From positions 1-41,162 of the forward strand of contig JAGGVH010000036.1 in NCBI GenBank assembly GCA_021158105.1: 41,162 bases of DNA. Reading direction: 5' to 3'. A program made the translations under genes and the position numbers. This document shows, one piece after another, positions 1 through 41,162 of the stretch. The stretch is from Microcaldota archaeon (lineage in GTDB: Archaea > Micrarchaeota > Micrarchaeia > Anstonellales > JAGGVH01). A model generated the notes under the pieces. It was not told the origin of the DNA. It worked only from the letters and a program-made list of their open reading frames with translations, and made no database searches. Position 1 is the stretch's first letter. Each line of letters begins with the position of its first letter.

Positions 1-65
1 CAGACTATTTGGGCAGGGAAATTGACAAGCCCAGGAATCTTGCAAAGAGTGTGACTGTCGAATAA
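1..65 (+). CDS. glmS: Partial C-terminus of glutamine--fructose-6-phosphate aminotransferase (GlmS)
   Basis: Frame 3 reads ...DYLGREIDKPRNLAKSVTVE*, matching the conserved GlmS C-terminal 'D.PRNLAKSVTVE'. The glmU-like and glmM-like genes lie downstream. Confidence 0.85.
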   Translation, partial: DYLGREIDKPRNLAKSVTVE

Positions 66-213
66 GGGCGCCTGTGCCCGCCCTTACACCCATCCCCCGC
101 CTCGCTTCGCGGGCTCCTACCGTAAGGAGCCTTGCCCCCTTACTAACTTTCCCCCGACTGCTTTGCGGGCTCCTACCGTAAGGGCGCCGTATCCTCCCTT
201 ATACCCATCTTTT
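63..213. repeat. GC-rich imperfect tandem repeat, period about 56-60 nt, about 2.5 copies, with internal hairpins
   Basis: 'gcgggctcctaccgtaagg' is exact at 109-127 and 165-183; 'taagggcgcc' flanks the array at 63 and 179; ggctcct-accgta-aggagcc forms a hairpin. Confidence 0.75.
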
Positions 214-256
214 AAAGCTTTTGGCGAAGATAGCAAAATACTCTTGTCTTTTCTCA

Positions 257-400
257 TTATGCCATTTGACCTTCACTGCCATTTTCCAGCAATTTTTCTC
301 TCAATAGATATTCCATCTCCTTCTTTTTATGAGGATACATCTTTCCTCTCAAGATCAGCCAGTTGAGTTGCGCCGCATTGCGGCGAAATTTGCGTCGCAT
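257..400 (-). CDS. Possible small basic protein (47 aa), MRRKFRRNAAQLNWLILRGKMYPHKKKEMEYLLREKLLENGSEGQMA
   Basis: Intact minus-strand ORF below the track cutoff, with protein-like composition. It is antisense to the listed +163..366 ORF. Confidence 0.3.
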   Translation of the reverse strand: MRRKFRRNAAQLNWLILRGKMYPHKKKEMEYLLREKLLENGSEGQMA

Positions 401-782
401 CTTCAAAGACTTACTTTAATTTTGGCAGGATGAAAATTAAACCTTACTTTAATAATCTTTAATTTTAATTTAAATTTTACCAAGACAGATAGACAAAAAC
501 CCTATCGGAATGGGGTTTTGAAGAACTCTTAGATGAAAATACAATTTATCAAGAATAAGTAAAGTTTAAAGATTTGTGCCCTAATATGGTGAATGTTTTG
601 TTGGATTCGCCAGGATTGATAATTGAATAATAATTTAAGAGAATTTTAACGTGTTGCACAGTCATATTTCAAACTATCGAAAGCTTTAAAGAATATGGAG
701 TAATAGTGTAAATATACTTTCTTAGCTTAAGGATGGAGCGTTCGCTTTGCGGACTATAGATGCTGGAATAAAAGGTGGTTTG

Positions 783-2027
783 ATGAAAGCAATGAAAGCA
801 GTAATACTTGCAGGCGGTGAAGGTAAACGGTTATGGCCCATAACAACATCTTATCCTAAATCTTATGTTAAAGTTCTAGGAAAACCTTTGATTGAATGGA
901 CTATTTCTTTTTTGAGAAATGCAGGTGTTGATGATATCATTGTTATAACAAACCCAAATCATAAAATTAATCAGGGATATTTTGATTATTCGGTTAAAGA
1001 AAAAAATGATGTAGTATCATCAACTGAATATCTGAAGAAGATGGGCGTTCGCCCTGTTGTTCAAGATGAGCCCAAAGGTACTGCACATGCGTTGTGGTGC
1101 GCGCGAGAATACATAGATGAAGATTTTATCTTAATGAATAGTGATGATGTTATCCCACCCGACACTGTAAAGAAGGTTGTAGCAAATGAAGGGTTTTATG
1201 CCGCACAGGTTGGTGATAGAGAAGATTTTGGTGCAGTGATAACAAAAGAAAACAAATTGAATGATATCAAAGAAAAAGAAGTATCAGGTCCAGGTCTGGT
1301 TAATCTTAATCTGGCACATTTGCCAAGAGAATTTATTGATTATACCAATACTGAAAAGATGAGCCTGTCTAAGAGAAGAGAATATGAACTAACTGATTCG
1401 TTCAAATCTTTTGCAAAGGATTATGAATTAGAGGTTAAAACGATTGAATCGTGGCACACCATAACTTATTTTTGGGATTTGATTGATGTAAACTTGTTTT
1501 TCCTCAACCAATTTTTATCAAATATTTTTCCATTGGATTGGTTGGGCAGGGGGTATTCAATAATTAATGGTTCAATAGTTCACGATTCAGCGAATATTCA
1601 TGACCAAAATGAGATTTTAAATTCGTTTATCGGTCCAAAGGTTATAATTGAAAAGTTTGCCAAAGTGTATGATTCAGTTTTGGAAGCATATAATCGTATT
1701 GGTACGTCAGAAGTTAAAAAATCCATTATGATGAAACGGGCTAACGCGCCACATTTTAATCATGTTGGTGATGCAGTGTTATGTGAAAATGTTAACCTGG
1801 GTGCGGGAACTCAGCTTGCCAACTTGAGATTTGATAATAAAAATATAACTGTTCAGACAAAAAAAGGTGTTGTTGACAGTAAAAAGAGAAAATTGGGGCA
1901 GTGTATAGGTGCCAATACTAAGATAGGTATAAACGTGTCAGTCAATTGTGGTGTATTGATAACGCCAGGGGTGCACATACTCCCAGAAACTTTTGTTAAA
2001 GATAACATAGAAAATGTGGGTGATTAA
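783..2027 (+). CDS. glmU: Bifunctional sugar-1-phosphate nucleotidylyltransferase/acetyltransferase, GlmU-like
   Basis: N-terminal MKAVILAGGEGKRLWPITTSYPKSYVKVLGKPLIEW nucleotidyltransferase signature; C-terminal left-handed beta-helix-like region; GGTGG upstream of ATG 783. Confidence 0.8.
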   Translation: MKAMKAVILAGGEGKRLWPITTSYPKSYVKVLGKPLIEWTISFLRNAGVDDIIVITNPNHKINQGYFDYSVKEKNDVVSSTEYLKKMGVRPVVQDEPKGTAHALWCAREYIDEDFILMNSDDVIPPDTVKKVVANEGFYAAQVGDREDFGAVITKENKLNDIKEKEVSGPGLVNLNLAHLPREFIDYTNTEKMSLSKRREYELTDSFKSFAKDYELEVKTIESWHTITYFWDLIDVNLFFLNQFLSNIFPLDWLGRGYSIINGSIVHDSANIHDQNEILNSFIGPKVIIEKFAKVYDSVLEAYNRIGTSEVKKSIMMKRANAPHFNHVGDAVLCENVNLGAGTQLANLRFDNKNITVQTKKGVVDSKKRKLGQCIGANTKIGINVSVNCGVLITPGVHILPETFVKDNIENVGD

Positions 2028-3269
2028 ATGTTTAAGAAGTATGATATTAGGGGGAAATACCCTGATGAAGTCAATGAAAAGGTGTTTGCGCGTATTGGCA
2101 GGGCGATAAACAAATACATGGACAAACATAACATTAAACAGTTTGTGATAGCAAATGATTATAGGGTTCATAGTAATACCTTAGCATCAGCACTTGCTTC
2201 AACATCAAACGGTGTTTTAGTTGGCCCTATGCCCACACCATGTATAGCACATTATAATGGGTTTGTTGGCATGGTTACTGCTTCACACAACCCGCCAGAA
2301 TATAACGGGTTAAAATTATTTATGAATGGTGTGGCATTTGATTTTGAGCAGTATTTAGAAATAAAACAGATTTATGATTCTTTTAAGATTGATTACATAT
2401 GGGAAACGATTAATGTGAACGATGACTTGCGTTCTGCTATTATGACTGACTATGTAAATTCGTTGCCCCATATTACTTCAAAAGGTTCCAACATCATCTT
2501 TGATTTGGGGGGTGGAGCAGTATGTGCCGTTAGAGATGTCTTCTCAAACAGAATTTTTGACGTTCCAGACCCGTTGTTTACAAAACGAAAACCAGAACCA
2601 AAAAATGAAACATTGAATAGATTAAAAGAAGTTGCAAAGGGTAGGATTGGGGTCGCATTTGACGGTGATGCAGACAGGATTGTAGCTATTGATAAAGAGT
2701 TGATATGGCCAGATGTTCTGGGGGCATTCTTCTTAGAAAAAGGATTGATAAATTCTAAGAATGTTGTTATGACAATCGATAGTTCGTCAAAGATTTATGA
2801 TAGGCTATTTAACTTGGGTTATAATCTCATATACTCACCAGTTGGCGGGGGTAATGTGATAAATAAAATGAAAGAGTTTAATGATTCTTATGGGTTTGAG
2901 AATTCTGGGCATTATTATTTGTCAGACAGAAATTATGTTTCTGACGGGCCCTATTTTGCTCTTTTACTTTCACAAGTCAATCCGGGCGACATTTTTAATT
3001 ATCAACAGTCCTTAGGGGTTGACAGGATAATGTTTACTGTTCCATACTATGTCAAGATTGCAGATGCTAAGGATATGTTAGAGGAAATGGGTGCAACTAA
3101 GTTTGTAATGATTGACGGTGTCAAGGGAATCAGTAATGACTGGAGTGTGTTGATCCGAAACTCAAACACTGAAACAAAGGCAAGGATTAACATTGAAGGA
3201 AAAGGTATCAATGGAATTGAAAAGATAATAAGAGGCAAAATACAAGATGTATCTTTATCCATAACATAA
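2028..3269 (+). CDS. glmM: Phosphoglucosamine/phosphomannomutase family protein (GlmM-like)
   Basis: 'MVTASHNPPEYNGLKLF' catalytic serine loop and 'GVAFDGDADRIVAID' metal-binding loop of the alpha-D-phosphohexomutase family. Confidence 0.85.
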   Translation: MFKKYDIRGKYPDEVNEKVFARIGRAINKYMDKHNIKQFVIANDYRVHSNTLASALASTSNGVLVGPMPTPCIAHYNGFVGMVTASHNPPEYNGLKLFMNGVAFDFEQYLEIKQIYDSFKIDYIWETINVNDDLRSAIMTDYVNSLPHITSKGSNIIFDLGGGAVCAVRDVFSNRIFDVPDPLFTKRKPEPKNETLNRLKEVAKGRIGVAFDGDADRIVAIDKELIWPDVLGAFFLEKGLINSKNVVMTIDSSSKIYDRLFNLGYNLIYSPVGGGNVINKMKEFNDSYGFENSGHYYLSDRNYVSDGPYFALLLSQVNPGDIFNYQQSLGVDRIMFTVPYYVKIADAKDMLEEMGATKFVMIDGVKGISNDWSVLIRNSNTETKARINIEGKGINGIEKIIRGKIQDVSLSIT

Positions 3270-3341
3270 TACTTTTATTAGACCGTTGTTCATAAAAACA
3301 TTTTTAAACATTTAGTTCATTTAAGAAAATTGGCGACCAAA

Positions 3342-3623
3342 ATGAGCATAGAACACAAAAAAGGCAAAAGTAGTGGTAAGTTTAATTCTAATTTGGATAA
3401 CCCACAAGTTAACATGTTTAGGATGGCCCTTTTAACCAACCACAATCCTGACCTTAAAAAAGAACTTTTGATGATTGAGAGGCTTGAGCGAGTGATAAAA
3501 CTTTCAGATGAAATGGGCAGGAAAACTTCCCCTTCTGCAGAGTTTAGAAGGGCTTTAGCATACCATAAACTCTTAGTAGAAGCAATCATTGCAGTGAAGA
3601 GTGCTAGGGCCGGAACATTGTAA
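3342..3623 (+). CDS. Hypothetical protein
   Basis: ORF in an intergenic slot with an upstream TATA-like TTTTTAAAC; start could be TTG 3330 or ATG 3342. Confidence 0.6.
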   Translation: MSIEHKKGKSSGKFNSNLDNPQVNMFRMALLTNHNPDLKKELLMIERLERVIKLSDEMGRKTSPSAEFRRALAYHKLLVEAIIAVKSARAGTL

Positions 3624-3630
3624 ATCTGTT

Positions 3631-4356
3631 TTATTTTTTCTTTCGTCTTTTCTTTGGCGGTTTTAACAAGGCCTGCAATTCTTTTGAAACGTTTTTATAT
3701 ATCATTTCAGGTGTTATAAATGGCTGGTATGACGATTTTAATATTGCATTAACATAGACTTCTTTTAATACATCTTTTTGTGGGACAAGTTTAAGCTCTT
3801 CAATTAAGGATTTGTATGACGTTCTTATATTAACCTCTGGGAACGGATATTTGTCAGATAACAATTCAAACAACTTATTATTCATACTGTTGATTATGCT
3901 TGATATTGCGAACATTGGAATGACTGGCTCTTCTTTTTTAAATTTATGTTTTTTCACTATCACCCATAAATCTGTGTTGGATACAAGCACTATCCTGTCA
4001 TCAGTAAAGTCAGATGGTTTACAGTCAATTGTTTTATCTATTTTCGGGTATGGTGAAAACCCAAACTTTTCAAGTGATTTTATTATAAAATAATTTTCAT
4101 ACCATTTTTTTTGTCTTTTATCTTCTGAATATATCTTTGAAAATTTTACTTTTTCAATGTCGCCAATTGCTTTTAATTTTTTAATTTCATCATCAATAAT
4201 TCTTAGTTGTTTATCATTTAAGTATTTGTACTCTTCATTCACTAGAAAAGGTATGATTTTGGATAGCGCAGCGATAATTTCATCTTTGGTTGGCCCGAAC
4301 AGTTCACAATTAAACACAGTGTCATTTTTCTTATAATAGAATGTAAACATTTCCAT
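3631..4356 (-). CDS. Hypothetical protein with basic C-terminal tail (KPPKKRRKKK)
   Basis: Long ORF in a non-overlapping slot. Confidence 0.65.
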   Translation of the reverse strand: MEMFTFYYKKNDTVFNCELFGPTKDEIIAALSKIIPFLVNEEYKYLNDKQLRIIDDEIKKLKAIGDIEKVKFSKIYSEDKRQKKWYENYFIIKSLEKFGFSPYPKIDKTIDCKPSDFTDDRIVLVSNTDLWVIVKKHKFKKEEPVIPMFAISSIINSMNNKLFELLSDKYPFPEVNIRTSYKSLIEELKLVPQKDVLKEVYVNAILKSSYQPFITPEMIYKNVSKELQALLKPPKKRRKKK

Positions 4357-4383
4357 TTCCCCACCACTTTCATTGTTCTTTAA

Positions 4384-4495
4384 CGCCCCGGGCCGGACTT
4401 GAACCGACGACCTTCCGGTTACTGCTTTTTCTTGATGAAACTTCTTTTCAAGAAGTTTCTAACAGCCGGACGCTCTACCACTAAGCTACCGGGGC
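4384..4495 (-). tRNA. tRNA-Asn(GTT) with a 40-nt intron at 37/38 (intron 4420..4459)
   Basis: Acceptor GCCCCGG/CCGGGGC with G73; D-arm GCTT..GAGC; anticodon stem TCCGG/CCGGA; T-arm GTCGG TTCAAGT CCGGC. Removing the intron gives loop CTGTTAA. BHB-like: CTGT/GCAG 4-bp helix flanked by TAG and TAA bulges. Confidence 0.9.
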
Positions 4496-4584
4496 ATTAT
4501 TACTGAATGTTTATACATCAGTAGCATTCTATTTAGTGAAAATGTATTTAAACATAACGTGTTAATTTTAATCAGGTGATTGAT

Positions 4585-5853
4585 ATGAAAACATGGTTGT
4601 TTGTGATGTTATTTGTAAGCATTTTTATGGGTTTTGTGTATGCAGGATATGTTGACCACCCGATCATTTATACAGTTGACCAGAATTATGTTCCGATTAA
4701 AGGTGTTGAAGTCACAGTAACATATCAACACAGTTGGCGCGCTGGCGATTATGTCACATCACTCCCAGTTCTAACTGATGACCATGGCAAGGTTCAGTTG
4801 AGGGTAACAAACACTGTCCCTGAGGAGATGGGTGTTGAGAAAACATATACAGTTAACATAAGATACTTAAATTATACAGATTCGCAAACATTAACATATT
4901 CCCCTAAAAGGCAGACTAAGACTTATTTTGTTATTCCTGTCAACCAGCTTACAGTTTATATATATTCTCCTAAGAAAGGCAGTGTTAACGCTTCAACCAA
5001 CATATTAAACATTGAAAAGCAAACTGACCATGGTTATGTATTCTATCATCTCCCACCTGGCGATTACACATTAAACATAACTTATGAAGGTGAGACATTC
5101 CAGTTGCCCATTCATATGGGAAACCAAGACATGTCAACCAATTATTCGATTAGTGAATATGAACCAACAATCGAATTTGTTGACGATAAGGGCAACCAGC
5201 TCAATGGCACATTGAATGTTTGTGGGAAACAGTTTAACATAACTTCACCACAAAAGATTAAGATTGTGTGCACTGCAGACCAGAATGCAACGGCTGAGGT
5301 CTATGCAAAAAGGGTCATACAACCTGTTGACTTATCTCACTCAAACATTAGGTTTGTTTTTGATGTGACACGGCCCGTTGTCCGTGAGGCAGTGTTTTAT
5401 GCTAATAAACAGTCCTGGGGTGTAAACTTGGATGCTTATGACCCGGGCGTTTACCCTTCTGGGATTAAGGATAATGTCATGATGTCATGCTCTGTCCTGC
5501 GTCCCGGTGAAAGCAATCCTGTAGTTAGAACATTTCATTTAGTTTATAACAAAACACGAAACAGGTATTATGGAGTATTCAAACATGAAGACCCTGGCAC
5601 TAGGATTGATGCAGTAATAACTATATCTGATAATGCAGGCAACATCGAAACATATTCTACCACTTTCATTGTTGGTGAAGATGCACGGATTAATGATGAC
5701 TCAAGCACAGTGGTCAACACAACAGATACTGATAATACTAAGAAGCAAGAAGGTGGGATAGATTGGATATTGGTCATTGTTATAATTGTTGTGGTCATAA
5801 TCATCGCAGGTGTGGTATATTATCTTAAAAATAAATATTCTGAACCTGTCTAA
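4585..5853 (+). CDS. Secreted/membrane-anchored hypothetical protein (signal peptide, ectodomain, C-terminal TM)
   Basis: N-terminal MKTWLFVMLFVSIFMGFVYAG; C-terminal IDWILVIVIIVVVIIIAGVVYYLKNKY; GGTGAT upstream. Confidence 0.75.
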   Translation: MKTWLFVMLFVSIFMGFVYAGYVDHPIIYTVDQNYVPIKGVEVTVTYQHSWRAGDYVTSLPVLTDDHGKVQLRVTNTVPEEMGVEKTYTVNIRYLNYTDSQTLTYSPKRQTKTYFVIPVNQLTVYIYSPKKGSVNASTNILNIEKQTDHGYVFYHLPPGDYTLNITYEGETFQLPIHMGNQDMSTNYSISEYEPTIEFVDDKGNQLNGTLNVCGKQFNITSPQKIKIVCTADQNATAEVYAKRVIQPVDLSHSNIRFVFDVTRPVVREAVFYANKQSWGVNLDAYDPGVYPSGIKDNVMMSCSVLRPGESNPVVRTFHLVYNKTRNRYYGVFKHEDPGTRIDAVITISDNAGNIETYSTTFIVGEDARINDDSSTVVNTTDTDNTKKQEGGIDWILVIVIIVVVIIIAGVVYYLKNKYSEPV

Positions 5854-5857
5854 TCAA

Positions 5858-6445
5858 TCACACGATCCATTCCCTTGGGATTAATATATAGTATTCAATA
5901 TCTTTGCCATATTTTGAGATATTAAAATAATTTTCAGCCATTTCTAAGAATCTATTAAGTTTTGAGATGTGATAGTGTATTTTAACTTTATCTTTTATTG
6001 TTTCTGTTAAATAATCATATATAACTTCTGCCATCTGCGATTCAATGTTCCATGTGGGCAGAACTATGATTGAACTTTCGTGGACTGCGTTTCTGAGGAC
6101 GCTTACCACATTTTCCTGTGCCCTTTGCGGTAGTGAGAACACTTTCTTATCTAAAAAGATTATGTCATATTTTTTAATATTTGTTGTGAATTGTACGCAT
6201 TCAATGTCATACCCATACTTATCATTAAGGTGTTCTGCCCACACTTTTATTGCTTCATAATTGGTATTAATCATGATATGCGCCATTTTGGTTATTTTAA
6301 ATTCGACATCAAACCTTTTTTTTATGTCATAGAACTTGTTTGCAAACATTTTCCGTTTATGTTTCATAATTTTTACAATGTGCCACCCATCAAGTATGTC
6401 TAACACTGTGAGTTTCTTTTTTATGAACACAGGCGCGTTTTTCAT
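5858..6445 (-). CDS. Hypothetical protein
   Basis: 195-aa ORF. Confidence 0.6.
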   Translation of the reverse strand: MKNAPVFIKKKLTVLDILDGWHIVKIMKHKRKMFANKFYDIKKRFDVEFKITKMAHIMINTNYEAIKVWAEHLNDKYGYDIECVQFTTNIKKYDIIFLDKKVFSLPQRAQENVVSVLRNAVHESSIIVLPTWNIESQMAEVIYDYLTETIKDKVKIHYHISKLNRFLEMAENYFNISKYGKDIEYYILIPREWIV

Positions 6446-6543
6446 ACATTATTTTATGGTAAATTAAGTTTAAAAATGGTTGCCATGATACATAAAGTTA
6501 TAGAAAAAGTAAAACATAAAAAGAATAAGAAATGTTTGTATTT

Positions 6544-7119
6544 TCATTTTTCAATGTTTTGCTTGTTTTCAATTATCTTTTTCCCGTCTGCTGATGGTAT
6601 AATCCTTAGTCTACTATTTTCAAATTCTAATTCAAATTCTTTGCCATTGGTTAACATATGAAGAAAAACTGCGAGCGCACCCGCTTCTGAATGTGGTTGG
6701 TTGCCTATTGCGACATTATAATCAACAATGTGATATACTTCCATTGGAACCTTCTCACCACCAACAATTATCAGGAATTTATCATTTTTCTGTATGTCGT
6801 TGATAACCTTGTTGCCCGGCATGCCATACATCGTAAGGTGAACAATCATATACCCTTCCTTTTTGTGTTTTTTTATTATATCTTTCCAGTTGTCTGAATA
6901 TTCAACCTTAAACTTTCCGCCCCAATTGTTAGTAATGTTATTGATTGAATTTTCAAGGCGTGCATCTTTTTGTCCTGTGTAATATACCTTGCTTACACCG
7001 AACGCCCGTGCAATCAGACAAACGTGCGTGCTAAGCCTGACATCTCTTATTATTCTATGCGACAGCCTTAATACATGTATATCTCTCATATGATCAACTT
7101 TAATTGTCCAATCATTCAA
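6544..7119 (-). CDS. tRNA (cytidine(56)-2'-O)-methyltransferase aTrm56
   Basis: VLRLSHRIIRDVRLSTHVCLIARAFG...; MIVHLTMYGMPGNK; LIIVGGEKVPMEVYHIVDYNVAIGNQPHSEAGALAVFLH. Start may be the internal Met at 7089. Confidence 0.85.
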   Translation of the reverse strand: MNDWTIKVDHMRDIHVLRLSHRIIRDVRLSTHVCLIARAFGVSKVYYTGQKDARLENSINNITNNWGGKFKVEYSDNWKDIIKKHKKEGYMIVHLTMYGMPGNKVINDIQKNDKFLIIVGGEKVPMEVYHIVDYNVAIGNQPHSEAGALAVFLHMLTNGKEFELEFENSRLRIIPSADGKKIIENKQNIEK

Positions 7120-9961
7120 TCACAATCCCTGGTTTTAATGGTGCAGACATCTGGGCTTTGCTCCTGTGTTTTTCTTCTGCGTTATCCTCATTAAGAATTT
7201 CCACTTCAGTATTAAACTTTTGGCTTATGAAATCCTTGGCATTCTTTAATATTTCATTTTCATCCAACTCAAACGCATCTTTCGGCAGCGACCTGTAATC
7301 GCCAATCTTCTTGGCCAATGATTTTACAAATTTAACCTGGACATCTTTAGGTATCCCATAATCCTTCTTCATCAGAGTCGGTATAACCCGTTGCATGTTA
7401 ATGTTTAAACTGTCCTTTACAATATTATACTTCCATCCCGCACAGGTATATATGTACATCTTGTTAGGTTTAATCTTTGTAATATTAATAATCTTTGATA
7501 TGTCATTCATCACACTCCTTAAATATTCTTCACTGTCGTATCCCTCTTCAATCTCTTCAGTTTTTGGTCTTGGTAGCAATGATGTGGTAACAAGTTCATC
7601 ATTGTTAAGTATGGTATGCCACAATTCTTCTGCAAGGTGTGGTGTTACAGGAGACATCATTTGAACAATCACGTTTGCAATGTGTTTTAATAACTTTACA
7701 TTTCGTCCTCCTCGTTTAACATACCATTCAACGTCGTTCGGCAGCATGAAAAATGATATGTCGCTTGCTTTTTTGATGTCATAATTGTCCATTGAGTTAG
7801 TATAATTTATTATATGTGAGTTTAATTTTTTATCAATCCATTTGTCAATGTATTCGTTTTCTTTATTTTCAGTTATGTTTGTAATATCTTCAATCAATGT
7901 TATCATCTGGTTAAGGCGGGATTTGTATGTTTCTATTAATGCTTGGTTGAATGCCATGTCACTGAACGGTGATGCTGCGTTTGCATAGTATAACCTCATT
8001 ACGTCTGCACCGTACCTTTTTATCATTTTAGGTACAGGTTCTGCGCCACCCTTGCTTTTTGATACTTTATCGCCAATGTTTGATGTCACCCAACCATGGA
8101 CAAATATGCCTCTCGGCCATTTATCTTTTGGTAGTATGGCAACGTGTGCTTTTATGAATGGCGGGAAGTGAACTGTCCGATGTTCTTTCCCACCGAGGTT
8201 AAGGTCTAAAGGATACCAATAGTCAACTTCATCTTTAATCTTATTTATCAGTTCAATATTCATGCCTGTCTGTTTGCTTATTGATGCCGCATCGCCTTTG
8301 CCTGTGAACACATAATCAAAAAATTCAGGAGTGAGTTGGTCTTCAGTAAACTGTTTTTGATATTTTGATACAATGAAAAACAACGGGTACATAGTAGAAT
8401 CTGATATGGCTTCAATCGTATACCTGTTATCTTGGGGCAACGGCGTGCCCATCCATCTTCCCATGCGCGCACATGGACGTTCTTTAAACCATTCCAATGC
8501 TTCAGGTAAGAACTGGTAATAGTCGTCAGGTTTTATCTTCATACCTTTGGCATGTTCGATTGCATTTTTGTTTAACCAATCCTTGCCATAATCAATAAAC
8601 CATTGGTGGTCAACCTTTTTTATGTAAACTTTGCCACCGCATCGGCATATAACCTCTTCGCTCAGGTCAAAGAATATGTCAGCTTTTCCTTGTTTTATTA
8701 GGTCAGATTTGATCTTTTCTTTTGCATCTTCAACTTTCATGCCTTTGTAAGGTCCTGACACCATTACACCCTTATAATACCCTGCTTTGTATACTTCTTT
8801 TTTTGCCTGTTCTAAACGTTGGTCGTCAGAAGTTCGTATCCCGAGTTTGTTGCATATCTCAACTGCTGGCATGTCTGCCATGCCTTCAGTTTTTATTATT
8901 GGTATAGGTTCAATGTCTTTTACAATGTCGCACAGGTTATATTTTTCACAGTTGTCCTTGATTTCAACGAGTGCAGCATAGTCATGGGGCGCATCAGAGG
9001 GCACTGATGTCACAATACCGCTTCCCATGTCCATGTCAATGAATACTGCTGGCAGGACAGGCACGGGCCTGTCGACCCCTGGCGCAATAAATTCTTTGCC
9101 TATTATTTCATTACTGTTGATTTTTCCTACTACTTCACAGTCAAACTGATATTTCAGTTTCTTTGAAAATGACTGGCAACCCACCCATAACTCGCCGTTC
9201 TTCTTAATTTTTATGATGTCATATTCCTGGTCAGGCTTGATCCACAGATTGGTCTGGCCGTATACTGTCTCAGGCCGTAGTGTTGCAGCTATCAGGTATC
9301 CCTTGCCAAACCCTGGTATGTCGCCACTAAACTTTAACAATGTATATTCATTTTTCTCTGCGTGGCCGCCTTTTGAAATGTCAGACTCTGACGGGTCAAC
9401 AGCAACAGGACCGCAATGTTCACAGTATGTTGCATAATATTCACCTTGTTTGAGTAGTCCTTTATCACCCAACCTTAAGAATTGCCAGGTTATGAATCGG
9501 TTGTATATCTTATCGATTGTGGTTAGAAATGGGCGGTCATCAACAAGAAAACCAAACGATTTGTAATCTTTCATGTATCTGTGTGCAAAGAATCGTATGA
9601 ATTCATAAGGGTCTTTCATTTTTTCTATTTCTTCGTCACTTGTTCCGTTTTCTTTGAGATAATTTATGTATTTATCATCGCCTTTCTGTATGGCCTGTGC
9701 TTTAGCAATTGCACCGTTGCCAGTGGCATGTATGCCCGTTGGAAAGAAAACATTTTCGCCTATCAGTTTATGATACCTTATAATCATGTCAGCACATGAA
9801 TACCCGCGCATGTGTCCTGTGTGCAAAAAACCTGTGGGGTAGGGGTATGCGAATACCATATAAAACTTCTTTTTACTTTTATCAACCTCTGTATGTGCAA
9901 CATTTCTGTTTTCCCATACTTCTTGCCATTTCTTTTCAATATCTTGTGGGTTATATTCCAT
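7112..9961 (-). CDS. leuS: Leucyl-tRNA synthetase (archaeal/eukaryotic type)
   Basis: FAYPYPTGFLHTGHMRGYSCADMIIRYHKL (HxGH) and KVSKSKGGAEPVP (KMSKS-like). Confidence 0.95.
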   Translation of the reverse strand: MEYNPQDIEKKWQEVWENRNVAHTEVDKSKKKFYMVFAYPYPTGFLHTGHMRGYSCADMIIRYHKLIGENVFFPTGIHATGNGAIAKAQAIQKGDDKYINYLKENGTSDEEIEKMKDPYEFIRFFAHRYMKDYKSFGFLVDDRPFLTTIDKIYNRFITWQFLRLGDKGLLKQGEYYATYCEHCGPVAVDPSESDISKGGHAEKNEYTLLKFSGDIPGFGKGYLIAATLRPETVYGQTNLWIKPDQEYDIIKIKKNGELWVGCQSFSKKLKYQFDCEVVGKINSNEIIGKEFIAPGVDRPVPVLPAVFIDMDMGSGIVTSVPSDAPHDYAALVEIKDNCEKYNLCDIVKDIEPIPIIKTEGMADMPAVEICNKLGIRTSDDQRLEQAKKEVYKAGYYKGVMVSGPYKGMKVEDAKEKIKSDLIKQGKADIFFDLSEEVICRCGGKVYIKKVDHQWFIDYGKDWLNKNAIEHAKGMKIKPDDYYQFLPEALEWFKERPCARMGRWMGTPLPQDNRYTIEAISDSTMYPLFFIVSKYQKQFTEDQLTPEFFDYVFTGKGDAASISKQTGMNIELINKIKDEVDYWYPLDLNLGGKEHRTVHFPPFIKAHVAILPKDKWPRGIFVHGWVTSNIGDKVSKSKGGAEPVPKMIKRYGADVMRLYYANAASPFSDMAFNQALIETYKSRLNQMITLIEDITNITENKENEYIDKWIDKKLNSHIINYTNSMDNYDIKKASDISFFMLPNDVEWYVKRGGRNVKLLKHIANVIVQMMSPVTPHLAEELWHTILNNDELVTTSLLPRPKTEEIEEGYDSEEYLRSVMNDISKIINITKIKPNKMYIYTCAGWKYNIVKDSLNINMQRVIPTLMKKDYGIPKDVQVKFVKSLAKKIGDYRSLPKDAFELDENEILKNAKDFISQKFNTEVEILNEDNAEEKHRSKAQMSAPLKPGIVIE

Positions 9962-10047
9962 AATATCACCTTGTGTATTCACCTTTAATTCTAAATGTTC
10001 CCTTATCTATCGTTTACCTTTTAAAGTTTATTCCTAAAATGTTTATT

Positions 10048-10644
10048 ATGAAACATTTCATGTTTGATTTAATGGGGGTTATATTCCACAATGGTCATAT
10101 CCTGAAGTATTATTTTTGTGATGTGTGGGGGTATGATTATGACATTGTAAAACCAGTGTTTGTCAGGTTTGAGAAGGGTGAGATTGGTGAGGATGATTTT
10201 TGGAAAGGGATACATTCAAATAATCGGTTTGAAGAGTTGTATAAAAGTATAGTAAAGGATTTTGATGACGGTTTGCTTGACATTATTGATATTTATCCTG
10301 ATTCTTCTTATACGGTTATAACTAACATGCCATCTCCGTGGGGGCACAAGTTGATAGATTGGGTTGAGAGTAAAACTGGCGTTACATTCTCAAGAATTAT
10401 ATCTGGCGACATTGGCATGCTTAAACCGTCTTTAGAAATGTATGTTTTGGCATACAATTCTATGGATATTAAACCTTATGATGAAGTCTATTACTTTGAT
10501 GACAGACTTAGGAATCTTAGTCCTGTTGAAAAGTTGGGCATATCACCTGTTCATTTATATCACGATGGTGAAGAACATAACCCCGGAGAGTGTCCCTATT
10601 TGTGCATTGACAATCTCAGGAAATTTCTAGACAACGTTGTCTGA
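10048..10644 (+). CDS. HAD-superfamily hydrolase-like protein
   Basis: MKHFMFDLMGVIFHNG N-terminal motif; ...MLKPSLEMYVLAYNSMDIKPYDEVYYFDD motifs. ATG 10048 avoids the overlap with leuS. Confidence 0.7.
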   Translation: MKHFMFDLMGVIFHNGHILKYYFCDVWGYDYDIVKPVFVRFEKGEIGEDDFWKGIHSNNRFEELYKSIVKDFDDGLLDIIDIYPDSSYTVITNMPSPWGHKLIDWVESKTGVTFSRIISGDIGMLKPSLEMYVLAYNSMDIKPYDEVYYFDDRLRNLSPVEKLGISPVHLYHDGEEHNPGECPYLCIDNLRKFLDNVV

Positions 10645-10650
10645 TTTTTA

Positions 10651-13600
10651 TCACTTATATGTTGGTATGTGGGGATTGGGGAACGGCTTGGCCGGTGCAG
10701 GTATTTCAGGCGTTCCGTTTGGCGGTTCTGGTAACCTCTTAAATACTACTACTCCTTTGTTTTCGTATACTTTTTCAAAACCGTCAAGCTGTTTTAAGAA
10801 GAATGCCTTATAAAAGTTTGAATCATAAAACTTTGTAGTTCTGTCCTCCCATCCAGAAGTTAATGTATTGTTAACAACCCATACCTTGTCATGTGTAAAC
10901 ATCAGCCAATATCTATTGAACACCATTCCACTCTGGTCTTTAATCTGTTGTTCGGGTATCAGGAACCCGCGGACAAGTTTTAATGAACCGTCATCATTCT
11001 TTTTATCAAGCGAATACACTGCATTGATTTCAGTTATGTTATTGCCCATGTTGACATCAGCTTTTCCTATACAATACTTTTTGGAGAATGTTCTTTCCCC
11101 TGCATCAAACCCGTTCTGTGTTATTTTTGTAGTATTGTAGCCATATGCTATGATTCCTTTTTCGCCCGGAGCATACTCACACATTTCCCCACCTTGTTGC
11201 GGGACGAAGATTTCGTCCCATAAATTGTTTAGTTCGCAGTATGATTCGCCTGGATATTTGAGTACATTGGTCTTGTTTGCGTATGCACATCCTAAATAGT
11301 TTAATGCACCATATTTGCCGCCCATGTTGTTTGAACTGCCTATCAGGTCAATGTCAAACATTGCATAATCTGAATCAAAATAATTCATATAATCCCAAAG
11401 TTCTCTCTCATTCCCGTGGAGGTAACTGTGCGCTGTCATGCCTATCATGTGGTGTGATGCATGTTCATTCCTGAGCACTGTTTTCCTATCCCCAAAGTAA
11501 TTTGTCCAGTGGCCATAATCCCACCATGAAGTGATGCGTGCGTCAAGAGGAGTATTGTCTTCCATCCAGTTGTAGGTGTCAATCCAGTAATCCTGTATCC
11601 TGCTACATCTCAGGCTTGCAGCATACCTCCACGCCATTGAAATGTTCCCGGACAATAATTCGTTGTTTGGAATTATTGATAGGAAACATGCATTCTGGTC
11701 ATACTGCTGATTGATGTCCATGTTTGGATTGGGGTTTGAATATCCACAGTATGCTAGGTTGGCTATACATAATTCATTAAATTTGGGCGCGACCGCAAAC
11801 GGGTTATCACCATACTTTGGCATTGGAGAGCTGATGAGTAATGAATAACTGAGAGGAGGGGTTACATTTTGAGAGAAAAGAGTGGGTAAAGGTAAGAAGG
11901 TTGAAAGTGCAATCGCTGCAAGGATTGCAAACATTACACTATGGACAAAGGATTTCTCAACAAACCATCCAATTTTGTCAGTTTCAATGTTTTTTAATAA
12001 TAGGTTGATCCCTCTTGCCATGCCTATAAACGGTATGATGGTTGCGATGACAAAACCGATTGCAGCATATACCATATATTTAACCTTATTAATTCCTATG
12101 AATGCTACTGGAAATATATAAATCCCCATCAAAAGCGGTATGGACACTTCAGTAGTTTTGCCTTTATAAATCCTATAAATTATTTCAGATACTAAGGTTA
12201 TAAATGCCAATAGTAAGAATGTTAATGTTAAACTAGGATTTAGTTTTAATATCATTCCAATCTGCTGTTCAAGTGCTGGTAAGTTAAACATTATTGCGAT
12301 CATCTTGTTTAAGATTGCAAGTGAAAATTTAACTATCAATGATGGGATGGCTGTTATGATGTCAATAGGTCCCAAGCTTGAACCCAATGGCCCTAACCAT
12401 TGAGTTAATAATGATCCTGTCAACTGCTGTTCCTGGATTGTTCTGGTTAATGGTGCGGTGTACGTTGCACTTGCAAGGAAACTTCTTAATGGTTGTTTTA
12501 CAGGGTTTGCTAATGGTGTTAAGAATAACATAAATCCAATGGACAATATTCCCAACACTGTCAATCCCCGTGAGATCATGGAATTGCTGAAGATATCAAG
12601 TTGTTTAAACTTGTTTAGGTTGTCAAGCATTATACATAATACTGTTGCGCCGCCTAACATTAGAATTTTGCTGCCTAATAGGAAGTTAAGAGTGATTGCA
12701 CCAGTTACATAATAATTTAATACTAAGTCATTAAAGATGATAAATAATAGGATAAGCAAATTAAACTTAATAAAATCATTCATTTTTTGTCCTGATATAA
12801 AGTTTAACATGCCTTGGATTGCAACATATGTGGCAAGGACCATTGCAATCAAACCGAGCGATGTTGCGCCCCATCCTGCTACTAATATGCCAAACCCTGT
12901 CAGCAAACCATATTCCCATTTCTTGTGTTTAATCATCAGTGCATAACTCGCTGTTGTGAACACCAATGCCATCAGTGCCAATGGTTGTGCCTCCATAGTG
13001 CCAGACATCATTTTAGTTATCAGTGTTGGCGTAGTAAACGTTAAGAATGCTGCTACTACTCCATACCAATGGCCGTATTCGGTTTTTATCAATAAGTACA
13101 TTGCAAACACCAACAACATTGCGGCAATCGGTGGGTAGAACGAGGTTATGGTTGAATATAGATATTTATCAAACTCTGCACCTGATGTGTAATATTCATA
13201 CATGTGCGCATCAAAAAAGCTTAACAATGGCTTATACCTGTGGCCCGTATTAACTTCAGGATACCATGCAGTGTCATCAGTCAACGGCATGACACCTAAT
13301 TTCAACAATTGTTCACCGCCGTAAATGTAATAATAAGGGTCGAGCTCAAAATATATCGGGCCCCATGATGTCATGCGAGTTATAAGCGTTGCCAGAAGAA
13401 TTAGGATTAAAATTGTCATTGCAAACCCGTGAGACAATGTGTTAAGCCTGTTTTTAATGTCATCCAATGACTTAATATTTTTGAGTGACGTGATAAAATT
13501 AATTTTGTTATGAAAAGATGATAGATTAATCTTAATCTGTCCTACTACTCCAATGAAAAACTCTAAGATTAAAATAATGATTCCCAACAATACTGTTAAG

Positions 13601-13824
13601 CCAACATTTATCATTGCAAGCGTGTATGAAAATTGTATGCCTACAATGCCTTCAATAAATGATAACATCGGAGGAAAAAATAATCCTATCACGAGTGAAA
13701 TCATAATTTTATCAAGCAAGTCAAGTTTGGTCCTGAGAAGTAAACTGAATCCCAATATTGCTCCTGGGAGCCATGCATAAAGTGTTATAACACTGAAAAA
13801 GAATAACGGGTCAAACAATAACAT
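10651..13824 (-). CDS. aglB: Dolichyl-phosphooligosaccharide--protein glycosyltransferase, AglB/STT3 family
   Basis: Multi-TM N-terminus and catalytic 'ARITSWWDYGHWTNYFGDRKTVLRNEHASHH' (WWDYG motif). Confidence 0.93.
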   Translation of the reverse strand: MLLFDPLFFFSVITLYAWLPGAILGFSLLLRTKLDLLDKIMISLVIGLFFPPMLSFIEGIVGIQFSYTLAMINVGLTVLLGIIILILEFFIGVVGQIKINLSSFHNKINFITSLKNIKSLDDIKNRLNTLSHGFAMTILILILLATLITRMTSWGPIYFELDPYYYIYGGEQLLKLGVMPLTDDTAWYPEVNTGHRYKPLLSFFDAHMYEYYTSGAEFDKYLYSTITSFYPPIAAMLLVFAMYLLIKTEYGHWYGVVAAFLTFTTPTLITKMMSGTMEAQPLALMALVFTTASYALMIKHKKWEYGLLTGFGILVAGWGATSLGLIAMVLATYVAIQGMLNFISGQKMNDFIKFNLLILLFIIFNDLVLNYYVTGAITLNFLLGSKILMLGGATVLCIMLDNLNKFKQLDIFSNSMISRGLTVLGILSIGFMLFLTPLANPVKQPLRSFLASATYTAPLTRTIQEQQLTGSLLTQWLGPLGSSLGPIDIITAIPSLIVKFSLAILNKMIAIMFNLPALEQQIGMILKLNPSLTLTFLLLAFITLVSEIIYRIYKGKTTEVSIPLLMGIYIFPVAFIGINKVKYMVYAAIGFVIATIIPFIGMARGINLLLKNIETDKIGWFVEKSFVHSVMFAILAAIALSTFLPLPTLFSQNVTPPLSYSLLISSPMPKYGDNPFAVAPKFNELCIANLAYCGYSNPNPNMDINQQYDQNACFLSIIPNNELLSGNISMAWRYAASLRCSRIQDYWIDTYNWMEDNTPLDARITSWWDYGHWTNYFGDRKTVLRNEHASHHMIGMTAHSYLHGNERELWDYMNYFDSDYAMFDIDLIGSSNNMGGKYGALNYLGCAYANKTNVLKYPGESYCELNNLWDEIFVPQQGGEMCEYAPGEKGIIAYGYNTTKITQNGFDAGERTFSKKYCIGKADVNMGNNITEINAVYSLDKKNDDGSLKLVRGFLIPEQQIKDQSGMVFNRYWLMFTHDKVWVVNNTLTSGWEDRTTKFYDSNFYKAFFLKQLDGFEKVYENKGVVVFKRLPEPPNGTPEIPAPAKPFPNPHIPTYK

Positions 13825-13843
13825 TTCATCACCTCAATCGTGT

Positions 13844-14095
13844 TTAGATATTGCCTTGTAATATCCTGACTGCGTCCAGTAAACCGTGTGCATAATTTAT
13901 TGCACCGAACGCAGTCACATAATCTTTCTTTTCAAGGTAGAATTTTGCATCCTCGCCATACCTTTTTGAGAGGTCGATAATTCTCTCAAGAGTTTTCTTG
14001 TTAATGTTTTTGTCATTTATGTTAATCTTTTTTATAATATCATTTAAAAGGTTAATGTCGTCAGTTATCCTTTGCTTATCACTTTTATTTTCCAT
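13844..14095 (-). CDS. DUF357-like small helical protein
   Basis: RYGEDAKFYLEKKDYVTAFGAINYAHGLLDAVRILQG pattern. Confidence 0.65.
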   Translation of the reverse strand: MENKSDKQRITDDINLLNDIIKKININDKNINKKTLERIIDLSKRYGEDAKFYLEKKDYVTAFGAINYAHGLLDAVRILQGNI

Positions 14096-14111
14096 TCAAT
14101 CACCTATTTGT

Positions 14112-15251
14112 TTATGGCAATACCCATTCAATTTCATAATATTCATGTTTGCTCTTTGGAAGGTTAATTTTTATAACCCTATAAAATGTTACACTGGTTT
14201 CCCTGTCAGCGATTGCCAATATTAGTCCAAGGTTAAGTTTCTGTGCTTCGTGCAATGCATACGCCAGTTCTGCACCACCAATGTATTCCTCTTCACTGAG
14301 CGACCACATGATATAACTTGGCGGGTCATCATACGGTTTCCTGACATTATTCTTCTTGCGATGGTATAGAATGTAATCTAAAGTTACATTCTTGACTTTG
14401 TCTTTCTCATGTTTGGGTATGGCTAATATGAATGTCTTGCGGACCGAGTGTGCCACCCTGACAACTCGCGACCATTCTGAGATCAACATCTTTTGTTTGT
14501 ATGGAAAGACATGAATCACATGTTTAGAATGCATCCATTTCTTGCCGCTGCGTTTAGGGCCAGCACCCGGAAAGTATAACCTGAAATGACTCCCAAACTT
14601 AAACCCTGTCTTGAGCAGGAACCCTTTTGACCTCCAGTCATCATAAACACTGTACATTAAGTCAAAATATTTGTGTTTTCTGACTGCACTTTTAATGATT
14701 TTATCTCTATCAGTTTTTGTAAGCAGTATCCCTTTATCTATAAGGTATAATGTTTCATAAATGTCAAGGTAGTAATATTTTCCCCTGTGTTCTGCTTTGT
14801 ACGTTCCCATCTGCCCAAACCAATAATCATAATATAATTGTGGGAGTTCTTCACCGTATTCGTCAACCACAGTCATCAGGTCATTCTTGTAAAATTTGCC
14901 GTTTATTGTTATGTCGGGCAAGGAGGTATTTGCGGGTTTATATTTTCTGGCCATTGTTTTTTTCTTAACTCTTTTAATTTCATCTTTGGCTTTTGGATGA
15001 TTAAAATCTAATAAGTATAACCCTCTGTCCCGCCATGCTTTATACCCATAATATTTTGAAGGTTTTTTCATCAATTCTGTGAACCGTAATGGGCAGTTTG
15101 CATTCCGTATGTCCATAAGGTACATTGCTTCCTCAGGTGAAAGGTAGACTTTATTTTTCTTTTGAACGCCTATCCTTCCATTTACAAGTGAACTTACAGT
15201 TTGCGGGTCATCAGCATAAACCTTTTTTCCTTTGTTTTTTAATAATAACAT
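14112..15251 (-). CDS. endA: tRNA-splicing endonuclease, apparently three-unit (epsilon2-like)
   Basis: Central catalytic unit FDLMYSVYDDWRSKGFLLKTGFKFGSHFRLYFPG...HSKHVIHVF...VRVAHSVRKTFILAI (Y/H/K triad), with an extra N-terminal unit (KAWRDRGLYLLDF) and a C-terminal non-catalytic unit (YIMWSLSEEEYIGGAELAYALHEAQKLNLGLILAIADRETSVTFYRV). Confidence 0.85.
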   Translation of the reverse strand: MLLLKNKGKKVYADDPQTVSSLVNGRIGVQKKNKVYLSPEEAMYLMDIRNANCPLRFTELMKKPSKYYGYKAWRDRGLYLLDFNHPKAKDEIKRVKKKTMARKYKPANTSLPDITINGKFYKNDLMTVVDEYGEELPQLYYDYWFGQMGTYKAEHRGKYYYLDIYETLYLIDKGILLTKTDRDKIIKSAVRKHKYFDLMYSVYDDWRSKGFLLKTGFKFGSHFRLYFPGAGPKRSGKKWMHSKHVIHVFPYKQKMLISEWSRVVRVAHSVRKTFILAIPKHEKDKVKNVTLDYILYHRKKNNVRKPYDDPPSYIMWSLSEEEYIGGAELAYALHEAQKLNLGLILAIADRETSVTFYRVIKINLPKSKHEYYEIEWVLP

Positions 15252-15271
15252 ATCGCCACCATAATATAAGA

Positions 15272-15658
15272 TTAACTTTTTTCTATGTTGATTTTTCCGT
15301 TAACGTTTTTTATTAAGATTATCCCTTCCACATCAGTCATCGGACTGTTTTCAAGTTGGCATGGCAAGTATTTAAAGTATTCCCTATCTTGCCGTCCTAT
15401 CATAATATGCGAACCGTTGTAACTAACGTTTACTTTAAACGGGACATAAACCTTTCTAATGTTGCCATTTCCTAATATGCATACGTTTTCAGCTGCATCG
15501 CCTATGTCTTCAGCAGTCATTCGAACCTTCATAGTGTTATAGAGCATAGTGTTGTTCTTGTTCATCGTGTTCAGCATTGAAAGTGAAAAGATTATTACTG
15601 TTAAGAATACAGCGAACACAATAAGCAATTCCAATGAAATCTGTGCTTTCATATTCAT
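15272..15658 (-). CDS. Class III signal-peptide (pilin/archaellin-like) protein
   Basis: MNMKAQISLELLIVFAVFLTVIIFSLSML: Q-x-S-x-E followed by a hydrophobic stretch. Confidence 0.75.
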   Translation of the reverse strand: MNMKAQISLELLIVFAVFLTVIIFSLSMLNTMNKNNTMLYNTMKVRMTAEDIGDAAENVCILGNGNIRKVYVPFKVNVSYNGSHIMIGRQDREYFKYLPCQLENSPMTDVEGIILIKNVNGKINIEKS

Positions 15659-15683
15659 AATACTGCCGCCCGCCTTGTGTTTA

Positions 15684-15860
15684 TTATATTGTAGTGTTGG
15701 CAACAGTGTTGTTAATCCCTTCAATTATCTTTTTATGTCCCTGTTCAGTTTGGTTCTTTGTTTCTTGTGCCATGTGGATCATCTGTGATGCGACCAATAA
15801 TGCTATTGCCACCACTATTGCAAGGATTATCAGCATCTCAACAGATATTTGACCTTTCAT
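15684..15860 (-). CDS. Small class III signal-peptide pilin-like protein (58 aa)
   Basis: Not in the ORF track. Reads MKGQISVEMLIILAIVVAIALLVASQMIHMAQETKNQTEQGHKKIIEGINNTVANTTI*; TGATTG-type spacer upstream. Confidence 0.8.
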   Translation of the reverse strand: MKGQISVEMLIILAIVVAIALLVASQMIHMAQETKNQTEQGHKKIIEGINNTVANTTI

Positions 15861-15918
15861 TCAATCACCTTTCTTAAAATAAAATATACTGTATAAATTT
15901 ATAAATCTTTTACTATGC

Positions 15919-16530
15919 TTATACAACTGAATTGTTGTTCTTTGCATTTAAAGATAATATCTTTTCAATGACCTGTTTAATATCCTTTGAAACGTCTTCA
16001 GCGTTTTTTGATGCGTCGATTATGAACCATTCCGCTTCAAACGGTTTAAGCTCGGCAAGTTTGAGGTAATGCTTTCTAACTTCTTTCTGGAATGATAGGT
16101 TACTCTCAAACTTGTCCTTGTCTTTGACCCTATTTATAAGATCTTTTGGGTCAGCATCCAAAAGGATTACATAGTCGGGAACTGGAAGTTTAAGTTTTTT
16201 TATATCCCTTATCATGTCATCAATCCCCAACTTGCCACCTTGGTATGCAATCGTGGAATAGTAGTACCTGTTTAATATTACAACACCGCGTTCACTTTCA
16301 AGTTGTATGTCATCTTTATCCTTCATCATTTCTCTTAAATATTCAACTGCTAACTCTTCATCACTCAGGTTAATCATTCCTTTTAAATGTCTTTGTATTG
16401 GCGTGTCGCCCTGTTTTGGATAATTGTGTATGTAGGTGTTTGTGACCCACATATTTCTCAGCCATTTATATATTTCATTAATCTGAGTGTCTTTGCCAGT
16501 GCCGTCTATGCCTTCAAACACAATAATCAT
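15919..16530 (-). CDS. tmk: Thymidylate kinase
   Basis: MIIVFEGIDGTGKDTQINEIYKWL P-loop and RYYYSTIAYQGGK. Confidence 0.88.
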   Translation of the reverse strand: MIIVFEGIDGTGKDTQINEIYKWLRNMWVTNTYIHNYPKQGDTPIQRHLKGMINLSDEELAVEYLREMMKDKDDIQLESERGVVILNRYYYSTIAYQGGKLGIDDMIRDIKKLKLPVPDYVILLDADPKDLINRVKDKDKFESNLSFQKEVRKHYLKLAELKPFEAEWFIIDASKNAEDVSKDIKQVIEKILSLNAKNNNSVV

Positions 16531-16624
16531 TTTACCACCTCTCAATAACCTTAATTTGGATAAACAATCCGCCTTTCTTCAAATGTGTTGAATGTTTAAA
16601 AAGGTATTCACTGATCTTTTCATT

Positions 16625-17779
16625 TTAGTTTTTGCTTTCTGCAAAATCAATAATCTTTTCCATAGCATTTTTTAATGTTTCAACAGGTGGAAGGTATACT
16701 ATCCGGAAGTAAACACCTTTCATCACTGGCGAGAACCCGCTGCCTGGAACGGTTACTATACCTTTGTCCTTCATAAGATTTATTATAAAATCTTTATCAT
16801 CTTTCCACTTGCCATTGACTTTGATAAACATATAGAATGCGCCTTCAGGTTTGACAGTATCCAACACGTCGCTTTCTTTTATGTATTTATAAGCCAGGTC
16901 CCTCTGTTCTTTGAACTTCTTTAATAACGGTTCTAAATCATAAGGTTGTGTGTATGCTGCGATTGCTCCTCTCTGGATCTCCCAGTTTATGCTTAACCTG
17001 GCATTGCACAACTTTTGTATTGCGCTTTTAATATTATCCATGCCATCACCGTGGAATGATAAGTATCCAACGCGCGCGCCAGGGTATAAAAAAACTTTTG
17101 ATAAACTGTTTCCTCTTATTACTTTAACATCTCTGAATTCTGTCATAGAATGAAACTCATCATCAAACACCAGCTTGTCATATACCTCATCTGCGATGAT
17201 TGGAATGTTATGTTCACCAGCAAGGTCTGCAATGCCTTTTAATGTTTTGTATGAGTAAACTTTGCCCGTTGGGTTGTTGGGGTTGATAACTACTATGGCT
17301 TTTGTTCTGTCATTAATCTTATTTCTAATATCTTCGACATCTGGCTCATAGTTTTCGTTGCATTCATAATAGTTATGTGTTCCTTCATATATGTCATTCT
17401 TTGTATTGTATAATGGATAGCCGGGTGAAGGAAGCAAGAAGTTGTCGCCCGGGTTGAGCAAAGCCTGAAATAAGAAATCTATACCTTCACTTAACCCTGA
17501 TGTGATGAACACGTCATCCTTGTTAATGTTTTCATTGTCGGCAATGGCTTTTCTCAATTCAGGGTCGCCCCCTGAAGGTGCATACCCGTGCCATTTGTTT
17601 TCTCTGAATGCTTGGATTATGGAATCAGTTATGTGTTTTGGAGGATAGTATCCATACCTGCACGGGTCTCCTATGTTTAAGTATGTCATTTCTTTTCCAC
17701 TGGATTCGATCCGTTGCGCTTCTAATACTATGTCCCTTATTGCATAGTGGACATGTGATATCCTATCTGCAAGTATCAT
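16625..17779 (-). CDS. PLP-dependent aminotransferase (class I/II, AspAT/AlaAT-like)
   Basis: VVINPNNPTGKVY; IADEVYDKLVFD; GNSLSKVFLYPGARVGY (Schiff-base lysine region). Confidence 0.88.
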   Translation of the reverse strand: MILADRISHVHYAIRDIVLEAQRIESSGKEMTYLNIGDPCRYGYYPPKHITDSIIQAFRENKWHGYAPSGGDPELRKAIADNENINKDDVFITSGLSEGIDFLFQALLNPGDNFLLPSPGYPLYNTKNDIYEGTHNYYECNENYEPDVEDIRNKINDRTKAIVVINPNNPTGKVYSYKTLKGIADLAGEHNIPIIADEVYDKLVFDDEFHSMTEFRDVKVIRGNSLSKVFLYPGARVGYLSFHGDGMDNIKSAIQKLCNARLSINWEIQRGAIAAYTQPYDLEPLLKKFKEQRDLAYKYIKESDVLDTVKPEGAFYMFIKVNGKWKDDKDFIINLMKDKGIVTVPGSGFSPVMKGVYFRIVYLPPVETLKNAMEKIIDFAESKN

Positions 17780-17845
17780 GTCATCACCGCTGCTAATCCT
17801 CAAAAAGAATTTATAAATAATATTGTTTGGTGATAAACGAATTAT

Positions 17846-18592
17846 TCAAACATATATCACTTTCGTCTTTCCATTAATCTTAGCAATTAGCCTTACATTA
17901 TTTCTTAATACTGATGTTTGTATCCTTTGCATTAGTAATTGATCAATCTGAAATATGCCTGCCGGGTTGTGCATAGAAATAGTAATACTTAACGGTCTGA
18001 TACTATTGCCCTTTTTAATGGTGACGCTGTCAATCGCATTGGCCGATTCTGAGTGTATACTGAACCGCCCTTTTATTATTGGAATCCGTGATCGTCCCTT
18101 TGTCATATCGAGTGCATCCCCAATCTTTACACAGCTCGCTTCTAAAGTATGTGCTTCCATGTCTTCATGGGAAATTATAGCGTGTAATATTTCAGTTTTA
18201 ATCTTCTCGCCAACATCTTTTCTGTAGGTTTGGTATAATATCTTATCAATTATGTCTTCTGCAAGGATAACGCTCCACCTCTCATGATGCTCCCGGTGGA
18301 TTGCATTGCCAATGTCATGCAGTATGCTAGCAATGTAAACGATGTTTTTTCCGTCTTCATACGATAACCCTGCCTGTGTACAGGTGTTCCATTTAAATTT
18401 ATCTTTTAATGGAAACAAGATCTCATAAATTTTTAATGCATTGTGTGCAACTATTTTGGCATGGACTGGGCCGTGATCATTATAATTCAACCGTTTCATT
18501 GTCATAATGTTGCCCATCTTCCATAATATTTTTAACTGGGGATCTTTTCCACAGATACTGATCATTTTATCTAATGTCTTTTCATTATCCAT
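17846..18592 (-). CDS. HD-domain phosphohydrolase-like protein
   Basis: NYNDHGPVHAKIVAHNALKIYE ... IVYIASILHDIGNAIHREHHERWS. Confidence 0.8.
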   Translation of the reverse strand: MDNEKTLDKMISICGKDPQLKILWKMGNIMTMKRLNYNDHGPVHAKIVAHNALKIYEILFPLKDKFKWNTCTQAGLSYEDGKNIVYIASILHDIGNAIHREHHERWSVILAEDIIDKILYQTYRKDVGEKIKTEILHAIISHEDMEAHTLEASCVKIGDALDMTKGRSRIPIIKGRFSIHSESANAIDSVTIKKGNSIRPLSITISMHNPAGIFQIDQLLMQRIQTSVLRNNVRLIAKINGKTKVIYV

Positions 18593-18686
18593 ACGATTAG
18601 AGATGAAGTAATGTTTTTAAATCTTTAGTTTCCTTAACATATTAAATTTATACTGGGTCTAGTTGTGATTAATCAAGGTGAATATA

Positions 18687-19322
18687 ATGGATAAGATTGA
18701 AAAGATGAAAACAGGAACTACCACTTTAGGCATTGTTTGTGATGAAGGAGTGGTTTTGGCATCTGATAAACGTGCCACGATGGGTTATCTGGTTTCTAGT
18801 AAGACAACCATAAAAGTCGCAAAATTGGACAGGAACATTGGGATGACAATAGCTGGCGGCGTTGGCGACGCACAGAAACTCATACGATGGATGCGCAGCG
18901 AACTTGAAGTTTACAGATTAAGAGAAGGAGAAGGTATGACTGTTAAAGGTGCTGCGACTTTGTTAGCCAATGTGCTTTCAAATTATAAATTCTATCCATT
19001 CTTTGTCCAGTTGATTGTTGGCGGGTATGATTCAAAGCCTGAATTGTATAGTTTGGACATGGCAGGCGGAGTTACAAAGGATGATTATATTTCTACAGGG
19101 AGCGGGTCGCCTTTTGTTTACGGACTGCTTGAAACTGGGTATGATAAAAAGATGAGTTTAAAGGATTGCTTAAAACTTGCAGCCAAGTGCATCATTGCAG
19201 CGAGCAAGAGAGATATTGCGTCAGGCAATGGTATAACTATGGCGACGATAACAAAGGACGGGTTTAAATATTTGACAGCTGAAGAGATTGAAAAGATTGG
19301 CAAGGAAGTTTCAAAAAAGTAA
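18687..19322 (+). CDS. psmB: Archaeal proteasome beta subunit
   Basis: KTGTTTLGIVCDEGVVLASDKRATMGYLVSSKTTIKV, with N-terminal Thr after Gly. Confidence 0.93.
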   Translation: MDKIEKMKTGTTTLGIVCDEGVVLASDKRATMGYLVSSKTTIKVAKLDRNIGMTIAGGVGDAQKLIRWMRSELEVYRLREGEGMTVKGAATLLANVLSNYKFYPFFVQLIVGGYDSKPELYSLDMAGGVTKDDYISTGSGSPFVYGLLETGYDKKMSLKDCLKLAAKCIIAASKRDIASGNGITMATITKDGFKYLTAEEIEKIGKEVSKK

Positions 19323-19571
19323 TATTTTCAAATAATTTCAAACAATATCAAACACAAAAGAAACATGCATAAAATTATATGCATAGGATTATGAATAATT
19401 GTGTATATATTAGTGAAAAATATAATAAAAGAATATTTGAACGCGTGCAACTACAAATCATAAAATTTAGTAAGATGTTGAGATTGTTTTTAATGTATGT
19501 TTATTAGCAACCTAATGGTGTACTCTAAAAAGATTAGCAGGTGAAAACAAAATTATGAAGAGAGTGATGAG

Positions 19572-21461
19572 ATGTTAAAGGATTTTGAGAAAAAGATTAA
19601 AAAAATCATTCCTACTGAATGCGGATTTTCAAAAGTTGAGGCAGAAGGGTTAAACATTGTGATCTATGTTGATGATATTAAATCGTTCTATGAGAATGAC
19701 CACCTTATAAAGGACTTGGCAAGTGCATTAAAGAAAAAGATATGCATCCGTGCAACTGCTGCATCGCGCATTGATCCTGAAAGTGCGATAAAGATTATAA
19801 AGGAAACCATACCCGAGGATGCGAATGTACAAAATATTAAGTTTAATCCTACATTTGGCAAGGTCAACATTGAAGCTATGAAGCCCGGTCTGGTTATTGG
19901 GAAAGGTGGTGAGACATTAAAGAAAATAATAGAAAAAACAGGATGGGTTGTTGATGTCCAGAGGGTGCCAACGATGGAATCGTCAACGATTTCTGGCGTG
20001 CGCAAGAGTCTGTTAAAAGAGGCTGAGAAAAGAAAAAAGTTCTTAGACAATGTTGGCAAGAAGATTATGATGAGGTATGATTCTCCTTCATCTTGGGTTA
20101 AGATGACTGCGCTTGGTGGCGCAAGGGAAGTTGGCAGGTCATGTTTTGTTGTTGAAACGCCAAACAGTCGAGTATTATTGGATTGTGGCATCAATCCTGA
20201 CATTTCTGATAAATCAAAGATGTATCCAATGTTAAGCGATTTGGGTTTTTCGTTGTCTGATATAGATGCGGTTATACTATCGCATGCTCATCTTGACCAC
20301 TCAGGATTTATACCTTACTTGTTTGCTTATGGTTATGACGGTCCAGTTTATTGTACACCGCCGACAAGGGATTTGTCAGTCATGTTGCAGATGGATTATT
20401 TGGGTTTGGTCAACAAGAATTCAAATCTTACTCCACCATATACAATATCCGACATTCACAAGCAACTTATTCATACTATTACAGTGAATTATGGCGAGGT
20501 TGTTGATATTACGCCAGAAATTAAACTGACATTGTATAATGCAGGGCATATATTAGGAAGTGCGATAACTCATCTTCATATCAATAATGGGCAGCATAAC
20601 TTGGTTTATACTGGAGACATGAAGTTTGGGTTTACACAGTTGTTTGACCCTGCGCATATCCAGTTTCCAAGGGTTGAAACATTGTTGATGGAGTCCACAT
20701 ATGGTGGTAAGAACGATGTCATGCCAAACCGTCGTGATTCTGAATCAATGTTGATTGACATTGTCAAGAAGACGATCGAACGCGGCGGTAAAGTTTTGAT
20801 ACCTGTGTTTGCTGTTGGCAGATCACAGGAGATAATGTTGGTGTTTGAGCATTATTTTAGAGAGAATGATATTAATATCCCGATATATTTAGATGGTATG
20901 ATAAGGGAAGCATCTGCAATACATACCGCATATCCAGAATATTTGAAAGCTAAGGTTAGAAAAAAGGTATTGGCTAACAGGAGCCCGTTTGAGTCTGAGA
21001 TATTTGAGACTGTAAAAGGTGACAGGGATAAGATTATTGAGGGTGAGCCATCGATAATTCTTGCCACTGCTGGCATGATGTCTGGCGGTCCAGTGTTAGA
21101 ATATTTTAAACAACTGGCGCCTGATGATAAGAATTCATTAGTATTTGTTGGGTATATGTCTCCGTTATCATTAGGGCATAAGATACAGAGAGGGCTCAGG
21201 GAAGTTCCTTTGGTGAACAATGATGGCAAAATTGAAAGTGTTAAAGTTAACATGGAAGTTTATAACGTTGAAGGGTTCTCAGGACATTCTGACAGGAGAC
21301 AGTTGTTAGCATATGTAAAGAATATTACGCCGCGACCAAACAGGGTTATTTTATGTCATGGTGATGAGAATAAGGTTACTAACTTAGCGTACACAATCAA
21401 TAAACTTTTTAAGATCAAAACTGATGCGCCGATGGTGTTGGACAGTTTAAGGTTAAAATAG
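19572..21461 (+). CDS. Archaeal CPSF-like KH/beta-CASP ribonuclease (aCPSF1/FttA)
   Basis: KH domain (GLVIGKGGETLKKI), metallo-beta-lactamase HAHLDHSG, beta-CASP region and FSGHSDRRQL. Confidence 0.93.
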   Translation: MLKDFEKKIKKIIPTECGFSKVEAEGLNIVIYVDDIKSFYENDHLIKDLASALKKKICIRATAASRIDPESAIKIIKETIPEDANVQNIKFNPTFGKVNIEAMKPGLVIGKGGETLKKIIEKTGWVVDVQRVPTMESSTISGVRKSLLKEAEKRKKFLDNVGKKIMMRYDSPSSWVKMTALGGAREVGRSCFVVETPNSRVLLDCGINPDISDKSKMYPMLSDLGFSLSDIDAVILSHAHLDHSGFIPYLFAYGYDGPVYCTPPTRDLSVMLQMDYLGLVNKNSNLTPPYTISDIHKQLIHTITVNYGEVVDITPEIKLTLYNAGHILGSAITHLHINNGQHNLVYTGDMKFGFTQLFDPAHIQFPRVETLLMESTYGGKNDVMPNRRDSESMLIDIVKKTIERGGKVLIPVFAVGRSQEIMLVFEHYFRENDINIPIYLDGMIREASAIHTAYPEYLKAKVRKKVLANRSPFESEIFETVKGDRDKIIEGEPSIILATAGMMSGGPVLEYFKQLAPDDKNSLVFVGYMSPLSLGHKIQRGLREVPLVNNDGKIESVKVNMEVYNVEGFSGHSDRRQLLAYVKNITPRPNRVILCHGDENKVTNLAYTINKLFKIKTDAPMVLDSLRLK

Positions 21462-21470
21462 GTGTTTAGG

Positions 21471-22925
21471 ATGGGTAAGTTGAACATTAAACATGATGAG
21501 AATTTCTCTGAATGGTTTACTGAGATAATAAAACAAGCCGAGCTTGCTGATATCAGGTATAATGTTAAAGGGTTTGTGGTTTACAGGCCATGGGCGGTTA
21601 TTACAATGGAAAAGATGTATATGTTGTATGAAACAGAACTTCAAAACAAAGGACATCTGCCTGCATGGTTTCCGATAGTGATACCAGAATCAAATTTTAA
21701 ACTTGAGGCCGAGCATGTTGAAGGGTTTACACCTGAAGTGTTCTGGATAACTGAGCATGGCGACAATGAGAAATTTGAAGAAAAACTTGCACTGCGCCCT
21801 ACCAGTGAGACTGCCATGTATAAAATGTATTCTTTATGGGTCCATGGCAAGAAGGATTTGCCGCTCAAAATTTACCAGCGTGCATCTGTTTATAGGTATG
21901 AAACAAAGGCAACGCGGCCATTCTTAAGGAGCAGGGAGATATTTTGGATTGAAGGGCATGATTGTTTTGCAACTGAAAAAGAGGCGAGGGATCAGGTCAG
22001 AGAGGATATGGAAATGACTGAAAATGTTATGCATAAGCAGTTTTGTATACCGTTTATATTCTTCCAACGGCCTGAATGGGACAAGTTTCCTGGGGCAATA
22101 CACACATATGCAGCGGATACGATGCTCCCGGATGGTAAGGTGCTTCAGCTCCCGTCAACACATTTATTAGGTCAAAATTTTTCTAAGCCGTTTAATATAA
22201 AATTCCTTGATGACGATGGCCAGGAGAAATTTGTGTGGCAGACGTGTTATGGTCCTGCGATATCACGTATTTACGGTGGAATGATTGCGATATTGGGTGA
22301 TGATAAAGGATTGCGTTTGCCGTTTGATTTGGCGCCTGTGCAAGGGATAATTGTTCCTATATTCACAGATAAGAATAAGGATGAAGTGTTGGCTTATTGC
22401 GAGAAAGTTAAAGGAATTCTTGAAATGGAAGGGTATAAAGTTATGATTGACAATTCTGAGAACACGCCGGGGTTTAAGTTTAATGAGTGGGAGATGAAAG
22501 GTGTTCCAATACGTTTAGAAATCGGACAGAATGAGTTGGGTGCTGATACAGTTACTCTTGTTGCCAGGACGAGCAGGGAGAAAGTGAATGTTGAATTGTC
22601 CAAGCTTGTTGAAACTTTTAAGCATAAAGGCAAAGAGGTTACTGATACTTTGCGCGCCCAGGCTGATAAGAATTTTGAGGATATAATCCATGATGCAGAA
22701 ACTATCGAAGAATTAAAAGATGTGCTTGACAAAGGCGGGTTTGCACGTGTGCCGTTGTGTTCGATTGACATGGACGGCAAAGAGTGTGCTGACAACATTA
22801 AATCAGAAACACATGGCGACATACGGGGAGTGCGATTTGATAAGATTGAAACCCCGGAAGGTAAAAAATGTATATATTGTGGGAAGCCCGCCAAGCATTA
22901 TGTTTATGTCGCAAGGCAGTATTAG
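21471..22925 (+). CDS. proS: Prolyl-tRNA synthetase (archaeal/eukaryotic type)
   Basis: LALRPTSETAMYKMYSLWV; YRYETKATRPFLRSREIFWIEGHDCF; C-terminal CIYCGKPAKHYVYVARQY. Confidence 0.93.
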   Translation: MGKLNIKHDENFSEWFTEIIKQAELADIRYNVKGFVVYRPWAVITMEKMYMLYETELQNKGHLPAWFPIVIPESNFKLEAEHVEGFTPEVFWITEHGDNEKFEEKLALRPTSETAMYKMYSLWVHGKKDLPLKIYQRASVYRYETKATRPFLRSREIFWIEGHDCFATEKEARDQVREDMEMTENVMHKQFCIPFIFFQRPEWDKFPGAIHTYAADTMLPDGKVLQLPSTHLLGQNFSKPFNIKFLDDDGQEKFVWQTCYGPAISRIYGGMIAILGDDKGLRLPFDLAPVQGIIVPIFTDKNKDEVLAYCEKVKGILEMEGYKVMIDNSENTPGFKFNEWEMKGVPIRLEIGQNELGADTVTLVARTSREKVNVELSKLVETFKHKGKEVTDTLRAQADKNFEDIIHDAETIEELKDVLDKGGFARVPLCSIDMDGKECADNIKSETHGDIRGVRFDKIETPEGKKCIYCGKPAKHYVYVARQY

Positions 22926-22942
22926 TAAAACAGGGTAAGTAT

Positions 22943-23908
22943 ATGAAAGTGTTAGGTATTGAATCGACTGCTCACACTTTTGGCATTGGATGGACTGACG
23001 GTGATAAAATAATTCAGTTTAATGATACATATGTTCCTCCAAAAGGACAGGGGTTTATTCCGCGGGATTTGGGTGAACATCATGCAAAGGTTGGCCCAAG
23101 ATTGTTTAATGATATCATGAATAAAATTAGTGATTTTGATGCAGTAGCATTTTCACAAGGGCCAGGAATCGGGCAGGCACTACAGGTTGGTACAGTATTC
23201 GCAAGGTATCTGTCTTTAAAGTTTAACAAGCCGGTTTATGGTATTAACCATTGCATGGCGCATTTAGAAATCGGAATCAAAGAATCTAATGTTAAAAACC
23301 CGTTGTTTGTTTATGTGTCTGGTGGTAATACCCAGATAATTGTTAAGGTTAATAAGGGCAGACGTTATGGGTATCGTGTCTTAGGTGAGACACTTGATAT
23401 GGGTTTGGGAAATGTGTTTGATGTGTTTGCACGAAAGGTTGGTCTGAAGGGTGCGCCAGAGCTTGAAAAGATTGCAAAAACTCATAAAAAATACATTGAT
23501 TTGCCTTATACAGTAAAAGGCATGAACTTGACATTTGCCGGGTTGTTGACTGCTTCAGAGAAGGCTTTAAAGTTGTATCCTAAAGAGGACGTTGCATATT
23601 CTTTTATGCATAACGCGTTTGCGATGATGAGCGAAGCGGTCGAACGAGCGTTGTGCCTGACTGGAAAAGATAGCATTATTGTTGTCGGCGGTGTTGCAAA
23701 AAATACAATGTTTAAAAATATGTTATCACAGATTTGTGAAGATCATGGTATCTCTTTTGTGTCACCGAGCGATGAATTTAATGGAGATAATGGTGGGATG
23801 ATAGCATACACTGGTTGGTTGGTTGCACAGAGGACAATAAACAAACCTTTGAAATTTAAGAATATTATTCCTCGTCCGTACTGGCGGATTGATGAGGTGG
23901 CATGGTGA
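22943..23908 (+). CDS. kae1: Kae1 (KEOPS t6A subunit), not fused to Bud32
   Basis: MKVLGIESTAHTFGIGW; NHCMAHLEIG; YVSGGNTQI; GGVAKNTMF. ORF stops at PYWRIDEVAW without a kinase domain. Confidence 0.93.
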   Translation: MKVLGIESTAHTFGIGWTDGDKIIQFNDTYVPPKGQGFIPRDLGEHHAKVGPRLFNDIMNKISDFDAVAFSQGPGIGQALQVGTVFARYLSLKFNKPVYGINHCMAHLEIGIKESNVKNPLFVYVSGGNTQIIVKVNKGRRYGYRVLGETLDMGLGNVFDVFARKVGLKGAPELEKIAKTHKKYIDLPYTVKGMNLTFAGLLTASEKALKLYPKEDVAYSFMHNAFAMMSEAVERALCLTGKDSIIVVGGVAKNTMFKNMLSQICEDHGISFVSPSDEFNGDNGGMIAYTGWLVAQRTINKPLKFKNIIPRPYWRIDEVAW

Positions 23909-24411
23909 TAGTGATTAATGATGACCAGAGGCGATTTCTAAAACGGCCGTTTTCTGAGCCGGTTAAGGATATTGACAAGAAAGCTCTTGAGAAGATGAAC
24001 TGCAAATTTATCGTGGTTGGTGATTATTCTACACAGTTCTTTGTTGAGAATGGTATAGAGTTTGATGTTTGTGTTGTGGATTATAAGACTGAAAGGAGAG
24101 ATATAAGTGAACAGTCTAAAAAAGTAATAAACACTACAATGAAAAACAGAAAAGTGTTGAAAATTCATAACCCCAAAGGTGTCGTTTCTGATGAAGCAAT
24201 AAGCATGGTCAGGGAGTGGGTCGAGCATGGAGATAAGATGTTTGTGATTGTGGAAGGAGAAGATGACCTTGTGGCATTACCGTTTTTTGCATATGCACCA
24301 GAAGATTATTGTGTGGTCTATGGGATTAAGAATAAAGGGATGGTAGTAAAGAAGGTGTCAGCTCCTTTTAAAGAAGAAATTATGCAGAGGTTTAAAGGGT
24401 TAATGAGTTAA
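23902..24411 (+). CDS. GTP-dependent dephospho-CoA kinase (DUF359 family)
   Basis: FIVVGDYSTQFF...DVCVVDYKTERRD...VIVEGEDDLVALPFFAYAPEDYCVVYGIKNKGMVV. Confidence 0.85.
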   Translation: MVIVINDDQRRFLKRPFSEPVKDIDKKALEKMNCKFIVVGDYSTQFFVENGIEFDVCVVDYKTERRDISEQSKKVINTTMKNRKVLKIHNPKGVVSDEAISMVREWVEHGDKMFVIVEGEDDLVALPFFAYAPEDYCVVYGIKNKGMVVKKVSAPFKEEIMQRFKGLMS

Positions 24412-25095
24412 ACGGTTGAATGTGGTTTCTTGTTTATAACTGTTCAATAAATCTTGTATTTCCTTAGATATTTCATGTGAGTCATTATACATTATTATTT
24501 TATTGAATAGGTTGTCAAGTTTACTTTTGATTATTTTCATTTTGTCATCAGGAGGATATTGTTTCAGTTCATTTTGGTAAAATGATTTTGCCCACACATG
24601 CAGTTCTTGTTGAATCCCTAAAAAGTTTTCTTCAATGATCTTGTTTTTTTCGCCAATCCTGAAAAGGTTTGTTGTTATGTAAAGGTATATTTCTCTAAGA
24701 TTTTCTAAATTTTTGTTTACTGGTGCACGTCGTGCGTATGACTGTCCAGAACGTTTTGTCCATAACGTTGAATGATAAAAACTTTTTTTTATAAGTTCTC
24801 TTGCTTCTTCTTGTGATGGTTTATTGCCGTGTCTATTTATATAATAATTTATTGAATCTTTAACAAGTTGGAGAAATTCGCTTTCTTCGCTTGTGCCCAA
24901 CTTTATATCAAACTCTTTAACAATGTCTTTAACCACGTCATAATATTCTGGATATTTTCTGTTGATTTCAGGATAAAGCCGGTAAAATGAATATTTCACA
25001 TCTGTTGTATCATTATTAGTTGTGGCCAATGTATCTTTTTCAGTATTGGTTTCTTCAGTTTCAATATTTTTTTTGTTTATAGAATATCTTGTCAT
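24400..25095 (-). CDS. Hypothetical protein
   Basis: 231-aa ORF, divergent from 25211; overlaps the 3' end of the DUF359 gene by 12 nt. Confidence 0.6.
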   Translation of the reverse strand: MTRYSINKKNIETEETNTEKDTLATTNNDTTDVKYSFYRLYPEINRKYPEYYDVVKDIVKEFDIKLGTSEESEFLQLVKDSINYYINRHGNKPSQEEARELIKKSFYHSTLWTKRSGQSYARRAPVNKNLENLREIYLYITTNLFRIGEKNKIIEENFLGIQQELHVWAKSFYQNELKQYPPDDKMKIIKSKLDNLFNKIIMYNDSHEISKEIQDLLNSYKQETTFNRLTH

Positions 25096-25210
25096 TATCC
25101 CACCACTTATCTGTGTTTAATTTTTGTACGATAAAACATTATAAATCTTTATGTTTGATTTTCACATGATTTAGTAAACTATTTAAATATGGATAACATA
25201 AATTATTATC

Positions 25211-26176
25211 ATGGCACACCAAAATAAAGGACACAATAAGGATGTGCAGGTTTCGCAAGATATGTTAAGGAATGAGGTAATTAGTTTATACAATATTGTT
25301 CAGGATATTTCTAAAGGTTATCTTACAGATAACAAAAGTAAACATGATGATATCGTATTTTGTGCTGTATTATCAGTCAAAGTTTTTAAGAGAATACTTT
25401 TTGAGGATTATACCATTAGAAAAGTGATAACCAGTGAAGAGAAATATGACAAAATAATACTACCCATGTTTTCAGGCAAAGAGGATGGGACAGGATTGCC
25501 GATAACAGAGAATGAAATGGGGATGCTTTATAATGGAATTATAGGGTTGGAAATCAAGTATTCAATTGTTGGTGACAACAGGAGGTTGTTCAAGATTATA
25601 ACTGAGGAAGTGTTGAATACTGAGAAGGAATTAGCAGGAGATTTTCAAGATGTTTTAGTTGAAGATGTCAATTATGATATTCTGGTTGATGAAGGTATTG
25701 ATTATGAAACTGATGATGAAAAAGTTAATGTTGAAACTAGTGATGGTATAATTATTGAACTGGAAGATATGAATGAGGTGCCGTTAGGTCATAATGAGAT
25801 AAAACCGTTCACTGATAAAATGAATAATAAAAATAATAATCCTGAAAACCGCTCCGATAACTTAGCTATGAAAATCAAAGAATTATTAAGTTCAAGGGTC
25901 TACCAAAAACTTAATAACCTACTTATAACTTATCATGTTTCAACAGATAAAATAATAGGCAATATTAAACTGGGCGAGATTGCAGTTGTGTTAGGAGTTA
26001 GACCGGAAGATATTGTAATCATAATCAATAATTATCCATACGATAACCTACCAGTTGATGAGAATAGTAGGATGTTTAATGGCGACCTCAATGAAACATT
26101 TGAAAAGGTCAAAGAACTTTCAAAGAATATTGATAAGAAGATTAAGAAGGTGAAAGAAATTGTTTCTGTGTATTAA
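25211..26176 (+). CDS. Hypothetical acidic protein
   Basis: 321-aa ORF; TATA-like ACTATTTAAATATG about 30 nt upstream. Confidence 0.65.
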   Translation: MAHQNKGHNKDVQVSQDMLRNEVISLYNIVQDISKGYLTDNKSKHDDIVFCAVLSVKVFKRILFEDYTIRKVITSEEKYDKIILPMFSGKEDGTGLPITENEMGMLYNGIIGLEIKYSIVGDNRRLFKIITEEVLNTEKELAGDFQDVLVEDVNYDILVDEGIDYETDDEKVNVETSDGIIIELEDMNEVPLGHNEIKPFTDKMNNKNNNPENRSDNLAMKIKELLSSRVYQKLNNLLITYHVSTDKIIGNIKLGEIAVVLGVRPEDIVIIINNYPYDNLPVDENSRMFNGDLNETFEKVKELSKNIDKKIKKVKEIVSVY

Positions 26177-26259
26177 CTTTATAACAACCATTTAAAAATG
26201 TTATGACCGATAAGTATGGTAAAAATGCTATGTTAATCTGATATTATAAGGTGATATTA

Positions 26260-26412
26260 ATGGTAAAATTTGCAGAGGCAGAGGCGGAGTTGGCCAATAT
26301 TAAGATATGTTTAAGGTGTAAAGCGCGCAATCCGTTAGGGGTTAAAAAGTGTAGGAAGTGCGGTTATACCAAGTTTAGGCCAAAGAAGAAGAATACCAAG
26401 AAGAAGGCGTAA
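26260..26412 (+). CDS. rpl40e: 50S ribosomal protein L40e
   Basis: Not in the ORF track. Reads [50 protein letters not shown] (C-x2-C / C-x2-C zinc motif). Confidence 0.92.
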
Positions 26413-26480
26413 ATATATTTATTTTTACAAAATCTATTTTTTTATCTTATAGCAATATTTTTAAACAGTTTTAATGAAAA

Positions 26481-26589
26481 CGTTCATAACCTTCTCATTA
26501 CTCGCTAATGCTCGTAATGCCGAGGTCTTGATGAACGACGATACGTTCATAACCCTCGTCATTATTCATTCCATTCATAATGCCGAGGT
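26481..26589 (+). repeat. Imperfect direct repeat of the tRNA-Met leader plus tRNA 5' end (26481-26526 and 26544-26589)
   Basis: Both 46-nt copies begin cgttcataacc and end aatgccgaggt. Confidence 0.7.
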
Positions 26590-26743
26590 AGCTCAGTCGG
26601 TTAGAGCGCCAGACTCATATTCGTATGAGTGATGAGCCTGAAGGCGATGATTGATAAAGGCGCTCTGAGTAATCTGGAGGTCGGGGGTTCTAAGCTTTTT
26701 CTTTATATAAGAAAAAGTTTGCCCAAAAGTCCCCCCCTCGGCA
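26582..26743 (+). tRNA. tRNA with CAT anticodon (elongator Met most likely), two introns: 26620..26671 (37/38) and 26691..26726 (T-loop, 56/57)
   Basis: Acceptor GCCGAGG/CCTCGGC plus A73; D-arm GCTC..GAGC; anticodon arm CCAGA CTCATAA TCTGG; T-arm GGGGG TTCAAGT CCCCC after removing both inserts; mature length 74 nt. Confidence 0.9.
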
Positions 26744-26849
26744 TTAACTTAATAATCAGGTTATTTTTTCGTTTTTGTAAAAAAATCTGTTTTTAATGTT
26801 TATAAACATCATAAATAATAATATAATCAGCATTTTTAGGAGGGAGAAA

Positions 26850-27032
26850 ATGAAAAATAAATTAGTGAAAATTGTAGAACATTATATGGCTCTCTTGGAA
26901 GATATAGAGAAAGACCCAGAATTGTCTGACGAAGAAAAAGCCATGATGAAAACAAATGCACTTGAAAAAGCAGACAAGGATATTTTAACTCTCCTCTCAG
27001 GTCCATTACCCAATAAACCAAGGATCAGGTGA
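26850..27032 (+). CDS. Small hypothetical protein
   Basis: MKNKLVKIVEHYMALLEDIEKDPELSDEEKAMMKTNALEKADKDILTLLSGPLPNKPRIR; GGAGGGAG Shine-Dalgarno upstream. Confidence 0.65.
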   Translation: MKNKLVKIVEHYMALLEDIEKDPELSDEEKAMMKTNALEKADKDILTLLSGPLPNKPRIR

Positions 27033-27114
27033 TTACAAACGATTTTTTGCTGTTTTTGGTTAGTAGTTTTCTTGTCCATTATATTTAAATACATATCTTT
27101 ATAATATTAAACAC

Positions 27115-28536
27115 ATGGTGCATAATACTAAACATCCAATTGTAAAATCTAAACAAGAAATTAAGGAGTTGTTTAAAGAGTTGTTACCGCTTATTGAGCA
27201 TGGGACAAAGGTAACAATCAATGATGCAAAGAAGAATTATATGCCTAAATTATGGAACCTTATTTTTCCCCAGATGTTTTTCCTTAGGTCTGATTACAAT
27301 AGTATAAAAAAAAATAGCCAAATAAAGATTGATGGGAATGATCTTACAGAAAAAGAGGCAGATGAACTCAGCATTGAGATTTATAAACTTCTCACTAGAC
27401 GCAAAATAAAAAATCCAAAGATTGGAAAAATCAAAACTCTTAGGTTTGAAGATACCTCAACATCACTTTTTACTGAACACTCCCCTAAAATTGAAGCCAT
27501 ACGAAGGATAAAAGAATCATTGATGCACAACAGGGTGCTTACGATTGTCGGGTTGTGGGGAGGTTTGAAGATTATATCGCTCAAATATAAACGGATGTTT
27601 AATATTCCTTTTCCAAACCTCCCATCAATCTCAATATTTGATTTAGCTGATTCAATAGCGTTAGAGAATCTATGGATTAGGTTTCATGAAATCGAAAAAC
27701 TCGGGATTAAGATTCAACCCGTGCTTGTTGTATCAAACGGGTTTAGTGCTCTGAGTTATCCTAACCTAAGCAGGGAAAGCGATCCAGATCCCATGGTTTT
27801 ACTTAGGCTCCATGAAAGGTATCTAAAAACTGTGCGGGAAACAGCATCTGGGGAATATGGGTTTGACGTCATCCATGTCCATGACCTTTTAAACGTATTA
27901 GCTTTGGTTATGATGTCAGAGGATATTAATGCTAAGATAAAAAATGTTTCTGTTAGAAGCGTCTCTTGGATTGTTAATGATAAATATAAAAAATATCTTA
28001 AATACCTTACTAAACTTTCATCAGAACATGTTTATATCTCTCCATTCCAAAAGTCATCTAGGTATTATAATTATAAGCATCTAAAAGAAATTAATAATAA
28101 AATTATAGATTATGATTTTAGCTTTCTTAAAGATAAAAGTATTAATGAAATCATAAGGATTTTTGCAATGTCTGATGATGGGATAAGCGAGGAAGAAAAG
28201 AATATTCTTAACATGTTCCTTTCATCAATTGGTGTTACAAACATTAACAATTTGTTTTTATCTTTGGGTTATAAGATTGATTCTCCTATGAAACTTCTAA
28301 CTGCAATTTCTTTGATAAGTTACGACATGTTTATATCTGAAATGTTATTTTCGTTGTTGCCGTATTCAGTCCAATGGACATACTTGGAGCCAAAGTATAT
28401 GAGAATGGTTTATCAGCCTTTGCCATACCTTTATTTATCACCTTTTGGCAGGGGCATAAATAATCGGCCATGGTTTACTAATGAGAAGATTCTTGCTGAA
28501 CTTAAGAGGTTTCCTGAGATTGAGCTTTTAAAATAG
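27115..28536 (+). CDS. Hypothetical protein (473 aa)
   Basis: Long ORF; TATA-like ATATTTAAATAC about 30 nt upstream. Confidence 0.75.
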   Translation: MVHNTKHPIVKSKQEIKELFKELLPLIEHGTKVTINDAKKNYMPKLWNLIFPQMFFLRSDYNSIKKNSQIKIDGNDLTEKEADELSIEIYKLLTRRKIKNPKIGKIKTLRFEDTSTSLFTEHSPKIEAIRRIKESLMHNRVLTIVGLWGGLKIISLKYKRMFNIPFPNLPSISIFDLADSIALENLWIRFHEIEKLGIKIQPVLVVSNGFSALSYPNLSRESDPDPMVLLRLHERYLKTVRETASGEYGFDVIHVHDLLNVLALVMMSEDINAKIKNVSVRSVSWIVNDKYKKYLKYLTKLSSEHVYISPFQKSSRYYNYKHLKEINNKIIDYDFSFLKDKSINEIIRIFAMSDDGISEEEKNILNMFLSSIGVTNINNLFLSLGYKIDSPMKLLTAISLISYDMFISEMLFSLLPYSVQWTYLEPKYMRMVYQPLPYLYLSPFGRGINNRPWFTNEKILAELKRFPEIELLK

Positions 28537-29524
28537 TGGGTTCAATCTGGTAGTATGTAAACCTCTTTGTATCCCAAAGATTTGTTATCGTATAATCTAA
28601 TATGTATTCACCCATCTTTTTTCTTAGGTTGTTGATCCATTCCCGCAGCATTTTCATGTCTTCTACATAGATATCGTAGAATAGGTTATATTGTCCAATC
28701 GTCCTGACAATCTGTATTGTTTCAATTGTGTCATAACCATACTGCCTAAATTTGTTTATTACTTTTTCGTCTGCATTTGACAGCTTGATGAATATTCTAT
28801 AAATTGTTGGAATTGAAAGGATTATAGAATAACCTTCAATCAATTTTTCTTTTTCCATTTCTTTTATCATATATCTTACATTGTCTGGGGAGCATCCAAT
28901 TCTTTCAGACATCTCTTTGTAACTTATCTTTGCGTCAGTTGCAAGCATCCTCAGTACTTTATTTTTCTTTTCAGTCATTCTAATGTTGATTGGTTTTTTT
29001 GTCCAGTCGCCTGTGAATGGGATTTTATTGATTATTTTTTTACTTTCAGGATGTAGATACCTATGACCAAAATAACTTGCCCCCACATGAATCAGAGTAT
29101 CAAATGAATGAATCTTCTGTCCAAAATTTTTATTGATTGTCGTAATTCCATTGTAAATATCATATGTATTTTTGAATAATGTTCCTATTATAATGTCCCA
29201 ACTTCCTTGGGATTGAATAATTACGTTAACTTCAGGCCGATATTTTATAGAATTAATTATCTCATCAACATATTTTATTGAACCTGTAAATTCCAAATAA
29301 AATGTTACTGTAGTATATCCTAAATGCTCATATCCTATGAGTGGAATGTATTGATTAATATATTTTTGTAATCGTTTGTATCTATATTCAACAAACTGTG
29401 GGCTCTTTTCAATCTTCTTTGCAATGTCTCGTATACTTGCTCTGGAGTTTAAAGATAAATAGTACAGAATAAACCTGTCCATTCTGTCTAATGATTTTAA
29501 GTTTAATTCGGCATTGTTTGTCAT
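28502..29524 (-). CDS. Lrp/AsnC-like transcriptional regulator with two HTH/RAM-like halves
   Basis: LDRMDRFILYYLSLNSRASIRDIAKKIEKSPQFVEYRYKRL and KKNKVLRMLATDAKISYKEMSERIGCSPDNVRYMIKEMEKEKLIEGY. Confidence 0.8.
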   Translation of the reverse strand: MTNNAELNLKSLDRMDRFILYYLSLNSRASIRDIAKKIEKSPQFVEYRYKRLQKYINQYIPLIGYEHLGYTTVTFYLEFTGSIKYVDEIINSIKYRPEVNVIIQSQGSWDIIIGTLFKNTYDIYNGITTINKNFGQKIHSFDTLIHVGASYFGHRYLHPESKKIINKIPFTGDWTKKPINIRMTEKKNKVLRMLATDAKISYKEMSERIGCSPDNVRYMIKEMEKEKLIEGYSIILSIPTIYRIFIKLSNADEKVINKFRQYGYDTIETIQIVRTIGQYNLFYDIYVEDMKMLREWINNLRKKMGEYILDYTITNLWDTKRFTYYQIEPTILKAQSQETS

Positions 29525-29587
29525 GTTTTATTTTTTAATATTAAAGCTTATATTCTTTTCGTTTTGACAAAAAAATAGAGCAATACA

Positions 29588-29670
29588 TATTTAAATACTG
29601 AAAATAGATTGTTTAACGGGTGTCATTGTGTAATGTTGGGGATAGTTTTAATCCCCCTACTTCTCTTTTT
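29588..29670 (+). ncRNA. Possible short non-coding transcription unit ending in a hairpin and U-rich tract
   Basis: CATATTTAAATAC TATA-like element, about 45 nt non-coding, GGGGAT-agtttta-ATCCCC hairpin, then ttctcttttt. Confidence 0.3.
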
Positions 29671-29700
29671 CGTATTATAATTTATGAATGCCTAATGCTC

Positions 29701-31293
29701 TTAAGATAATAATTCTTTAACTTTTCCTTTGTTGAGAGAATTGATGAATGGTATCAGTCGCGGTCCCTTGTTTTTACCTAATAAGATTGTGTATGCACCT
29801 TCAAAGAACTCTTTTGGTTTTATGTCATGTTTTTCACAAATTTCTTTGATCACTCTGATTTGTTCATCTTCTGAGAGGTTGAGTTTATCAGAGAATTCAG
29901 CAAGTGCAATCTTAACATTATTGGGTAGGTTTTTCTTTATTTTTTCTGATTCTTCTATTGTCAAAAGTTTTATTTTATAAGAGTCATCAGCATACAATTC
30001 AATCCAGTTCTTTGCAAGTTGCAACCTTCTTCTTGCAACATCTTCATTTTCATCGTTAACATGACCCAGTTCACGCAGGCGTTTGATGGCGTTATCTTCA
30101 TCAAGTATTTGGATTAATGTTGCACAAAATGCATAAGACGGTTTTGAGATGTACTTTTTAGGTGGGTTTAGGTGCATTGTCATCTGATACATTCGTTTGA
30201 TACTTTCTTTTTTCTGTTCACTGTATGCAGTGTTGTCAACGTTAAAGTAAATCCGTTCTGCATCGTCAAATTCGTCAACAAGCCGGTAGATGTGTGCAAG
30301 TTCAAAATCTCTTTGTTTTTCTGGCCTTTTTGTGTAATAATACATAAATACCTCAGGTTCGATCACTTTCAATATGTCCTGAACAATGTAAACATTGCCC
30401 TGGCTTGCGCTCATCTTTTTACCGTCAACAAGAAAGAATTCATACACAAATGGTATTGGCGGTTCTCTGCCATAGACTCTTTTGATTATTTCTTTGCCTG
30501 AAGGCCATGACCCTTCAGCATGATCTTTCCCGAACGGTTCAAATGTTGTGTTGAATATGCACCACAACGCCGGCCATTCAAACCTCCATTGCAGTTTACC
30601 TTGCGACCATGGCACCCATCCCTCATATCCACAACCTTCTGATTTTTTATCCTTGATAGATTTGCCACCGCACACAAAATGGACCTTTTTGTTTTCAATG
30701 TCAACGTCGTCTACATTGGCCAACCTGCCGCACTTCGGACAAATTGCGTCGAACGGTATATAACCTTTGCTTTTGCTTGTTTGGTATTTACTTATAATCT
30801 CGCTGACAACCTCTCGGTTTTTAAAAACTTTTTCAATGTAAGGTTCAAACCTGCCTTCTTCATATAACTTATTGACAGAATATAATTCGACATTAACATT
30901 TAACATTTCAAGGCCTTTCATCCACACCTTTGTAAAGTGTTCTGCCCATGATGAGCAGCATTTGAAAGGGTCTGGTATGAGGAATAACGATTTGCCTAAG
31001 TATTCGTTAAATGTAGTTTTATCAGTATTGTGCCAGTTGCCTTCTAAATCTGCTATCCTCCCAGGAACATTTTTTAATGGGTCTCGGTCATCAGTTGTGT
31101 GGATAAACTTGCACGGGTAGCCTTTATCTTTCACTCCTAAGCATACAAAATATGCCCGAAGAACATCATTAAGATTGCCGATGTGTTTGCCACCGCTTGG
31201 TGTCTGTTGACATTTAATGCTAACAGGTTGCCCTTCTTTTTTTGCGCGTTCGATTGCTTTTTCAGCAAGCTGGTCAGCCCAAAATAATGTCAT
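29701..31293 (-). CDS. lysS: Lysyl-tRNA synthetase, class I
   Basis: QTPSGGKHIGNLNDVLRAYFV; FIHTTDDRDPLKNVPG; KKMSASQGNVYIVQD. Confidence 0.93.
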   Translation of the reverse strand: MTLFWADQLAEKAIERAKKEGQPVSIKCQQTPSGGKHIGNLNDVLRAYFVCLGVKDKGYPCKFIHTTDDRDPLKNVPGRIADLEGNWHNTDKTTFNEYLGKSLFLIPDPFKCCSSWAEHFTKVWMKGLEMLNVNVELYSVNKLYEEGRFEPYIEKVFKNREVVSEIISKYQTSKSKGYIPFDAICPKCGRLANVDDVDIENKKVHFVCGGKSIKDKKSEGCGYEGWVPWSQGKLQWRFEWPALWCIFNTTFEPFGKDHAEGSWPSGKEIIKRVYGREPPIPFVYEFFLVDGKKMSASQGNVYIVQDILKVIEPEVFMYYYTKRPEKQRDFELAHIYRLVDEFDDAERIYFNVDNTAYSEQKKESIKRMYQMTMHLNPPKKYISKPSYAFCATLIQILDEDNAIKRLRELGHVNDENEDVARRRLQLAKNWIELYADDSYKIKLLTIEESEKIKKNLPNNVKIALAEFSDKLNLSEDEQIRVIKEICEKHDIKPKEFFEGAYTILLGKNKGPRLIPFINSLNKGKVKELLS

Positions 31294-31353
31294 CTAATCA
31301 CCCATTATTATATGTTATATGTCAGTATGGCTGTAAAATGGATTATGCTTATA

Positions 31354-31920
31354 TTATCCTGTTGTAAACATGCTAATCTTTTTTACTAGGACTTTCAACG
31401 CCTTTTTAATTTCTGATTCATATTTGCATCCTGCAATGATTATCTTGCCATTCTTGAAAAGTAAGAATGAACATTTTGGATTCTGAATCCTTAATATTGC
31501 ACCAGGGAATTGTTCGGGCTCATATTCCACTTCAGGTATTTTTGTTGTGATCTTGTAAAGGTCTAATCCGACACCCAAGTTTCCCGAACTTACTATGTTG
31601 ACAACAGTATATTTTGGAACATATCTCTTTGGTGTTTTAGTTTTTGAATGTGGGGCAACGAGTTTGAATGCGACACGCAATGCTTCTCGTATCGTTTTTT
31701 CATTTTTTGCGCCCGCAACAATCGTTTTACCGTTTTTAAAGATCAATAATGAAACTTTTGGTTTTTGAAGTTTTACGATTGCACCAGGGAACTGTTCAGG
31801 TTCATATTCAACATCTTCCATTTTAGTTGCAAGTTTAAACAGGTCTAACTCCACTGGTAAATAACCATAAGACACAATATTTTGAATTTCATATGTGGGT
31901 TTTAATTTCATATGCATCAC
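31354..31920 (-). CDS. tbp: TATA-box-binding protein
   Basis: Two direct repeats: DLFKLATKMEDVEYEPEQFPGAIVKLQKPK... and DLYKITTKIPEVEYEPEQFPGAILRIQNPK... Confidence 0.97.
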   Translation of the reverse strand: MMHMKLKPTYEIQNIVSYGYLPVELDLFKLATKMEDVEYEPEQFPGAIVKLQKPKVSLLIFKNGKTIVAGAKNEKTIREALRVAFKLVAPHSKTKTPKRYVPKYTVVNIVSSGNLGVGLDLYKITTKIPEVEYEPEQFPGAILRIQNPKCSFLLFKNGKIIIAGCKYESEIKKALKVLVKKISMFTTG

Positions 31921-32023
31921 CCTTGTTTATAAAGACAATGGAAAGATTTATAAACAGTTGTCTGGAAATCTAAATAAAGCTGAGTATTAATCTGGATGTT
32001 CAATCAAAAGGGGGTAGATACTA

Positions 32024-32311
32024 ATGAAAAGGTCAAAAGGTATTTTAAATGGTAAGAACAGAAACATAGCAAGGGGTATAAAACGGATTACAGTCAATGG
32101 ATATTTTAAGGAGTTTAATGTTAATGATAAAGTGTTTATACATATCAAACCAAAAAATAAACTTTCAATCCCGCATCCCAAGTTCAATAGGAAAAATGGT
32201 ATCATCATGGGGAAGAAAGGTAAGGCGTATCTTGTTAAGGTCAAAGATGGGAAGAAGGATAAGATGATTGAAGTTTTGCCTGCGCACTTAGAGTATGTTA
32301 ATAAGGGATAG
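32024..32311 (+). CDS. rpl21e: 50S ribosomal protein L21e
   Basis: NVNDKVFIHIKPKNKLSIPHPKFNRKNGIIMGKKGKAYLVKVKDG...LPAHLEYV. Confidence 0.92.
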   Translation: MKRSKGILNGKNRNIARGIKRITVNGYFKEFNVNDKVFIHIKPKNKLSIPHPKFNRKNGIIMGKKGKAYLVKVKDGKKDKMIEVLPAHLEYVNKG

Positions 32312-32341
32312 GTCTGATACGTAAACGTGGGAGTGATTATA

Positions 32342-32887
32342 ATGATCGGCGAAGAGGTAACTGAAAAGAGAAAGATTTCTTTTGCAGAGGCATTAAACTT
32401 ATTGGAAAAGAGAAAAAAGGTGGGTGCGTTATCATACAGCCAACAGACAAGTTATGATTATTGTAAGAAATTTGTGGCGCTTCCATACGATGAAACGAAT
32501 GAATTGCTGGAAAAATTGTTAAAGTTGTCAGTACCGAGAGATGTTGCGATAAACATTGTTGATGTGTTCCCAAAAAATAAGTTGACACTTAAGGTTATAA
32601 TGGCAAAAAGTGAAAGTGATGTTGATAAAGTTATGGAAATATTGGATGAATACAGAGATAAGTCTAAACAGTATAGGGTAAAGATTAGCAGTGGGCAAGA
32701 CAAAGAAAATGAAGTTAAAAAGGAAAGTAAGAGCAAGAGTAAAAGCAAAAAGGAAGAACCGGACAATGGTGAAAATGAAATTAAAAATGATGAAAATAAA
32801 GAGGGAAAAGAAGGAAAAACTGTAAAGAAAAAAGAAGAAAAAAAAGAGAAAACTAAGGGGAAAGGCAAATCCAAATCTAAAAAATAA
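32342..32887 (+). CDS. rpoF: DNA-directed RNA polymerase subunit F (Rpo4) with extended K/E-rich tail
   Basis: Core EKRKISFAEALNLLEKRKKVGALSYSQQTSYDYCKKFVALP...; position between L21e and DUF655. Confidence 0.88.
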   Translation: MIGEEVTEKRKISFAEALNLLEKRKKVGALSYSQQTSYDYCKKFVALPYDETNELLEKLLKLSVPRDVAINIVDVFPKNKLTLKVIMAKSESDVDKVMEILDEYRDKSKQYRVKISSGQDKENEVKKESKSKSKSKKEEPDNGENEIKNDENKEGKEGKTVKKKEEKKEKTKGKGKSKSKK

Positions 32888-33457
32888 ATGGTGGTAGTAA
32901 TGTTAATGGAGGAGTATGCATACGTTCTTGATTTTCTTCCAGAAGGAAGGCCTATGGATAGAATTAAAGAGCCTATTGCATACGTCATAGGTGCAAATTA
33001 TTTTGCATTGCTTGAGGTTAGTATTAAGCCTAATGTTAATCTTAATCTTAAGGATAAAGTAGTAGTTGGTAAGACTGGCAGGGATGTTGTCCTAAGGATA
33101 AAAAGACGTGTTGGGTATAATGATTTGACATCAACTGCTAAGAGTATCCTTGAGGAGCTCATACCCACAATTGTTAAGAATAATGAAAAGAAGTTTGTTG
33201 AGTTTATGAACAGGTGTGGTTCTATAACACTTCGTCAGCATCAGTTGGAACTACTGCCTGGGATTGGGCGAAAACATATGAAAGAGATATTAGAAGAGAG
33301 GGATAAAAAGCCGTTTGAGTCTTTTGACGACATGAAAAAAAGATTATCTTTATTCCCAGACCCAATCCAGATGTTTTCAAACAGAATTTTAATGGAACTG
33401 AAAGGCGAGGATAAATATTTTCTATTTGTTAAGCCTTACAGAAAAGAAGAAAAATAA
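32888..33457 (+). CDS. DUF655 family protein (HhH-containing)
   Basis: EYAYVLDFLPEGRP...; LRQHQLELLPGIGRKHMKEILEERDKKPFESFDDMKKR. Confidence 0.9.
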   Translation: MVVVMLMEEYAYVLDFLPEGRPMDRIKEPIAYVIGANYFALLEVSIKPNVNLNLKDKVVVGKTGRDVVLRIKRRVGYNDLTSTAKSILEELIPTIVKNNEKKFVEFMNRCGSITLRQHQLELLPGIGRKHMKEILEERDKKPFESFDDMKKRLSLFPDPIQMFSNRILMELKGEDKYFLFVKPYRKEEK

Positions 33458-33470
33458 AAACATTCGAGCT

Positions 33471-33496
33471 CACCTTTTTAAACTTTTTGCAACATA
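33471..33496 (+). promoter_or_regulatory. Copy 1 of 26-nt upstream element caccTttttaaactTtttgcaacata
   Basis: 24/26 identical to 33975-34000; includes TATA-like TTTTTAAA; upstream of the 134-aa ORF. Confidence 0.6.
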
Positions 33497-33514
33497 TTTA
33501 TATGTAGTGGTAAT

Positions 33515-33919
33515 ATGGTTTCTAAAAATGTTAAAAATATCAAAAGAATTGTTTATAGCGAACTTGTAAATATTAGGTACATAAAACCAATTAACATAGG
33601 AAACGGTAAAAAAATTATTGAGGTTAATGGGAAATTATATAGGCCATTATTAGTTGTGCCTAAAGAGATTTTTATTAAAGGTGAAACATTAACTCCTAGT
33701 AAGTTGAAACAAATAGCCAAAAGTAAAAGCATAATTAAAACTTTAGAATTTTTTGGTTTTCCTAATAATGATACATATTCTTTAGTACAAATACATGATA
33801 AAATAAAAGCAGGAGAGGCAAGTTTCTTTGAAGTTTCGTTTGATAACATACCTTTTTTTGTATTTGTTGAACCTGCAGATGTGCAATCTGTTAATGAGTT
33901 TTATAATCATAAAATTTAG
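33515..33919 (+). CDS. Hypothetical protein (134 aa)
   Basis: ORF downstream of copy 1 of the shared element. Confidence 0.65.
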   Translation: MVSKNVKNIKRIVYSELVNIRYIKPINIGNGKKIIEVNGKLYRPLLVVPKEIFIKGETLTPSKLKQIAKSKSIIKTLEFFGFPNNDTYSLVQIHDKIKAGEASFFEVSFDNIPFFVFVEPADVQSVNEFYNHKI

Positions 33920-33974
33920 TTTTTACAAAAGAATTTGTAGTTATATTTTCCGGATAAAAAGCCCAACTATCCGA

Positions 33975-34000
33975 CACTTTTTTAAACCTTTTGCAACATA
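33975..34000 (+). promoter_or_regulatory. Copy 2 of 26-nt upstream element cacttttttaaaccttttgcaacata
   Basis: 24/26 identical to 33471-33496; upstream of the repeat-protein gene. Confidence 0.6.
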
Positions 34001-34034
34001 ATATATATTGTTAATGTTATCTGATGGTGGGGAT

Positions 34035-35882
34035 ATGAAAATTAAAAAGGCTATAGGGATTGGTTTTTTAATTGCAGGTGTGAGCACTGCTTTTTCAGCA
34101 ACACCTCTAGAACATGCTGAAAACCCGATTAAAAACCAACTTACACAAAAACCATTAATTTCTACAATAGATACGATGAACAAAAAGATTGTTGATGATA
34201 TGCCCAGTCAAGGCATTATACCTAAAGAAGATGAAATATTCTATCTTGGAACATTGTTTGTTAATGAACTTAAGAATGTTGCTCCGTCCCAGAAGAGTAT
34301 GGTTGATTCTTTGTTTGATGATGCAATCAGTGAATTAGAAAATATAAATTCAATACGTGCATGGTTTAATATAATAGAATTGGGAATGTTATATTCTGCT
34401 ACAGTTAATTCTGGATTGGGTGACAGGTCTGGTGAATTAAGAGAGGTAAAAGTTCTGCAGACTTCTTTAAAATATATTGATAAGCTTATAGATATTGAGA
34501 ATAATGGTGATGTGAAGCAGAAGAATGAATTAAAAAACATAAACACTATAGGTATTAGCCTTAGAGAAACGAAAGATATAATTGTTGATAGGATTTATCA
34601 ACTTAATGTTTTTGCGTCAAGAGATTTTAATGATGCATTAAAATATCTTAATCATTTTAATGACAGGCCTTATAGACAATCAAAAGTTTTGCTTAATCTT
34701 TTTCTTACTCTCAACCCTGAATTTTATGATGATATTGATTCTTTATTCGATGTTAATTTAACTAAGTTAGAAGATGAAAATACACGTTCTAGTTATGAAA
34801 AGGCTCTTGAACTTGTTACAAGATACAATAAAGCAGTTGCCATAGATGGCAGACCTGTTAATAGAACATACCAACGAATTATTAGAGTTACTGAGAGGGG
34901 TATTAATTATATTGATAATATAATTAACATTATAAAAGTGGATAGTACAATAAGTAAAAATGAAAAGGAGGAAAAAATAAATAATTTGCTAAATCTAAAA
35001 AAAGGATTGATTGAGTATAAAAATGATCTTCAAAATGAAACTTCAGAATCTTATAAGTCTGTTTATGGTAAAATATATAGTTCTGATGATGCGCACACAA
35101 GAGTTTTTAATATCGTTTCTGATTATTTAATTCTTCCAACATCAGAATACAATAAGCTTGATTCTTTGTTTGATGATGCAATAGAAAAATTAATTGATGA
35201 TGGCAGATATGATGTTGCTGTTGGTGATTTTAATCATTACCTTACAAAATTATCATGGTTGTTGCCACCAGAAAGGTTTATTGATTCATTTAGTAGCTTG
35301 ATTAATGGTTTAAAAAGCAGGTTTGATTCTCTTGAAAATCCAAAGGAGAAAAGCAAGTTTATTGATGTAATAAAAAATTCTGTGATGGATTTAAAGGAAA
35401 CACTGCTTTCGAAGTTAAAGAATGGAAGCGGTGAAGTTATCGATGAGGTGAATAATGTAGATTTGTCATGGTTAGAACAGCAAGAATTCTTGCCGCGGTT
35501 GAAAACAAGTGATATGTTCTGGAAAGTTTCTAAGGTAGAAGACCCAGAATTTGATTTCAGTATCCAAATGTATCTCGATTCTTATCAGGATAATGGCCCG
35601 GTTGTTGATACGATTATAATAAGCAAAATTGATTCATTATCCAATTCTCCTGACATAGATACTTTGCTTTATTCATTACAATGCCTGGTTCATCATTATG
35701 CAATAAATAAGGAATACTGGAATAGTGAAGAGAGTATGAAACTGTTAATACTTAATAAAGCATTGGGATTGTGTGATAAAATTCTTAAGTTTCAACTTAA
35801 TGATACAGAAACAATTAAAAAGGTTGAAGATATAAAAGTTAAAATTGAAAATGAAATAAAAAACATAAATATGGGTGATTAA
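34035..35882 (+). CDS. Predicted secreted helical protein with about four ~145-aa internal repeats
   Basis: Signal peptide MKIKKAIGIGFLIAGVSTAFSA after GGTGGGGAT; repeated VDSLFDDAISELEN / IDSLFDVNLTKLEDE / LDSLFDDAIEKLIDD. Confidence 0.8.
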   Translation: MKIKKAIGIGFLIAGVSTAFSATPLEHAENPIKNQLTQKPLISTIDTMNKKIVDDMPSQGIIPKEDEIFYLGTLFVNELKNVAPSQKSMVDSLFDDAISELENINSIRAWFNIIELGMLYSATVNSGLGDRSGELREVKVLQTSLKYIDKLIDIENNGDVKQKNELKNINTIGISLRETKDIIVDRIYQLNVFASRDFNDALKYLNHFNDRPYRQSKVLLNLFLTLNPEFYDDIDSLFDVNLTKLEDENTRSSYEKALELVTRYNKAVAIDGRPVNRTYQRIIRVTERGINYIDNIINIIKVDSTISKNEKEEKINNLLNLKKGLIEYKNDLQNETSESYKSVYGKIYSSDDAHTRVFNIVSDYLILPTSEYNKLDSLFDDAIEKLIDDGRYDVAVGDFNHYLTKLSWLLPPERFIDSFSSLINGLKSRFDSLENPKEKSKFIDVIKNSVMDLKETLLSKLKNGSGEVIDEVNNVDLSWLEQQEFLPRLKTSDMFWKVSKVEDPEFDFSIQMYLDSYQDNGPVVDTIIISKIDSLSNSPDIDTLLYSLQCLVHHYAINKEYWNSEESMKLLILNKALGLCDKILKFQLNDTETIKKVEDIKVKIENEIKNINMGD

Positions 35883-35883
35883 A

Positions 35884-37062
35884 ATGCCGCGAACTGTGGA
35901 GGATAGCACAAGAATTATGAAGGAAGATTCTGATGTGATCGAAATAAAAAGGTTTATGGAAGGCAGGGATTATGATAGAATGCTTGAAAAGCTAAAATCA
36001 TTAAATAATGTTTATGTTAATTCACCGACTAAAGCAAAAATCATTGCTATGTATGCCCGAACCCTTGCATCATTATTAATGGATGCTAAAAAATATGAAG
36101 AGGCAATAAATCTGTATAAGGAAGTTGTGCAGTTATACCCACCAGATAAGACAAATGCATCAAAGAATATTGCACAATGTTATGAAAATCTTGCAGATAA
36201 AGAAAAGAACCTTGAAAAAAAGATAGGTTTATTAAAAAAGGCGAGAATGGCATGGGAGGATGCAAGGTTTGGATTGAAAAATGTAAAATATTCTCTTGTT
36301 TCAAAAGATGAAATTGATAATAATATCGAAAGGTTGACAGTTGATTTGGCAGATGTGTATGTAAAAGTTGCAAATGATATTTTTAATGATGCGCGTTCGT
36401 CTGCTGAAGAGGATAAACATGCAAAATTGTATATAAAAAATGCAATTAGGGAATATGCTAATGCAGGAAGATATGACAAGGTTAAAGAGATTATAAATAA
36501 TATGAATACTTATACTTCAGTTCCTATTATGGAAACACTTAATTATCTTATGCAGTTTAAAGGAAAAGATAAATTGGTTTCAGCTGTTGCGAACGATTTA
36601 GCTGATGTTGCAAAGAAGTTTTATAATTCTGATAAAACATTTAGTGATGAATATAATAAGTTTGTTAAGCAAGTTACTAATGAGAATGATAAAAAGATGT
36701 TAAATGATGTTATAGTGGCGTCTGGAAGAACAAAAGAGGATGATTATATTGATGAAGTTAATAAATATAAAAATGGTCCGCTTGACAAAGAGATTGATGC
36801 AAGACTGAAATGGGCTGCCTATAGGATATATAATGGATATGAGTATGCATATGTTAGTATAACTGTTAATCCTTTAACTAAACGGGAAGATGCATATTCA
36901 GGTGGTAAGCTTAATAAGAAGATTGAAGCAGCATTAGGAGCAGTTTCTGATGTTGCGTTTGATCAGGAAATTAAAAAGAAAATAAAAAATGGGGAAATAA
37001 AAAATGACGTAGAAATATATAACTTATTAAAGAAGAGGTATACAGGACATCTTAATGAGTAA
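35884..37062 (+). CDS. TPR-like helical repeat protein
   Basis: KAKIIAMYARTLASLLMDAKKYEEAINLYKEVVQLYPPDKTNASKNIAQCYENLADKEKN; begins 1 nt after the preceding stop with GGTGAT Shine-Dalgarno inside the upstream gene. Confidence 0.7.
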   Translation: MPRTVEDSTRIMKEDSDVIEIKRFMEGRDYDRMLEKLKSLNNVYVNSPTKAKIIAMYARTLASLLMDAKKYEEAINLYKEVVQLYPPDKTNASKNIAQCYENLADKEKNLEKKIGLLKKARMAWEDARFGLKNVKYSLVSKDEIDNNIERLTVDLADVYVKVANDIFNDARSSAEEDKHAKLYIKNAIREYANAGRYDKVKEIINNMNTYTSVPIMETLNYLMQFKGKDKLVSAVANDLADVAKKFYNSDKTFSDEYNKFVKQVTNENDKKMLNDVIVASGRTKEDDYIDEVNKYKNGPLDKEIDARLKWAAYRIYNGYEYAYVSITVNPLTKREDAYSGGKLNKKIEAALGAVSDVAFDQEIKKKIKNGEIKNDVEIYNLLKKRYTGHLNE

Positions 37063-37133
37063 TTAATAATTGTACATTCAGCTATTTTCCCAACCAAAAG
37101 AACTATAAAAACACCAGCTTATAAATTTTATTT

Positions 37134-37913
37134 ATGTTAAAAAAGAAAAGGTTTGGCCAGGTGTTTGCTACTGATAACTTGATCACTATAATTATGAGCA
37201 CTGTTTGTAAGTATGCATCATTTGATGGTAAATATGTATTAGAGATAGGTCCGGGAGAAGGTAAGTTTACAGAGAAGATTTTAGAGTGTAACCCGCATAA
37301 ACTCATTGCTGTTGAAAAGGATTTTGAGTGTGTACAATTTTTAAGGAACCGGTTTGCAGAGTATGATAATTTTGAGTGTGTTAAATGTGATATTTTAGAG
37401 TATGAGCCGCCAAAGATTGATATTGTTATAGGCAATATCCCGTATTACATTTCATCAGACCTTTTAGTGCATATGAGAACATGGGATTTTAAAGTGGCGT
37501 TTATAATGCTTCAGAAAGAGTTTGCACATCGTTTGATTGAAAAGCCGGGAAATAAAAAGTATTCACGATTGACAGCTACAGCACAGTATCATTATAACAT
37601 CAGAGTTTTAAAAAATGTATCGCGCGGACTGTTTACACCAGTGCCGCGTGTGGATTCGTCGCTTGTCATGTTTGAGAAGAAGAAGGTTGTGCCGTTGACA
37701 GAATGTGAAGATAACATTCTTAATATGCTTTTTGTTCATAAGAAGAATACTCTTGCAAATGCGATAAAGTATGCATTGTCAAATGATAAGGAGATTAAAA
37801 AGCTGAGCAGGATTTTTGTAGAATTGTATGGTGAAAGTATCTTGGATAAGCATATGTTTAAAATTGATGGTGGGAAAATAATAAAAGGCTGTAAGGTGTT
37901 TTGTAAAAGTTGA
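37134..37913 (+). CDS. ksgA: 16S rRNA dimethyladenosine transferase
   Basis: KKRFGQVFATDN; VLEIGPGEGKFTEKI; IVIGNIPYYISSDLL (NxPY). Confidence 0.93.
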   Translation: MLKKKRFGQVFATDNLITIIMSTVCKYASFDGKYVLEIGPGEGKFTEKILECNPHKLIAVEKDFECVQFLRNRFAEYDNFECVKCDILEYEPPKIDIVIGNIPYYISSDLLVHMRTWDFKVAFIMLQKEFAHRLIEKPGNKKYSRLTATAQYHYNIRVLKNVSRGLFTPVPRVDSSLVMFEKKKVVPLTECEDNILNMLFVHKKNTLANAIKYALSNDKEIKKLSRIFVELYGESILDKHMFKIDGGKIIKGCKVFCKS

Positions 37914-37935
37914 CATTGTTTGTGGTGGTATTATG

Positions 37936-39669
37936 ATGAGAACTCATACGTGTGGCGAACTGAGAGAGAATGATGAAGGTAAGATTGTTGTCCTTTCTGG
38001 ATGGATAAAAAGAATTCGGGAGTATAGCAAGATTGTGTTTATTGATTTATGGGACAGGTATGGTATGACACAAGTTGTTATTGATAAGACATTGATTGGT
38101 GATAAAAAGATAAAAAAAGAATCTGTTGTCCAGGTTAAAGGGAAGGTTAGATTGCGAGAATCACCGAACCCCAACATTAAAACCGGCAAGATTGAGGTTG
38201 ATGCAGAGGAATTCAATGTGTTGTCTTTATCAGAACAGTTGCCCATGGAGATTGGTGATCCTAATAATACTGATTATACTAGGTTGAAGTATAGGTTTCT
38301 TGACATGCGCAGGGATGAGATGCAGTATAACATTTATATGAGGTATAAGATAACTCATGAAATCAGTAAATATTTTGATTCTCAGAATTTTATTGCGGTT
38401 GAAACTCCCATACTTGCCAAGTCAACACCTGAAGGTGCAAGAGACTACCTTGTTCCTTCAAGGATAAATAAGGGCAAGTTTTATGCGCTTCCTCAAAGTC
38501 CGCAGTTGTTTAAGCAGTTGTTGATGGTGGCAGGGTTTGACAGGTATTATCAAGTCGCAAGATGTTTTAGGGATGAGGACCTTAGGGCTGACAGGCAACC
38601 AGAGTTTACCCAGATTGACATGGAAATGAGTTTTGTTGACGAAGAGGATATAATGGCAATAGTTGAAGGTATGATGAAGCACGTTTTTAAGAATGTTTTA
38701 AACATTGAGATAGATACGCCTTTTAAACGAATGACGTATGATGATGCGATGTCATTGTACGGTAGTGATAAGCCTGACTTGAGGTATGACCTCAAACTTA
38801 ATGATATTACTGAGATATGTAAAGGTTCGTCGTTTAAAGTGTTATCCGATGCAGAGATGGTGAAATGTATCCATCTTCCTGTTAACGTTAGGGATGTGGT
38901 TTTCAGCAGGAAGGACATTGATAAGTTTGCAGAAGAGATTAAGCCGTTCGGGGCTAAAGGGGTCATATATCTTAGGTTTGGTCATGAAGGATTAGAAGGC
39001 CCCATGGCCAAACACATTGAGGACAGTACAAAAGACAAACTGATAAGTAAGTTTGACATGCAAAAAGGCGATTCTTTATTTATTATTTCGGGTGATAAAA
39101 AGGTTGTTGAACGGTCGCTTGGAGAACTTCGTAGGAGACTTGCGAGTCATCTCAATCTTGCTGATGATGACAAGTTTGAGTTTGTATGGATTGTTGATTT
39201 TCCGATGTTTGAGTATAATGATGATGAGAAGAGGTATGTGGCAGTGCACCACCCCTTTACACAACCTAAGATTAAAGATTATGATGAGTTGAAGGATAAG
39301 GAGAATTGCAAGGCAAGAGCGTATGACATTGTTTTAAACGGTGAGGAGTTGGGTGGTGGTTCAATCCGTATTAACACAGTTGAAATGCAGGAAAAGGTGT
39401 TTAAGGAGATAGGGCTTGACATGGAAAAAGCAAGACAACGGTTTGGGTTCTTGCTTGACGCGTTCAAGTATGGCGCACCGCCGCATGGTGGGATAGCATT
39501 GGGGCTTGACCGCATGATTGCAATCATGTTAAAGATAAAAGATCATGATATCAGGGAAACGATTGCGTTCCCTAAGATGAAAAATGCTGAAGATCCAATG
39601 TTGGAAGCACCATCCGAGGTTGATAGTGAACAGTTGGACGAGTTGGGGTTGGGATTAAAGTTGAGTTAG
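37936..39669 (+). CDS. aspS: Aspartyl-tRNA synthetase, bacterial type
   Basis: STPEGARDYLVPSRINKGKFYALPQSPQLFKQLLMVAGFDRYYQVARCFRDEDLRADRQPEFTQIDMEMSFV; GAD-like insertion; FGFLLDAFKYGAPPHGGIALGLDRMIAIM. Confidence 0.95.
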   Translation: MRTHTCGELRENDEGKIVVLSGWIKRIREYSKIVFIDLWDRYGMTQVVIDKTLIGDKKIKKESVVQVKGKVRLRESPNPNIKTGKIEVDAEEFNVLSLSEQLPMEIGDPNNTDYTRLKYRFLDMRRDEMQYNIYMRYKITHEISKYFDSQNFIAVETPILAKSTPEGARDYLVPSRINKGKFYALPQSPQLFKQLLMVAGFDRYYQVARCFRDEDLRADRQPEFTQIDMEMSFVDEEDIMAIVEGMMKHVFKNVLNIEIDTPFKRMTYDDAMSLYGSDKPDLRYDLKLNDITEICKGSSFKVLSDAEMVKCIHLPVNVRDVVFSRKDIDKFAEEIKPFGAKGVIYLRFGHEGLEGPMAKHIEDSTKDKLISKFDMQKGDSLFIISGDKKVVERSLGELRRRLASHLNLADDDKFEFVWIVDFPMFEYNDDEKRYVAVHHPFTQPKIKDYDELKDKENCKARAYDIVLNGEELGGGSIRINTVEMQEKVFKEIGLDMEKARQRFGFLLDAFKYGAPPHGGIALGLDRMIAIMLKIKDHDIRETIAFPKMKNAEDPMLEAPSEVDSEQLDELGLGLKLS

Positions 39670-39719
39670 TTTAGAGTTTAAAGTTGGATATTTTATTGTT
39701 TGAAAGTCATTAATAACAT

Positions 39720-39756
39720 CCCTGCTAAATTTGATTTATTTTTTATTTTAGCAGGG
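39720..39756. promoter_or_regulatory. Perfect 10-bp inverted repeat CCCTGCTAAA-N17-TTTAGCAGGG
   Basis: Read directly; lies between aspS and the AAA ATPase gene. Confidence 0.6.
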
Positions 39757-39791
39757 TTAAATTTAAAAGCATTTCTGTTTTTAATTAGTAT

Positions 39792-41009
39792 ATGGTTCAA
39801 TATATACATAGAGAATTGGAAACAAAGGTCAAAAGATATATGAAGACAAAGGAGATTATTGCTATAGTTGGGCCTAGACAAGCAGGCAAAACAACAATGA
39901 TTAATCATATCTTGGATGAAATTAAAAATAAGAAAATTAAAAGGATTTCTTTTGACAATCTGAAAATACTGAACCTTTTTGAAAACGACATTGACTCGTT
40001 TATAGAACTTTATGTTACTCCTTATGATATTCTCTTCATAGATGAGATTCATTATTCAAGAGAAAGTGGGAAAAAACTTAAGTATATCTATGACACATGT
40101 AAAACAAAGATTGTTATATCAGGGTCTTCATCACTTGAGATAAGAGCACAGAGTATAAAATATTTGGTTGGTAGAATTTTTATATTTCATCTATACCCAT
40201 TTTCTTATGTTGAATTTTTAAGTACAAAAACAAATAATTTGTTAAATATTTACAGAAAAGGAAATTTTGGTAAAGAGATTTTGAATAGGTTGAATAAATA
40301 TTTAGAAGAATTTATTCTTTACGGTGGATATCCAAGGGTCGTCCTTTCAAAAGATAAAGACGAAAAGAGGATTGTGTTAGAAAACATATACAATACTTAT
40401 GTACTAAAAGATGTAAAAGGGGTTTTAGGAATTGCTGATGATTATAAATTCATAACATTGGTTAAAGCATTATCATTGCAGATTGGAAATCTTATTAATT
40501 ATTCAGAGCTTATGTCATTGACAGGGTTATCTTTCCATGAATTAAAAAAATACATGAATATATTAAATAAGACATACATATGCAAAGAATTACCTCCTTT
40601 CTTTAAAAATAGAAGATTAGAATTGGTCAAAAGCAACAAGGTATATTTTTTTGACATGGGTCTTAGAAACACAGTAATAAATAATTTCAGTAATGAAAGA
40701 AGTGATATCGGTGCCCTAATGGAAAATTTTGTTCTGAGTGAATTTATAAAGAATGATGTTGATGTGATGTATTGGAGGAGTAAGTCGGGAGCAGAAGTGG
40801 ATTTTATATTATTAGAAAATAACCAGATAACACCAATTGAGGTTAAGTATAAACTAAGAAAAAATGTCATTACAAAATCTTTGTTAAGTTTCATAAAAAA
40901 ATATAACCCAAAAAAAGCATATGTTTTATCACTGGATTTTGATTCAAAAAGGAAAGTCTTAAACACTCAAGTTAATTTTTCACCTTTCTTGAAGAACAAG
41001 TTGTTCTGA
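39792..41009 (+). CDS. AAA-family ATPase with DUF4143-like C-terminus
   Basis: IIAIVGPRQAGKTTMINHIL; DILFIDEIHYSRESGKKLKYIYD; VISGSSSLEIRAQS; C-terminal VMYWRSKSGAEVDFILLENNQITPIEVKYK. Confidence 0.88.
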   Translation: MVQYIHRELETKVKRYMKTKEIIAIVGPRQAGKTTMINHILDEIKNKKIKRISFDNLKILNLFENDIDSFIELYVTPYDILFIDEIHYSRESGKKLKYIYDTCKTKIVISGSSSLEIRAQSIKYLVGRIFIFHLYPFSYVEFLSTKTNNLLNIYRKGNFGKEILNRLNKYLEEFILYGGYPRVVLSKDKDEKRIVLENIYNTYVLKDVKGVLGIADDYKFITLVKALSLQIGNLINYSELMSLTGLSFHELKKYMNILNKTYICKELPPFFKNRRLELVKSNKVYFFDMGLRNTVINNFSNERSDIGALMENFVLSEFIKNDVDVMYWRSKSGAEVDFILLENNQITPIEVKYKLRKNVITKSLLSFIKKYNPKKAYVLSLDFDSKRKVLNTQVNFSPFLKNKLF

Positions 41010-41089
41010 ACTTAGTTTAGTATATAATACAATAAAATCACATAATAACATTAACAGCACTTCTGACAATATAATGGTAATCACTTTAA

Positions 41090-41162
41090 CTATCTATTCT
41101 GTTTTGTTTTAGATTCCAAATTAGCCATTCTTTTACTAATCTCTTTGCTAACTCCTTCCAAA
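41090..41162 (-). CDS. Possible C-terminal end of a CDS continuing beyond the window
   Basis: Minus strand reads ...LEGVSKEISKRMANLESKTKQNR*. Confidence 0.3.
   Translation of the reverse strand, partial: LEGVSKEISKRMANLESKTKQNR

Follow-up and report, generated by a model that had tools for sequence, protein, structure and literature searches.

A putative C/D-type guide for wobble-base methylation in the anticodon-loop intron of a twice-interrupted elongator tRNA-Met gene from Micrarchaeota

The window (the whole stretch of DNA that was analysed, 41,162 nucleotides) contains an elongator tRNA-Met gene that is interrupted by two introns. The reading that we prefer, at a rough probability of 0.8, is that the tRNA is spliced twice, that intron 1 acts as a C/D-type guide for the ribose methylation of C34 (Cm34) of its own tRNA, and that intron 2 is a member of an intron family without such a function. 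The gene had been predicted from the sequence as a tRNA-Met(CAT) with two introns, one of them in the T-loop, and this is supported; overlooked were the conserved C/D-type guide in intron 1, the family to which the T-loop intron belongs and the broad-specificity splicing endonuclease (EndA) that is encoded in the same window. The features are the following, with the basis of each given between brackets:

26582-26743, plus strand: pre-tRNA-Met(CAT), elongator type (ARAGORN on the spliced sequence; orthologs)
26582-26619, 26672-26690 and 26727-26743, plus strand: mature exons, 74 nt when joined (ARAGORN on the spliced sequence)
26614-26620, plus strand: 5' side of splicing motif 1, CTCA (26614-26617) and bulge TA^T (sequence; ortholog pairing)
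26620-26671, plus strand: intron 1, 52 nt, position 37/38 (3' splice bulge NN^A38 kept in orthologs)
26624-26630, plus strand: antisense element 1, TATGAGT, which is complementary to A31-A37 and so covers the anticodon (pattern search; orthologs)
26632-26635, plus strand: box D'-like ATGA, CTGA in several orthologs (ortholog comparison)
26636-26645, plus strand: kink-turn C-stem GCC(TGAA)GGC (45 distinct paired stem sequences in orthologs)
26646-26652, plus strand: kink-turn loop GAT and box C'-like core GATT (canonical RTGATG in orthologs L106, L150 and L152)
26659-26666, plus strand: antisense element 2, GGCGCTCT, complementary to 26603-26610, from the 3' strand of the D-stem to C28 (10-bp pairing in the window)
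26666-26672, plus strand: 3' side of splicing motif 1, TGAG (26666-26669) and bulge TA^A (sequence; ortholog pairing)
26685-26691, plus strand: 5' side of splicing motif 2, GGGT (26685-26688) and bulge TC^T (sequence)
26691-26726, plus strand: intron 2, 36 nt, T-loop position 56/57 (spliced sequence; T-loop site comparison)
26692-26720, plus strand: inner helix of intron 2, 12 bp, AAGCTTTTTCTT / AAGAAAAAGTTT (sequence)
26721-26727, plus strand: 3' side of splicing motif 2, GCCC (26721-26724) and bulge AA^A (sequence)
14112-15251, minus strand: tRNA splicing endonuclease EndA of the epsilon (three-unit, single-chain) type, 379 aa (homology to 4fz2)

Removal of 26620-26671 (position 37/38) and 26691-26726 (position 56/57) yields a complete cloverleaf of 74 nt, GCCGAGGTAGCTCAGTCGGTTAGAGCGCCAGACTCATAATCTGGAGGTCGGGGGTTCAAGTCCCCCCCTCGGCA; ARAGORN recognises tRNA-Met(cat) in it, every stem being fully paired, and the coordinates that had been proposed are exact. 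The expectation that a standard finder may miss the gene was borne out as well: ARAGORN gave no call on the unspliced 26582-26743, and the Rfam tRNA model reached 26.8 bits, below its cut-off of 29, with a misplaced T-arm. The elongator type is apparent from G1-C72 and the anticodon stem CCAGA/TCTGG, with neither A1-U72 nor three terminal G-C pairs; the initiator tRNA-Met is encoded by a separate gene (L111) with A1-U72, a GGG-CCC anticodon stem and an intron of its own. An intact second elongator CAT gene, which the original prediction had named as evidence against itself, was not found in the host genome (0.96 Mb, 88.8% complete), where only the initiator was recovered besides and where no separate tRNA-Ile2(CAU) gene was located. 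In its prolyl-tRNA synthetase the host is 75% identical to Candidatus Micrarchaeota archaeon AUK049, as compared to about 57% for other DPANN genomes, and it is accordingly assigned to the Micrarchaeota. Since the 5' exon with its insertion at 37/38 recurs at the orthologous genes of relatives, and since similar introns occupy the same T-loop site in other tRNA genes of this genome, the double interruption is not a product of chance.

The 5' exon pattern matched 245 of the 303 genomes of the class Micrarchaeia, and the pattern CTCATA-N(3-33)-TATGAGTNNTGA, which joins the exon to the guide, matched 89 of them as compared to about 5 for the reversed control. In the orthologous introns CTCATA is followed, after a loop, by TATGAGT; one nucleotide further comes NTGA, then a short hairpin with NNTGA behind it, and the tail up to A38 is variable. 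We recognised 131 distinct genes by their 5' exon, 122 of which had a parsable 3' exon. Of these 122 genes, 111 had TGAGT-N-NNGA and, in kink-turn register, a stem of 2 bp or more; the set is enriched for the guide as some loci were gathered via the guide-pattern search, and in its cleanest part (L185-L269) the guide layout is likewise the rule. In two further genes (L106 and L150), beyond the 111, guide and CTGA are present and the spacer is very short. The guide is lacking in families f12 and f18 and in genus g18 of family f8, and must thus be dispensable somewhere. The tRNA-Met genes of genus g18 (L104, L105 and L258-L260) have short introns and offer a natural comparison for the loss of Cm34. 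Related introns were found in genomes titled Aenigmatarchaeota and, once, Woesearchaeota, and the same pattern was not found in the Nitrosopumilales, Thermoplasmatota and Pacearchaeota genomes that were tried; one match (L285) lies outside any tRNA and was discarded as chance.

A first hint of the guide came from weak Rfam matches to C/D sRNAs within intron 1. C/D guides direct methylation to the nucleotide that is opposite the fifth position before box D or D'. In the window a single nucleotide separates TATGAGT from box D', and the G at position 5 before D' faces C34; the same nucleotide is faced in all orthologs with the kink-turn layout, and Cm34 formation by fibrillarin is therefore predicted. 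If NTGA is taken as D' and NNT-GA as C', the stem begins 0 nt after D' and ends 3 nt before the GA of C', which we take to be the geometry of a box C/D kink-turn. When C' was required to contain TGA, the mean stem length was 3.5 bp at the 3-nt offset and 0.4-1.4 bp at the other offsets. In the larger set the mean was 3.7 bp at a loop of 3 nt, with at least 3 bp in 99 of 111 genes and 45 distinct stems (e.g. GCC/GGC, GGC/GCC, GTGCGC/GCGCAC and ACTTAACCA/TGGTTAAGT), where these covariation counts include related sequences and carry no correction for phylogeny. The boxes are canonical in family f8 (CTGA and RTGATG in L106, L150 and L152) and degenerate in the window itself (D' ATGA, C' AUGAUU). 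The nucleotide before the TGA of D', set against its kink-turn partner, gave a weak excess (39 versus 31 in shuffles, of 110; p 0.014) that we do not rely on.

The guide helix, at 7 bp, is short for a methylation guide, and a terminal box C/D pair forming a second kink-turn could not be recognised: no box C was seen ahead of the guide, where the loop measures 4 nt in the window. Archaeal C/D guides usually need both box pairs for full activity. The first bases of the intron pair with those preceding the guide (3 bp in 54% of cases versus 8% of shuffles), and this extra stem across the anticodon-guide loop favours pairing inside the precursor. Element 2 (GGCGCTCT) shows compensatory changes with the exon in several orthologs (e.g. 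GAGTGCA with TGTACTC) and is absent in others; its pairing over all orthologs is in modest excess (mean 6.4 nt versus 5.0 nt in shuffles), and we treat it as accessory because it is absent in families with short introns. The intron of the initiator tRNA-Met (L111) contains no comparable guide plus kink-turn. Two other assignments of the boxes were considered and set aside. GTGATGA (26630-26636) as box C together with CTGA (26665-26668) as box D does not hold, as the variation of paired stems follows the D'/C' reading and orthologs carry e.g. TTCTGA in place of GTGATGA. The terminal CTGA might also serve as the box D of a second guide, directed at C27; this is not favoured, as orthologs often have CTGG there or a shifted box although the pairing is kept.

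With respect to splicing, both junctions present a central helix of 4 bp and conform to the relaxed rather than the strict bulge-helix-bulge (BHB) motif. The BHB that had been proposed for intron 1 stands as far as the CTCA/TGAG helix and the TA^T and TA^A bulges are concerned, and CTCA is paired at three or all four of its positions in 114 of 122 orthologs; the strict form does not stand, since the inner helix beside CTCA/TGAG is missing.

The hairpin formed by the guide might have another purpose. In an ordinary tRNA with two introns, TATGAGT and the kink-turn-like hairpin would only help the precursor to adopt a fold fit for splicing, e.g. one that conceals the anticodon, and no methylation would occur. 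Such a role would agree with the extension of the anticodon-guide hairpin into intron 1 and with the pairing of the same bases that splicing uses, yet it predicts neither an NTGA box at a fixed spacing of one nucleotide, nor a 0/3 kink-turn register that persists while the stems change, nor the canonical CTGA and RTGATG boxes of some orthologs, and the motif with the actual 3' splice site lies apart, where the intron ends. We therefore regard it as unlikely.

Doubts about the identity of the host tRNA carry less weight. A tRNA-Ile2(CAU), in which C34 is converted to agmatidine, has identical anticodon letters, no separate gene for it was located in this incomplete genome, and the ARAGORN call does not decide between Met and Ile2 because it rests on the anticodon. 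The exons fit what we take to be the usual pattern of archaeal elongator tRNA-Met, however, which counts against Ile2. A guide for Cm34 also fits Met, as in Pyrococcus (PMC7994747), and altogether we deem the Ile2 identity very improbable. That the gene is degenerate or dead, with the real elongator tRNA encoded elsewhere, is hardly credible: the two introns and the 88.8% completeness of the genome could be cited in its favour, but the cloverleaf is perfect, orthologs are recognised by the 5' exon pattern in the large majority of genomes given above, and no other elongator CAT gene was found.

Two enzymes of the preferred reading, EndA and fibrillarin, have genes in the genome. Residues 2-379 of the EndA in the window align end to end with the epsilon EndA of ARMAN-2 (4fz2; E 1.5e-98), the catalytic Y, H and K are conserved in the alignment, and the locus is the sole EndA locus found in the genome; the enzyme is of the ARMAN-2 type, a single three-unit chain of about 390 aa, which accepts relaxed BHB motifs. 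A fibrillarin gene is present as well (E 2.9e-79). From the sequence we infer transcription, splicing, protein binding, methylation and the manner of action, in cis or in trans, as follows. The EndA would cut out both introns, the D'/C' kink-turn of intron 1 would be bound by L7Ae, and TATGAGT would pair with A31-A37 such that the ribose of C34 could be methylated by Nop5-fibrillarin; intron 1 might act as a guide before or after its excision. As CTCA is needed by the guide helix and by the splicing helix with TGAG, the transcript would have to refold, and because the two helices are mutually exclusive, methylation before splicing would be the simplest order. A bolder version, which we offer tentatively and hold to be rather doubtful, is that the elongator tRNA-Met intron across Micrarchaeia and some other DPANN would be an obligate single-kink-turn guide by which C34 is methylated in cis within the anticodon-guide hairpin of the precursor, wobble methylation then being a checkpoint before the competing splicing helix forms.

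Intron 2 contains the BHB-like core that had been described for it, i.e. GGGT/GCCC with TC^T and AA^A bulges and an inner helix of 12 bp, and it lacks an outer helix beside GGGT/GCCC because the GGG of the T-stem is used in that helix. A proper T-loop (TTCAAGT) is obtained only if the intron sits at 56/57; splicing at 59/60, as in a relative of the same genus, was considered and does not fit. The motifs GGTTC^CGACCTTTT and GGTTC^TGTCCTTTT occur ten times in the genome at 0-1 mismatches, and the printed contexts are all tRNA T-loops; only such matches within tRNA genes were counted, because at 2 mismatches the control equals the signal. Nine of the ten show a full acceptor match with predicted splicing at 56/57; their introns measure 38-91 nt, their central helix is GGGT/RCCY and their 3' bulge AA^R. 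The tenth (L293) shares these ends, and its 5' acceptor lies beyond the scanned stretch. The hosts include tRNA-Ala(GGC), tRNA-Arg(TCG) and tRNA-Glu(TTC). The copy in the window, which was compared separately from these members, is the most divergent one, and its full-length alignment is better than those of helix-shuffled versions (p 0.002-0.045). Intron 2 is thus part of a family of look-alike 56/57 T-loop introns that this genome has in at least nine, and up to eleven, of its tRNA genes.

T-loop introns had been called unusual, a description that does not apply here: the T-arm is interrupted in about 28 of the 122 orthologous tRNA-Met genes. The relative of the same genus carries a different T-loop intron, at 59/60 and with a strict motif, and together these data indicate that T-loop introns come and go and that intron 1 stays; the persistence of intron 1 would be explained by a selected function. 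No sign of a guide-like function was seen in intron 2. We propose that the T-loop introns multiplied in the genome and may be tolerated because this type of EndA accepts relaxed motifs, which would make them a recent and countable example of how tRNA introns spread beside a broad-specificity EndA. We found little literature on T-loop introns or on tRNA introns of Micrarchaeota. In Thermoproteales and ARMAN, T-loop and other non-canonical tRNA introns are removed by EndA of the (alpha-beta)2 or epsilon2 form (PMC6379350; PMC4033280); the T-loop position, the relaxed motif and the broad-specificity EndA are shared with the present case, whereas here a single genome has similar introns at the same site (56/57) in as many as eleven of its tRNA genes.

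The content of intron 1 is not new in kind, as comparable introns are already known from tRNA-Trp and from Nanoarchaeum equitans. The intron of archaeal pre-tRNA-Trp (Haloferax volcanii; sR50 of Pyrococcus) is a box C/D guide for its own C34 and U39 (PMC7994747; PMC4090602), for which the question of cis or trans action was settled in favour of trans (PMC7994747). Both are 37/38 introns with a guide against the anticodon loop of their own tRNA and with C34 as a target, but the present guide lies in an elongator tRNA-Met, no more than a single kink-turn (D'/C') can be made out in it, and antisense element 2 points to the region of the D-stem and not to U39. For the elongator tRNA-Met of N. equitans, a 66-nt intron with a stable C/D-like RNA was seen by RNA-seq (PMC3491384), i.e. 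the same tRNA and the same kind of content, a likeness drawn from its description rather than from a sequence alignment; the part of that report consulted names no methylation target, whereas here there are a target register, kink-turn covariation and class-wide conservation. In Pyrococcus, C34 of tRNA-Met is targeted by a trans-acting C/D sRNA (PMC7994747), so that the predicted target is the same and the guide is a separate gene there and intron-borne here. The advance over these cases consists of the assigned target, an architecture with one kink-turn and the class-wide conservation. The reading would add elongator tRNA-Met to tRNA-Trp as a host of intron-borne methylation guides, the layout with one kink-turn being kept in most of an archaeal class, and it predicts a specific modification for organisms with almost no RNA chemistry. 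Cm34 limits C34 to G-ending codons in the archaeal tRNAs that carry it (PMC7668247).

Various other peculiarities of tRNA genes were observed. Just upstream of the tRNA-Met gene (26480-26589) the window contains a duplication with a spacing of 63 bp that repeats both the first bases of the tRNA (TAATGCCGAGGT) and a hairpin-like stretch, TGAACGACGATACGTTCA; similar stretches precede tRNA-Leu genes in L015 (2384) and L129 (1340), and there too the beginning of the tRNA is copied behind them. A tRNA-Asn(GTT) gene in the window (4384-4495, minus strand) has an intron in the anticodon loop. Elsewhere in the same genome, the tRNA genes of L120, L122 and L291 apparently have D-arm introns besides others, and those of L125, L127, L119, L290 and L293 have long introns made of repeated units (e.g. 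CCCTTTCTTTC...GAAAGAAAGG and TTCAACCCCAAAGAAAGAC), suggestive of repeat expansion or the insertion of introns into introns. In the tRNA-Met genes of L210, L255 and L256 an extra hairpin is flanked by copies of part of the 3' anticodon arm (AAATCGAGAGGT), perhaps a sign of further introns in the variable region.
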